Assembly: GCA_963575645.1 (NCBI GenBank)
Contig: OY754464.1
Span: 79,644,948 to 79,708,947, forward strand
From: Xanthostigma xanthostigma
Lineage: Eukaryota; Arthropoda; Insecta; Raphidioptera; Raphidiidae
Length of the DNA: 64,000 nt
Direction: 5' to 3'
In this document: positions 1-64,000 of the stretch, piece after piece
Position numbering within the stretch: the first letter of the stretch is position 1
Layout: each line of letters begins with the position of its first letter
Translations under genes and position numbers: made by a program
The notes under the pieces: generated by a model
The model's database searches: none
Seen by the model: the letters and a program-made list of their open reading frames with translations, nothing else
Told to the model about the DNA's origin: nothing

Positions 1-340
1 ACCATTAGGGTGCAAACATGTACTTCTGTCTTTTTTTAAGCCGTAAGCACTGGCGTATCCAGGAGGGCAAAACAAACACGGGGGACCCGACTTAAGAAAT
101 TTCTAATTTGCCCCCTCCTGGACCAAAAGCTTGGTACGCCCATGTTAACGTCATAGAAAAAGACAAAGTTTTTGAAACAGAGATACTTTATTCAGATTGA
201 ATGCAAGTACATCAACCAATCCTATCATCGGAGAAATCAGAGAATTACATTGAAGAAAGAGACGCAGATATATTTTCGATACGCTTTGTTGCCTTCGCAC
301 ACCGCACATTAAGTAGATAGACAATGATTCATATAGTAAA
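1..340. repeat. Inverted paralog of the 24.0-24.7 kb locus (empty-site copy)
   Basis: The segment reads in reverse complement against about 23985-24715: the shared text includes the 'gcgtatccagg' stretch, the 'gaaacagagatactttattc' stretch and the 'agtagatagacaatgattc' stretch. At 309-312 this copy has a single TTAA, exactly where the 24-kb copy carries a 417-bp TTAA-flanked element, so it preserves the pre-insertion state. Positions about 52-151 look like a small TIR element (imperfect ends CACTGGCGTATCCAGG and its complement). No coding signal is visible. Confidence 0.75.
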
Positions 341-617
341 TAATTAAATATATATATTTCTAGAGCTTAGGATTTTTTAAGATTGTGAATTTAATGGATA
401 TCCCTATATCTAAAAATCTCGCTAAACATATTTGTAGCTTAAAAATCTATTTTTAGGCTATGCGCCTTTGGACACTTTATAATGACCTTGAAACTATTAA
501 ATAAAATCACTTTCGATCAATTTAACCGAGAAACAAATCCCATAAGGTTTGTGCGGAGTTCTTTGGAAAAAAAACACCTCGCGTAATTAATGGACCTCCT
601 CTAAGGTGGTTCCTAAC
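341..617. other. Anonymous AT-rich DNA
   Basis: No coding frame, RNA gene or clear repeat was recognised. A segment near 430-545 resembles text near 21735-21850 (both contain 'ttttaggctatgcgcc' and 'tcgatcaatttaaccgag'), so it is probably an old dispersed repeat. Confidence 0.4.
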
Positions 618-914
618 AAAATTCTAAGCAATAAGTTGACAGTTTTGTATATTAATTTGAACTCGAAAAGAGTCACGGGTAAAGTCTAGTTGAAAATGTA
701 TTTGAAATTTTAATAAAGCAAACAGAAATAACAATATAATAATTCTCTATAATTAAACAGTAGGTAAAATTCTAAGCAATAAGTTGACAGTTTTGTATAT
801 TAATTTGAACTCGAAGAGAGTCACGGGTAAAGTCTGGTTGAAAATGTATTTGAAATTTTATTAAAGCAAAAAGAAATAACAATATAATAATTCTCTATAA
901 TTAAACAGTAGGTA
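618..914. repeat. 148-bp tandem duplication
   Basis: Two head-to-tail units with a period of 148 bp (the motif 'attctaagcaataag' starts at 621 and 769; 'cagtaggta' closes each unit). The units differ at only a few bases, so the duplication is fairly young. No coding frame runs through it. Confidence 0.9.
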
Positions 915-1216
915 CTTCATTTACATATGAATATATTTGCGCGATAAGTCGTAAAAAATGTCGCGTGATATTTTTTGACCTGAAAGCACACAAAGAAAAA
1001 CTTAGTACGCCTGCGTGCGTGAGATAATTAAAATGAAAACTTTACTCGATTATTAAATTCAAGTCAACGGCAATTGAAAGCACTATGTTTACATCGATAT
1101 GTAAATAAACGCCAACATTTCACTAATAAAGCTTGATTCACGCCTGACGAGGTAAAATGCAGCGGGTGCGGTGGCTCGTGAAAATTTACTGTTAGAATTT
1201 TCAATATAGTCGTCTA

Positions 1217-1780
1217 CAGGGACGGATCTACATAGGAACCCCGTCATCTACAGGGACGGATCTACATAGGAACCCCTAAGTGTCAAGGGCCCACAGATTT
1301 TTTTGTTTTTTTTTCATAAACAATGAGCACTTATCTTATGGCAAAAAAGGTTTAATATTAATTATTTGTTATCATTTCTGTGTGAATTTTGACAAATTTT
1401 TAGGTGAATTTTGTCAATTTTTGGGTGAATTTTTTAACAATTTTTTAGGACAATTTTGAAATTTTTTTGAGCGAAATTTGAAATTTTTTTGGGTGAATTT
1501 TTTATCAATTTTTTGGGTCAATTTTGAAATGTCTCTTGGGCAAAATTTTAAAATTTTTTGGGTGAATTTCGACATTTTATTGGGTTGAAGTCTAACATTT
1601 CTTTTGCTGCATTTATAGTATTATTTGCTTGGCCATGTTACCATTCAACTCTGATTATGCTGTTATTAGAAATAAATTTTAAATCTCACTTAAAGGATCT
1701 TAATTTAACAAAAAAAAAAAAATGCGGCCCCATTAGATTTCAATAAGTTCTAGGCCCCGAAAAACCTAGATTCGCCCCTG
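1217..1780. mobile_element. hAT-type MITE with internal minisatellite
   Basis: The ends are inverted (CAGGGACGGATCTACA at the left; CAGGGGCGAATCTAGG as the complement of the right end). The flanks are an 8-bp target duplication, GTCGTCTA at 1209-1216 and GTCGTCTG at 1781-1788, as expected for hAT transposition. The left end is itself duplicated with a 34-bp period (1217 and 1251). The interior (about 1380-1585) is a degenerate array of a 'ttttttgggtgaattttgacaa' type unit. There is no transposase, so it is non-autonomous. A left-truncated relative lies at 46165-46541. Confidence 0.85.
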
Positions 1781-1808
1781 GTCGTCTGTGCAAGAATGTT
1801 CGTTTAAA

Positions 1809-2640
1809 CTAGTGGCCCGGTCCGGCTTCGCCCAAATTTTTTTAATTTTATCTCCAAATTCTGCGGTCATCAAGTGTGGTTGGACTTTTAAAACCTTATT
1901 TTAATATCAAAGTAACAATTTCTGATTAATAATAATGAACAAAGAAACCAAATGCATATATTTAAACTCTAAAAGTCGGGTAAAAGTCTAGCGTTTCAAA
2001 TTATCTCAACATTGAATCAACCAATTAATTTTATAATAATGTACTTTTGTGTTTTAAAATAACGCAATAACCTACTGTTTTGCATGGCCCCCTATAAAAA
2101 TAACAGCATTTAATGCCTGTATAGCGGTAGTAAAATGATTCATTACGCACTAATGCCTAAAGTAAAACAAAAGAAATGCGATTTTACCAATGAGCAACAG
2201 AGCGTTGTCTTCGCTAATCCAAATAGATTTCAGTATAGTCAAATACTCACCCGGCCCCCGGGCGCGGTAGATATAATTCTGCAAAAAGTATTTCATTTGC
2301 GGCCCGGCGTCTGAACCAATAGCTTCGAGCAAATTCTACCAGGTTTGCTTCTGAACTAATAGCTTTGAGCGAATTCTATCAGATGTTGCTACTTGGTACT
2401 AAAACAATTTTTTTTGTTTGTTTCTAATAGCTTTGAGTAAATTCTATGAGATGTCGCTGGATGCTACTAAAACAGATTTTTTTGAGAAAACACCGTAATT
2501 TTGTAAAAAAAAATTAATAAAAACTATCCCATAGCGTAAGTTGGACAAAGCAAGATACATTTACGAAATTTCATTAAAATCGGTTCAGTGGTTTCAGAGA
2601 TTAGCGCGGACGAACATCGTGACACGAGATTTTTATATCC
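1809..2640 (-). mobile_element. Helitron-like element, minus strand
   Basis: On the minus strand the 3' end is a GC-rich segment finishing in CTAG followed by T (CTAG at 1809-1812), the standard Helitron terminus. The opposite end carries the conserved 5' segment with 'gcgctaatctctgaaaccac' (about 2595-2635 in complement). The interior holds repeats of a 'ctattagttcagaagcaaat' type unit, also present at 30.1-30.3 and 35.1 kb. No Rep/helicase coding is seen, so the copy is non-autonomous. The exact 5' base is uncertain. Confidence 0.7.
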
Positions 2641-3156
2641 TTCCCAGTGCTAGGGTAGATACTGTTTATTAAAATACGTGAAAAATCTATTTTTGATCAC
2701 ACTTCGTCAACGCGGAAGTAAAACGTGGTTGCAGACAGAGAGAGAGATAATAGATTATAAACGCTCGACAAGCGAGGTCGTCAGCGGTTACAGACAGAGG
2801 TCCTGTTACTGTTTTATATATTAAAACTTCAAGTATCGGAACACGTAGGTTTCATCTTGAGTCAATACAGTGGAAGAATTCTATGCAGTTTACCATAGAT
2901 TTCAAAGCCACAAAAAGCAAAACAAGTTCCATTCGTCGGGAGCTGCTAATACTTCATACTGTGAACCAGGGCATGGCGAAGAATCTTATTCGAAAAAGAT
3001 GCATGTTTAATCATTGCCTGCACTTGCGGACCAGCGAATCACTAATAAAATCTGCTGCAACTTCGTGTAGTAGTATATTACACCACAAGTGTAAGTGTGA
3101 TATTTTTGCCATGATGTCTGAGGTTATCACAGCTTCGACCAGTGTGGTGTATACTA
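2641..3156. other. No gene; hairpin bearing the 'accacaag...gtgtggt' stem near the end
   Basis: Mostly anonymous. The last 90 bases (about 3070-3150) form an imperfect stem between 'ttacaccacaag' and 'cagtgtggtgta', the same structure seen intact at 57685-57774 immediately before another copy of the ATGAAG foldback family. It is probably part of that family. Confidence 0.45.
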
Positions 3157-3430
3157 TTTTTCTTCATACCTCGGTCGTAAGCACGCTGATTAAATACATT
3201 AATTAATTAATTACATAAAAACACAGATAAATTCCAAGCAAGCTTTGAATTTATACGTAGTTATACACAAATGACAGCTGGTTGCGATTATTAGCTAAAA
3301 TGTAATAGGGTTGCTATGGAAACGACATCTAAACAACAGTTGATTGGTTGTTTTTGCTGTAACTGTTAGACTTTCTGCTTTACAATTGGTGCCGAAAGTA
3401 GGCACTTTTGATCGAGGTATGAAGAAAAAT
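3157..3430. mobile_element. 'ATGAAG' foldback element, copy 1
   Basis: The ends are inverted repeats: TCTTCATACCTCGGTCG at the left and its complement CGATCGAGGTATGAAGA at the right. The interior contains 'ttccaagcaagc' and 'ggttgctatggaaacgacat', shared with copies at 45.9, 57.8 and 61.2-62.3 kb. There is no coding capacity. The family is not one I can name; the exact 5329-5548 copy has a 12-bp target duplication. Confidence 0.7.
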
Positions 3431-3889
3431 ATTTATCAAGCCCTGACAAAAGAGCGAACTGCTTCAATGCTTGTTTTATTTTTCTAATAAATAGACTCAA
3501 CAAAGTATAAACTTCAATTAAAGAAAAGTCTGTTGAAGTACATACAAAAAGTGAAAGAAATCAAAGAAACTTCAAAGCGTTAATAAAGCTCCTTATTTTG
3601 TTTTAATATGGAGTGGGTAGCAATATGTTGTAATTAACGAAAATGTTCAACGCAATATCGATTATAATATAATTTGAAAACAAAGCTGACGAGATCCCTG
3701 AAAAAAACTGCTAAAAATTCCCGATTTTAAAATGTATGTTCAAGAACAACGTTTTAATTTTTTTATTAAATATTAATTGGATAAAAAAACGAATACGAAG
3801 ATAAATAGACTACCTAAACAATTAAAAAAAATTGTATATAGGAAAATTCGGCGGAAAACTTGATGTAAAACAGAAAATAATGTTAATAA
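3431..3889. other. Anonymous AT-rich DNA
   Basis: Nothing recognisable: no frame, no tRNA box, no clear repeat. Confidence 0.4.
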
Positions 3890-4330
3890 TGTGCTCAAAG
3901 TTTTTTACCATTTCAACCCACAAGTGGGGAATGGCACTAGTTTAGGTCAAAAATCACTTTTCAATAATTTTATAATATCTTTTCGTTTTGAGGTCCCCCG
4001 AATCCAAAAAACATATTTTTGGAAAAACGCTGTGCGTCTGTTGGTCTGCTTGTGAGCACGATATACAAGTCAAACAGATGAACGGATTGAAACCAAATTT
4101 TGGAAGGATGTTTGGTATGCAAATATGAAGAGTCCTATTGTTTTTGGGGAAAATCGGCGCATGCGCAAAAGAGATATATGCTATAACGGTGTTTTTTATA
4201 TAATAATGGTATACTTTTCATAACGGTTTATTATTCTATTTATTTTTTTCAAGAAAGTTTAGTTATAGTTTCGGAAATAGTTTGAAAATGAAAAAAAAAT
4301 CAGCCGCTCTTTTGTTTTGTAGATCTGAAT
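3890..4330. repeat. Dispersed element with 'CCCACAAGTGGGG' end
   Basis: The segment starts at an end containing the small palindrome CCCACAAGTGGGG and continues through 'ttttcgttttgaggtccccc', 'cagatgaacggattgaaacc' and 'gcgcatgcgcaaaagag'. The same ordered text recurs at 6515-6810, 17285-17420 and, inverted, 17625-18165. No protein is encoded. Superfamily unknown. Confidence 0.65.
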
Positions 4331-4514
4331 AGCAAATGTCATATTGAATACTAGCCATTACCCGCGCCACCTCACGCGATATCAGAAATTTTATTTTCTT
4401 TATTATACTATATCAAAGATCAACATTTTGAAGTTGGAATGGTCCCGTCGCCAAATTGGCTGGAATTTTTTATTGTGAAATAAATGTACCTATTTCGAAC
4501 CATTATGCAAAATT
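4331..4514. other. Anonymous DNA
   Basis: No feature supported. Confidence 0.3.
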
Positions 4515-4750
4515 TCATCAATCTATACAGATAAATAAAACTGAAATGTCTGTAATGTCAAAATAATAAATGCATATAATATATACGGTAACATTTTTTC
4601 AAGTTTTTGTTAGGGCTAATCTCCAAAACGACTGGACCCATTTTGACGGGACTTTCATTGACCGATAGCTAATGTTATAAAGAGTAACTTACGCTAAAAA
4701 AATAAGAAGTTTTAACGATTTATTAGCTTCACTGACGCGACGCTAAAAGT
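4515..4750 (+). mobile_element. Helitron-like 5' segment (fragment)
   Basis: Begins with an A/TC junction and 'tatacagataaataaaac', then 'gctaatctccaaaacgactgg', the conserved 5' region of widespread insect Helitrons. No CTAG terminus follows within range, so this is a decayed fragment. Confidence 0.45.
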
Positions 4751-5248
4751 TCAAATGTGAATTTTCGCGTAACTAACAATTTGAAGGTACTGCATTTTAG
4801 ATTAGGACGGCAGTCGGCAACTATAGAGGTGTACCTACAATATACGCGGACGACAGCTGATATTAAAAGCAGAAATCAGAATATAGTGAAGTAGTAGTAG
4901 CTCTCTATAACAGCGTTATCAAGTGCCACTTGGATATCACTACTCACAAAGGCCTTTGTCACTTCGCTCTGCAGCTCTCTCACTGCGCTATAAAGCTCTC
5001 ACAAAATACGATTCACCGATTTCACATAGGATATTATAGAGGACATGGGGAGATATCAGTCTCGTTGCTTTTCTATGTTTCTTTGAATTGACATTAAGTC
5101 TTCTCGTTGTGTTAAGTCAAGATGAATTATATTAAAAACGCACTAACCAATCAAATTGGCATTGTTAAAGCGAATAGATTACGACATAAAAAAAGATTAA
5201 GGAATTTTACAGTCACTTTGTTGAGGTTGGCAATTTTGGCAAACTTAT
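4751..5248. other. Anonymous DNA
   Basis: No gene, RNA gene or clear repeat recognised. Confidence 0.35.
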
Positions 5249-6052
5249 GCCCATATTCACCGAACACTATTAAAAAAAGAAGTCAGTAATCTTGGAACAA
5301 ATATATTCGTTAGAATAAAATATACTTTCTTCATATTCGCTCGAAAGTACGTACTTTCGTCAGCAGGGACGAAAGATTGACATTTACTCCTAGTGAGAAC
5401 GGCGGGAGGAAAAAATTTCTCATGCGTATTTATACTCGTAACTAGGGTTACCGCTGTCATTTAATATAATAAATAACAGGGAGGAAATGTCAAACTTTCG
5501 TCCCTGCTATAAGGGGCGAAAGTACGTATTTTCGATCGAGGTATGAAGAAAATATACTTTCAATTCACCACGCAAAATAACAGGGAGAAAAATGAGTTAA
5601 AGAATAAATATACACTGCACTATACTTCTTGCTCTTTTTGTTGAATGCCGTTCACCCAAAAATCCAACCGATGGCGTTAGTGTAAACGTCAAAAAAGAGT
5701 TTCACAAAACAATAATGTTTACCTAACCCAATTGCACACAAAACTTCCACTAACTTTAATATTTTACAACTATACACTTCATGAAAGGTGAACAAACAGC
5801 ACATAAATAAATTGTCAAAAACAAACTGTAGATATAATACTCCACGTTTATAGGTTAGGTGTTATGATCTATGTGGCGGCCATTATTATTTTATCAAGAG
5901 AATAAATATTTATACGTGTACCCTCGAAGTGAGACCTCCAGTAAACATAATTATATTTGGTGAATTGAATTATCGTTATTTATTCGGAGGAATATCTACC
6001 TGAAGAACAAATGAACCGAATAAATAACTACTTGCGTTCGGTGAATATGGCC
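5249..6052. mobile_element. MITE with 'GCCCATATTCACCGAAC' TIRs, copy 1
   Basis: Terminal inverted repeats GCCCATATTCACCGAAC and GTTCGGTGAATATGGCC. The interior matches the second copy at 19029-19570 over most of its length ('aaaatccRaccgatggcgttagtgtaaacg' block, 'aggttaggtgtWatgatctatgtggc' block). This copy is about 230 bp longer because a 220-bp foldback element plus a 12-bp duplication has inserted at 5329. No transposase frame. Superfamily not determined. Confidence 0.8.
5329..5548. mobile_element. 'ATGAAG' foldback element nested in a MITE, 12-bp TSD
   Basis: Inverted ends CTTCATATTCGCTCG and CGATCGAGGTATGAAG, each followed inward by the palindromic CGAAAGTACGTACTTTCG motif. It is flanked by direct repeats AAAATATACTTT (5317-5328 and 5549-5560). 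The related MITE at 19029-19570 lacks the insert and has one copy of the target text, which confirms the boundaries. Nothing is coded. Confidence 0.85.
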
Positions 6053-6074
6053 ACAAGAGAAATATAGAGAATAA

Positions 6075-6390
6075 CGTGCACTCATTCTTAAGGGACATTT
6101 TTTACGCCGCTAGGGAATGTTCACGATGAGTAAGTCTTTGGCAGCTATCGTATTTTATCTCGCTCACACAATGGCGGCCATTTTCATCGAATCGCTGGGA
6201 TAGAGAACGCGCAGTCCGTTCTTTATACCTCAATGGGTATTATTAATAACACTAAGTATGTGCATTCATTCTTAAGGGACATTTTTTACGCCGCTAGTGT
6301 GTGTTCACAATAAGTAAGTCTTTGGCAGCTATCGTATTTTATCTCGCTCACACAATGGCGGCTATTTTCAACGAATTGCTGGGATCATTG
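6075..6390. repeat. 184-bp tandem duplication
   Basis: Two units beginning near 6075 and 6259: 'cattcttaagggacattttt' starts at 6083 and 6267, and both continue through 'gtctttggcagctatcgtat' and 'cacaatggcgg'. A piece of the inter-unit text (about 6195-6253, 'gctgggatagagaacgcg') recurs at 7886-7944. Confidence 0.8.
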
Positions 6391-6514
6391 AGGTAGTATA
6401 ACAGGAGACGTCATGACCATTTAATAGAGTGATAAATAACGGTACCAGTAGGTGGAGCTTATAAGTAGCAACAATATGGCGGCTTACCAGAGTCGGACTC
6501 ATTTTTATTTCAAT

Positions 6515-6810
6515 TTTACCATTCCAAATCCACAAGTGGGGTATAGTACTAATTGTTCAGATTTACTTTTCAAAATTTTAACATTTTTTTTTCGTTTTGA
6601 GGTCCGCCGAGTTAAAAAAAAATATTTTTGAAAAAAAAAATCTCTGCGTTTATTTGTCTGTGAACACAATACAGGTCAAACGGATTTTTATTGTTCTTTT
6701 TATTTTTCCAAGAAAGTTTTATAAAAAAGATTTTTTTCTAAATTTCAGTTTCGGAAATATTTTGAAAATAAAAAATCAGTTGTCTTTCGTCCTGAAGACC
6801 TGTCAAAAAT
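6515..6810. repeat. Dispersed 'CCACAAGTGGGG' element, decayed copy
   Basis: Starts with 'ttaccattccaaatccacaagtgggg' text and follows the order of the 3890-4330 copy, with short deletions. No coding. Confidence 0.6.
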
Positions 6811-7141
6811 AAATTAGGTAACTGACAATCATATTATGTAATCATACAAACCAATAGCAAATACTTATAATATTTATTACTACATAGTAACAAGTTCTGG
6901 AAAAATAAATTTGTTGGGGAAGAAAACCAAAACACTTATATTATTTTATTTTAATATGTTTATTTATTTATTTTAATATGTTATGTTTAATGTTTAATAC
7001 ACTATATTTTGTGGGTTGCCAGTCTCCTCTGTTAACAAATTGTACCCAAAGTTGGCGACGTGTCTCATCTTTAGGAAATCTACAAATAATTTATACACAA
7101 TAAATAATCAAATCATAGATTAACGTCTGAATAGAAATCTT

Positions 7142-7506
7142 CAAATAAATAAAATTATCGACCAATTTTTTCAGACTGTATGTTAACAAAAAATTATAAT
7201 TCAATATGAGATATATATTAGATATCGTGTCCATCGAGATAATTATTAATAAAAATCGCAGGATTGTGGACAAAAAGTTATTTATTTAGTGTACGACGTT
7301 TCGTCTATAAATTTAGACTTTTTCAAGTACAATTAATGTGAAAATTTAAAACAATAATTATTATGAAAATAAACATTAATTACTAACCAAAGCAATTAAC
7401 AAAAGTTAAGGTACATAAGACAAAAACATTGAGATATTGAATTATAATTTTATAATTTTTTGTTAATATACAGTCTGAAAAAATTGGTCGATTATTTGAT
7501 TTATTT
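7142..7506. mobile_element. Foldback element enclosing a hammerhead-like motif
   Basis: Two inverted arms: 7142-7207 and 7434-7506, sharing 'gaccaattttttcagactgt' and its complement, followed by an AT-rich block. Between the arms, on the minus strand, lies a hammerhead-like core (7289-7332). The same plan (arms with a hammerhead in the loop) occurs at 35333-35566. Probably a small Penelope/retrozyme-type element; no protein is coded. Confidence 0.55.
7289..7332 (-). ncRNA. Degenerate hammerhead-like motif
   Basis: On the minus strand the order is: stem I half TTGTAC, degraded core TTGAAAA (canonical CTGANGA), stem II GTCTA...TAGAC, GAAAC, GTC, then stem I half GTACA. Stem I and stem II pair well, but C3 and G8 of the catalytic core are changed, so cleavage activity is unlikely. 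Confidence 0.5.
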
Positions 7507-8990
7507 CACAATAAATAATATGACAAATCTTATAAAAAAATACTTTACAATTTTAACCGAATCGAAAACTTTTTATAGTACGGTCCTGTATAGTGCTGAT
7601 ACTAACTACATCTTAATGATACTAACCTATGAAATGTCACTCCAGATGATTTCTTTTTATCAACGCAGTTTCTGCTACCACAACTACGTACCGCACAAGA
7701 AACCATTGTTTGTTCTTTTTGAAAAAACAAAAAAAAATATAATCAAAAGTCTCTAAACACAATAAAACACTGAAATAGCCGTCACACGAGAAGATAGCAC
7801 ACGCTTGACAAAAGAGTCCTACCAATATGGCTGACCTGATGCCGCTTTAGTCACGTGATGTCTTCTCCTTATAATACTACCTCAATGGCTGGGATAGAGA
7901 ACGCGCTGTCCGTTCTTTATACGTCAATGGGTATTATTAATAACCAGTAGGTATATATATTGCATGTTATAATGTTATATTCAAAATATTATGATACAAA
8001 ATCGATACGTTCCTTGTGCTGTCGCCTGGTGGCTGTCGGCTGTATTAATAGGGTGTAGACGGTGCGCAGCGGTATTATGGCGGTATTTAATAATTAAACA
8101 GCTGTAATAACGTAACATAATACCGAATGTAACCGCGCTTATCCAATATTTAGTGAATGTATACAAATACAGGCTAGAGAAACGGATCGTATGGGGATAC
8201 AGTCTAACAGCTAACTTATTATGTTATACATAAATGTAGTATAAATGCATAGAGTGTGGTTTGTTTGCGTTGCATTTACCTCGATAACTATTAGAGTTGG
8301 GGAATAAAATAACTTCACGAATGAAAAAATCACTCTGACCAACCGTCTAAAAATGATCACCGTGATCTGACAAGAGGTAACTACGGTCCAGTATGTTGTG
8401 CCATTTCACCGCAATCGCGACGGTCGCTCCAACCGAGTAGCCGACGTAGCGTCCGACCGAGTGTTTGCTCGGTCGGGATCGACGTGACAAAGTCACGATG
8501 ATTTTTAACTGTGATTTTTATGTAACTGGAGTAACAGTCACTGTGATCACATAGTAACCACTTTTCCCATGTCTTGCTATTCGCTATGTGCAGATGCTTG
8601 GAAGGGAGACGCTGAACGACCGTGCGCGCTTAGCGGTGAAAGCTCGCATTTTTACGGCATATGTGTTGATATAAAATCAAAGGTAAAAAATGACAATTCG
8701 TAAATGCTGCATTATTAATTGTAATAATACATTATTTTTCATTGTTTTATAATTTTCGTATATTTACATTAATATCTTTTAAACTATGCGTTCTAAAATT
8801 ATAAAAAAAAAATATACCTACGCGTCGATTTGAGAACCTCCTCCGTTTTTGTTTTTCGTCGGTTAAAAAAAATATATTTGTTTTTTTCATTTGATACGTC
8901 ACTTGAAAAATATATATTTTTTTAATTTTCCAATTTGTCCCCCAAAATTAACCCCCAAAAAAGGAATTCGTTTGTTTACGGTATAAGTCC
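7507..8990. other. Anonymous AT-rich DNA
   Basis: No gene supported. The stretch 7886-7944 repeats text of 6195-6253. A GC-richer patch around 8400-8480 (repeated 'gaccgagt', 'gtcgctc') has no open frame or RNA signature. Confidence 0.35.
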
Positions 8991-9200
8991 GTGATTGTAT
9001 CATCTAACTATACCTATGTACCAAATTTCAACTTTTTTCGTCTAGTATATTCGGAGAAACAAGCAGTGACAGACGAACAGACAGACAGACAGATACGAGA
9101 GGGATCTTATATTATGGGTTCCGTTTTTTCATTTGGTATACGGAAGCCTAAAACAGAAAGTTTCCCGGTACTTTCAAGGAATGTGTAAAAATCAGATTCG
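8991..9200. repeat. Fragment of a dispersed 'gacagacagaca...gggttccg' repeat
   Basis: Contains 'gtaccaaatttcaac', a GACA-rich stretch (about 9070-9095) and 'atgggttccgttttt', a combination common in dispersed non-coding repeats of insects. A related piece (gtccgtctgtctgtca) is at 10400-10430. Confidence 0.5.
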
Positions 9201-9221
9201 TATACAACGACGGCTGCATAC

Positions 9222-10076
9222 AAAAATAGTTGGCAAAACCAAAAGTGCACATCCCGCAAGTTTTCCACTGTATGATAAAAAAATAACAATTAAAAAATAT
9301 TTTTAATAAATTTAAAAAGATTTAAAAATTTTAAGAAATAAATAATTAAAAATTGAAAAAATATTTTTTTTAAGTTTGCAAAAATAAAAAAAATTAAGAA
9401 CTATACATAATATAATATATAATTAATATCAAGTGGAATAAAATAAAACAAAATAAAAAGAAAAAAAAAAGAAAAAAATCAATGATCTCGTAAGGAATCG
9501 AACCCAGGACCTTGCCCTTGGGGATCCAACGGCATAACCATTACGCCACGGCGGCCTAATGCTTGTAGTGGTGTTATCACGGTATAGAAGTGTAGCACTT
9601 GTTTTATAAATTACACTATATTTGCACAGCAATTATTATATTGTTTTTTTTAACTATTACTGTCAAAAATAATAAAATAAAACTGTTTATAAAAATTAAA
9701 CTACTGAACACATTTTAGTGAATTTAAATAGGGTTCTGGTCTGATAGTAAACAAAGTGAATAAAATATAACCCAAGGCAATCCGACCAAAATTGCGATCT
9801 GTAGAGTCGTGACGTACGTTCATACGTACATACGTACAGACCAACCGACAACTGCTGTTTGTGATTTTCAATTACAATTTTAATAGTATTTATAAACTCG
9901 AATTGATTTAAAAATGGTTCTGTTTTATAGATTAGAATCTCCTCTTTTCAAAAAGCTTCAATTTGAATGGATTTCGTGTGAAATTAACTTAGATATAACT
10001 TCTTATATGAACGAAAGTCAGCTCTGACGCACAAAGCGATAATAAAGCACATACCGCTAGTTTAGCGGTATGTGCA
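9222..10076 (-). mobile_element. About 0.85-kb element with internal tRNA-like sequence, copy 1
   Basis: Read on the minus strand, the element starts with a hairpin (GCACATACCGCTAAACTAGC...GTATGTGC), continues through 'acttcttatctaagttaatttc'-type text and a short ACGT-rich tract, then a tRNA-like block, a T-rich run, and ends in 'ggatgtgcacttttggtttt'. The same parts in the same order make up 22088-23165 on the plus strand. No protein is coded. It could be a SINE-derived or Helitron-like element; neither diagnosis is firm. Confidence 0.7.
9484..9556 (-). tRNA. tRNA-like sequence inside a mobile element
   Basis: The minus strand shows an A-box-like TGGCGTAATGGTTATGCC and a B box GGTTCGATTCC. 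The acceptor ends do not pair convincingly and the anticodon arm (TTGG...CCAA) is irregular, so isotype is not assigned. It occupies the same place as 22641-22710 in the sister element. Likely a pol III promoter, not a working tRNA gene. Confidence 0.55.
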
Positions 10077-10665
10077 ATTAGGAACAGCTGACCGAGGAGG
10101 AGAGATTAGAATAATATAGTTTAAAATCATGTTTAATACAATGGTAGCTATTATTAGGTTGACAGTACCTACCTATAGTTGAGGGGGATAATCAGTAAAG
10201 TAAGTAGAGTTAATTAACATACCTGATTTTACGCTTGTACTCATGTTTGCAACTATATAACTATATATTATATAACATTACAGAGAGACGCATAAAATAG
10301 GGGTGTGCGAACAATACTCGAACTAAATATTTAGATATTTCAAGTCGACGACAGTTTGTATTTTTAATTTGTAGGATTCAGTAAAAAAGGAACCCTTATA
10401 GGATCACTTTGTTGTCCGTCTGTCTGTCAAGACTCTTAGAAATCAAAACCTATAACTTCCCGTTCACCTCGAATTATGAAATTTGACAAGTAGCAATGTC
10501 TTACAGCACAAGTAAAGGTAAAAATCCGAAAACAATGAATTTGTGGAAATAATGTTTTTAAATCGCAACAACGTGCCACGCACGTACACAGTAACAGCTC
10601 TTAGTAATGCAGTGTAAGCAACCAGTAATTACTATAATAACTTCTAAACTAAAAGATATACATAC
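10077..10665. other. Anonymous DNA with a fragment of a dispersed repeat
   Basis: At about 10373-10500 there is 'ggaacccttataggatcact' followed by 'gtccgtctgtctgtca', a common insect dispersed-repeat phrase. Nothing else recognised. Confidence 0.4.
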
Positions 10666-11450
10666 GTTTGTTTTTGCTCATTGGATTCAGTGTGTCTTTT
10701 TATATAAGTAGGTATGCGATGATTTTGCAAAAGTTCCGACAGATTTCTGTTTTCGTAAAAAATCGCATTTTTTTAAAGGGGCATGCCTTGAAAAAATCAC
10801 AAAAATCGAATTATTTAATATACTTTTGAAATTAAGAATGCTTACAGAAAAAATTACGCTGAATTCAATGAGCGTAAGCAAACGTCTGTATCTCTTTTAG
10901 TTTGGAAACTACGGCCATTCGAAGATTTTATAAAAACTATAAACGCAAACAACTACTAAACCAAAAGACATACAGACATTCGTTTGTGCTCATTGGATTC
11001 AGCGTGTTTTTTTCTATAAGCATGATGATTTTGCAAAAGTTCCAACAGATGTCGGTTTTCGTTAAAAATCGCATTTTTTTAAAGGGGCATGCCTTGAAAA
11101 AATCACAAAAATCGAATTATTTAATATACTTTTGAAATTAAGAATGCTTACAGAAAAAAATACGCTGAATTCAATGAGCGTAAGCAAACGTCTGTATCTC
11201 TTTTAGTTTGGAAACTACGGCCATTCGAAGATTTTATAAGATTTTATAAAAACTATAAACGCAAACAACTTCTAAACCAAAAGACAAACAGACATTTGTT
11301 TGTGCTCATTGGATTCAGCGTGTTTTTTTTATAAGCATGATGATTTTGCAAAAGTTCCGACAGATTTAGGTTTTCATCAAAAATCACATTTTTCTTAAAT
11401 TGCAAAAATCGAATTCTTTCAATAAACTTTTGAATGAAAAATATAAACAT
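10666..11450. repeat. About 312-bp satellite-like tandem array (2.5 units)
   Basis: Units begin at the motif 'gctcattggattcag' near 10676, 10989 and 11304. Each unit contains 'gattttgcaaaagttcc', 'ggggcatgccttgaaaaaat' and 'aattcaatgagcgtaagc', and each is internally palindromic ('gctcattggattcagcg' pairs with 'cgctgaattcaatgagc'). A second, inverted array of the same family lies at 47990-48500. Confidence 0.85.
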
Positions 11451-11683
11451 CGATTTTTACGAACAAACTTTATGCCAGTGCCGTATATTGTTAGCATAAC
11501 AAGTGCTTTAGATTTCGTATCGTTCTGTTCGATATTGTCCACTAAATTCATTAAAGATAATATCAACACCTGCTAATTGTCCACTGGTATCTCCCATCTT
11601 GTTTGTTAGTATTAATTAACTGTAAAAGGCCCATGTAAGTACCGAGAATTCGACATGCAATTATACCGATTCTCATCTATGTA
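11451..11683. other. Anonymous DNA
   Basis: Nothing recognised. Confidence 0.3.
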
Positions 11684-12276
11684 CTAATATATAAAGCTGG
11701 AGAGTTTGTTTGTTTGTTTATTTGAACGCGCTAATCTCAGGAACTACAGGTTCAAATTGAAAAAAAAAAATTATCGATAGGCTATAGGCTATATAAAATC
11801 ACGCTACGACCATTAGGAGCGGAGAATTAATGAAAAATGTTGCAAAATATATCTCGAAAATAAGCTTCTATTCAGGTGAAATACACTAACTAAATATACT
11901 CATATTAGCGTTGTGACTACATAACGACAGATGGCTCAATCGGTACAGCATGCGACTGTCAATATCAGGGTCGTGGGTTCGAGCCCCACGTTGGGCAAAT
12001 ATATTTGTATTTTTTTTTTATTTTCTACATTGCTTTCTTCTAAGGCTTACATTTAAATTTATTTTAATTTTATTTAATTAATTTAAAAAAAAATATTAGT
12101 TAAAAAAAGTATAAATACTGCTTTTTATCGACAAAAACTTTTGAACGGTAACTCCGATCATCATGAAATTTGGACACAACATTCATCTCGGTAAACTAAG
12201 ATGAATGTGTGTACTCATGTTCCTCCCTTCTCCATTCGTTCTTTTACACCCGGGTGAAACCGGACGGGACCACTAG
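11684..12276 (+). mobile_element. Helitron-like element carrying a tRNA-Lys-like sequence
   Basis: 5' part 'tatataaagctggagagttt' and 'gctaatctcaggaactac'; 3' part with 'catcatgaaatttggacac', an inverted 'cattcatctcggtaaactaa', then 'cccgggtgaaaccgg' and a terminal CTAG (12273-12276) before T. A tRNA-Lys-like block lies in the middle. The copy at 40254-40592 has both ends but no tRNA block, while the minus-strand copy at 51988-52505 has it. No Rep/helicase coding is present. Confidence 0.8.
11930..11998 (+). tRNA. tRNA-Lys-like pseudogene within Helitron
   Basis: It matches the eukaryotic tRNA-Lys pattern: TGGCTCAATCGGTACAGCAT (A box region) and GTGGGTTCGAGCCCCAC (intact T arm with B box) ending GTTGGGCA. 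The 5' acceptor strand is lost and the anticodon position reads GTC instead of CTT, so it is a decayed pol III-type promoter, not a working gene. Confidence 0.7.
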
Positions 12277-13024
12277 TATTATATAAAATTGCAGCTGGTC
12301 GGTACTCCTGCCTTGTTATGACTTTTTATTGAACACATAAACAAAAAAACGTATTCTAGAATTTTTGTCTGTTTGTCTTACTCTGTACCAGCATCAATCG
12401 AGAACGACTGAACCGATATTAACTAAACTTAATAATATACTGACATCTATAACCTAAAGTAATGATAAAAATATGAACGGTTTTCCAACTGACGTCACTC
12501 ATTAAGAGGTGACCTGTGTACCTTACAACCTTGAAAAACAACAATAATTAAAATGGGTCAAATTATATAACCATATACGTAAAGAAATAATTATAGACAA
12601 ATTATTTGCACACTTTATAATATGTGTTGGGGAGCATTTGGAGTTGGGACAACAAAGCTTTAACCCTGGATCTAGTCTAGAAGCTAACTTGAATGCGGTT
12701 TGTAATTAAAATATTTGCAATTATCCACTCCAATTCAGTAACGTAGAATGTTCAGCGCAGAACAAAACGCTGCATGATTTTATCTACTTGCATTTAAAAG
12801 TTTAACACTGAATTTCAGGTCATTTCTACCACTTCAAATGCCAACAATTAACTTTAACTTTCCCTCGGATACGAAATAATATACCAGGTAGTCATTCCAT
12901 TAAGAATATCTCAAAAAATCAACGCTAGATGGAGAAAGACTTGCACATCAAGTCTACTGTACCACTAGAAGAAATTATTGATATAGATAAGAATTTCTCT
13001 TTCCTTCCCAGGGCTTCTTTTAAG
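12277..13024. other. No gene; possible Helitron-like fragment
   Basis: About 12355-12500 contains 'tcgagaacgactgaaccgat', a Helitron 5'-like phrase, but no defined ends. The remainder is anonymous. Confidence 0.35.
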
Positions 13025-13212
13025 AGTATTCGTCCCTGCAAACACCCCCTGCACCCTTCATCACAAATCTTTTCCCCTCGCCTAAAAACGGTTCGCGCTC
13101 TCCCAACGCTATTTTTAAAGCTAGAGGGTTCTGGTAAACGCCAAATGAAAGTCAAAGAATCAGACTACAGATCCTTCAGGCGAATTTTTTGAAAAACAGT
13201 TTCGCCTACGTT
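13025..13212. mobile_element. Half copy of the TTAA foldback element
   Basis: Starts with TTAA followed by GAGTATTCGTCCCTGC, as in the full 24029-24445 element, and ends at 'gaaaaacagtttcgcctacg'. Only one arm is present. The translation in any frame is not meaningful; the same text appears inverted in the full copy. Confidence 0.8.
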
Positions 13213-15595
13213 TTTCCAGCCTATTAGTATATTTCTCTCTCCATATTTTACCGAAATAGCAACGCGACGCTACTGTCTTATGACGTGTGCCCGTAATTAT
13301 CAACTTAACGCAATGCATTCCGTCCGCAGCGTCTGTTGCGGCCCCGCAATGCCGTGCGGTCACCGCGCGCCCGCCATTTTATTATATGCATTCTGAGCTC
13401 ATAATAAAGTTGATTATGTATATTGTGTTGTTTCTCGTTTACACAATTCCATAGTTACCCATAATTTAATCATACTCATCTACTGACAACACGCCTTGAT
13501 TTTTTAAACTCGATTGTAGTAATGCGTCGCTCCTGAGCGAGTCGTTCATAATACAAAGACGAAATGTTTAAAATATAATTTTTGGTTAATTAATAGGCAA
13601 AATATGTATACATATTTATAAGCATATAATTTATAATATATTTAAAAGGATTTATTAACTAACCTACATTATTTCCCGTTACAAAATGCAGCAAAATTCG
13701 AAATGTATTTTTGATACAAAAACAACTATCTTCACTAACTTATATCTCCCTCTCAACTATCGTTCGCCTCGTCCGATGATGCACTTCCGTAAACGCTTTC
13801 GTCAGGCATTTAGCAGCTTACTCCCTAAGTCAAGCGTGCCTAAAGAAGTTTTACTTCAAAAAAAGAAATACGTGTCAAATATTTACACCTAAAACAAAAT
13901 TGTAATAAAATACGCGGAAGTACGATACGATTATATAATGATTGTAAAAACCATCAAAATGGTTGCTCAATCATTGCTTTTAAATAATAATTAGTCGATA
14001 CAATATTTTATCAAACAGTTAGCTGTTGGGAGTTTAATGGTAATATATTCATGTAGGAAAATATATAGAAAGCAGAAAATATATAGTTAACCGAACTGTT
14101 GCACATAACAGCATACCAAAACACTCGTATTAAGGTTTTGTCTTGAAGTTATATACAAGTTTGTATGGAAGTTCCCAGGTGACGTGAAGTTAGTTGCTGT
14201 ATCATCTCACATAGTTCGGCGCATTAGAATAATCCCTGGTCCAAACTAAACTCAACTTGATTCTAACAAATGGGGCGTCGCCTCAATGAAGCCTTTTACT
14301 TCGAATTTCGCAAGAAGAGCTTCGATTTTGATGATTTTTTTTAAATTTAGTTTTTTATATTATTGAAAATCAGAAACATTTTGGGGCGGGGAACGAATTA
14401 TTTATATTGTTTAAGGGGCTACGGGTAGTCAGAGGCATAAAAAATTTATTTTATAAAGCCGATAATATTTCAGCTTGACCACTCAATTTTCAAAAAGAAA
14501 AAAAAAAATTTTGGGCAAAGTTATAGCCATCTGTTGGACCCCTCTCACAAGCAGGTAATGCATTGCGATGACCATCATAACTTTGTGCTGGTTCATCCAA
14601 AATCAATAAAACAAAGAAAAGTCTTTAGTTTAATATAAAATCTAGGACTTAATCGAATTTTTTTTTGAAAATTAAAAAAAATGGTGGCTTCTAAAAGCTC
14701 ACACCCGAATTTGCAAGAACAGATTGTTATAAAAGCCGAAGTGTTCAACAAAAACAAAAATCCTTCGATGGAATCCTTGTTTTTTATGCCTTCAATAAGC
14801 TGTAAAAATTTCATTTAAATCCATCGAGTGGTTCTTGAATTTCAGTGGTCACCGACTTCGAAAACATAGTTTCGAGAAAAACGCGTTTCAAATTTTAGTC
14901 TAATCCTGGGCCATATAATAATTATCTCGGAAACCATTTATTCAATTCACTGTATCTGTCTGACTATCCGACTGTGTTCTGACCTGTACAGTGTACACTG
15001 CAGGCGCGGTAGTATATACTATATATACCTAGCTTTTTCTCGAATGTTCGAAACCCCTTCTAACTGCTTCTACTAATGCGAGCAGTGTCAGTGGTCTGCG
15101 TAACAATACAGTTATTCCTAAATACATAATATGCTAGAATGGTTGGGTGGACATTGTTGGCATATTAATTGAACGCCATTTTGGACATATCACCGTTCTG
15201 AACCAAACAGCATTCATAAGGAGTAGCCCATAAATAATTCCGTTTAACGTGAACTTAAACATTGCATTATAATTAGGTCTTAAGCACGAAAACTAGGGTC
15301 GTGTCCCCGTTGTCCTTCTATCATAATATTGAAATTCGTTCCCGCGTTTAACCCAACTGGCCTTAAAGGAGTTTTCCATGTATTCAAAGTGACTCGGCTG
15401 TCCCCTAGCGAATACGGTTTTCGGAATGTTTGCCACGAAGATGTTTTATAACATAGACAACTTTGGGAAACTGTTTCTTTCTGTTTTGTCTCAAAGGACG
15501 TTCCAAAGCTGTCATTTCTAATTTTCTTGTTTATTAATTTATTTTCTCTGTTTCCCTGTGAATACTCCGCTTAAAAACTGTGTGTTTTTTTTATA
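13213..15595. other. Long stretch without a supported gene
   Basis: No frame over 75 codons and no RNA gene. 13300-13400 is GC-richer (with 'gcggtcaccgcgcgcccgcc') but carries no recognisable promoter or exon. 14400-14900 has the phrases 'ttaaggggctacgggtag' and 'gaaaacatagtttcgagaaa', of the kind seen in TTAA-flanked elements, without a matching second end. Confidence 0.4.
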
Positions 15596-16033
15596 CAGAG
15601 CGACCAGTAGTTGCTGGTATTCTTCTCGGGAGAAAAAACTGTGACTAATTGGGAATTATTTTACCTCTAGCATTTGGGGGTCGGAAATTTTCGAGAAAAT
15701 CTACTTCGGTTTTATTTTTACAAAAATGCGAATTTTGGGAGTTAAGAGTTAAAAAAAAAATATTCTCACTTTGTGGTCTAAATTTTTCCACGATCTGATA
15801 GTTAACTAATTGGCTATAACCTTCCTAAAGCTAAAAACCACGAAATGTAGGTATAGTGTTAGATTTTATGTTGTGTGTTAAAACTTACAATAAATAAAAA
15901 AATAAAATAAAAAAAAGTGTCACTATCATAAAAAATGACACAATTCCGACCCCCAAGTGATAAGGTTAAATCATCCCAAACTTTTCATAGTTTCTTCTCC
16001 TGAGAAAAATACAAGCAGTTATCGGTCATCCTG
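15596..16033. mobile_element. Short TA-flanked TIR element (Tc1/mariner type), copy A
   Basis: Flanked by TA on both sides, with inverted ends CAGAGCGACCAGTAG and the complement of 'atcggtcatcctg', extending inward to about 90 bp each ('acctctagcatttgggggtcgg' pairs with 'ccgacccccaagtgataagg'). The centre contains 'attttatgttgtgtgttaaa' plus 'cttacaataaat', the 3' tail of the LINE remnant held in copy B (38986-39758). So copy A looks like an internally deleted relative of copy B. Confidence 0.8.
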
Positions 16034-16042
16034 TATAATAAA

Positions 16043-16372
16043 CTAGCTGTACCCGGCCACGGGTTGCAGTGACTCAGGCTAGCTTTGCGTGTGTTGCTGT
16101 TGCGTTCAACATATGGCGCTCGCATTGCCGTAAAATATTTAGTAGAGCACGTGTTGCTTTAACGTCCAACAGATGGTGCTGTTTTTTTTTTTTTTTTTAA
16201 ACATGTTTTCAACTGTCAGGTGTGACATCTATATAATAATTATATAGCAACATTAGCGACACGCGCGTATTCGAATTAAACGCTGTGTCAAAATTTTAAA
16301 GCAATCGGTGAAAAACTTTCGAAGATATAAGGTTTTGAACGAACGAACATTTACATTTTTGTCGCTACATTA
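16043..16372 (-). mobile_element. Helitron-like element, minus strand
   Basis: CTAG at 16043-16046 with the upstream 'acccggccacgggttgcag' hairpin-type end (complement). It carries about two units of the repeat seen as a 104-bp array at 60320-60856 ('gtgttgctttaacgtccaac'). A poly-T run lies at about 16180-16198. The 5' boundary is approximate. Confidence 0.65.
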
Positions 16373-17284
16373 AACGGACCGTACTATAATGATGTCTCAG
16401 TATTTCTGAGTTTTCGAATTAGTACCAATTCCGTTGACTCTTTTCCTAGTTTCGGGCACAAGAAAAACATAACCTCTAAATAAAGCTCTCAAAAGCGGCC
16501 ATTTTCACTCGAGTGTCCAAACTAGCGAAAAAAAACTGATGAAATTAGGTACCTACTTAAAGTTCTAAATTTTACCCTTTGGTACACTTTCAAACTAGAC
16601 TTGAGATAAAATAAAATTAGAGTCAGATATTGAAATTTGCGGTCAGCCTAATCCGGCCCTATTTTCTATTGTGTCAACGTAATATTTAGTAATGAAAAAC
16701 AAATGATAATCAGCCAGTGTACGTGAATTACGACCGCAATTAATAATCTTGTATATAAGCATAAAAAAAATTGTGTCGGTTGTTGACTTCAATTGTTTAA
16801 CAGCTGTTGTACTCTGTTTGAACGTGTTTATGAATAAATAAAACAAAATAGGTACCTGCATTGTTGATAATAATATACTGGTCGATATTTAAATTCATAA
16901 AATTAACAGATCTCTAATTAATGGATAGCGTGTATTAAACGCCTAGTCCCGGCACTACACTTGAAACCCTTTAGAAGCGGCAGGACGGGGCCCAAATGCA
17001 GTGTCTGGGGAAGTTTGGGTGATAATTTTAGGGGGAAATGTGTTATTAACAGTAGTATAAAGCTACGCTTTTAATTGTATGAGGAAAATCTTATAGAATC
17101 CGCGAAAACATAAAAAAATATAAAAAAATATAATAAAAACAAGAAATCCGACTCCACAAAAATGAAACTTTTTTTCAAGAAGTATTTCTGAATTTTATTT
17201 TCTAGCCAGTTATTCGTATTATCTTCAGTCATTTTTTTATTATTATGATCCTGTGGGGATACTTACCCCCTCCCATATCTACGC
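16373..17284. other. Anonymous AT-rich DNA
   Basis: No gene, no RNA gene, no clear element. Confidence 0.35.
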
Positions 17285-18165
17285 CCTTGATTGTTTTGAG
17301 GGAAAATCGGCGTATGCGTAAAAGAGACATATGCTATAACGTTGTTTTTTTTTATATAATAATGGTATACTTTTCATAACGGTTTAGTATGCTATTTATT
17401 TTTCCAAGAAAGTTTTGTTAAAAAATTTTCCGTTTCCCAACTTTTTAATAACTAAAAAGTTGGAAAACAGAAAATTTCAGCATGCAGTAGGTGGAGACCA
17501 ATTTGTCTCTTTCTTTTGTGTTTGAATGGGTTCCTATCCACTGCACGTTGAGATATTCCGACTTGTTTTCCTCTTTTCAGTTATTAATTTCATTTTCGTG
17601 AAGTTTAGAAAAAACAATTTGACAAAACTTTCTTGAAAAAATAAATACAATAATAAACCGTTATGAAAAGTGTACCATTACCTATATAAAAATAATATAC
17701 CTCTTTTGCGCATGCGCTGATTTTCCCCAGGATCATAATAATAAAAAAATAAAACTGAAAACAATACGAAAACCTGGCTAAAAAAATAAAAAACCTTAAA
17801 AAAAATTAGTAAAATTGGTTTGGGAATTAATATTTTGCTTGACATCTTCCTTCGTGAGTATTCTTGCGTGATGTTAATAAAATTTTAATTTTTTCGCTTC
17901 ATCCCGCCCAAAAAAAAAATCTACGCCCTTTAAAACAATAGGGCTCTTCTTATTTACGTATCTAACGTCCACCCAAAATTTGGTTTCAATCCGTTCATCC
18001 GTTGGACCTGTATCGTGCTCACAGATTAACGGACGCACAGAGTTTTTCCATAAATTTTTTTTTGGATTCGGGGGACTTCAAAACGAAAAGATATTGTAAG
18101 ATTTTGAAAAGTTAATTTTGGCCTCAATTACCTTCCCACATTTATGGAATGGTAAAATAATAAAG
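17285..18165. mobile_element. Foldback made of two inverted 'CCACAAGTGGGG' family copies
   Basis: 17285-17420 reads in the same sense as 3890-4330 ('ggaaaatcggcgtatgcg', 'ttttcataacggttta'), and 17625-18165 reads in the opposite sense through 'gcgcatgcgctgattttcc', 'tttggtttcaatccgttcat' and 'tttggattcgggggacttc'. The centre contains shorter inverted pieces ('aactttttaataactaaaaagtt'). Confidence 0.7.
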
Positions 18166-19028
18166 TACTTTGCATTAGCTTTTCTATACTGTATTTGTTT
18201 TGTTTCATTGTTGAAACACAAGTTGCGGGTACTCATTAATAAATAAGTAAGAAAAAAAATAATAAAACATTAGCGCTCGCACATGTGTGTGTCCAAACAA
18301 AATAAACAAAACACGCACTAAAACATTTATTTATTATCACGAAACTTTAACATTTCCTATACGTCATATACAAACCTAAATATTGCAGTAAAATGTTTTG
18401 AAATGGTTGGATTCCGTGATTAATATCATCAATTTTAAAATGCTGGTCAAAGGTCTGTTTAAACATCAACAGGACAAACACGAAACGATACGGTGCACAG
18501 AGGGTCAGATTAAAAAAAAATTAACTAAAACATTGAAACTCATTGAAACCCCTTCAGCTGATATTTCAATGAGTTTCATAATTTTGGTCAACATTTTTTT
18601 AATCGGATAATTAAAAAAAAACATCGATACGTGGGGGTGGGTTAGGGGTTAATTTTGGGGACACAATAAAAAATAAAAAAATATTTTTCAAATGCATCAA
18701 CTCGTTAATGAGAAATACAAATAATAATAATAATAAATAAATTTATTGATCACAGAAATCAATGGGATAAATGAGTTCAGCAACAAAACTGCTGTTTTTC
18801 AACTCTATATATTATTTTTTTAATTTCTAGTTTTAAAAGTTTTAAAATATCTCAGAAACTTAAAATTTTGAAAGAAAAAAGGAAATATAGGGCTTCACTC
18901 ATAGTTTACAAGAAAACCTAAACGAAAATCCTGAGTCATTAAAATTTTCGCGGAAAACGGAAAACCTTTTCGGGTGAGTTCGGCTCGTACTTGACCGGTT
19001 TTTTTATCGAGACAATAAAAATCTTTTA
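18166..19028. other. Anonymous AT-rich DNA
   Basis: No supported gene. Around 18975-19010 is 'ggctcgtacttgaccggttt', the tail of the dispersed repeat also seen at 29410-29450 and 63685-63715. Confidence 0.4.
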
Positions 19029-19570
19029 TGCCCATATTCACCAAACACTATTAAAGATAAAAGTTACTAATCTTGGAACAAATTTATTAGTTAGAATAAA
19101 ATTTACTTTCAATTCACCAAACAAAATATCAGGTAGAAAAGTTAGTTAAAGAATAATTAATACTCCTTGCTCTTTTTGTTGAATATTGTGACGTTCACCC
19201 AAAAATCCGACCGATGGCGTTAGTGTAAACGTCAAAAAAAAGTTTCACAAAATAATAATGCTTCATCCTAACCCAATTGCACACAAAACTTCCACTAACT
19301 TTAATGTTTTACAACTATATACTTCGCAAAAAGTTAATGAACACACAAATAAAATCACAAGAGCAAACTCTAGATACAATACTCCACGTTGACAGGTTAG
19401 GTGTAATGATCTATGTGGCAGTCATTATTATAATATCAGGCCAATAAATATTTATACCCTCGAAGTAAGACAGAATACCTAATTACATAATTATGTTTGG
19501 TGAATTGAATTATCGCTATTTATCGGAGAACAAATTAACTGAATAAATAACTACTTCTGTGAATATGGCC
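19029..19570. mobile_element. MITE with 'GCCCATATTCACC' TIRs, copy 2 (uninterrupted)
   Basis: A 542-bp relative of 5249-6052 without the nested insertion. Left end GCCCATATTCACCAAACAC, right end 'gtgaatatggcc'. The shared interior shows where the 220-bp foldback entered copy 1. Confidence 0.8.
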
Positions 19571-19679
19571 ATTTAGTTGATTAAAATTTTATTTCGGTAA
19601 TGACTGTTTCTTGTACCTATACTTAAAAAATAGTGTAGGTATAATGTACCTTACGCACCCGTTGCTTACCAAAGTATAA

Positions 19680-20010
19680 CATGTGAAGAAGACGAGGAGA
19701 CAGGACTTTCCCGTTCGGGGACTGGAGGAGATTGATGGCGGTTGCGGTGGCGCGTTGACGTTTGACGAATGTCTGCGGTCTGTCGGTCATTGCTCACTCA
19801 CCAATCGTTCACACGGAGGCAGCAGAAAACACCATCGCATCACGCATCCACCGCCGCCTCCCATGCCCGATCTCTCTCTGCGTGTGAACGCCGAACAGTC
19901 CCGTTTCCCTACACGCTGGGAACTCAAAAATTTCCTCATTCTGGAATTCGCAGCACACTACCGACATTTTAGCGCCACACCGGTTGAGAATTTCTGGTTT
20001 AGATAATCTG
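19680..20010 (+). other. GC-rich patch, no recognised protein
   Basis: Base composition is clearly higher in G+C than its surroundings and a 107-codon frame (19683-20006) runs through it with a proline run (about residues 56-60). I see no known domain. It could be an old exon, a promoter-like CpG patch, or chance. There is no neighbouring exon to support a gene. Confidence 0.25.
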
Positions 20011-20165
20011 TTGACAAATTGAAAAGGTCTGAGCTCCGACCACTTCGTGGGATGCGAACGGCAATCGAGGTATTTAAATAATTATTGTTCGGTATACAAA
20101 CCAGTCGTAAAACCAACATAATTTCTCTATATATAGACTTTGTACTTGAAATTTGGAGTTTCGCT

Positions 20166-20245
20166 GATGATAAATAATAATAATAATATTAATAATAATA
20201 ATAATAATAATAATAATGCGTTTAACGTCCGTTTCTCGGTAGAGA
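20166..20245 (-). repeat. SINE 3'-end fragment with (AAT)n tail
   Basis: A run of AAT/ATT triplets followed by 'gcgtttaacgtccgtttctc', which is the complement of the 3' end of the SINE at 28402-29400. Only the tail is present. Confidence 0.7.
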
Positions 20246-20427
20246 AGTAGATGAACAGTTCTTAAAGGTGTTCCAATATTTTTTCTGCATTACCGCAATT
20301 TTCTAGGGATGTGCGAGAACTTGAAAACTTGGGTAGTTTTAAAGTACTTGAAAAAAATCGTTAATTATGAGTCGAGTGACCCAATATTCGAAAAATAGAG
20401 CGCCAACACCGATCGAATTAAATATAA

Positions 20428-20850
20428 ATTATAATAATAATGCGTTTAACGTCCGTTTCTCGACTTTATGTCATAACAGACGCCATTCGCACCATTACAA
20501 TTTTTTTACCATTTTATACAATTTTTAATCTTCAACTTAATTAATAGCAATGGGCGAATGAAGGAATTTTTAGGAGATTAGGATAAGGTAGGAAAATTTT
20601 GAGCATAGAAGTTTGACAGGTAATCGGCCATGGTCTTGAATAAGGAACCATGTCGATATTTATCTGGAATTATTGAGGGAAACCATGGAAAACCTCAACA
20701 AGATGGTCGGTACAGGAGTTACCGTTTCGCGGCGAGAGGCAGTAGGAAAAAGTCCTAGTCACATCTGCCTCCGCCGGGATTCGAACCCGGTACCTCCCGA
20801 ATGCGAGTCTATAGTGCTCTCACCGCTACGCCACCCCACCCGGTTGCTGA
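20428..20850 (-). mobile_element. tRNA-headed SINE, full copy
   Basis: Minus strand: tRNA-like head with A box (TGGCGTAGCGGTGAGAGC) and B box GGTTCGAATCC, a body through 'tcccagccac'-equivalent text, 'tttccctcaataattccag', and a 3' end 'cgagaaacggacgttaaacg' followed by ATT triplets. It is the sister of 28402-29400 and lacks the MITE found there, giving the empty site at 'accttatcctaa'. Non-autonomous; it needs LINE enzymes. Confidence 0.9.
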
Positions 20851-21885
20851 TGATAAATAATCAACATCAATAATAAATAAAAAAATAGTTACTTCTTACT
20901 GTTGACGTAAGAAGTAACTATATAATTCTTTATGTTTTATTTTTGTTTCTACCACAATGCTCTTAATATTTTTAATTATTTTAATCAATATCTGCATATA
21001 CAAACTAGTAATCGGACATCTGTCTGTTATATTGCATCGTTCGGGTATTCCGTGAAACACCTATAGTCTTTCCCACCAACAGATGTAGTTATCACATTAG
21101 TTAGGGAGTTGACGCGCAAAAAAAACATATCGTCCCAACCTTTGCCGTTTGGAACATAAGCTATTTAAGTAATTTAGAGCATTTTTTTCTTATATGTTAT
21201 ATAGGCGGAACCTGAACCCATTTTAAGATGAGGGGTAAAAAATGTCAAAGATGGTAAAAAAATGGTTATAATTAAAACAAATTTCTGCCGCCTCATTTAT
21301 AAGTTCTTTAAAGTAATTTTCGCATATGAATAAAATTAACTGTTATGTTTTTTTTTTTTTATTTACGATCAAACATAAAAATTGGAACAATCTATTCTTT
21401 CAAAAAGAAATAAAACAAATGAACGGTCAAAATTAAATTGCATAAGAACACGCATGTAGGCCATTAGTTTGAAACCAGGGCTGGCTTTGTTTTTTTACCA
21501 CCCCGAGAAAAATATATTTTTGCACGACCCCCTACAAAGCAATTGCTTTTTATGCCAGTACAGCGACATTAAAATTACTCATTTCGTACTAGAGCGCTAA
21601 GAAAAATAAAAGTTATCATAGTAAAAGTGTAAAAGTGTAACACCATGTCTTAAAAAGCCACGCCGCCACTGGTGTACCCTGGTGGTCATGTGAAGAAACA
21701 GAGGAAAGATGGCAGCGGAGCGTATGAACTAGGAACATATCTTTAGCTAAAAATCTATTGGTTTTTAGGCTATGCGCCCACGGACACTTTTTCTTAGTGA
21801 CCTTTAAACTATAAAATAAAACCATATTCGATCAATTTAACCGAGACACAAAAGAAAAAAAGTTTATTATTTTCTAATCTAATTA
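20851..21885. other. No gene; scattered repeat fragments
   Basis: 21103-21195 shares 'gacgcgcaaaaa...cgtcccaacctt' and 'ctatttaagtaatttagagc' text with 26665-26765, and 21735-21850 shares text with about 430-545. No defined ends. Confidence 0.4.
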
Positions 21886-21980
21886 TAATAAATATAGTTT
21901 AAAAAAAACTAAAAAACACGCTTTATATCAACATAAAAGTAAAAAATATTTTTTTTTAAATAAGCTTAAAACAATAATGA

Positions 21981-22087
21981 ATAAAAAATACTAGTATTAC
22001 TGTGAAAAAAGCGTGGGGCGCTTTGTTCCACATTTTCGTACAAAGAGCGCCCCACGCTTCTTTCACAATAATACTAGTATTTTTTAT
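21981..22087. repeat. Strong hairpin, about 45-bp arms
   Basis: 'atactagtatta', 'ctgtgaaa' and 'aagcgtggggcgctttgt' pair with their complements across a loop of about 13 bases at 22028-22040. It has one or two single-base interruptions only. It is probably a minute foldback element; no gene. Confidence 0.8.
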
Positions 22088-22326
22088 TGCACATACCGCT
22101 AAACTAGCGGTATGTGCTTTATTATCGCTTTGTGCATCAGAGCTGACTTTCGTTCAGATAAGAAGTTATATCTAAGTTAATTTCACACGAAATCCATTCA
22201 AAATGAAACTTTTTAAAAAGAGGAGATTCTGATCTATAAAACAGAACCATTTTTAAATCAATTCGAGTTCATAAATACTATTAAAATTGTAATTGAAAAT
22301 CACAAACAGCAGTTGTCGGTTGGTCT

Positions 22327-22371
22327 GTACGTATGTACGTACGTACGTACGTACGTACGTACGTATGTACG
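22327..22371. repeat. (ACGT)n microsatellite
   Basis: About eleven units of the self-complementary tetramer ACGT with a few T/A changes. The sister element at 9815-9835 has only a short version, so the tract expanded in this copy. Confidence 0.95.
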
Positions 22372-22640
22372 TACGTCACGACTCTACAGATCGCAATTTT
22401 GGTCGGATCCCCTTGGGTTATATTTTATTCACTTTGTTTACTATCAGACCAGAACCCTATTTAAATTCACTAAAATGTGTTCAGTAGTTTAATTTTTATA
22501 AACAGTTTTTTTTTTATTATTTTTGACAGCTAATTAAAATAAAAAAACAAAAAACATAATAAATATACTCAATTAATGTAGTATGATACGTAAAATAACT
22601 GCTACACTTCTATACCATAATAACAAAGGCGTTGTACGGC

Positions 22641-22710
22641 ATCGGTGTGGCCGAACGGTTAAAGCGTAAGTCCTGTAATCCCAAGGTGCCGGGTTCGATT
22701 CCCGCTGACA
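22641..22710 (+). tRNA. tRNA-like sequence inside a mobile element
   Basis: A-box-like GTGTGGCCGAACGGTTAAAGC and B box GGTTCGATTCC separated by 35 bases. The T arm (GCCGGGTTCGATTCCCGC) pairs well; the acceptor stem does not. The A-box text resembles class II (Leu/Ser) tRNAs, but there is no long variable arm. It is followed by a poly-T run that could end pol III transcription. Confidence 0.6.
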
Positions 22711-23326
22711 TAAGAATTTTTTTTTTTTATATTCCATTTTATTCCACTTAATTCCACTTAATATTTATATATTATATATAATATATTTCTCATATATTTT
22801 TTTTATTATTATTATTTTTTTTTCATTTTAATTTTTTAATTGTTTTTTTTTAATCTATTGCACATACCGCTAGTGTAGCGGTGGGATATTCTTGAAAAAT
22901 AGTGTTTTGGGATATTGTGTCTATAAAATGCGTTCTTCGATAAACTAGAAAGTCAATAAACTAGGACAAGAAACTCAAAAAATCGGGATTTTTGAAAGCA
23001 AAACCCGTGCATAATTGCTAAAAAAAATTTCTTATTTTACTAATGTTTCTCGTATATTTTTATTTTTTTTTTTATTTGTTTTAATCTATTTTCTCAATTT
23101 TTTTCATTATAATAATATAATGTACAGTGGAAAACTTGCGGGATGTGCACTTTTGGTTTTGCCAACTATTCATTATTGTTTTAAGCTTATTTAAAAAAAA
23201 ATATTTTTTACTTTTTAGTTCGATATAAAGCGTGTTTTTTAGTTTTTTTTAAACTATATTTATTTTCCACTTTTTAGTTCGATTTATTGGCAAAAATTTG
23301 CCGAAAAAAAAAACAATTTTTTTTTC

Positions 23327-23418
23327 GGCGTGAACGGGATTAGAACCCACGACCCGTGATTCCGAGAGTTGACATCAGCGAAGACCCGTGCCTTAGACAG
23401 CACAGCTAACCACTGTAG
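23327..23418 (-). tRNA. Degenerate tRNA-like sequence
   Basis: The minus strand carries GTGGTTAGCTGTGCTGTCTAAGG (A-box-like) and GTGGGTTCTAATCCC (B-box-like) about 60 bases apart, with a T-rich tract beyond. The spacing resembles a class II tRNA, but pairing is poor. Likely SINE-derived. Confidence 0.4.
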
Positions 23419-24024
23419 TTACAGTGCTGGCATATTATACTACAGTAATAAACCACTTGCTGTAGTCCAAACGGAGGTTACAAACAAACAGACATACAAA
23501 TTTACAAGTGAAGTTACTATAACGCGTGTAATGAAATGTTATTTTTGGTCAAATATCATCAAAACTAGAATCAAATTTGTAGGTACGAGCGTTGTCCCTC
23601 AATTCCCCCACCTAGCTACGGGCCTGGAGCCGCCCCTGTTTAAAACACACAACGATAAATAAACAAGGAATTAACTCCGCTATTAAATCTCGTTTTTCTC
23701 ACTGTTTATCCCGTAATAAATCTAAATATCGTTACTTATAGCACCAGAGAAAACTATACAACGCGTAGTGAGAGAAAATGCACGGAATAAGAAGAAGATG
23801 CATGCAGATATAAACGAAACAACAAGACTGTACGTAGTAATAGTAATAATAATTACCGGCGACTAATTTCGTACTCGAGTTAATTTACTAGTGCAGCAGC
23901 GCCTCCCACCTTCTCTAAAAAGAGAGGCAGGCGTTTGTGTTTTGTTTGTCCGGTGCCAAACATTGATCTATCCAACTCATATAATCTATTAATTAATTAA
24001 CTATACGAATCATTGTCTATCTAC
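23419..24024. other. Anonymous DNA, partly the flank of the 24-kb repeat
   Basis: 23985-24024 is the flank shared with the window start. The rest shows no gene or repeat I can define. Confidence 0.35.
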
Positions 24025-24028
24025 TTAA

Positions 24029-24445
24029 GAGTATTCATCCCTGCAAACACCCCCTGCACCCTTCATCTAAAATCTTTTCCCCTCGCCTAAAAACGGTTCG
24101 CGCTCTCCCGACGTTATTTTTAAAGCTAGAGGGTTCTAGTAAACGCCAAATGAAAGAAAGAATCAGACTACAGATCCTTCAGGCGAATTTTTTGAAAAAA
24201 AATTCCTGAAAAAACTTACAACCTTTTGAAAAAAATAATAAGTTACGTAATATTCACACGTAGGCGAAACTGTTTTTCAAAAAATTCGCCTGAAGGATCT
24301 GTAGTCTGATTCTTTGTCTTTCATTTGCCGTTTACCAGAACCCTCTAGCTTTAAAAATAGCGTCGGGAGAGCGCGAACCATTTTTAGGCGAGGGGAAAAG
24401 ATTTGAGATGAAGGGTGCAGGGGGTGTTTGCAGGGACGCATACTC
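24029..24445. mobile_element. TTAA-flanked foldback element, full copy
   Basis: 417 bp with long inverted arms (24029-24200 and 24265-24445) beginning GAGTATTCATCCCTGC. It is flanked by TTAA at 24025-24028 and 24446-24449, the target used by piggyBac (and a few other) transposons. The paralog at the window start has a single TTAA at this place, so the insertion is directly documented. The arms enclose about 60 bp. Non-autonomous, no protein. Confidence 0.9.
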
Positions 24446-24459
24446 TTAATGTGCGGTGA

Positions 24460-24720
24460 GTGCACGCAACAAAGCGTATCGAAAATATATCTGCGTCTCT
24501 TTCTTCGATGTTATTCCCTGATTTCACTGATGATAGGATTGGTTGATATATTTGCATTCAATCTGAATAAAGTATCTCTGTTTCAAAAACTTTGTCTTTT
24601 TCTATGACGTTAACATGGACGTGTACCCAGCTTTTGGCCCAGGAGGGGGAAAATTTCTTAAGTCGGGTTCCTCGTGCTTGTTTTGCCCTCCTGGATACGC
24701 CAGTGCTTAAAAAAATACAG
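24460..24720. repeat. Inverted paralog of window positions 50-310
   Basis: Continues the paralogy described for 1-340 ('aaagtatctctgtttcaaaa', 'ctatgacgttaacatg', 'tcctggatacgccagtgc'). Confidence 0.75.
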
Positions 24721-25392
24721 AAATTCGATTGCGATTTTATTCCTATGCTCAGTATAGAAAAAAGTATATGATCCAACTTGATCGAAATAATATGACAAGA
24801 CAGCATCGGTCGCGTTTTGACTAGTGAGGAAAATTTTCCGGAAAATTTTCAATGTCAAAAGGCAATTTTTTAGTAAATTTTTATAGGACAAATTGAACTT
24901 TCCATACTGTGTTTTATTAGTCAATTTCTGTACCATTTAAACAAAAACTACAGATTATAATTCTAACTTTGTAATCCACACGAATAAAATTAAGTTTGAT
25001 TCTGTTTTACTTAAGATTTGTCGTAATTGTTTAATTTGGAGCTCATAATAAGTCAATTCATCCTACTCCATAACACAGAAAATGAATCGCCCATCTCTCT
25101 TGTCATTTGATTGTAATGAGGTAATGGCAGAGGCCAGAAGATGGCACCACTGTACTGGCTGCTACAGTTAAAAAGGGAATTCCCCTCATGTAAACCGCAC
25201 TAGATTATTGTTTTTGTTGGACGGGAATAACTCAAAAAGGCATCACATCCAAAGCTGATGAAAATACTCGTTTTGTTAACTTGTAGCCTCTATAAGTGAA
25301 CGAGAGTTTAATTTTACAATACCTTATTAATTTATTGAAGGAGATTTGTTTGGTTGAGGAACGAGTTTGAAATAAGCTTTACCAGAGTATCG
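24721..25392. other. Anonymous DNA
   Basis: No gene or RNA feature recognised. Short inverted text 'gaaaattttccggaaaattttc' at about 24829 is only local. Confidence 0.35.
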
Positions 25393-25440
25393 CTTGTGGC
25401 CAACGTTTCGAAAAATATATTTTCATCATCAGGGCCTCAA
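25393..25440 (-). ncRNA. Hammerhead ribozyme (type I, minimal; Penelope type)
   Basis: Read on the minus strand: stem I half GGCC (25433-25436), full catalytic core CTGATGA (25426-25432), stem II GAAAA...TTTTC, then GAAA, the two-base stem III AC/GT, cleavage triplet GTT, and the second stem I half GGCC (25398-25401). All core residues are present. A very short stem III is known from hammerheads in Penelope-like elements and retrozymes, which usually cleave as dimers. The surrounding element is not otherwise recognisable. Confidence 0.75.
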
Positions 25441-25865
25441 TGCAAGGTAAGATGGTAATTTAGTCGCTTAGAAAATTTTCCAGGTTTTTTTATTAAAATT
25501 TTCCGGAAAATTCTATACCTAGAAGGACGAATCTGAGTTTAAAAAATGTAGGAGCATGTTTTCTCGTTTATAGGTGTCATATACCAAAAACTTCGTAAGA
25601 AGACAAGATTACAGACGAAGGTCTGTATTAAATTTTGTACGCAACATATTTGTACACCGAACAAAAACAATAGCGTCTGTACATAGCGCATTATAGCAAC
25701 TTAAAATGGATCGATGAGTAGGTTTAATTACGTAGTCATTAGACTCTCAGACACCATCGCATCGGCAACAAGCAAATGGCAGAAGTGAGTGAGGTACAAC
25801 ATTACCGTGTATCCATATTCCATACCGAACGTATCTTGCCGTTTGTCTGGCACAACACCATTTAA

Positions 25866-26572
25866 GGAGGTTGAGCCGTTTTACGAAGATAGGTAATGAA
25901 AAAAATCTGAAATAAAGTTTTTTTAATAGATTTTTTTATGACAAAATTTTCTGTAAAAAATCCAAAATCATTAGAAGATTTATAAAGTTAAAAATTAAAA
26001 AAAACTTTTACATGTAGTCTTATGGAAAATATTATGTCAACCTAGCATGCAAACGGTACATTTTAATTTTTTGCAAAAAACCAAATAATGTCAGCAGTTC
26101 GGAAAACTGACTATGTAAAGCATCGATGCCTTACGCATATTTTAATATTTTTTTCAATTTAATTAGGAGACTTTTAATCAATAAAAAAAAATATTAAACC
26201 TTAGCACTTTTCGATTATGGACTTTTATTCTTGACAATTTTAACTGAATTTTCAACTCATTAATGATTTAATTTTAATTTTTATTACTTCTAATTTCTTT
26301 TTTTAATTATTTACTGTAAAAAATATGTAAAATACAGATATTTACATAAATTTATTTTTTTAACCTAACTTTGTACAAAAAATCCAAAAGCTAGTCCATT
26401 AAGTAAAATACTGAAATAATTAATTAATATTAAAAAAAATATTTATTTATGCCTTTATGACAATAATTTATTGGTATCATCGACTTATAACCTTTTGTAA
26501 AAATTTATTATGGAAAAGTTCCCATTTAGAATTCGACTTACTTTTGATTGGGACTGTAACGCATCAACCTCC
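25866..26572. mobile_element. TTAA-flanked TIR element
   Basis: TTAA at 25862-25865 and 26573-26576; inverted ends GGAGGTTGAGCCG and the complement of 'cgcatcaacctcc'. The 707-bp interior is very AT-rich and codes for nothing. TTAA target plus short TIR fits piggyBac-like (or Kolobok-like) non-autonomous elements. Confidence 0.75.
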
Positions 26573-26576
26573 TTAA

Positions 26577-28095
26577 GTGAGATTAAATATCGCACGGAAA
26601 GTTCTTTAAGAAGACGAGGGAAAAGGATTTCCTTCAAAACTTGTACGCAAATATATACATATAGTTAGGAAACTGACGCGCAAAAATACATGTCGTCCCA
26701 ACCTTCTGTCGTTTGGTACATAAGATGATAAGCTATTTAAGTAATTTAGAGCATTTTTTTCTTATCTATACTAATAGTGGAGTGCCGTAAGACAAAAATC
26801 TAAAAACCTGGGAACCCCGTTCCACTAAATGGATTTTCGTAAAACCTTTTCGATTGCATTGTTAAAAGCTTAAACTAAAAAGTTTACCCATCAAAATTTG
26901 CCGCTTTCGATTTCAACAATACAGGGTGGGGAGTATTTATCTTGAGACGGTTGGACTCGAAAAAAGTTTCAGACAAAAGTTGTTTTGTTTGAAGGGGGAC
27001 ATCGCTTAGAGACAAATACCACCATCTACCCTCATCCTCTGCACAGGGATAAGGGTGACTTTGACATTTTTAATAGAAACATCTATTTTTTATCATAAAT
27101 TATTATTTTTCAAGAAAAAATATGTAACATTTGTCTGAAACATTTTTTTACCCGATGCATCCCTCAACCTTTAAAATGCACGTCAAAAATGGGTTTCCCA
27201 AAACATTATCTATTAAATTTTTATGTCTAAACAACGACCTTGCACAGAAAATTACGAGAAGTAAATGTTGTTTGATTTGGGAACAGTCATTGATTAAACA
27301 TTACAAAAAACGCCGCCCCCTTTAATCATTAAAAATTTAAATCACCTCCACCCCGCGCATGGGGGCGGTGTTTTTTTGTATGTTTAATCGATGACCCTGC
27401 TTGAATTATGTATGACACCTCGAATATGTCGAACATATTCGAGGTGTCAGACATTTTAAATGGTTCATGTTATTTGTCAGACAACATTATTTTAGCGTTT
27501 TGGTTGAAGTTTTTAAGCTATCCAATTAAAAAAACAAACAGTATCTATAAATTTTTACATGTCATCAAGACGACATCTTTCGGAAAATTTAGAGGAAAAA
27601 CGCCCCAAAATCAAGAAAAGTCATAGAGGAAATAGGTGTCAGACTAGGCCTAATGAAGCCATATACAAAGTTTGGGGAGAGTATGTGTCAATAAATTTTT
27701 TGCCGATGGGCACTCTATTATTTTATCTGTGCTGAAAGAACAATACAAAAAAATCACGTTTCTGCAATTTTCGATACGTTTAAGTCTTTTTAAAGTCGAT
27801 GTTGTCGTAGTCGTTTGTTTTTATTAGTCGGTCATTCACAAATGGGATTACGTCTCAATTTGTGAATCGGCATCAATGAAGTTTACTGTATATATATATA
27901 TATACACAATGTACACTGTCGCTCCCCATCTAGTTTCCCCAGTGCTCTCTTCTAGGGCAGCAAATGTAGTGTATATATTATTGTACGGGTATAGCGACAT
28001 AGATATTATATAATACGGTACTTATCTGTCTAGCAGGCAGCAGCGCAAGTCTGCTGTCACGGTGTTGTGACAAATAAATGTACATTCATTGTATA
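26577..28095. other. No gene; dispersed repeat pieces and one hairpin
   Basis: 26665-26765 repeats 21103-21195. 26775-27720 may be a decayed TIR element (left 'atagtggagtgcc', right 'gggcactctattatt') but its ends pair only partly. (TA)n at 27888-27903. No convincing frame. Confidence 0.4.
27413..27449. repeat. Perfect 17-bp hairpin with 3-nt loop
   Basis: TGACACCTCGAATATGT, loop CGA, then the exact complement. It has no T-run after it and no gene beside it. Confidence 0.9.
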
Positions 28096-28274
28096 CAGGG
28101 TGTAACAGAAACGGTACACATTTTTAGGGTTCCGGTAGCGTAGAGCCTAACGGAACTCTTTTATTATAGTAACTTGTAAATGAAATGAAATTTGCATTTA
28201 AAGTTATAAAAATTTTATTTGAAGGGGACACCATAAATAGAAGCAGAGAAAACAATTTTAATTTTACCTATATG

Positions 28275-28348
28275 CTTGTGGACGAGCGGATAAGAGCGCC
28301 TATACGTTGAAAGCAGAAGGTTGCTGATTTTATCCCGGACAAAGTTTA
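28275..28348 (+). tRNA. Very degenerate tRNA-like sequence
   Basis: 'gtggacgagcggataagagc' resembles an A box and 'ggttgctgattttatccc' a B box, at normal spacing, followed by a T-rich run. Too decayed to assign an isotype. Confidence 0.35.
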
Positions 28349-28401
28349 TTATTTTTGCCTTTTTTACAACTGTTTAAGGGTTTTCCATACTACGGAACCC
28401 T

Positions 28402-29351
28402 ACCGAGCGGGGTGGCGTAGCGGTGAGAGCACTAGACTCGTATTCGGGAGGTACCGGGTTCAAATCTTGGCGGGGGCAGATGTGGCTGGGACTTTTTCCT
28501 GCTGCCTCTCGCCGAGAAACGGTATTTCCTGTACCGACCATCTCGCTGAGGATTTCCATGGTTTCCCTCAATAATTCCAGATAAATATCGAGATGGTTCC
28601 TTATTCAAGCCCATGGCCGATTACCTGTCAAACTACTATGCTCAAAACTTGCCTACCTTATAGTCCGGAAGGTGGTGTCAAAATTTATCAGTGATTCATC
28701 TCCGACACAAATGTAATTGATTGAAGAGTTTAATCATTACTCTGTTCGAAATCGAAAGTCAATCAGCGCTCCCGCGGTGGGTGTAGGCGTGGGAGGCTGT
28801 GAAACTCGTCGGAAAAACTATGAAAAAAAGTGATAAATCTGCTGATGAAAATTTGTTAGATTGTAAATAATTGATGATTAAACGTGAAAATACTCGTCAG
28901 TCACTTTCCCGGCGGGGGAAACATCGTCAGTCATGAATGATTTCCTTTAAAAGAATATCAATTGCTCAGTGTTTGAATTTAAAATCGATATTTTCAGAAC
29001 GAATAGTAGGAATAGAATGTTTCAGTTCCTACTATTCGTTCTGAAAATATCGATTTTAAATTCAAACACTGAGCAATTGATATTCTTTTAAAGGAAATCG
29101 TTCATGACTGACGATGTTTCCCCCGTCGAGAAAGTGCCTGACGAGTATTTTCACGTTTAATCATCAATTATTTACACCACCTCCCGGACTATTATCCTAA
29201 TTTCCTAAAAATTCCTTCATTCGCCCATTGCTATTAATTAAGTTGAAGTTTAAAAATTGTAGATAATAACGGGAAGTGTGGTAGAAAAAAAAACAGTAAT
29301 GATGCGAATGGCGTCTGTTATGACATAAAGTCGAGAAACGGACGTTAAACG

Positions 29352-29385
<34 letters not shown>

Positions 29386-29400
29386 CATTATTATTATTAT
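28402..29400 (+). mobile_element. tRNA-headed SINE with exact target duplication
   Basis: The target duplication TACGGAACCCT (28391-28401) and TACGGAACCTT (29401-29411) brackets the element. The tRNA-like head (A box TGGCGTAGCGGTGAGAGC; B box GGTTCAAATCT) is followed by the same body and ATT-repeat tail as 20428-20850. A 531-bp MITE interrupts it at 28661. Without the MITE the SINE is about 465 bp. Confidence 0.92.
28661..29191. mobile_element. Harbinger-like MITE nested in SINE
   Basis: Ends TAGTCCGGAAGGTGGTGT and the complement of 'acaccacctcccggacta', flanked by TTA on each side (28658-28660, 29192-29194). The sister SINE at 20428-20850 has one TTA there, so this is a 3-bp duplication, typical of PIF/Harbinger (TWA). 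The inner part (28863-29175) is a nearly perfect palindrome with 150-bp arms and a 13-nt loop. No transposase. Confidence 0.88.
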
Positions 29401-29835
29401 TACGGAACCTTTAGAGCGCGAGTCTGACTCGCATTTGACCAGTTTTTTTTTTAACGCCAATCAACATTATTTGGGCCTAGAAACAATTCACATTTTCAAT
29501 TTATTATTTTTTTAATAATAAATTGAAAATCAATTTATTATTTTTCTAACAATAAATTGAAATCTTCCGAAGATTATTTTAAAATATTGTTTTTTGTGTT
29601 TTTACCATATCTACTATCGGAACTTTCTGTTACACCGCGTATATACGGACACGTCAACAAGACATAGACTCAATTAAACGCGTTGGAAAACCATTGTTCA
29701 CAATTATTTCTAGTTACACGTGAATTGTAACAATTTTATTATTTTAATTTTAATGGACAAGTTTATTTCACAAAAAAAAATAAAACAGCAGGATATAAAT
29801 TATAAAACTTGTTAACGTTTTACATTTAAATTACA

Positions 29836-29888
29836 CTAGCGGTTACCCGTGACTTCGTCCGGGTGGTATAGATGATATATTAGTTAAA
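29836..29888 (-). mobile_element. Helitron 3'-end fragment
   Basis: Minus-strand terminus CTAG (29836-29839) with the GC hairpin 'acccgtgacttcgtccgggt'. It directly abuts the next Helitron-like unit. Confidence 0.65.
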
Positions 29889-30541
29889 TCTATATATATA
29901 AAGTTCCAGTGTAACAATTTTAGCCGCGCTAATCTCCGAAACCACTGAGCCGATCTTAATGAAATTTTGTAAATGTGTCTTGCATGGTACAACTTACACT
30001 ATACTATAGTTATCAAATATTTTGTACAAAATTACGCTGTTTTCTCAAAAAAACAATTTTAGTAACATGTAACGACATCTGATAGAAGTTACTGAAAGCT
30101 ATTAGTTCAGAAACAAACAAAAAAATGGTTTTAGTACCATATAGCGACATCTGTTGGGATTCTCTCAAAGCTATTAGTTCAGAAGCAAATCTGGTAGAAT
30201 TTGCTCAAAGCTATTGGTTCAGACGCCGGGCCGTTGCTTTGATCAAATTCTAGCAGATTTGCTTCTGAACTAATAGCTTTGGGCGAATTCTATCACATGT
30301 CGCTACTTGGTACTAAAAAAGTTTTTTTGATTGCTTCTGAACTAATAACTTTGATCAGATTCTATCAGATGTCGCTATATGTTACTAAAACAGTTTTTTT
30401 TTGACAAATTTTGTACAAAATACAAAAACTATCCTATAGTGCAAGTTGGACCAAGCAAGCCACATTTACAAAATTTCGTTAAAATTGGTTCAGTGGTTTC
30501 GGGGATTAGCGCGGACGAACATCGATTTTTATATATGTAGA
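29889..30541. mobile_element. Head-to-head Helitron palindrome
   Basis: Both ends look like Helitron 5' termini: TCTATATATATAAAG on the plus strand at 29889, and TCTACATATATAAAAATCG on the minus strand from 30541. Each is preceded by A and followed by the conserved 'gcgctaatctcc' / 'gcgctaatcccc' text. The two halves meet around 30230 in repeats of the 'ctattagttcagaagcaaat' unit. Thus two 5' halves are joined with no 3' end between them. Confidence 0.75.
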
Positions 30542-31437
30542 TCGAGGTTCTGAGAAATATGGCTATCATAGTTAAGATATTTAATTTTGACGAAATCGGC
30601 TTTTTTGTGCACGGGAAACAATTGTTATTTAAAATAAAAGTCTAGAGTGTAAATTACCTAAAACGAAGTGTTTTATTTAATTTAAAATGTATTATAGACA
30701 TAACCTCAATTTTCATCAAATAACGGTTATTCAATTATATATTTTATTGTACTACCGCGAAACAAACCAATCGCAAACTGATTAACCTGTCGTTAATTGG
30801 GTACATACGATATACCTTTCACGTATCGAAGCACCAGAATAAAAATTCACGAACAAAAAATCCATTAAAAAAATCTCTCCCCTTGAGAAATACGAAATGT
30901 GTGTATTTTTTGATACTTATGAATGATTCAAAACAAATTACCAGCCATTGTAACAACTGCGGTAATCGAGGTAGTCCAAAAGTAGGGAGCAAATATGACG
31001 TACTAAATGCAGTCGAGAGCATGGAAAAATACCCTTCCCATTTCACGCAAGGTTTGTTCCAACTTAATAGCTATACTTTTAGTTTCGGAAATATGTAACT
31101 GTTAGCTTGCTGGCCTTTGTATCGCACCTTCACACATGGGTGTTTTGTGATAACGGGGATTTATAGTGCAGAAGCCGATTTTTGGATATCTAATTTCGCG
31201 TATTTTTTTCTGAAAAAAGTAAGGAAATACTCTTAAGATTTTTTTGTGTGGGTAGATTTAGTGCCTTGCCCTCATGTAGGATTTCTTTTTCGAAAAAAAA
31301 AATCTTTAATAAAAACACGTCAAAACTTTCTTTATTGCACCCTCCAAACATATATCAGTGATTTTTTACTAATTACAAGTGCATATTCACTATCTGTCAA
31401 TGCTCGCCGAATTAGTGAATACTCACAATATGAATTA
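30542..31437. other. Anonymous DNA
   Basis: No gene supported; open frames on both strands are short and lack domains. Confidence 0.35.
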
Positions 31438-31620
31438 GTGAATATAAAAATTCACTAATTATATAAGTGAATATAAAAATTCACTAATTATATAAGTGAA
31501 TATAAAAATTCACTAATTATATAAGTGAATATAAAAATTCAGTAATTATATAAGTGAATATAAAAATTCACTAATTATATAAGTGAATATAAAAATTCAC
31601 TAATTATATAAGTGACTATT
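31438..31620. repeat. 29-bp minisatellite with palindromic unit
   Basis: Six full units starting at 31438, 31467, 31496, 31525, 31554 and 31583, plus a partial seventh. Each contains GTGAATATAAAAATTCAC, itself an inverted repeat. One unit has a single substitution. There are no spacers, so it is not a CRISPR array. Confidence 0.95.
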
Positions 31621-33128
31621 GAATGTCATCTGACATGGACAATTTTTTTAAAAATGTTTACAGATAAAAAATCTGTAAACATCCATACCTTGTTCGGCGT
31701 AAGAAACATACTACAGTCGCAAAATATCAGAAAACCATTGTCACGAAATAAAAAATAAATTACATTTGAACAAGAAATCGATTTAAAATTTTATGTGAGT
31801 GGTTTTAAAATAACGGAATTGTAAAATACAGAAATAAAATTTTATTATCAGTAACGTAAAACATACATAATTTTAACTGTCTACGAAATATCGTAGAAAG
31901 GTTTTAGAATATAGACGTTCGACAACTGAGATCATTAGCGAAATTTCACATACAATTTTCACGTTTTTGACGCATAATTCCTAGTCTATTAAACTAGCTT
32001 AAATAGATGCCTATACCAAAAATAAAGTGTTTTAAATAAATCCTAAAGTGATAAAGGAACACTACAATTTTTATAATATTTTATAACCGAATAGTGCCAT
32101 AAAAACGACTTCTAATTTATAATTATGAATTTTCACGCGAAAACGGCTCGTGACGTCACTATGATCGTAAATAATAACGATAGTGCACAGTAACCATAGT
32201 AACACTTTACAATAAAAAATATCTAAGCCCGCTATGATTATTACGTTACTAAGTAGGTATACAAGTTAGCAAAACTTGGATTTATTTATTAAACGTATTT
32301 ATCCTTGGTAGATTAGTACTTTCTGCTTTTTAAAAACCGTCTTCCACGATGCGAAATCAATAAAATACGGGATAGTAGTCTATAAACGTGATAGTAACTC
32401 GAAAGAACTTTAAAATAACACACAGCGCAACATAAACGTAGCTAGTTTACAGACGAAGTGACGTCACGCCGGCGAACAGTGTTTTAAACTTTTGAAGAGC
32501 AGATTAAAAAAATACAATTCTTAAAATTGAATTATAAAATGTATATTGCGTTGTTATGAATAGAAATCAACATTTCTCGTTTGCTTTTTACAAAATCTAT
32601 CAAGAATAATATGTATTACTTATTCGTTTTTTATTTACATGGTGCAAAATACCAACATGTCTAGGGCACAGATAAATGCCTGGGATAGTCAATCGGTGTC
32701 CCCTGTCACGGAACATCGGAACAGATAATTGGTATAAAAACGGAAACGTCGTACAAAAAACATGGGAGTGTATTCACACCCCAGAATCAAACCGTAGACA
32801 GTTATTGTAGGGATCTATATGTAAGTATACAGAAGGTAACTATATTAACAACTATCAAAATACCCTCCATTAAACAGAACGAGGGGAATACTTAACTAGA
32901 AAGGGAGAGGTTCTCCTCTCTTAATGAGATATCTGTCACAAAGCAATCGGAATTAAGCATTTAATTAAACACTCCGCCATCAAAATTATATCACTTGATA
33001 CTTTGATATAATGAATTAAAATGACGTCACTTAAATAAGCTGAAATTAGACGTAACTTGGCAAGAGATCACCGTCTAATCCAATATATTACAACGACAAC
33101 TATATAATACATAACCTCAAAAAAAATA
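31621..33128. other. Longest apparently unique, gene-free stretch
   Basis: Few repeats are evident. No frame above 60 codons, no tRNA box and no defined element ends. It could contain regulatory or intronic host DNA, but nothing shows this. Confidence 0.4.
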
Positions 33129-33372
33129 TGATTTCCTACAAAAAAGTTCCACCTCTACCACCAATATTTCTAATTTTAATTTAGAGGTGAAAATAGGGCT
33201 AAAAAATGTTTTTTGTATTTTTAATACAATAAGCTAGAAAACACAAAAATATTGAAAATTATATAAAAAATAGAAAAAAAATTTTTAGCCCTATTTTAAT
33301 CTCTAAATTAAAATTAGAAATATTGTTGGTAGAGTTAAGAGTTTCGGGAGATGGGATTTCTTTGTAGGAAAT
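33129..33372. mobile_element. Foldback element, about 80-bp arms
   Basis: Arms 33131-33213 and 33281-33370 share 'attttagccctattttaa'-type text, 'aatttctaattttaattt' type text and 'tttcctacaaa' ends in inverted order. The spacer is about 70 bp and AT-rich. Confidence 0.7.
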
Positions 33373-33610
33373 TCTTGCTCTTTCAGAATCTTTTTTTGTG
33401 ATTTCAGATATCTGCAATAGTTTTTGAGATAGTCTCAAAAAATCAAAGCCCTCTGTTTTTTACTAAAATGTTTATAACTTTTGCAATTGTTTCGTCCCCC
33501 ACTTCAAGTTTTTCAAAAAGTTTCTAGATGTCATTCCGAATCGAATGACAGCATGATCATAATTTTTGGTGAAGGAGGACTGGAATTCGTTAAAAAGGGA
33601 CATGTGAACT

Positions 33611-34022
33611 AAAGTCCACTAGATTTTCTGCTAGGTTCCTTGCTAGATTTCACTACTAGCTTTCTAGCGCCGGTTTCCTTAATTGCTCTTATGTGCTCGC
33701 TTCACACGAGACGTCTTTACAAGCTTGCAGGTAGGTCTGGTGCCTGCGCAGTGATAAAACAGTAACAAAAGTGCCTGTTTATTGTCTCTGAACAGAACAC
33801 ACACTATGGGATAGTGTTTGTTTGTGGCCGTTTTTTCAAGTCGTCCACGTGCTTCCTGATTGGTTCTTGCTCATACCTAGCAGCGGACTTAACAAGAATA
33901 TAACCCCTGTTCTAATTTTAAAGCTATCTTGTGAGCTAGCAGGCGAGCCCGCAGTGACGTTATTTACAGCTTCGTATCCAGCATAAGTCCAAGCAGTGTT
34001 TCTAGCCACGTGTGCAGCAGCA
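33611..34022 (+). mobile_element. TTAA-flanked MITE family 'GCCGCTGCACAC', copy 1
   Basis: The right end 'cgtgtgcagcagca' abuts TTAA (34023-34026). The interior matches 55517-55946 through 'gcttcacacgagacgtcttt', 'tgtctctgaacagaacacac' and 'gtgagctagcaggcgagccc'. Left end decayed. No protein. Confidence 0.75.
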
Positions 34023-34117
34023 TTAAAATGACTATAAAAGACGGAAGTACCACACTTATTGTCGACATACTTACCTGTGAGCAACCTAGAAGGAAGCTTC
34101 GCCCGCTACCACATCGC

Positions 34118-34162
34118 CTTTGATAATTTCTACCGCAGTTGTAGACGAAACGTGAGGTAGTA
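34118..34162 (+). ncRNA. Hammerhead-like motif A
   Basis: Core TTGATAA (degraded from CTGANGA), stem II TCTAC...GTAGA, GAAAC, then GTG where GTH is needed. Both the core and the cleavage triplet are altered, so inactive. Confidence 0.5.
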
Positions 34163-34301
34163 ATACCAATGGACCACGGCATGCAAGCCCAGAAACCTAG
34201 ACGATTTGGATCAACACCACTTTTTGCGTACGTATTTACGAACGATCTCTAACTAAATCTTCTTGGTTTCCGGGCTTCTATGCCGTGGTCAATTGGTATT
34301 A

Positions 34302-34346
34302 CTACCTGACGTTTCGTCTACAACTACGATGGACATTATCAAAGGC
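34302..34346 (-). ncRNA. Hammerhead-like motif B
   Basis: Minus strand: stem I half CCT, core TTGATAA, imperfect stem II, GTAGAC GAAAC, triplet GTC, stem I half AGG. The 3' core is intact; two residues of the 5' core differ. Confidence 0.55.
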
Positions 34347-34418
34347 GATGTGGTAGCGGGCGAAGTGTCCTTCTAGGCTGCTCACAGGTAAGTGTGTCGA
34401 CAAGTGTGGTACCACATC

Positions 34419-34463
34419 GCCTTTGATAATGTCTACCGCAGTTGTAGACAAAACGTCAGGTAG
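34419..34463 (+). ncRNA. Hammerhead-like motif C
   Basis: Core TTGATAA, perfect stem II GTCTAC...GTAGAC, AAAAC in place of GAAAC, triplet GTC, stem I AGG pairing with CCT. Decayed. Confidence 0.5.
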
Positions 34464-34540
34464 TAATACCAATGGACCACGGCATGCAAGCCCGGAAACC
34501 AAGAAGATTTGGATCAACACCGGACGGAAAGGCCTACACG

Positions 34541-35114
34541 CATGGATAGCATTAAAATTGGCTCATATCCAGATGAAACCATAAACTTCTTTAAGACAAT
34601 AGTACAAGGACAGAGAAGGCTGCTAAGGCATTATCGATGAGACGAAGCGAGAACGAATCAGCGATGACAGGGCGCCGGGTGTATTTTCACTGGATATTAT
34701 ATTCAACTTAAAGGCATCGTAATTCATCAACGCGTTTGTATAGAAAAGGAGGAATGACGAAGAAGGAGAAGGAATGAAAAGAAGAATGAATGGAACGAAC
34801 ACGTCTTGGTAACAACACGAATACCTAAATAGTAGTCGAGGAAGAATCTTTAAACAGCTTTGTTAGTAAAAGAAAAGTCGTGTGAAATTCATCGTTCTAA
34901 ATTAGCTTAAGCCTCGAAGAAAAATGGTGTTAGCTCCAAGTAATGCTACTGGCAGGGCAATGTGTGAATACCCTGCATGCTTCGCGTATATACAAGCGCA
35001 TTCACAAAAAGTACAAACCGAATGCCGTATCGTTATTAGAGCCAACGCGGTGTTAGCTATTCGGTCCGGCTTCAAGCCGTAGACTATTAATCTATATATC
35101 GTTTTTTTCTGATA
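34541..35114. other. No supported gene
   Basis: May contain decayed coding of the neighbouring Penelope-like element (34540-34700 has a low-A+T, codon-like texture), but I could not match it to a domain. Confidence 0.3.
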
Positions 35115-35252
35115 GAATTCGCTCAAAACTATTAGTTCAGAAGCAAATCTGGTAGAATTTGCTCAAAGCTATTTATAGTTAAGACACCGGGCCGCAAACG
35201 AAATACAAAATTATATCTATCGCACTCGGGTGAAACCGGGACGGGCCGCTAG
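35115..35252 (+). mobile_element. Helitron 3' half
   Basis: Two units of the 'ctattagttcagaagcaaat' repeat, then 'cactcgggtgaaaccggg' and the terminus CTAG (35249-35252) before T. 5' truncated. Confidence 0.7.
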
Positions 35253-35332
35253 TAATGTTATAAAGGGAGAGTGCGAATTTTGTGTTTGCGTAATCTCCGA
35301 AACTACTCAACCGATTGAAAAAAATCACCAAT

Positions 35333-35566
35333 TGTGAAAAACAACTCTAATAATTTAGAGTGATGATGATCCTGTTTAAATATTAAAGATTAAAGGATGA
35401 AACCTGGTGGCATAGGATCAATGAACTTTGCAAATAGACAGCATTGATTCCCTGAAGATGGCATAAAGATTGCCGAAACGTCAGACAATGAAATGCAATA
35501 AAAAAAACTTCAATATTTGCAAAGTTCATTGATCCTATTCCACCAGGTTTCATCCTTTAATCTTCT
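35333..35566. mobile_element. 234-bp retrozyme-like foldback with hammerhead in the loop
   Basis: Flanked by exact 13-bp direct repeats AAAAATCACCAAT (35320-35332 and 35567-35579). Inverted arms 35379-35433 and 35514-35564 pair almost completely ('ggatgaaacctggtgg', 'aggatcaatgaactttgc'). The loop contains a complete hammerhead core. The length, the absence of protein, and a type I hammerhead resemble the small Penelope-related retrozymes described in animals; that name is an inference. Confidence 0.8.
35441..35496 (+). ncRNA. Hammerhead ribozyme (type I, minimal)
   Basis: Stem I distal GCATT (35441-35445) pairs with AATGC (35492-35496); core CTGAAGA (35452-35458); stem II GGCA/TGCC (35460-35463, 35471-35474); GAAA (35475-35478); stem III AC/GT; cleavage triplet GTC (35480-35482). 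All conserved core residues are present. The two-base stem III suggests dimer cleavage, as in Penelope-type motifs. The pair next to the core in stem I is imperfect. Confidence 0.8.
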
Positions 35567-35727
35567 AAAAATCACCAATATTTAGAATAGACCTTCAAGA
35601 TGGACATAGGCTATATATTATCGCGTTAAAATAAAATCGCTTTTTGTGGACACCAAGTAAATCGACAAAAAAAAAAAAAAAACACTGGCAATCTAAAAAT
35701 TCGTGCGAAGCCGTACCGGGCCACTAG

Positions 35728-35915
35728 TTATATAATAAACTCAATAGATAGACTGCAAATTATAGACGTTCGCGGACAGCTGATGCTATCCGCGTCTATA
35801 AGATTACTCAATAGGCTTTAAATAGCAAAAGATTTTTTTTATTACTTCAATGATTCATTTAACTTACTTTTTTAGAAGGTATTCGTATCGTGGTCCAGAT
35901 TCGCCCGAAAGGATG
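35728..35915. other. Anonymous short spacer
   Basis: Nothing recognised. Confidence 0.3.
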
Positions 35916-36120
35916 TTGGAAAGTTCAACAAGATCCCTGCAATTATGTAGGAACCGTTGGAAAGCTCAACAAGATGCCTGCAATTATGTAGGAACCGTTG
36001 GAAAGCTCAATAAAATCCCTGCAATTATGTAGGAACCGTTGGAAAGGTCAACAAGATCCCTGCAATTATGTAGGAACCGTTGGAAAGCTCAACAAGATGC
36101 CTGCAATTCTGTAGAAACCG
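35916..36120. repeat. 41-bp minisatellite, five units
   Basis: Exact period of 41 bp: units start at 35916, 35957, 35998, 36039 and 36080 with 'ttggaaagctcaacaagatc'-type text and 'tgcaattatgtaggaaccg'. The unit is an expanded version of a segment of the neighbouring SINE ('agattcaacaagatgcc'). Confidence 0.95.
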
Positions 36121-36620
36121 TTGGAAATCTCAACAAGATATGCCTGCAACCACCTAGATTTTTTTAGAAATCGCGGGAAGATTCAACAAGATGCCCCGGC
36201 ACAGAAATCACCTCTCTCGACGAGAGACAGTAAAGAAAAAATTCCAAGTCATATCCGCCCCCGTTGGGATTCGAACCCAGTACCTTTCGAATCTCAGTCT
36301 AGCGCGCTTACTATTACGCTATACTGTTTTGGAAAGTTCAACAAGATCCCTGCAATTATGCAGGAACCGTTGGAAAGGTCAACAAGATGCCTGCAATTAT
36401 GTAGGAATCGTTGGAAAGCTCAACAAGATATGCCTGCAACCACCTAGAATTTTTTAGAAATCGCGGGAAGATTCAACAAGATGCCCCAACACAGAAATTA
36501 CCTCTCTCAACGAGAGACAGTAAAGAAAAAGTCCAAAGTCATATCCGCCCTCGTTGGGATTCGAACCCAGTACCTTTCGAACGTCAGTCTAGCGCGCTCA
36601 CCATTAGGCTATACTCACTC
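36121..36620 (-). mobile_element. Two tandem SINE copies joined by 41-bp repeats
   Basis: Two near-identical minus-strand SINE heads (36190-36328 and 36480-36612), 290 bp apart. Each has a B box GGTTCGAATCCC and an A-box-like region ending near 'agcgcgct'. Between them (36329-36410) are two more 41-bp units. The body ('ctctctcgacgagagacag', 'tcatatccgcc') is a diverged relative of the 20428 and 28402 SINEs. Probably one insertion, then unequal duplication. Confidence 0.8.
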
Positions 36621-36689
36621 TGTACAATGAATAGAATTATAACTTACTTTACAGGAATGTGAGTTTATACAGCGAACAATGGGCGTTAA

Positions 36690-37030
36690 GACACGCATTA
36701 TACGGAGGATTCGCGGCGGCCGATGGGTCTTGAGAAGACAATCTCGGCGATAAATCTTGTATAGGACATGATACCCATTACAAGCTGAACTACTAGTGGC
36801 GGCGGATGGCGGGCAGGGAGTGGAGAGGAAAGTTCTTCTTCTTCTTCTTCATCTCCTAACACTCGCTCGATTGACTGAGAGAAAATGTAGTCGCCCGATT
36901 TCCCTCTGCAGCTTGTACACTGAATTGTTAACGGATACGCGATAAATATTTGGCTAAAGACCGCGATCCGCCCGCGCATTCTTATCTGTTCGTCTGTTTT
37001 TCTTTTAATACGCCCCGACATAAATGCTTT
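36690..37030. other. GC-rich patch without recognised gene
   Basis: Higher G+C than surroundings, with a (CTT)n run at 36836-36849. The 107-codon minus frame (36698-37021) is acidic in its middle because of that triplet run, and has no domain I know. A promoter or first exon is possible but unsupported. Confidence 0.25.
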
Positions 37031-37332
37031 GCAAATTGTTGTAGGATTTCGTCCCAGCAGAACTGCAGAACAACCAAAATCTTACAGCTACTTCCTAGTT
37101 TTAGAATTAATTATATTTTATCACGTTTTTATTAAATCGATTTCTTGTGTGTCTGTCCGGGTGGAATGTTCTAATTGATTTTAAACTAACTTCCTGACGA
37201 CATAAAGACTTGAAATTTTTAATATAACTCAGAATTAGATGAGAATACGAGAAAATATTAAAATAAAGTAGAAAATAATAAAAGAAATAAAAATTTAAAC
37301 TTGTTTACCGTTGTAAGGCACATAGCAGTCAC

Positions 37333-37405
37333 TGGTCTGTAGCTCAGTTGGTTAGAGCGTCGTGCTAATAACGCGAAGGGCGCGGGTTCGATCCTCCCAT
37401 GATCC
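37333..37405 (+). tRNA. tRNA-Ile(AAT)-like sequence, probably pseudogene
   Basis: D arm TAGCTCAGTTGGTTAGAGC, anticodon arm CGTGCTAATAACGCG (anticodon AAT), and T arm GCGGGTTCGATCCTCCC closely follow tRNA-Ile. The acceptor stem has two or three mismatches (GGTCTGT against ATGATCC), so it is likely a recent pseudogene or SINE head. No CCA is coded. It is followed by a T-run about 10 bases later (37414-37421). Confidence 0.65.
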
Positions 37406-37421
37406 ATATAATATTTTTTTT

Positions 37422-38985
37422 AGCACGTTTATACTAGCTTGACCTACATGTATGTATGTGTGTAAAGGAATCTTTCAGCGTAATTTTCACTCATTTCTAA
37501 AAGTCTGATTAACTTGAAAATTTGCACACGTGTCAAGGACCGATGACAAAATACTTATTTCATAAAAATACCTAAACTTGAATTAAAAAGATTTGAATTT
37601 TAAAAAATTACTTTTGATGTCGTTTTAAGACTAAAAATTAAGAATAGTTATTGGCGTAACTAGTAGTCTAAGTCATTCATCGCGCTGACAGGTCATGACT
37701 TAGCCTACAAGTTACGCCCATAATTTTATTCAACAATTGCGCGTTATTCATGTTTTATTTATTGTTATTAATGAGATGTTGTAAATATCTATTTATTTCT
37801 TTATAAAAAAAACTGTCAATACTAACAGCACCAAACAGCACGATTCAATGTTTTGGTTTGAGGTTAGCCGGTTATGAATAAACTCCATGTCGAAAACATT
37901 CGGCCTCTCAATTTTAGTACCAATGGGTAACAACGGAGTTGTTGTTACCGACTATTTCGTTACGACTCAGAAAATAGTTACGTTTATTTTCATTACTCCA
38001 CAATGGCCGAGCTAGTAGGAATCTTCATTGAGTTATGACAAGTAATTGTCACCAGTCGGTAAATGGCTATTTAGGGTTTGGTTTTTAGGCATGATAAAAC
38101 ATGAATAACGCGCATGAGTTGAATAAAATAAATTATAGTTTAAAAAAACTAAAACAAAACAGTAGAAAATAACTATTAACGAAATAATTCAATTATACCT
38201 ATAATAGATGAATTAAACGCATCACAAAGGCAAGAGCTGTATTTATTAATGAAAATATGCAACTGTAAAAAATGTATCATATAGAATTTACGGAGCGAAC
38301 GCAGGTTTAATAAGGTGCAAGTCTATTAATAGAAGAAGCGTGTCACATAATACGCAAGGTAGGTATAAAGATATACACCCCACTGTAATATCTATCAACC
38401 TCCAACAAATATTTAATAAAAATACTGTCAGGCACTACGCCCGTTCTGTATTATTACCTACACACAAGTCTACAACTTTTACCGAAACACTATTTCATTT
38501 TTATACGACGTTCCTTTCAACCCTGCAGAGACATCAAAGGAAGTACAATTTATATCACTCCCTTCTCTCGTCGAAAAATATCTCTTCTGGAGCAACAGAA
38601 CAACCGACGAGCGCTGCACAGCTCATACGAGATGTTCAATTTGCCTTGGCTCCGTTTAATCAATAAACATAATCTAGGATTACGCACGAGATCGACACAA
38701 TTTCGATGAGACGAGAACGAGACCGAGAAGAATCGAAATCGACACTGAGGACGAGACCTTTATGTGGACGATTCGTTAAAGTTTTAAACAATGTCTGATT
38801 TCTACAGGTACTATAAATCAAACGAAATGCTGATTGGATAAATCCAACCAACCAAAGAAAGCCTATCGAAAGAATTACATAGGGAAAAGCGGTCTGAAAA
38901 CAAACGAAAGATCTGTAACTAGCACGTGTTTAGTTATATCCAAAACGCTCCTGTCACATGGTGACGTTCCAATAACCCAGACATA
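37422..38985. other. Anonymous DNA
   Basis: No element ends or coding recognised. A small inverted pair 'ggcgtaactagtagtctaag' / 'cttagcctacaagttacgcc' lies at 37653-37719. The 108-codon frame at 38340-38666 shows no domain. Confidence 0.35.
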
Positions 38986-39758
38986 CAGGTGACCGATATT
39001 TTCTCGTATTCCTCTCGAGAGCAGAAACTATGACTAATTTGGAATGATTTACCTCTAGCTGTTGGGGGTCGGATATGCGTCATTTTTGAGAAAATCTACT
39101 TCGGTTTTAATAAAATATTCTTACTTTTTGGTCTCAGTTTTTCCATGACCTGATACCTTACTAATTGGCCAACCTTCCTAAAGCTAAAACACGAAACTTA
39201 CTGTTAGATTTAGCGGAAAAACATTTTACGCTTCAAGAAAACCGAGCTCAAAATTATTTCTGGGCTCTTCTCAGGTCACTGCCCATTGAGGTATCACCTT
39301 AATAAAATTGGCGTAATGGACACCATGGTGATGCCGCTTCTGTACTGAGGTCCTTGAAATATCGGAGCATTTGCTTTGCAAGTGTGAAGTTGTCATGATT
39401 CAAAGATTCCGTCACTTCAACAACCCATTCTCAACGCCTGATCATGTTTGGGATACAGATTCCAGAGCCATTCTAGGCTTCATCAAAAGCCTTAACTTCA
39501 CCAGGAATAAACAAATCAGGGCTACACAACAGATCTAATAAGGTTGTGGTGTCGACGAGGCGCGCCTCACACCCTCATTTATTCTTAATCTACTGTTACA
39601 TTTTATGTTGTGTGTTAAAACTTACAATAAATTAAAAAAATCAAATAGAAATTCTTCACACAAGTGTCATGACGCATTTCCAAACTCCCGAGTGATAGAG
39701 GTTAAATCATTCCAAAGTAGTCACAGTTTCTTCTTCTGAGAGGAATTACCGGTCACCC
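38986..39758. mobile_element. TA-flanked TIR element carrying a LINE tail, copy B
   Basis: Left end CAGGTGACCGATATTTTC, right end complement of 'gaattaccggtcaccc', with inward inverted text ('tttacctctagctgttggg' against 'aactcccgagtgatagagg'). It has the same ends as 15596-16033. The centre is a Jockey/R1-type LINE 3' end (about 39210-39640), of which copy A keeps only the last 40 or so bases. Confidence 0.75.
39229..39538 (+). pseudogene. LINE (Jockey/R1 group) C-terminal fragment
   Basis: First part reads ...KIISGLFSGHCPLRYHLNKI (to about 39320), the motif after the RNase H domain in Jockey/R1-type LINEs (GHCPLRYHLNKIG). After a +1 frame change near 39325 it continues CRFCTEVLEISEHLLCKCE, a C-x2-C...H-x4-C zinc knuckle, and ends at TAA (39536-39538). 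The 3' UTR ends near 39640 in A-rich sequence. One frameshift; 5' truncated. No reverse transcriptase left. Confidence 0.8.
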
Positions 39759-40253
39759 TATATATTTGAATGGTAACCTAAGGCGTTTCTTATGCAATAT
39801 CCAGCTGTGTTAATGTAGGGTGTTGATTAAGCGAAATAGGTATCAGTGGTCATATTTTCAGTGCGGGATCTCGCAGCAAATCACTTAAGCATTCGGAATC
39901 ACGCGGGAATGTGGAATCCCACGTTGCGGGATTGCAATCCCTGCATCGAACATGGTGTACAGCAGTTTTTTAACGAACACTCGGTATACACACAGATCAC
40001 GTGGAGAATAGAGCTATGAGCCGAGTATAGAGGCACCCAACGACAATACAGCATGCATACAAGCATTGCAGGCATTGTTCACGACAAAATACTTCACATG
40101 AAAAAGAAACCAAATTAAAATTTCAGAGCGGCATTGAAAATCACGCCGCCATCAAATATTCACACGCTTGCTTTTGTTATATGATCTGAAATTAGGTAAT
40201 ACTGACATTATGAACCGGTTTTCTTATCCCATGGGATGACATACTTAGATAGA
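39759..40253. other. Anonymous DNA
   Basis: Nothing recognised. Confidence 0.3.
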
Positions 40254-40592
40254 TACTAATATATAAAGCTGAAGAGTTTGTTCGTTTGTTTGATTGAACT
40301 GGCCAATCTCAAGAACTACTGGTTCGAATTGAATTTTTTTTTGTTAGATAGTCCATTTATCGAGAAAGGCTATAGGCTATATAATATCACGCTATGACCA
40401 ATAGGTGCGGAGCATCAATGAAAAATGTAACTCAAAATTTGTCCGTCCATCCAAAACTTTTGAACGGCAACTCCGATCATCATGACATTTGGACACAACA
40501 TTCATCTCGGTAAACTAAGATGAACGTGTGTACTCATGCCCCCTCCCCCATTCGTTTTTTTGCACTCGGGTAAAACCGGGCGGGGCCGCTAG
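40254..40592 (+). mobile_element. Helitron-like element without the tRNA block
   Basis: 5' 'tatataaagctgaagagttt' and 'atagtccatttatcgagaaa'; 3' 'cattcatctcggtaaactaa', 'cactcgggtaaaaccggg' and CTAG (40589-40592). It matches 11684-12276 on both sides, but goes directly from 'tgaaaaatgtaac' to 'caaaacttttgaacgg', where the other copies hold about 250 bp with tRNA-Lys. Confidence 0.82.
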
Positions 40593-40599
40593 TAATATA

Positions 40600-40659
40600 T
40601 GCGTAGCCGAAAGCTCTACCGTGTTTCACCACACGTGCGGAGCCGCGGGGAACAGCTAG
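40600..40659 (+). mobile_element. Second Helitron 3' terminus
   Basis: 'gtgcggagccgcggggaac' followed by CTAG (40656-40659) and T. Only the terminus is present; it lies just downstream of the previous Helitron end. Confidence 0.6.
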
Positions 40660-42499
40660 TTTATTATATATAGCTCAAAAAACAGGATACAGTAAGTCAG
40701 GATTACACATATCTACTACAAATGGACCTTAAAAATATACTACAGAACACTTTAAAAATACAGATCTTTTACATTGTTTTATATAACTCCAAAAACATGA
40801 ATATAAACATCCAAATAAAATAAAATAATAATTTATTTGAATCTCAGGGACTGCGGCATGTGACAAATGGTAGTTTTGTTCTTAACAAAAGCCAAGTTAT
40901 AATCCAACGCATACACAAAGCAAGCGTCACGCGCTGCCATCTAACGAAATACAAGTAACTAAATTTCGCCCTGTTATCTAGATATCGTCTTCAACTAAAG
41001 CACACAAACGTAACGTCGTTTCATACAAGTGTCGCGCCAATTGCACGTTTTTACTCCCAACCAAACGCGTCATTAGACTTGTTCGGTATTTTTTTTTTAA
41101 TTTAATACGTAAACGTTTTTGATCAACTCTATCCAATAAACTTCTACGAATTTCTGACCCTTGGATGTTAGTATATTATGACTGCTTGTGTCCTGTTCCT
41201 AATAAGTAAAGAGCTTTCACAGACATCAACCTGTGGAGGGAACCAAAAGCCCGCGTACAAACAAAGCTAACTTGACATTAGCACCAGGGATGTGAGAACA
41301 CGCAGTAAGGGGGCCGTCCCGTTAAACTAATAATAAACTAAATGAAAAAATAAAAACTATTAAAATGATACTATAGCCCAGTTATTAATTTCAATGTTTC
41401 CGATTGCTTCTCACATGGACAATTATATGTTACGTGTTCTAGAGTCGACAAATCAGACAATCTCTATATCTGCACAGACAATGGAACAATGAAAAATAGA
41501 AATAATTTATTGCTAAGGCAATCGGACCAGATTCAATCCATACGAATTGGTCTTCCATCTGTCCTTAAATTACATAAAAGTAACAGAAAAACAATAAAAA
41601 TTAAAAAAAGATTAAATAATGTCTTAACTTAAGTAAAGGTCAATAAATGTTGCCGATATCATAATAAAAGTTTTCATTTGATTGCGATGTGAAATGGCCT
41701 AGTATGGTAGTAGGTATGCTCCAAGCGGCCAGCAAACGAAACCGTTACCCGCATGCGCAGTAGCTAAAACGTTTTGAAACACGTGTTAGCTATCTGCGCC
41801 TGACACTGACAGTTTCGTTACCGTTTGCTAGCTGCAACGTATACCCACAAGCGTTGTGAATTTAAACGTGTGCTTTCTCTTTTCTTCCTTTTTCATTAAA
41901 CCAGACTGAGCCACAGCAACGCGTGGCCTGGTACAGCTACGTTTTATAAAATTTTAAATGCATCTATCTAGCCTTTGCAAAAACGATATTAGGTACGATC
42001 GATAAGGATATCTTATCATCCCTACAATATGACTGTACGCTAGGACACACCCCAGGTATACCTATTTCGTTGACGGCCGTACAAACATATATAAAACTAA
42101 AAATAATTTATGTGGGCATCGCCTCGTCCACCGTGAAAATAAAACAGCTCCGAGCATTTTATATCCATCTGTCTCTTTCTATCATTGCGTGCGTACTTCA
42201 GACAAATCCTACAGGATGTTTTAGTTAAACGGGACACCGGTCCAGGTAATTAACTAATTCTAGACTGATAGATTAATTGAAGAACAGGAAAAATACCTTT
42301 AAGGTCAAGTTCTTATAAGGATCCAGCGGGTCTCCCCGCGAGGAGAGCACCAAAGTAGTCAAGGTCAGAAGTGGGAAGGGGTACTTTTTTTTGCCAGAGA
42401 CCCTCCCCTGTTTTCGAGGTCGATGAACACGATAGTGAGGTTCCCACAATTTTTTTCCCTCGGTAACCCCTTCAAATTAGCCCCTCTGTTTTCCATCTT
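40660..42499. other. Mostly anonymous DNA
   Basis: 41902-41941 ('aaccagactgagccac...ggtacagcta') is a short decayed Helitron end of the 60320 family. Near 42212 'acaggatgttttagttaaac' resembles a Tc1/mariner end without a partner. No gene. Confidence 0.4.
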
Positions 42500-42906
42500 T
42501 TGGAATGCTAGAAGCATTGCTTGGACTTCTGCTGGCCGGCAGGCTGGGTACGAGGCCGGAAATGACGTCACTACGTACTCGCCTGCTAGCTAACAAGATA
42601 GAAATTAGAACAGGAATTATTTTTCTTGCTAGATCCTCTGCTTGCTCTGAGCAAGAACCCAATCAGGAAACAGTATCTTGTCACGTAGGCGACTTGTACA
42701 AACGCCCACAAACCAACAAGGCGTCATTCTGCTCACAGTCAGATAACGGACGCGTTTCGCTCTGTGTTTATATTTGAACTGTCACTGCGCGTGCACCAGA
42801 TCCATCTACGAAACAAGCTTGAAAAGACGTCTAGTGTGAAGCGAGCACATATAAGAGCAATCAAGAAAACCAGCGCTAGAAAACTAGTAGTCAAGCGCCT
42901 ACAAAC
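42500..42906 (-). mobile_element. TTAA MITE family 'GCCGCTGCACAC', copy 2 (inverted)
   Basis: Complement of the 33611 and 55517 copies ('gcttggacttctgctggcc', 'cttgctctgagcaagaacc', 'gacgtctagtgtgaagcgag'). Both ends are diverged. Open frames here on either strand come from the repeat. Confidence 0.7.
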
Positions 42907-44019
42907 ATTTAATAAAAAAATATTCGGCTGGTTGTTACATGAAAACAACTCAAAAATTGTTTACAGCATCCTCAATCATTCTGAATTTACTAAAACTTCG
43001 TAAGTTATTATTAATTCATTTCATTTATTTTCTTTCCATTTTTTTTTCAATCGTATTTTGAAAATATTATACGCTACAAATACCTATTAAAATTGTAAAA
43101 TGTTTTGTTTTCTACCCTGGAACTGGCTCTGCCAACTGCCAAGTTGGGTAGGAAAACTTACAAATGTAAAAATAATAATATGTAAAAGTAAGTTAATAAA
43201 TTCAAATTCAAGCCTAGCAACGAATCTAGCGGCAAATTCAGTCTTTGTGTGCGGCGGCCTTTACTATATACTTGCCGGTGTAGCTGAAACACCTGTATAT
43301 AATTCATTCTACAGTGGACGGTAATTCCCCGTTGGACCGTACGTCACGCCGGTTGACATCTACACACAATACACACACGCCGGACTGCAAACTTACCTCC
43401 TGCTTTATCTTCTTTATGAGTACGCGTTCTTTCTCGCTCTTACTGACATGACGTACCGGAAATGTAAAAAGCTCAAACTATTTGTTGCTTATTTTTATCG
43501 ACAAGTCTCATTCCGTTTTTCTCGATTATCAATCAAGACCCGTGCGAAATGAACAATTATATAAGGGCGAAGCATAATTAGGCTTTTGAAAAAAAAATAA
43601 TTATCGATTTTTTTATTGTATTTTAAAACTTTATTATAAATAATATTGATAATCGATGCGAAAAACTGTCAAAAAACTTTTTTTAAATTAATTATAAGCA
43701 ATTTAAAATTGATAAAATATTTAAAAAAAAATCACGTGACTGCAAACGCGCTAAAATTGTTTTTGACAGTTGTGACGTCATAATATTAACATGTATCTAC
43801 GCAGTATACTATCAATGGCTTCTACATGTGTATTGACTAAAACATTATGACGTCACATTATGTTCGGGAAATGTCGGCGCGTTCTCGGAACTGGGTACAA
43901 AAATTTATTTTTAATTTGATATAACTTTTGAATTATAACGAAAATAAAAAAAAGAAAAATAGTTTTGTTATAAAACTTATATACGATCTTTCCATTTATG
44001 ACAAAAAAAATTGTACTAA
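42907..44019. other. Anonymous DNA
   Basis: No coding or element ends recognised. 43580-43740 is very AT-rich with short inverted pieces ('attatcgattttt', 'aataatattgataatcgat'). Confidence 0.35.
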
Positions 44020-44023
44020 TTAA

Positions 44024-44595
44024 AGGCCGCTGCACATAAGGCTGGATTTGCCGCTAGATTCCTTGCTAGATTTGACTACTGGTTTTCTTAATTGCTTTTA
44101 TGTACTCGCTTCACACGAGACGTCTTTTCAAGCTTGTTGTGTGGATACATCTGGTGCGCGCGCAGCGACAGTTCAAATATAAACACAGAGCAAAATGTGT
44201 CTATTGTCTGATTCTGAGCAGAATGACGCCATGTCGGTTTGTGGGCATTAGTTCATGTCGTCCACGTGACAAAATACTGTTTCCTGATTGATTCTTGCTC
44301 ATAACAAGCAGACTTAAGACCGCTGCGCACGAGACTGGATTTACCGCTAGATTCTTTGCTAGATTTGACTACTGGTTTTCTAGCGCTGGTTTTCTTAATT
44401 GCTCTTATGTGCTCGTTTCACACGAGACGTCTTTTCAAGCTTGTTCTGCGGACAGATCTAGTGCGCGCAGTGATAGTTCAAATATAAACACAGAGAAAAA
44501 TGTGTCTGTTGTCTGACTCTGAGCAGAATGACGCCATGTCGGTTTGTGGGCATCTGTTCATGTTGTCCACGCGACAAGATACTGTTTCCCAAACA
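44024..44595 (+). mobile_element. Two tandem 5' parts of the TTAA MITE
   Basis: Copy at 44024-44313 starts AGGCCGCTGCACATAAGG right after TTAA (44020-44023). A second copy starts GACCGCTGCGCACGAGAC right after another TTAA (44314-44317) and runs to about 44595. Both are about 280-290 bp and lack the family's 3' part. Sharing one TTAA suggests insertion of one copy at the TTAA inside or beside the other. Confidence 0.75.
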
Positions 44596-45261
44596 GGCGT
44601 ATTTGTATTAAAAAAAAAGAAATTCGGAACCGAAATTTTGGGAACGCTTTTTTTCGAGGGCTCCGGGGCGCCCCATTATCGGTACGGCCCTGTCGGTTCC
44701 AAGGTCGCATAATCGCAATTCAACAATGAATGATTACAATATGGCGTCGAGAACGTTTTTATATTAAGCTTTAATCAAATCATACTATTGTTTAAAAAAT
44801 TAAATAGGTCATAAATACAATCAAACAAATTGCAATTAAAACTTGAAAGAAAATGATAACAAAATCACTGATTTATCCATCAGAAAATGCTGTAGGCTAA
44901 ATTTTGTATTGTTTCGTTTTTTAATTAAATACTTAGGTATAAGCTATATATTGGGTGTCCCATTTAAAGCATGTCGTCTTTATCTCAGAATTTTGCAGGC
45001 GTGGAAGAAAAATTTCTGACTAAAAGTTGCTTACTTTCGGAGGGGGCTGGGGGGGATGTAGTATCGGAACTCAACACGTCACAGTTGGCGCCACAATCAC
45101 AGTCACTTTACTTTTTAAATGGAAATGTTTTATTGGCTCATTAAAAAGAGTAAATGCTATTAATAACGTTCGAACAATTTTTTACTCCAGCGCATTTTTT
45201 CCAGTAATGCTCATTTTTTCAACCCGTGTTTGACCCTAGAGAAATTGTGCTCTTTTTCGTG
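44596..45261. other. Anonymous DNA
   Basis: At about 44951 'ttgggtgtcccatttaaag' resembles a Tc1/mariner-type end without a matching partner. Nothing else. Confidence 0.35.
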
Positions 45262-45443
45262 CTTGTTTTGACTGAACGCCCACAAACAAACATGGCGTCA
45301 TAGTGTGTGTTCTGTTCAGAGACAATAAAACGTTCACTTTTGTTGTAATTCTGTCACTGCCAACACATAAAAGCCATCACGAAATCCAGCGCTTGAAACC
45401 TACCAACCAAATCCAGCGATAAAACCAGCCTTGTGTGCAGCGA
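45262..45443 (-). mobile_element. TTAA MITE, truncated inverted copy
   Basis: Complement of the family's 5' half, ending in 'cttgtgtgcagcgacc' next to TTAA (45444-45447). A shorter fragment of the same end lies at 45560-45608 next to TTAA (45609-45612). Confidence 0.75.
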
Positions 45444-45942
45444 CCTTAAGTGTAGTTGTAAATTCTAGACGCTCAACAAATCAGGTCATCAGCGTCTGTC
45501 GGTTGTGACAGAAGTCAGAAACTCTATCTTAACCCGATTGTAGCCGAATAAAAGTAGCGTGTATTACGAAATCCAGCGCCAAAGTACGCTTGAAACCTAG
45601 CAGCGACCTTAACTTTCATCTGTCCCACCTGTATATTATATATTTCGTAAATTAATTGAAAAATTACATTTACCATTTCGGATTAAAACGAACACAGATA
45701 TAAACAAAGGAAAATTCAATATACAAAATTCTTACGTTTTGCCCGCAAGCGACAATTAACAATTTACCATCCATGAGCACCAAGGAGGAGTGAATAGCCT
45801 CCTTGATGTATGTTTGTGACATCCAATCGTCGTTACAGAACTCACTCAAACGCAGGTGTCCCAGAAATAACGCCGAGACTCGTAATATAATTGTCCATGT
45901 GAGAAACAATCCGTGTCTAGATCTAAAAAATGCAATTTTCTT

Positions 45943-46170
45943 CATACCTCGATCAAAAGTACATATACTTTCGGCATCAATTGTAAGGCAGAAAGTCTAA
46001 CATTTACGCATTGATGGGATTACACGCACTGATGCGGGAAGTACGTACGTTCGGGCGGCAGGAAAGAAAAATAATCTATCAAATGTTGTTTAGATGTCGT
46101 TTCTATAACAACCCTATTACATTTTAGCTAATAGTCGCGACCAGCTGTCATTCGTGTTTTTATTATTTAC
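45943..46170 (-). mobile_element. 'ATGAAG' foldback element, inverted partial copy
   Basis: Begins CTTCATACCTCGATC and continues through 'gtaaggcagaaagtctaac', 'gggattacacgcactgatgc' and 'gatgtcgtttctataacaac', the complement of the family interior. The far end is cut where a hAT-derived repeat begins. Confidence 0.75.
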
Positions 46171-46541
46171 ATAAGTTTTTATTTTTTTTCATTGACAACG
46201 AGGACTTATTGTATAGTAAAAAATAGTTTATAATAATAGCATGGGTAAATGTCAATTTTTTGACTGAATTTAGATATTTTTTTTGATGAATTTTGACAAT
46301 TTTTTGAGTAGATTTTGACGAATTTTTGGTGAGTTGTGTCCGTTTTTGGGGTGAATTTTGACAATTTTCGGGCTGAATATTATCGTTTTTTTTGGGTAAA
46401 TTTATAGTATTATTGTTTTACCAGGTTTTAATCCTTATTTTGATACAAAAATCAAATTTAAAGATTCTTAATCTAATAAAAAATTGAATCCCATTGAATT
46501 TCAAACAGCCCTAGGCCCCTGAAAAACCTAGATTCGCTCCT
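46165..46541. mobile_element. hAT MITE relative, left-truncated
   Basis: Shares with 1217-1780 the 'gtgaattttgacaattttt' tandem array and the right end 'cctagattcgctcctg'. The left TIR is missing. Confidence 0.75.
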
Positions 46542-46939
46542 GACTACATCACGGTAATTTAAAAATTGCCGTAGTAACGCATAGCAGGACTTCACAGACA
46601 AGTTAACCTCCTCCTTCCTGTCTCCTTGGTCGAATCATTGCGTTGCTAAAACGCTACGATACCAGACAACGTACATGACTACGTACGTTCCATTCTGCTT
46701 CGATATCGGTGAGGCGATATAATATATAAATTGACATAATATTAATTAAACTTTGAGGATTTGTGTTTATGGTTCGTATTTATATACCAACTGTAAAATA
46801 ATGAAATCCCTGTCGTCGTTCAGAACAACGATTAGCGATTTACCTAGATTTAATGTTTACCAACATTACACTATACAATGTAGATTTTATTGTGCTCATT
46901 CTATTTATCTATTTACAAAACGAGAAAGGTATAGATATA

Positions 46940-47613
46940 CAGCGTGTCCACGGAAGTTCTTTACAAATGGAATTTTTTTTATTAATTATTAGAGCAAAAA
47001 ATTTTTTCTGTGGAAAAGTTCTGCTTCGTCCAAAACCTCTAAAACACCAAAGAAAATTTTTTTCGGCCTAAAGTTATACAAGGGAAATCAAAAAGTTATA
47101 TTTTACTAAACCCGATTTGACACCCCTAGATTATTTCCTCTGGGGCTATCTAAAGAAAATGGTGTACCTACTCTGAAAGACCTTTTCAAGATATTGATCA
47201 ATTGGAAAGGATTATCACCGAAAAAATCCATGAAATTCCTTCTACAATGATTCGAAATTCAGTGACGGATTTTGGAAGGAGAACCGTTCTTTGTATGGAG
47301 AGAGATGGAGGATATGTTGAATTCTGATTTATAATTCTGAATAAATAATTACTTAGAAGTTAGTTATGTTATTATTTTTAATTAAATTTGATTATGTAAC
47401 TAATTTTACGAAAATCTTGAATATCACAGATAATTTTTATTTTTAGTCAAATAAAACTTTTTGATTTCCCTCGTATAACTTTAGGTCGAAGAAAATTTTC
47501 TTTGGTGTTTTAGAGGTTTTGGACGAAGCAGAACTTTTTTACAGAAAAAAATTTTTGCTTCAATAATTAACAAAAAAAAATTCCATTTGTAAAGAACTTC
47601 CGTGGACACGCTG
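46940..47613. mobile_element. Tc1/mariner-superfamily element with about 155-bp TIRs
   Basis: TA at 46938-46939 and 47614-47615; ends CAGCGTGTCCACGGAAG and complement. The inverted repeats extend about 155 bp (46940-47094; 47458-47613) and are nearly identical, including 'cgaagcagaactttt' and 'tttggtgttttagaggtttt'. The interior is an internally deleted element that keeps only the end of the transposase. Confidence 0.9.
47111..47327 (+). pseudogene. IS630/Tc1-mariner transposase C-terminus
   Basis: Reads PDLTPLDYFLWGYLKKMVY, a characteristic block around the last catalytic acidic region of a widespread insect IS630/Tc1/mariner lineage. After a frame change near 47165-47180 it continues RPFQDIDQLERIITEKIHEI, and the usual tail ending in RDGGYVEF and a stop at 47325-47327. 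The N-terminal half with the HTH and first catalytic residues is absent. Confidence 0.85.
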
Positions 47614-47989
47614 TATAGCGCTGCTTAGTACAAATTATTACAATTTTATGTTAAAAAGTTCTTACAATTACTGAAGGAATTACGTAAAAAAAAGACGGAC
47701 AAGTGCGAGTAGAACTCGCGCCCTGAAAGTTCCGTACTGTTATTTCATAAAATTTTTTGTCGTGTAGTAATTCTATATATAAAATCATAAATTTATTATT
47801 TTCGGATTTTTTCTTTATTTGTGCTATGCAATCTTCTTTCGCGCCAAACAAGACTCTAGCTTAACGGGAAACATTAACAGTTTTGATAAGTGAGTCAGTA
47901 TAAGAAAAAAATCTAATGATTTGCTATTCTAAAAATAAAAACAATACCGCTCCACCGTCGCTCTTAAAGACTTGTTGCTTACACTGCAT
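47614..47989. other. Anonymous DNA with dispersed repeat fragment
   Basis: 47690-47740 carries 'gacggacaagtgcgagtag', a phrase common to a dispersed insect repeat (see 29410 and 63690). Nothing else. Confidence 0.4.
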
Positions 47990-48500
47990 TACTAAAAGCT
48001 GTTACTGTTTTTCCGTAAGCATTGTCAATTCCAAATGCTTATTAAAGAATTCGATTTTTTCAAGACATACCCATTTAAAAAAATGCGATTTTTGACGAAA
48101 ACTGAAATCTTTCGGAACTTTTGCAAAATCATCATGCTTATGCAAAAAAAAACACGCTGAATCCAATGAGTACAAACAAACATCTATATATGTCTTTTGC
48201 TTTAGAACTTATTTGCGTTTAACCTTTTCAGAAAATCATATTATAAAACTTTCAAATGCCCGTAGGTTCCAAACTAAAAGAGATAGAGACGTTTGCTTAC
48301 GCTCATTGAATTCAGCGTAATTTTTTCTGTAAGCATTCTGAATTTCAAAAGTATATTAAAGAATTCGAATTTTGCAATTTTTTCAAAACTGAAATCTTTC
48401 GAAACTTTTAAAAAATCATCATGCTTATAGAAAAAAACTCGCTGAATCCAATGAGCACAAACAAACGTATGTAGCTCTTTTGGTTTAGAAGTTATTTTTA
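47990..48500. repeat. Satellite-like array, inverted relative of 10666-11450
   Basis: Two units (about 47990-48240 and 48240-48490) in the complement of the 10.7-kb family ('aacttttgcaaaatcatcat', 'cgctgaatccaatgag'). Confidence 0.8.
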
Positions 48501-49623
48501 TCAAAATAAAAAATAGCCTATATCAGTCAACGATAGTGTACCTTTTTAGTAGCGAAAGAATTTTTAAAATCGGTTCAGTCGTTCCAGAGATTACTCCGTA
48601 CATACAAACAAACAAATTTGCCCTTTTATAATATTAGAACAGATTGTTACTCTGCACTATTTCAGGATGGACTATAGAGTAACGATACAGCGCAAAATGT
48701 CATAACAGTGTATCAGATCTAGTTATGACAAGGGAAACGCGGCCGCCTATAAAGCCGGATCAATAAACTCACTAGGATTAATAAACTTGAGGATTAAACA
48801 TTCAATAAATGTTTAAGTTCAGAACCAATTAAACGCCAACAACTAAGTTTATATCTCCTGTAAGCGAAATGATGCACGTCTTTCGGTAATCCCCCGAATC
48901 ACCGTCGCTCGATACAATATGTTTCTCATTGCGCTCACCACTCAGCGATATGGCGCTGGCATCGAAAAATTTTAAGGTAATCGCTTTGAAAAAAACTTTA
49001 TCACGAAAAAATTTGTGTGTTCTGTAATCTTTATTTTTTTCTGAGCGATTCTCTCGGTGGGGACCGCAGTTTCTAAACGATTTTCCCGACAAATGTTTTA
49101 AAAAAATGAGTAAGTAATGAGTAAGATTAATACTTTCATTTGAAACTCTACACGGTGTCGTTGAAAAAAAACATACTTTTGCCATTTCCCAATTTATTCC
49201 CTTGAAATTGAGTACCAGAATCAAAATTGAACTTCACGTCTGTATTTGGGCTACCATGGTCTATCTCTGTGCCAAATTTCAAATTTCCGCCTTTGACAAA
49301 CGGGTACCAAAATGAATCCGTAGGTGTTCTGTTTTGCAGAAAACACTAAAAAATGATACGCGATAATGTATGATCCTACCTTACACTCTCTTTTCTTTTT
49401 TTCAAAATACCGGAAAAACATACCTGAAACAAAAGAAAAAAAATTATGCTCAAAGATTCCGTTACATACATACATATTTACAACCCAAACTAATATAAAG
49501 CGTTTAAAAACACGTTTATAATAAATAAATCAAATTTTCATTTAAATTTATTTTAAGGCTAGCCACAGCTAGTTTACTTGGACTCGACAACAATTATTCA
49601 TATTTTTAATTTGAAAATATCCA
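48501..49623. other. No supported gene
   Basis: The longest frame, 131 codons on the minus strand (48829-49224), has no domain that I recognise and overlaps dispersed-repeat-like text ('ccgaatcaccgtcgctcgat', 'gtgccaaatttcaaatttcc'). I do not call it a gene. Confidence 0.4.
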
Positions 49624-50677
49624 ATTGTTACCAGTTCTCAGATAAGAACCTTGCAATAGAGTCACATAAACAATTTACAATATAGAATTTGAATAGACAC
49701 TGAGTATCAGCTATTTAGCGTCTATAAACTATGGTTACGCAGCTGGCCGCGAGCGCGTCTAAACGATTCCAGAAAGTTCTAGAATTTAGAGATTCAGTGT
49801 GCGCTTATCATCGCGTGAGACCGACCAGTGTAGTGCGGTATACAGTGAGCAGTCAACCATTGAATTCAAACATAAATAGAGATCGTCTACATAAATATAA
49901 TCTTGCAATATTAATCAATAGGCGTTTTAAATAAATTTCCGAGTGTGCCGGTGTTGTAAATATTTCTTTATACATAGAAAGTAGTGATGTGTCGGATATC
50001 CGTATCCGCGGATATCCGAGGAAGAAGGAAGATCCGTATCCGTATCCGTTAGTTTTTGGCGGATCTTTTACCTTATTAATTTTCAATTCATAGATGAAAT
50101 TTTATATATATAGGTGATTAGGTAATAATGAAAAACTGTTAAATTCCATTCAGATTATTTTTTATTTTTAAAAATTGTATTTGGCACCTTTATATTGCAA
50201 ACATTTATCGTAGTGAGTACCATACCAATAGTGCATAACTCAAAGGTACTAAAAAATTATCTTTATAACGAGATATTGCATATCGATCTTTGGAAAGAGA
50301 CAATCTGTTATGAGAGTTAACTCTTAAAGAGGTCAATAACTTTTTCCCATAACAGATAGTCTCTTTCCAAAGGTTGATGTGCAATTTTTACCACCGCGTA
50401 CTAAGACAGTTAAGATCCGTATCCGTATCCGCGGAACTTGAAAACCAAATATCCGTATTCAGATCCGTATATCCGCGGATATACATTTTTAACGATTCGG
50501 CACATCACTAATAGAAAGTAGTGTGTTATTATTGTTAAGAAGGTGTTGATTTCTGTTACATTATATTTTTATTTCATTTTTCATTATATAAAGAAGTATT
50601 TTTTAGTTTATTTGTTTTGTTAACATTTTATTGTTGTAAAAATATATTTTCACCACAACAAAGAGCAGTTTTGCCAG
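49624..50677 (+). mobile_element. LTR-retrotransposon LTR fossil (copy 2), interrupted by a hAT MITE
   Basis: Resembles 54245-54938 in order: start ATTGTTACCAG, 'gagattcagtgtgcgctt' with 'atcgcgtgaga', then 'gtttctgttac'-type text, 'gaagtattttt', 'agtttatttgttttgttaac' and 'gagcagttttg'. No internal coding region is attached. Diverged and broken; probably older than its 54-kb relative. The 529-bp hAT element at 49982 lies inside. Confidence 0.6.
49982..50510. mobile_element. hAT MITE with TATCCG subterminal repeats, 8-bp TSD
   Basis: Ends TAGTGATGTGTCGG and complement of 'cggcacatcacta', flanked by ATAGAAAG (49974-49981 and 50511-50518). Both subterminal regions are packed with TATCCG/ATCCGT hexamers in inverted arrangement, as expected for hAT transposase binding sites. 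A central inverted pair ('gatattgcatatcgatcttt' region) surrounds 'gagttaactc'. No transposase. Confidence 0.92.
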
Positions 50678-51987
50678 TTTTTACACTACCTAGACCTACC
50701 TATATCTAGTAGCAACATCGCTACTCATTCTGTTATTTGACTTCAGTCAAAATTGAAACTAAGGCAAGGTTGCTTTTCATGACATTTTTGATAAGATCAC
50801 CATATCTATATGCATTTACAAGTTAGTAGCGATATAAAATCAGTTTCAATTATCTTCAACGGTGACGCTGAAAGTGTATCAGCTTCAACAAAATAATTTG
50901 TGTTCTTCGGGGAAACAGGATCTGTCGAAAGAGCTGTAAATTTCTAACGTAATCGAAACGAAGACACGCGATCGAATAAAATATGCAAGACAAAAGAATT
51001 GTGATTTTAAAATTCAAGTGTGGGCGATGCAAACTGCACTTTGGCTGCATTTATAAAAGCTTTTCATATTTTATCATACCTGAACGTTTTTCAACATAAA
51101 CAAGAATGAAAACAACAATTTGATTATCTGTTTTAAACACAGTCCATAAAATATTTATAAATGGTTGAAAATAGCCAGGCTTGTAGCGATGCGGTTATTT
51201 AAATATATTTATTTTGTCGAAAGCATCAACCGGTCGTCCGAAGACCACTCGTGTCAATTTGGTGCTACACGGCGTGTGAAATACATTTTGGCAAGTGTCT
51301 CCTACAAATTAGCAGATTTTCACCTCATAATAAGTATATTATAGTTCCGCCATGTTGGTAATTTGAACTGATTACGAAGACAACGCCTACTTTGTTTCTC
51401 TGTCGCTCATATGGATATAAATGACAATTTACAGAAACCGAACTGCTTTATTAACTTTTTTTAAATCGACCCAGCCGTTTTTAACTGTCCTCAAAATACG
51501 ATATTTTTATGTATGTGACCTCATAATATATCCACCATTTGTGGCCAATTTTTTTTATAGGGGCAAAAATATCTTATTGTACTCAAACGGCAACGCTATA
51601 CGCTCGGTTATGCTCAAGTCTCAAAACAACATAACTGAACTTCAAATTTCCTGTTTATATTGTCATAAACAACTTGATGATAAACGTCAGCCGCATTATC
51701 ATTCAAAGGGGTGAAGATGTCTCAAAGGAAGATAGATAATATCGCATTTTCCTCATCTAAATAAATATAAATACTATATGATATTTCCATATAGTATATA
51801 CGTACGAAACATAAAAGCGTCAAAAGCGACTGTTTTCAAAAACGGACATTTGGATAGGGGTTCAAATGTGTTCAGTATAATTTTCCAAATTAATTCCGTA
51901 TTTTTCGGATGATAAGACTCACCTCAAGTTTATAAGATGATTTATAGAAAAATATATTTTCGGATTATAATTTTTATTTATTGTAAA
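50678..51987. other. Anonymous DNA
   Basis: No gene, RNA gene or element ends recognised. A 97-codon frame at 51421-51714 has no recognisable domain. Confidence 0.35.
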
Positions 51988-52505
51988 CTAGCGGTCCCGC
52001 CCGGTTTCACGGGGGGTTTCATAAGGAACGGAGGGACACGAGTACGCACATTCATCTTAGTTTACCGAGATGAATGTTGTGTCCAAACTTCATAATGATC
52101 GGAGTTACCGTTCAAAAGTTTTTGTCGTTAAATAGCAGTATCTATACTTTTTTTAAGTAATAAATTTTAATAAAATATAATAAATATTTAATTGAAAACA
52201 CTGCAGAAAAAATATTTTTAATAGGTACCTATAGTTGTAACAGTTTTCAAATGAGCTATTAATTAGATTTATTTAATTTTAATTAGTCGTAATAAAATTT
52301 TAAAAAATTGGAATGTAAGCCTTAGAAAAAAATATATTCGCCGACGTGGGGCTTGAACCCAAGACCCTGGTATTAAGAGTCGTACGCTCTACCGACTGAG
52401 CTATCCGGGCTTGTGAATTAGCAGAGGCGCTAATATTGCAATATTTAGTTAAGGAGCTTCAGGCGACTTGTCAGAATAATATATATTTTCAATTATCACA
52501 ATAAG
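51988..52505 (-). mobile_element. Helitron-like element carrying tRNA-Lys, minus strand
   Basis: CTAG at 51988-51991 with 'tcccgcccggtttcac', then the complement of 'cattcatctcggtaaactaa' and 'gaacggtaactccgatcat', as in 11684-12276. The tRNA-Lys block follows, then about 90 bp of shared flanking text ('gcgcctctgctaatt' region). The 5' Helitron end is missing. Confidence 0.78.
52337..52411 (-). tRNA. tRNA-Lys(CTT)-like sequence in Helitron
   Basis: Minus strand: GCCCGGATAGCTCAGTCGG, then GTAGAGCGTACGACTCTTAA with anticodon CTT, and the T arm GGGTTCAAGCCCC. It follows tRNA-Lys(CTT) over nearly its full length. The acceptor stem has three mismatches and one T-stem pair is lost, so it is probably no longer charged. 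No intron, no coded CCA. Better preserved than the 11930 copy. Confidence 0.75.
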
Positions 52506-52994
52506 TTATTGTTATTATTATTACTATTATTTTTATTTCACATATTTGTATTCTTTTTGTTATGGTTTAGTTTGAAGATCAGCTTTAAGCTGAATTCACG
52601 CCTTTTGATAAAACTCTGTTTTTTCATCATTAAAGACATTATTATTATTATTATAATATATTTTTTCGACGTATTCCCAACACTTTTAATATAGCGACAA
52701 ATCATTCTTAATGTGGAAATTTCAATTCGAAACCCTGTACAGATGCCAATGTATAGAATGATGTTCACGTGACCTGGATCAACCTGCATGGTGGGATGCA
52801 TTGTGTTCGTTTTGTCCCGGCGGGACATTCGCAATATATAGCTCTAAAGTATGTATGGAACATGTGCATAGTGAATCCGTGTAACACGTAGGTTGGGTCG
52901 GTATAGTAGGTTTCCATAGTATCGACAACAGAACATACATGCATATAATATTATATCCATCAATATTATAATGAGTTGTCACTGTAATAGACGG
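52506..52994. other. Anonymous DNA
   Basis: AT-rich with ATT/TAA simple runs (about 52512-52530 and 52638-52655). No gene. Confidence 0.3.
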
Positions 52995-53685
52995 AGAGCT
53001 GGCTACGGAGAAAATGGGTGACTCGGTGTAGAGCTGAAAATTTGCAGAATAATAGGAGATAGTACAAGTAAATAGGGAAAAAATTGCCAGAAGGCTAGGC
53101 GGAAGATAAAGAGCCGCCAGAAGGCGCTAATGTTGCGAAAAATCAGTGCACTTCTGGTAATTTCTATACTTATTCTGTAATTCAAAACTAGATTATATAT
53201 TATATAATATTATATTATACATTATATAGTTATAAGGGCGTACTGAAAATTCAAACATGATATAATAATTACTTTCGACAAGTATTCAAAATTATTAATG
53301 ACATTTTGAATAAAATTAAATAAATTAATAAAATTACGTTGTTATAACAACGTAATTTTATTAATGAAAATATATGACGATTAATTTTATTTCTATCAAT
53401 AATAATTTTGAATATTTGTCGAATGTAATTATTATATATGTTTGAATTTTCAGTATGCCTTTATAACTATATAATGTATAATATATAATCTAGTTTTGAA
53501 TTACAGAATAAATATAGAAATTGCCAGAAGTGCACCTATTTTTCGCAACATTAGCGCCTTCTGGCGGCTCTTTATCTTCCGTCTAGCCTTCTGGCAATTT
53601 TTTCCCTACTTACTTGTACTATCTCCTATTATTCTGCAAATTTTCAGCTCTGCACCGAGTCACCCATTTTCTCCGTAGCCAGCTC
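52995..53685. repeat. 690-bp near-perfect palindrome
   Basis: Two arms of about 345 bp meet with no spacer at GTTGTTATAACAAC (centre near 53344/53345). The arms share 'gctggctacggagaaaatg', 'gccagaaggctaggcgga', 'gccgccagaaggcgctaa' and the AT-rich inner part, with scattered substitutions and a few-base length difference. The mirrored 60-codon frames at 53003-53185 and 53496-53678 are the same sequence read from each arm; no domain seen. Confidence 0.92.
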
Positions 53686-54239
53686 TTAGTCCATAAACAC
53701 GGTAAGCCGCGCAAACTTTTAGCACTCCAGAATAATGAATACGAAATGTTTGTATCAACAGTACATAACGTCGGGTACGTTGAATCATTGACAGCAGTCG
53801 AGATGCAGTTGTGAAAATGGGGCACTTTTGTGGGTCGTTGATTATAAATCTCCACTACTAAAAATCCATGTCGAAGAACACGCTGCTGTGTAAGAAAGAA
53901 GAAGCCATTGTAAGTCCAACGAAACAAAAGTAAAAAGTGTTCGTCCGGTATTGTAATGGCTCTGGTGATATCATGAATCTTAACCGAAGACGAGGACACT
54001 GAGGTGGCACATGAACAGGTATTCACTACAGGACCGCATTAACAATTCGAAAATCAATACTAAGTTACACAGTTTTTTTAGTATTATGAAGCGGAAAAGT
54101 ACGCATCTTTGATGGTTAGCGGTTATGTTCTTTGCAGGCACCAGGAACTGATCTAGGTTTTTCGAGGTCTTGGGCTTATTATCCAATGGGGCCCCATTTT
54201 TTTTTTGTTAAATTAAGAATCTCTAAGTTGAGACTCATT
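53686..54239. other. No supported gene
   Basis: A 135-codon minus frame (53619-54026), the longest in the window, overlaps the palindrome at one end and has no domain that I know. I regard it as chance. Confidence 0.4.
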
Positions 54240-54244
54240 ATAAT

Positions 54245-54938
54245 ATTGTTACACTCACCCCCCCCCCCCCCCCCCAGCTGAGACGACAATGCTTTCTGTC
54301 GAATGTTCTTGAAGACAACAATACACTCAATAGGTATAAGAGTTTTTGTTGAAGCCAAATCCCGACCTTCATGGAATTGCCTGACGAAGGCAATGCAAGT
54401 TTAGAAAGGTTCTCGACCCAGGTAGATATCTCTGGAACATTCGAGAAATCGCTCGAAGGCATAACCACTGAACCAGCGCATATAAATACGATCGCGTGAG
54501 CTCAGTGAGTCAGTCACACATTGTGTTGTCATCGAGTTAACAATCGACAAATAGTTGTAAGATAAATTGACAGTCAGTGAACAGTACTGAGGTAACTGCT
54601 GAGATAAATAAATAAGTGGACAGTCAGATATCGTGTGTGAGTGAGTTCACAGTCAAACGCGTGTACGAAATAAATGCTAATGCAGTGTGGTTAATAGACC
54701 ATTGACTGAAATTATATAAATCTGGATCAACATAAATAATCGTGTGTATATAGTCGGATAGTGTTTTGTGTACATAAATAGTGACTTTGTATTCTTTTCT
54801 TTTATTAGCAATTTATTGTTTGTTTCTGTTACGTTGTAGAGAAGTATTTTTAGTTAGCTTGTTTATTCGTTTTGTTATAACGTTTCACTATTGTAAATAA
54901 ATATTTTCCACCATGAACTAGAACAGTTTTGTTACAAT
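54245..54938 (+). mobile_element. Solo LTR of an LTR retrotransposon
   Basis: 694 bp with short inverted ends ATTGTTAC / GTTACAAT and a 5-bp target duplication ATAAT (54240-54244 and 54939-54943), the length usual for LTR integrases. Promoter-like parts are visible: TATAAATA near 54480, a downstream TCAGT initiator-like motif, and AATAAA near 54897. An 18-base poly-C run lies at 54258-54275. No internal region follows. The intact duplication suggests a moderately young recombination remnant; gypsy-like is a guess. Confidence 0.7.
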
Positions 54939-55133
54939 ATAATCAATGAATCCATTAATGAATTTTATTTTATTAGTAATTTGTTGTTTTGTTTCTGTTA
55001 CGTTGTAGAGAAGTATTTTTAGTTAGTTTGTTTATTCGTTTTGTTATAACGTTTCACTATTGTAAATAAATATTTTCCATCACAAACTAGAACAGTTTTG
55101 TTACAATATAATCAACGAATCTATTAATGAAAT
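54939..55133 (+). repeat. Tandem duplicate of the LTR 3' part plus flank
   Basis: About 54962-55133 repeats the last about 145 bases of the LTR and the adjoining 26 bases of flank, with a period of 169 bp. Since unique flank is included, this is a later local duplication, not a second insertion. Confidence 0.8.
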
Positions 55134-55516
55134 CGTAAAGAAATTCTTGAATGAAATTATGCACGCAGGTAAAACAAAAGATTATTTGAATAAGGAATCA
55201 AGTCCAACGGGATATAAAGGGCAGACGGAAATGGAATCTTTGCGCTGTTCTATATTGTTCTGTTACGGACAGAAACAAAAGGCAGCTGTTCGACCACCAA
55301 ACAGTGTATCGGTTACAATACATATTTTTGTGAACGAGGAACAGTTTTTAAACCGCATCCGATTCAGATCTGGCTTCAACAGAGCGACTGAAGATTAGAA
55401 GATATGATTCCGCATTTACGAGATAGTTTGATTATCTGTTTGTTTCGTCGTCATGCAATTACGGCTGGTTTTATCGACATTTTTAAATGAAACTTCTTTA
55501 GCCGCAATGGGAGTAA
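55134..55516. other. Anonymous DNA
   Basis: An 83-codon plus frame (55147-55398) without recognisable domain; not called. Confidence 0.3.
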
Positions 55517-55946
55517 AGTTCGCTGCACACGAGGCTGGATTTGCAGTTAAGTTCCTTCCTAGATTTCACTACTAGTTTTCTAGCGCTGGTTTTCTTAATC
55601 GCTATTATGTGCTCGCTTCACACGAGACGTCTTTACAAGCTTGCTCTTCAGGTAGATTCGGTGCGCGCGCAGTGATAGAACGGTAACAAAAGTGCATGTT
55701 CATTGTCTCTGAACAGAACACACACTATGGCATAGAGTTTGTTCAAGTCGCCCACGTGACAAAATACTGCCTCCTGATTGGTTCTTGCTCAAACCTAGCA
55801 GCGGACCTGGCAAGAAAAATAGCCCCTGTTCTAATTTTAAAATCCAACTTGTGAGCTAGCAGGCGAGCCCGTAGCGACGTCTTTTTCAGCTTCGTACCCG
55901 GCCAGCAGAAGTCCAAGCAGTGTTTCTAGCCTCGTGTGCAGCGGCC
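55517..55946 (+). mobile_element. TTAA MITE family 'GCCGCTGCACAC', best full copy
   Basis: Left end TCGCTGCACACGAGGCTGG, right end 'agcctcgtgtgcagcggcc' directly before TTAA (55947-55950). About 430 bp. TIRs of about 25 bp. No protein. TTAA target suggests a piggyBac-type transposase supplied in trans. Related copies are at 33611, 42500, 44024, 44318 and 45262. Confidence 0.85.
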
Positions 55947-55950
55947 TTAA

Positions 55951-56444
55951 TTTTCATCGTAGCTAAAATGATACCGTCAGAAGTGGGGGAAGCGAGCTGC
56001 AACCGATTGGCTGACTGGTAGCGCAGTCACGAATGCGTTGAAGGAGGACAGTCGATCGACACGCCCCTTTATGTTTAGTGTTACCAGAACCACTGAACCG
56101 ATTAACATCGTTCTTCCAACGACAAATATCTCATACTTTCAGGAGAAACACATTGGGAGGATAAAATTGAGATTTGCATTCGGGCGAAAATGCTGGGGAA
56201 CGAGCTGCTCTTGTTACCGCTTTATTTTACAAACAGTACAATGTACTTACAGAAAGAGGGAGAGAAAGGGGAGAGGGGGGAATATAGTACAAAGGTTGGA
56301 AGGTAATAAAGCTGTAAATAAAGGTGTAGTAGCAAACGGGAACCGAACACCGCTGAAGCGAAGAAGCTCGCTGTGTGCACAAGCCGCGATGGCAAACAGG
56401 GTTTAACAGACAGAACCGGATTCGAATTAAAACATAAAAAAATA
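55951..56444. other. No supported gene
   Basis: The 122-codon frame (56038-56406) has no domain and is not called. Confidence 0.35.
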
Positions 56445-56556
56445 CAGTGTAAACTCTTCATAACGAATCTCAAGGGACCGAGCATTTTTTTCGTTATAAA
56501 GAGTTTTCGTTATATGGAGGGAGGAAATAAAAATAACCAAAATTCACCTAATTAAT

Positions 56557-56780
56557 TTATTCCAAACACATATAGTCTGTTAACTTTGCCTGACGTTTTT
56601 TGCTATGCCAATATTTGTTTTGTATTTTTTTAAGTATCTTATGCATGTCTTGAGATGTGGTGGAATAATCTTCATTAAATAATTGAAATTTTTCGGTAAG
56701 TTTGGCGGCATCAAGTGCTTGTTGAATAGTTAGCGATTATTCAGAATCGTCCTCTTTACGTCTGTAAACATTTGCTGATG
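56557..56780 (-). pseudogene. Tigger/pogo transposase C-terminal tail
   Basis: Minus strand reads ASANVYRRKEDDSE, one in-frame stop, then TIQQALDAAKLTEKF... and a tail ...KKRQAKLTDYMCLE ending at 56557. The terminal Lys/Gln-rich segment with LTDY resembles the QTKITDYF-like ends of Tigger proteins. The DDE core and the CENP-B-like DNA-binding domain are missing. Confidence 0.7.
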
Positions 56781-56852
56781 CCTAAATCTGAATATATTTC
56801 CTCGTAATAGAGAATGGCTGTTGCGCTATAAAGAGTGTATTAATATATGGGT

Positions 56853-57572
56853 GCAAAAGAGGCTTTACTATCCGAGGCCATCATACAAGAAGCAACAACA
56901 AGTGTCCAAGATATAAAAAATCATATTAAACGCATAATTATCTCCACATGACACGATCAATGGCTAAATACATCTAACAACAAATTAAGAACAATCAAGG
57001 ACAAACCCATATTTTGGGAAAACCCAACCAAACTTAGCAAGCAAGAAGAGTCAGCAATCACCAGACTGAGAGTAGGTCATTGCAAGCTTACTCACTCTTA
57101 CCTCATGTCGAAAGACGATCCTCCTAAATGCACCACCTGTAACAAACACATCAGCATAGAACACCTCCTCGTTGAATGCCCCGCATACGCTCCCCAAAGA
57201 ACTGCCGCTGGACTCGGTCAGAACCTCCGCGACATCCTAAAAAATGACGTAAACAGCTCCAAAAACCTAATACGGTTCCTGCACGATACAAATTTAATGC
57301 CCAAAATATGACAAAAATGTCCACCTACCCACACACCTGTCTAGCAACCATCCTCCTTCAGTAATCCCCTGAAAAAACATATTAATGAAACAGTACCAAC
57401 TAACCATTACTACTATTAAAAACAACTATTATATTTTATTTTATATTATATTTTATTAAACATAATTATATGTACCTTCATACTATATACAGGATGTAAT
57501 TTTGTAGTGCTAATGATCATATGGTCGATGCACCTTTTGTTTTTTTGTGTTCGTCAATAAAAAAAAAAAAAA
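56853..57572 (+). mobile_element. 5'-truncated Jockey/R1-type LINE with exact TSD
   Basis: Flanked by AATATATGGGT at 56842-56852 and 57573-57583 and ending in poly-A. The frame 56853-57311 codes the end of ORF2: after a stop at 56949-56951 comes ITRLRVGHCKLTHSYLMSK, then the knuckle CTTCNKHISIEHLLVEC (C-x2-C...H-x4-C) and the tail to MPKI and a stop. The 250-bp 3' UTR precedes the A tract. Only one stop in 152 codons and an intact duplication suggest a recent arrival. Confidence 0.92.
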
Positions 57573-57684
57573 AATATATGGGTTTTAAGGTAAACCAACC
57601 AAACTGAAAAAAAATCTACGTTGTAGGGAGTTTTTCGTTATAACGAATGACGTTATAAAGAGGTTACACTGTATTTGATATTAT

Positions 57685-57774
57685 ACCACAAGGGCCGAAA
57701 GTTTGATATCCATGCACTGCGCGCCATGATGCCCGAGGCGAGCGCAAGGATATCAAACTTACGGCCAGTGTGGT
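57685..57774. repeat. 27-bp-stem hairpin next to ATGAAG element
   Basis: 'accacaagggccgaaag' plus 'tttgatatcc' pair with 'ggatatcaaa' plus 'cttacggccagtgtggt' around a loop of about 35 bases. A decayed version precedes the 3157 copy and only its last part survives near 61190. Confidence 0.8.
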
Positions 57775-58095
57775 GTATACTATTTTATCGGTCTTAAATC
57801 CGCTTATCAAATACATCTGCAATTAATTACACAAAAACACGGATAAATTCCAAGCAAGCAGCTATGAAGGTTATACGTAAAAACACCAATAACAGCTGTT
57901 CGCGACTATTAGCTAAAATATAATAGGGTTGCTATGGAAACGACATCTAAACGACAGTTGATAGGCTATTTTTTTTTACTGCCGCCCGAATGTACGTACT
58001 TCCCGCATCAGTGCGTGTAATCCCACCATTGCGTAGACTTTCTGCCTTACAACTGATGCCGAAAGTATGTACTTTCGGTCGAAGTACGAAGAAAA
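57775..58095 (+). mobile_element. 'ATGAAG' family element, copy
   Basis: Contains 'attccaagcaagcagc', 'gggttgctatggaaacgac', 'ctgccgcccgaatgtacg' and 'agtatgtactttcggtcga'. The left end is diverged. The minus frame 57947-58216 comes from this repeat. Confidence 0.75.
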
Positions 58096-58278
58096 CTTCT
58101 TTATCTGCGAAGGCAGTAATTTTGTTAAACGGCGTAACGAAACAAGAACGACGTGGGAAATGAACTGGTAGATTGACTAGCGGAAAATTGCTTTTATTCT
58201 TTGTATTGACTTGCAACTATTTGTAGTACAACTGTACCAAATGTTGTAAATATATATCTATCTATCTATTTATTGTAC
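58096..58278. other. Anonymous spacer
   Basis: No feature. Confidence 0.3.
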
Positions 58279-58286
58279 ATAAATGC

Positions 58287-58614
58287 TAGAGCTGTAAAAG
58301 TAACGAGAAATTGTGTACCCGTATGTATTCGTTACTTAAAGAACCAGGACCCGTTACTTTCGTATCGTTACGTTACTCCTTACTTTTCATACGACATACA
58401 ATCGTGTACAAGCATGTACCATCGCATTGAGGGGCGTCGCATACGTGATACGATATGACTTCGTATAACGCATAACCGCATCAAATGAGTCGAACTGACA
58501 TGGATACGACAAATGCGAGTAACGAAATGAATTTGTAAGTAACGATTCGTTACTTCGAGTCAGACGATGTACCCGTTACTCAGTAACGAATACATACGGT
58601 TTGTTACAGCTCTA
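58287..58614. mobile_element. hAT MITE with 'GTTACT/AGTAAC' subterminal repeats, 8-bp TSD
   Basis: Ends TAGAGCTGTAAAAGTAACG and complement of 'tttgttacagctcta', flanked by ATAAATGC (58279-58286; 58615-58622). Many copies of GTTACT / AGTAAC and 'cgtatcg' lie near the ends. 328 bp, no coding. A different family from 49982-50510 but built the same way. Confidence 0.92.
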
Positions 58615-58622
58615 ATAAATGC

Positions 58623-58859
58623 AGTCCTGGCATGATAGGTAGCATTATGAGAACACCTCACTAATATTCTAAGGTAAGATTGTTCAAGCGTTTACAAGCA
58701 CTGTGGACATTATATCAGAGTTTGAAATAAAAAGTCTTTGACGTTAATTTGATGAATTGTAATCTGTTTTGAAATTACACTGGAAAAAACGTATTAATGA
58801 TAAGAGTACGATAACTCGATGTGCAAAATATCCACTGGAAATATACAATTATATTATTT
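58623..58859. other. Anonymous DNA
   Basis: Nothing recognised. Confidence 0.3.
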
Positions 58860-59330
58860 TTTATTACTCATGCGGGAAAAGTGGTATGTTTACGCACGCT
58901 GTTACGGTTGAAAACTAGCTATTTTCATTTGCGTGCGGAAACTTTATTTATTCAACACGCGTGAGTAATATGTAATTTCGGGGCCCTGCTAAACGTGGGA
59001 GAAATAATATATTACTTCACTATAGTGTAATAATGAATTTTCTGGCGTGGGAGAAATCATATATTACTTCACTAGTGTAATAATGAATTTTCTGGACCAA
59101 TAGAAACTCAGTAGCAAGCCCAAGCGCTAAATAATGAAAAAAACTGCAAGTAGCTTCTGGACCAATAGGAACGTGGTAGGCGGTATTGTATACTTATATG
59201 AAAACAGCATCGCAATTCAGCGAAATCATGGCAATCTTGTGTATACACTGACGGTGGTACGTCAATCAATGAAGTGATTTATTATTTTTCCCTCTTTTAT
59301 AAGGGCCCCGATTACATATTACTCCTGCTA
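58860..59330. repeat. Inverted-repeat block with a 52-bp tandem pair
   Basis: 'gagtaatatgtaatttcgggg' (58961) is inverted at 59302 ('ccccgattacatattactc'). Inside, 'cgtgggagaaat...' units begin at 58994 and 59046, and 'tctggaccaatag' recurs at 59091 and 59157. Probably a decayed foldback element. Confidence 0.65.
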
Positions 59331-59770
59331 GTTGAATAAAGTATTATGTGCGACTATTGATCGAAGGAGAATATTCCACTCGCGTGTGTTTTACCGCACT
59401 CGCTGCGCTCGTGCGGCAAATTTCACGCTCATGGAATCTTCTCCTTCTCTCACTAGTCGCACAATATACTATTGTCGCACTGAAATTATTGTTTTCCGCA
59501 CGCATAGTTACCAATACAATAACAATTTTAACTGAATTGTCAACTTTTTAATGATTTAATTTTAATTTTTATTACTTCTAATTTCTGTTTTTAATTCGTA
59601 ATAAAATTTTAATTTTTAAATTTAATTTAATTCGTAATAAAAATAGTATGTGCAACTCGTGCGGCATTGTCGCACTAGTTGCACAATATACTATTATGTA
59701 TAACATAATATAACAGTGTTATTAGCCGTTTTAAGTGCGGAAAGTTGATTTTTATAAATTATTTTTTTTT
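59331..59770. repeat. Foldback fragment with 'gaaggagaatattcca' arms
   Basis: 'gaaggagaatattcca' (59365) pairs with 'tggaatcttctccttc' (59429), and the 'cgcacaatatactattgtcgc' text recurs at 59680. No gene. Confidence 0.55.
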
Positions 59771-60000
59771 GCACATTGAAAAGTGGGCGTTTGAGGGAAG
59801 TTCTTTAAAAAACAGTTACAGGGTCGTGTCGATGCAATGGCGTTTTTTTTTGCGCAGTGAAAAGTGGAATGCGTTTGGGGGAAATTCTTTAAAAATATTT
59901 ACGGGGTCGTGTCGATGCAATGGCGTTTTTTTAGCGCAGTGAAAAGTGGAGTGCGTTTGGGGGAAATTCTTTAAAAAACAATTACGGGGTCGTGTATACA
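59771..60000. repeat. 82-bp tandem array, three units
   Basis: Units start at 59771, 59852 and 59934: 'gcgcagtgaaaagtggaatg', 'gggaaattctttaaaaa' and 'ggggtcgtgtcgatgcaatg'. The first unit is most diverged; the third is incomplete. Confidence 0.9.
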
Positions 60001-60319
60001 AAGTGAGATAGTAATACAATAATTTTATACCAGTTGCTATATTACGTGCCTATAGGTATGTGATTTCTGATTTGTTAGATTAAAAAAATGACAGTGAAAG
60101 ATGAAAAGTAGTTCCATTTTTTTAACGTATTTTTCAGGAAATTTGTGAATAATCCGCAAAGTTTTTTTTTTGGAACGTCACAATTTAGCGGTTTCTAAGA
60201 CTTAAAAAAAGTCAAAATTTGTACACCTCGAGTTATCGTACTGGACCCCGTATTAATCGTATTTTACGTGCAGTTATAATCATAAATTATTCAAAAACAT
60301 GATATATTATTACTATCAC
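60001..60319. other. Anonymous DNA
   Basis: No feature supported. Confidence 0.3.
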
Positions 60320-60856
60320 GTAGAACGTAAAAGCAACACACAAATCAGACTGAGCCGTCTGTTGGACGTTAAAGCAACACACGCTATACCATATATATTA
60401 CGGCAACGTAAGCGCCATTCGTTGTAAGTACGAAAAAGCAACATACACAAACCTGACTGAGCCGCCTGTTAGACGTTAAAGCAACACACGCTATAGTAAA
60501 TACTTTACGGCAACGGGAGCGCCATCCGTTGGAAGTAAAAGCAACACACACAAACCAGACTGAGCCGTCTGTTGGACGTTGAAGCAACATACGCTGTACT
60601 AAATATTTTACGGCAACGGGAGCGCAGTCCGTTGAACGTAGAAGCAACACACACAAACCAGACTGAGCCGTCTGTTGGACGTTGAAGCAACACACGCTAT
60701 ACTAAATATTTTACGGCGACGGGAGCGCCATTCGTTGGACGTAAAAGCAACACACACACAAACCAGACTGAGTCGTCTGTTGGACGTTAAAGCAACACAC
60801 GCTATAGTAAATATTTTACGGCAACGGAAGCGCAATGTGTGGCCGGGTACAGCTAG
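60320..60856 (+). mobile_element. Helitron-like element with a 104-bp tandem array
   Basis: Ends at 'gtggccgggtacag' and CTAG (60853-60856) before T. The body is five tandem units of 103-107 bp: 'gactgagccgtctgttgg' starts at about 60348, 60455, 60558, 60661 and 60766. Each holds 'gcaacacacgctata' and 'ttttacggcaacgggagcgc'. Open frames of about 100 codons on both strands are products of the repeat. The related minus copy at 16043 has about two units. Confidence 0.8.
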
Positions 60857-61194
60857 TGAAGTGTATAAAATGAAAGGAACACAAAACATTAAATTGATTA
60901 CTGACTGCAAAGAATAAATCATTCGGTAAAATAAAGGTTTAATAAATTCAGAGGTCGGGATTTATATCCCACTAAACGAGACATAAAATAGGAAGGCTAA
61001 GTACGCGAGGTGGGGTATTTTTTTTATATGTTTGACCCATCGAATTCATCAAACATAATATCTATAAAAAGACAGCTCAGAAAAACTAAACGTAAAATGA
61101 AGACATTGTGATACAATGAATGCAGAACGAAAATTTATGAACTCCACCCATATTACAAAACTGTAGGTACCTATAAAAAAATAAATACTGTCAG
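60857..61194. other. Anonymous DNA
   Basis: No feature supported. Confidence 0.3.
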
Positions 61195-62310
61195 TGTGGT
61201 GTATACTATTTTTCTTCATACGTCGATCGTAAGTACGCTTATTAAATACATTAGTTACTTATTAATTACATAAAAACACGGATAAATCCCAAGCAAGCAG
61301 CTTTGAGGTTATACGTAAAAACACGAATGACAGCCGTTGCGACAATTAGCTAAAATATAATAGGGTTGCTATGGAAACGACATCTAAACAACACAGTGGC
61401 GGATCCACGGGGGGGGGGGGTTTCGGGTTCAAATCCCCCCCATCCAGAGAATCAAAAATCCCAAATTAAAATCTTACTGCCCAATAAAAAAAAAGCTTTT
61501 CATGTTTTTCATGAATTCTCCGCAAAAGGAGTAAAAAATTTTCAAGACCCCCCCCTTGCCGTAATCCTGGATCCGCCACTGAAACAACAGTTGATAGGTG
61601 ATTTTGTTTTTACTGCCGCCCGAACGTACGTACTTCCCGCTTCTGTGCGTGTAATCCCACCAATGCGTAAATGTTAGACTTTCTGCCTTACAATTGATGT
61701 CGAAAGTGTTTACTGTCGATAGAGGTATGAAAAATACATTAATTAATTAATTACATATTAATTACATAAAAACACAGATAAATTCCAAGCAAGCAACTTT
61801 GAGGTTATACGTAAAAACACGAATGACAGCGACAATAAGCTAAAATGTAATAGTGTTGCTGTGGAAACGACATCTAAACAACAGTTGATAGGTGATTTTG
61901 TTTTTACTGCCGCCCGAACGTACGTACTTCCCGCTTCTGTGCGTGTAATCCCACCAATGCGTAAATGTTAGAATTCTGTCTTACAATTGATGCCGAAAGT
62001 CTGTGCTTTCGATCAAGGTATGAAGAATACATTAATTAATTAATTACTTATTAATTACATAAAAACATAGATAAATTCCAAGCAAGCAGCTTTGAGGTTA
62101 TACGTAAAAACACGAATGACAGCGACAATAAGCTAAAATGTAATAGCGTTGCTGTGGAAACGACATCTAAACAACAGTTGATAGGTTATTTTGTTTTTAC
62201 TGCCGCCCGAACGTACGTACTTCCCGCATCGGGGCGTGTAATCCCACCAATGCGTAAATGTTAAACTTTCTGCCTTACAATTGATGCCGAAAGTATGTAG
62301 TTTCGAGCGA
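61195..62310 (+). repeat. 300-bp tandem array of 'ATGAAG' elements, three units
   Basis: Unit marks 'atacattaattaattaatta' or equivalent are near 61242, 61731 and 62028. The last two are 297 bp apart; the first interval is 489 bp because of a 188-bp hAT insertion. All units include 'aattccaagcaagcagc', 'gctgtggaaacgacatc', 'actgccgcccgaacgtac' and 'acaattgatgccgaaag'. Units are joined at 'aggtatgaag|aatacattaa', so an end has fused to an internal site. Confidence 0.88.
61394..61581. mobile_element. 188-bp hAT MITE inside the tandem array
   Basis: Ends CAGTGGCGGATCCACG and complement of 'tggatccgccactg', flanked by AAACAACA (61386-61393; 61582-61589). The sister units of the array show the uninterrupted target. 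Includes poly-G and poly-C runs near its ends. No coding. Confidence 0.95.
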
Positions 62311-63039
62311 AAAATTAATTCCATTGCGACCAGAGTAGCTTTACTTCAAAACGTGGTACGAGGCCTCTGCATTCGAGCCGTTTGGTGGTTCGATCCAATC
62401 CTGTGCCATATATGTGCGTCTACACGTAGCTAAGCTTGTATACGTGTCGTGTATACAGTCAGGGTTCGAATACACGATTATATAAAAGCAAGGGAATGAA
62501 AACGAAAGCTTGCGCGGATGTTAGAAGCGCGCGTTGTCATGACAACGGCGGGAGAACAACGACGCATCTATCTGTCAGTGTGTTCACCTGTACAGGTATG
62601 CACGCCGGTCTTGGCGTATTAACTTGCCCCCACCCCCCCTTTTTTTTACCATCAATATACGGAAATATAAATGGTATCCGTTCCCGGAACCTTTAAACAA
62701 TAATTAATTACTTTCAATTTCGTTTATATGAAACAATTAAAATAAATGATTTGGATTCAGAAAAGCTCCGTCTTAAAAAACATTTTTTTGACTGGTTTTT
62801 AGGGTTCCTTACACAAAGGGTGCTCAACGGGATAGCGTCGGTCTGGCCATAGGGAATACCGGAACTTTTCTCGGTGGGCTGCCGGTCCAGTCCGGTCCGG
62901 ATTTTTTTCTTCTTACACGGTCTTGTAATTTTCCCGATCAGACCGACCCTGATTCCGACCACTCCCACCTCTGTATCATTAGTCGTTTCGAAGCTATGGT
63001 GTTTTTAAGTTTTTGTCTAATAATTTATATAAACGATCA
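62311..63039. other. No supported gene
   Basis: A poly-C/T patch lies near 62630-62650. The minus frame 62714-62968 overlaps dispersed-repeat text ('gggtgctcaacgggatagc') and is not called. Confidence 0.35.
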
Positions 63040-63720
63040 TATTATCTCCGAAACTAAAAGTGATACAGAGTTGCGGATTGTCGGAATCGATTTAGCCTGA
63101 ATTTTTCTATAAGTTCGGTTAATATAAAACGGGCCAAAAATCGTATAGTGTCTTAAAAAGTTGCAAGTTTGCAAAACGCATGAAAACATGAAAAGATTTA
63201 CACTTCGATCTCTGACCTTCATATTGTAAATACTGCTTACTGCCATCTGACGGGCAACGCTGAACAACGCTTTTGCTACTTGCGCCTCTATATGACAATT
63301 TTAGTAAAATATTTTTTTTACAACAAAGAGAAGAACGTCATAAGCAGTGTGCAAAATTAGAAACGAATTGAATACCTGCAATCATATTTAAAAAATAATT
63401 TTGTAAAGTGATAATTATTATACTTATTTAGTGCTAATAAATCGCACAGGTCACGCTAGAAGAAAAAAAAATACGGTGAATCGATTAGGCCTAAGCGCAA
63501 ATTCATATCTCGATTAGTTTAGATGCTATGACGGTTTAAAATGTATAAAAATTTAAACAGTTTTAATTGGTTATATTTCCAAAACTTAAAGAGATACAGA
63601 GTTGCGGATGGTCGAAACCGATTCAGAATGACTTTATCATGCGTTAAAAAAGTGTTATATCTTGTACGATGGTATGAAATCCTTCGTGTGCGAGTTCGAC
63701 TCGCACTTGACCGGTTTTTT
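63040..63720. repeat. Pieces of a dispersed repeat ending 'gcacttgaccggtttttt'
   Basis: 'gatacagagttgcggat' occurs at 63063 and 63592, and the terminus 'gagttcgactcgcacttgac' at 63686. The same terminus closes the carrier at 29.4 kb. The fragments are probably two copies in tandem. Confidence 0.55.
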
Positions 63721-64000
63721 ATTAATATCTTTTCTAAAACAACATTATTAATGTGTGATTTGTGAAAATTATATTAAACTATTTTGAAAAAAAAGATCAA
63801 CGTTAATCAGCTATATTATTTATTTCACGTGTCAAGTGCCAAAAATAAAATTGAAGCGAGAAAAAACAACAAAATTATATAAAATGGCGCGCAGCCAAGA
63901 AAAATACAAATGCAACAAATAAACTGCACCTTTTGCAAATCTCGTTTTATTGACCCTTAAACAGTTCTGGTGAAAGATATTGACTTTTATATTTTATAAG
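63721..64000. other. Anonymous DNA at the window end
   Basis: No feature supported. Confidence 0.3.

What the first reader, a model, noticed from the sequence alone, without database searches (positions are those of the whole stretch)
35333..35566. Small foldback element with an intact hammerhead ribozyme in its loop
A 234-bp sequence bounded by exact 13-bp duplications, with about 50-bp inverted arms and a complete hammerhead core (CTGAAGA, GGCA/TGCC stem II, GAAAC, GTC) between them, inserted in a Helitron. Hammerheads of this minimal type are known from Penelope-like elements and animal retrozymes. A hairpin-armed 234-bp form is unusual and may be a distinct, possibly circular-RNA-producing family.
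Basis: partly seen in the sequence, partly recalled or inferred. Interest (0 to 1): 0.85.

Follow-up and report, generated by a model that had tools for sequence, protein, structure and literature searches.

The report
Fold-back copy of Penelope-type retroelement
The 234-bp hairpin is one shortened copy of a common, non-coding retrotransposon of the Penelope kind whose copies are often inserted as two back-to-back halves; its ribozyme motif is inherited from that element and weakened in most copies examined, so it is not a new circular-RNA family, but its many copies suggest how the two halves are made.

Summary
In detail: a 234-bp insert with 51-nt arms, an exact 13-bp duplication and a hammerhead-like core. 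The reading changes. The host genome holds hundreds of matches to a parent of about 340 nt with cis features of Penelope-like elements (PLEs): a minimal hammerhead lacking stem III over an ATG, a 50-nt 'tail' between two alternative 3' ends, a GT-AG intron kept or removed, target duplications mostly of 9-19 bp, and head-to-head inverted copies. It has no ORF, and no autonomous partner was found. 234 bp is not a unit: 48 fold-backs have 42 different centres. The intact CTGAAGA core is the exception (14 exact matches; 624 with CCNAAGA).

New here: of 40 copies not chosen by tail or fold, 25 are fold-backs; 23 have exactly one tailed and one untailed end, none two or zero (two are unclear); four more fetched later agree. 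Either arm can be the longer, and the arms agree in splice state (21 of 21). This argues against cDNA snap-back and suits both target strands priming on one RNA, one at each start site. Circular RNA is unsupported: of neighbouring cores listed, all but one pair are head-to-head.

The parts
35320..35332 (.). left copy of the 13-bp target-site duplication
   Evidence: exact match to 35567-35579
35333..35436 (-). antisense arm with the tail: parent positions q338 to q234; roughly 35333-35382 is the tail (q338-q289)
   Evidence: blastn to the 338-nt arm of L045, 90%
35432..35566 (+). sense arm without tail: parent positions from q149 to about q286; the match runs to 35568 (q288) into the duplication
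   Evidence: blastn to the arm of L045, 88%
35432..35436 (.). fold-back junction; the two arm matches overlap by 5 bases, longest exact run 3
35446..35447 (+). exon-exon junction (GCATTG/ATTC): an intron sits here in unspliced copies
   Evidence: L095 and L098 carry GTAAGT...TCTTCTAG at this point
35452..35482 (+). hammerhead core CTGAAGA-U-GGCA...TGCC-GAAAC-GTC; predicted cut after 35482
   Evidence: family comparison
35458..35466 (+). ATG GCA TAA: relic start codon with a stop after two codons
   Evidence: sequence
35386..35564 (.). 51-nt inverted arms 35386-35436 and 35514-35564 around a 77-nt loop
35567..35579 (.). right copy of the target-site duplication

Best explanation
The insert is a 5'-truncated, head-to-head (fold-back) copy of a short non-coding retroelement that carries the cis signals of Penelope-like elements and was presumably moved in trans by a PLE protein (reverse transcriptase plus GIY-YIG nuclease). 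Shown here: the parent structure, two 3' ends (with and without tail), target duplications, spliced and unspliced copies, one tail per fold-back in nearly every case examined, and arms alike in splice state. Inferred: the PLE enzyme cuts both strands of AT-rich DNA with a stagger; both target 3' ends prime reverse transcription on the same RNA, one at the tail end and the other about 50 nt further in; each cDNA runs toward the RNA 5' end and may stop early; the two cDNA ends are then joined, which makes a hairpin with a variable centre. The hammerhead lies over the relic start codon; in this family it is a weakened passenger or a slow, assisted cleaver, and is not what makes the hairpin.
For: Parent, tail and two 3' ends. 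Target duplications: 51 of 70 copies score 9 or more against 36 of 1381 shuffled flank pairs; printed lengths 9-19 bp in 56 of 62, median 12. Intron; 223 exact intron-boundary matches and 612 exact spliced-junction matches. One tail: 23 of 25 fold-backs in the sample not chosen by tail or fold, 30 of 30 in the query-biased set A, 4 of 4 in L103-L106; single-armed copies use both ends, 8 tailed and 6 untailed of 15. No two of 100 listed exact tails lie within 1.5 kb (100 listed of 1215). Either arm longer: 8 shorter, 7 longer, 8 equal among the 23. Splice state: 18 of 18 pairs agree, 0 of 200,000 shuffles do so; 3 more agree and 1 is uninformative. Subfamily marks agree in 36 of 39 and 43 of 45 pairs. 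PLE proteins with RVT_1 and GIY-YIG in the same genome. Published PLEs: inverted pLTR, tail on one of them, short duplications (PMC3846280); two RT start sites bounding the tail, extension of both strands, hammerhead over the start codon (PMC11167929).
Against: No autonomous element sharing the arm was found in the 30 GIY-YIG loci read, so movement by a PLE is inferred from cis features. [quoted passage not shown] Agreement of arms could also mean two RNAs of one source locus, or later conversion between arms. Subfamily agreement is informative only in set A; in sets B and C (13 of 14, 15 of 16) it equals the permuted value because the sample is uniform. Rare variants are hardly shared: 5, fraction 0.038, permuted mean 0.012, maximum 0.082. 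L050 and L059 do not fit the one-tail rule cleanly. For 8 of 70 copies no duplication was found. Junction overlaps were not tested against chance.
Confidence: 0.65

Rival explanations
1. Same PLE-type element, but the arms are copied from two RNAs of one source locus held in a dimeric RNP whose two halves use different start sites.
For: Arms agree in splice state and subfamily, which cis preference for one source would also give; the PLE protein is predicted to be a dimer (PMC11167929).
Against: Needs a separate reason for exactly one tail per fold-back. Source loci were not identified.
Confidence: 0.2
2. [quoted passage not shown]
For: Head-to-head order throughout the sample and inverted junctions; the published proposal.
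Against: The untailed arm reaches further than the tailed arm in 8 of 23 and the reverse in 7: a snap-back copy cannot outrun its template or add a tail. Spliced copies show that sense RNA was a template at some stage. Antisense self-priming does not explain why one end lacks the tail.
Confidence: 0.07
3. A retrozyme-like non-autonomous element that spreads as a circular RNA cut by the hammerhead.
For: Hammerhead core in the window copy; retrozymes of 170-400 nt with duplications are known in animals (PMC7229834, abstract and passages).
Against: Family core has C at U4 (624 against 14 matches). No stem III. No tandem array among listed neighbours except one same-strand pair 51 bp apart. Copy ends are at the RT start sites, not at the cut site.
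Confidence: 0.04
4. A fold-back DNA transposon (terminal inverted repeats moved by a transposase).
For: Long inverted arms and duplications.
Against: Duplications vary in length, arms stop at many points, the ends differ by a tail, single-armed copies occur, and an intron is cleanly removed.
Confidence: 0.02

Closest known systems
Penelope-like elements with inverted pLTRs (Adineta Pen2a, PMC3846280; anole PAc, PMC11167929)
   Same: inverted pLTR, tail on one of them, short variable duplications, intron retention, minimal hammerhead over the ATG with the cut 25-26 nt after it
   Different: no ORF here, short enough that whole copies are two arms only; U4C in the ribozyme; hundreds of matches
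Animal non-LTR retrozymes (PMC7229834, passages)
   Same: short non-coding element with a type I hammerhead and duplications of retroelement type
   Different: retrozymes are tandem repeats with canonical hammerheads; this family is head-to-head, lacks stem III and has a degraded core
L1 twin priming (recalled)
   Same: both target strands prime on the RNA and an inversion results
   Different: as recalled, the inverted parts there hardly overlap; here both arms copy the same RNA stretch and start at two fixed sites
Fold-back DNA transposons (recalled)
   Same: long inverted arms
   Different: variable duplications, one-sided tail, intron loss

Membership tests
Autonomous Penelope-like element | ORF with reverse transcriptase and GIY-YIG nuclease | tested here: not met
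   ATG GCA TAA, no ORF in the 340-nt parent; hence filed only as a non-autonomous element with PLE signals
Non-autonomous element using PLE machinery | two 3' ends that bound a short tail | tested here: met
   arms end near q288 or q338
Non-autonomous element using PLE machinery | head-to-head inverted pLTR with the tail on one | tested here: met
   25 of 25 head-to-head, 23 of 25 one-tailed
Non-autonomous element using PLE machinery | minimal hammerhead without stem III over the start codon | tested here: met
   motif and ATG position; core weakened by U4C, activity not tested
Non-autonomous element using PLE machinery | short target duplications | tested here: met
   51 of 70 at score 9 or more, control 36 of 1381
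Non-autonomous element using PLE machinery | shared termini with an autonomous PLE of the same genome | tested here: inconclusive
   none of 30 loci read shares the arm; 150 of 521 GIY-YIG candidates were scored
Non-autonomous element using PLE machinery | mobilised by a PLE protein | not testable with these tools
   needs an experiment
Animal retrozyme | tandem repeat units | tested here: not met
   18 of 18 neighbouring pairs head-to-head; one same-strand pair at 51 bp in another list
Animal retrozyme | circular RNA | not testable with these tools
   no RNA data
Fold-back DNA transposon | fixed-length duplication and equal ends | tested here: not met
   variable duplications and one-sided tail

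The most novel reading that the evidence does not exclude
In Penelope-type retrotransposition both target strands prime reverse transcription on a single RNA, one at each of the two adjacent start sites that bound the tail, so that the head-to-head fold-back is the normal product and one tail per insertion is its signature.
Probability: 0.5. Interest if true: 0.75.

Novelty: new member of a known kind. Interest (0 to 1): 0.45.

Why it matters
How PLEs complete an insertion is open. In vitro work found two RT start sites and extension of both strands, with later steps 'yet to be validated' (PMC11167929, main text read); the earlier proposal was self-priming on an antisense template (PMC3846280, Discussion and passages read). 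A short family with hundreds of matches, of whose sampled copies most are fold-backs, lets these models be told apart by counting. In the papers I opened I saw no count of tails per fold-back and no splice-state comparison of arms; I searched only, and the older papers on Penelope structure and PLE hammerheads (Lyozin 2001, Cervera 2014, Lunse 2017; seen as references) were not read.

Tried and rejected
Rfam for the hammerhead: no hit. The microRNA hits are hairpin-shape matches far under their gathering scores. Autonomous partner among GIY-YIG loci: none shares the arm; weak hits are short and AT-rich. Rare-variant sharing between arms lies within the permuted range. The first alignment mixed strands because loci from the - strand are not turned; redone. 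ORFs of 150 aa or more in the window: none. My first idea that every copy has its own centre was too strong: four centres recur among 48 fold-backs; re-mobilised fold-backs are thus not excluded for those.

Sampling limits. Set A (30 loci) was found with a one-tailed fold-back as query and is biased. Set B (30 loci) are the best matches to a loop region of L029, a fold-back. Set C is 12 of the first 17 places; I left out 5 that lie in opposite-strand pairs, which under-counts fold-backs. L103-L106 were picked because they hold two cores.

Full report
What is there. The window copy is a 234-bp insertion with an exact 13-bp duplication, two inverted arms and a hammerhead-like core. Paralogues of the flanking repeat run through the site. 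A search of the host genome (623 Mb, 28 contigs) scored 40 of 1677 candidates; the best match of each is 81-100% identical.

The parent. A second search with only the loop region (99 bases, no tail; 40 scored of 1230) brought longer copies. They show one parent of about 340 nt: a 5' end at q1-3, the hammerhead over an ATG (q169-199), an A-rich stretch, a first 3' end near q288 and a second near q338; the 50 nt between are the tail. The ATG is followed by a stop after two codons, so the parent codes for nothing evident. L095 and L098 carry GTAAGT...TCTTCTAG between GCATTG and ATTC, and L092, L093 and L094 carry its 3' part. The genome has 223 exact matches to the intron boundary and 612 to the spliced junction. 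Splice state is not just subfamily: copies with CTTTGTTTC are found unspliced (L092, L094) and spliced (L099), and copies with the TTAG mark likewise.

Match to PLEs. Described PLE copies have inverted pseudo-LTRs, a tail of about 30-40 bp that is optional on one of them, duplications of 8-10 bp in the cases given, and intron retention (PMC3846280); RT start sites inside the RNA that bound the tail, extension of both target strands, and a protein-assisted hammerhead over the start codon with the cut 26 bp downstream of it (PMC11167929). Here the predicted cut is 25 nt from the A of the ATG. The genome holds PLE proteins: two tested have RVT_1 and GIY-YIG. Motifs of the form CTGAWGATG-stem-GAAAC stand in 5 of the 30 GIY-YIG loci read (L067, L068, L070, L071, L072; L070 and L072 overlap), and L082 has a variant. 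None of the 30 shares the arm.

Ribozyme. The core with CTGAAGA has 14 exact matches, with CCNAAGA 624. Of 72 arms that span the core, 2 (L001, L020) match all 12 positions checked and 56 miss only U4. L019 and L020, two of the 14, owe the CTGA to their fold-back junction (by eye). Against the family the window copy has T at position 4 but C at 2.1, losing the pair with A1.1. U4C considerably lowers activity in vitro but let a viroid stay infectious (PMC3088659, passage). The Rfam negative decides nothing.

Fold-backs. Sets B and C (42 loci less the duplicates L031 = L029 and L046 = L045) give 40 copies. 25 are fold-backs, all head-to-head; 23 have one tailed and one untailed end; L050 and L059 have one arm ending elsewhere; none has two tails or none. 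15 are single-armed: 8 tailed, 6 untailed, 1 other. At those single-arm frequencies independent choice would give about 49% one-tailed, so 23 of 23 has odds near 7 in 10^8. Four further fold-backs, L103-L106, are one-tailed too. In biased set A it is 30 of 30.

Mechanism. Among the 23 the tailed arm is shorter by more than 15 nt in 8, longer in 7, equal in 8. A snap-back copy can neither outrun its template nor gain a tail, so cDNA snap-back fails at least for the first group. In the listed places on C1 and on C2 up to 20.25 Mb (50 of 223 intron places, 100 of 612 spliced), 18 opposite-strand neighbours agree in splice state, 7 unspliced and 11 spliced (one pair 1104 bp apart); 0 of 200,000 shuffles do so. 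Of four pairs in which one or both arms missed the exact patterns, L103 is spliced in both arms, L104 and L106 unspliced in both, and L105 uninformative. Subfamily marks agree in 36 of 39 and 43 of 45 pairs of the 48 two-piece fold-backs, but only set A is informative; rare variants are hardly shared. So both arms most likely come from one RNA or one source locus, each starting at a different one of two sites. Of 48 junctions 23 overlap by 1-7 exact bases, 4 are blunt and 21 have extra bases, among them L094 whose gap is intron; no chance control was made.

Verdict. The insert is a truncated fold-back copy of a non-autonomous element with PLE signals. The hairpin follows from how such elements insert; the ribozyme is inherited and mostly weakened. 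The circular-RNA idea has no support here but could not be tested with RNA.

Noticed in passing
L057 about 1722-1996, with pieces in L038 and L059: A second repeat nested in the arm, itself inverted at its ends and holding a CTGAAGAAGATCC...GGATCGAAACGTT motif: apparently another PLE-type family with fold-back copies.
   Followed up: partly
L070 2271-2449 (both strands), overlapping L072: A PLE with a GIY-YIG frame has hammerhead-like motifs on both strands close together, an inverted arrangement like that of the short family.
   Followed up: no
L073-L090 (for example L077, L082): About 18 loci with nearly identical GIY-YIG ends, the longest open frame 804 aa, suggest a recently active PLE family in this genome.
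   Followed up: partly
C1:76483621-76483702: Two same-strand cores only 51 bp apart, the one exception to head-to-head order among listed neighbours.
   Followed up: no
window 37334-37405: A tRNA-like match, the only Rfam hit over its gathering score in the window.
   Followed up: no
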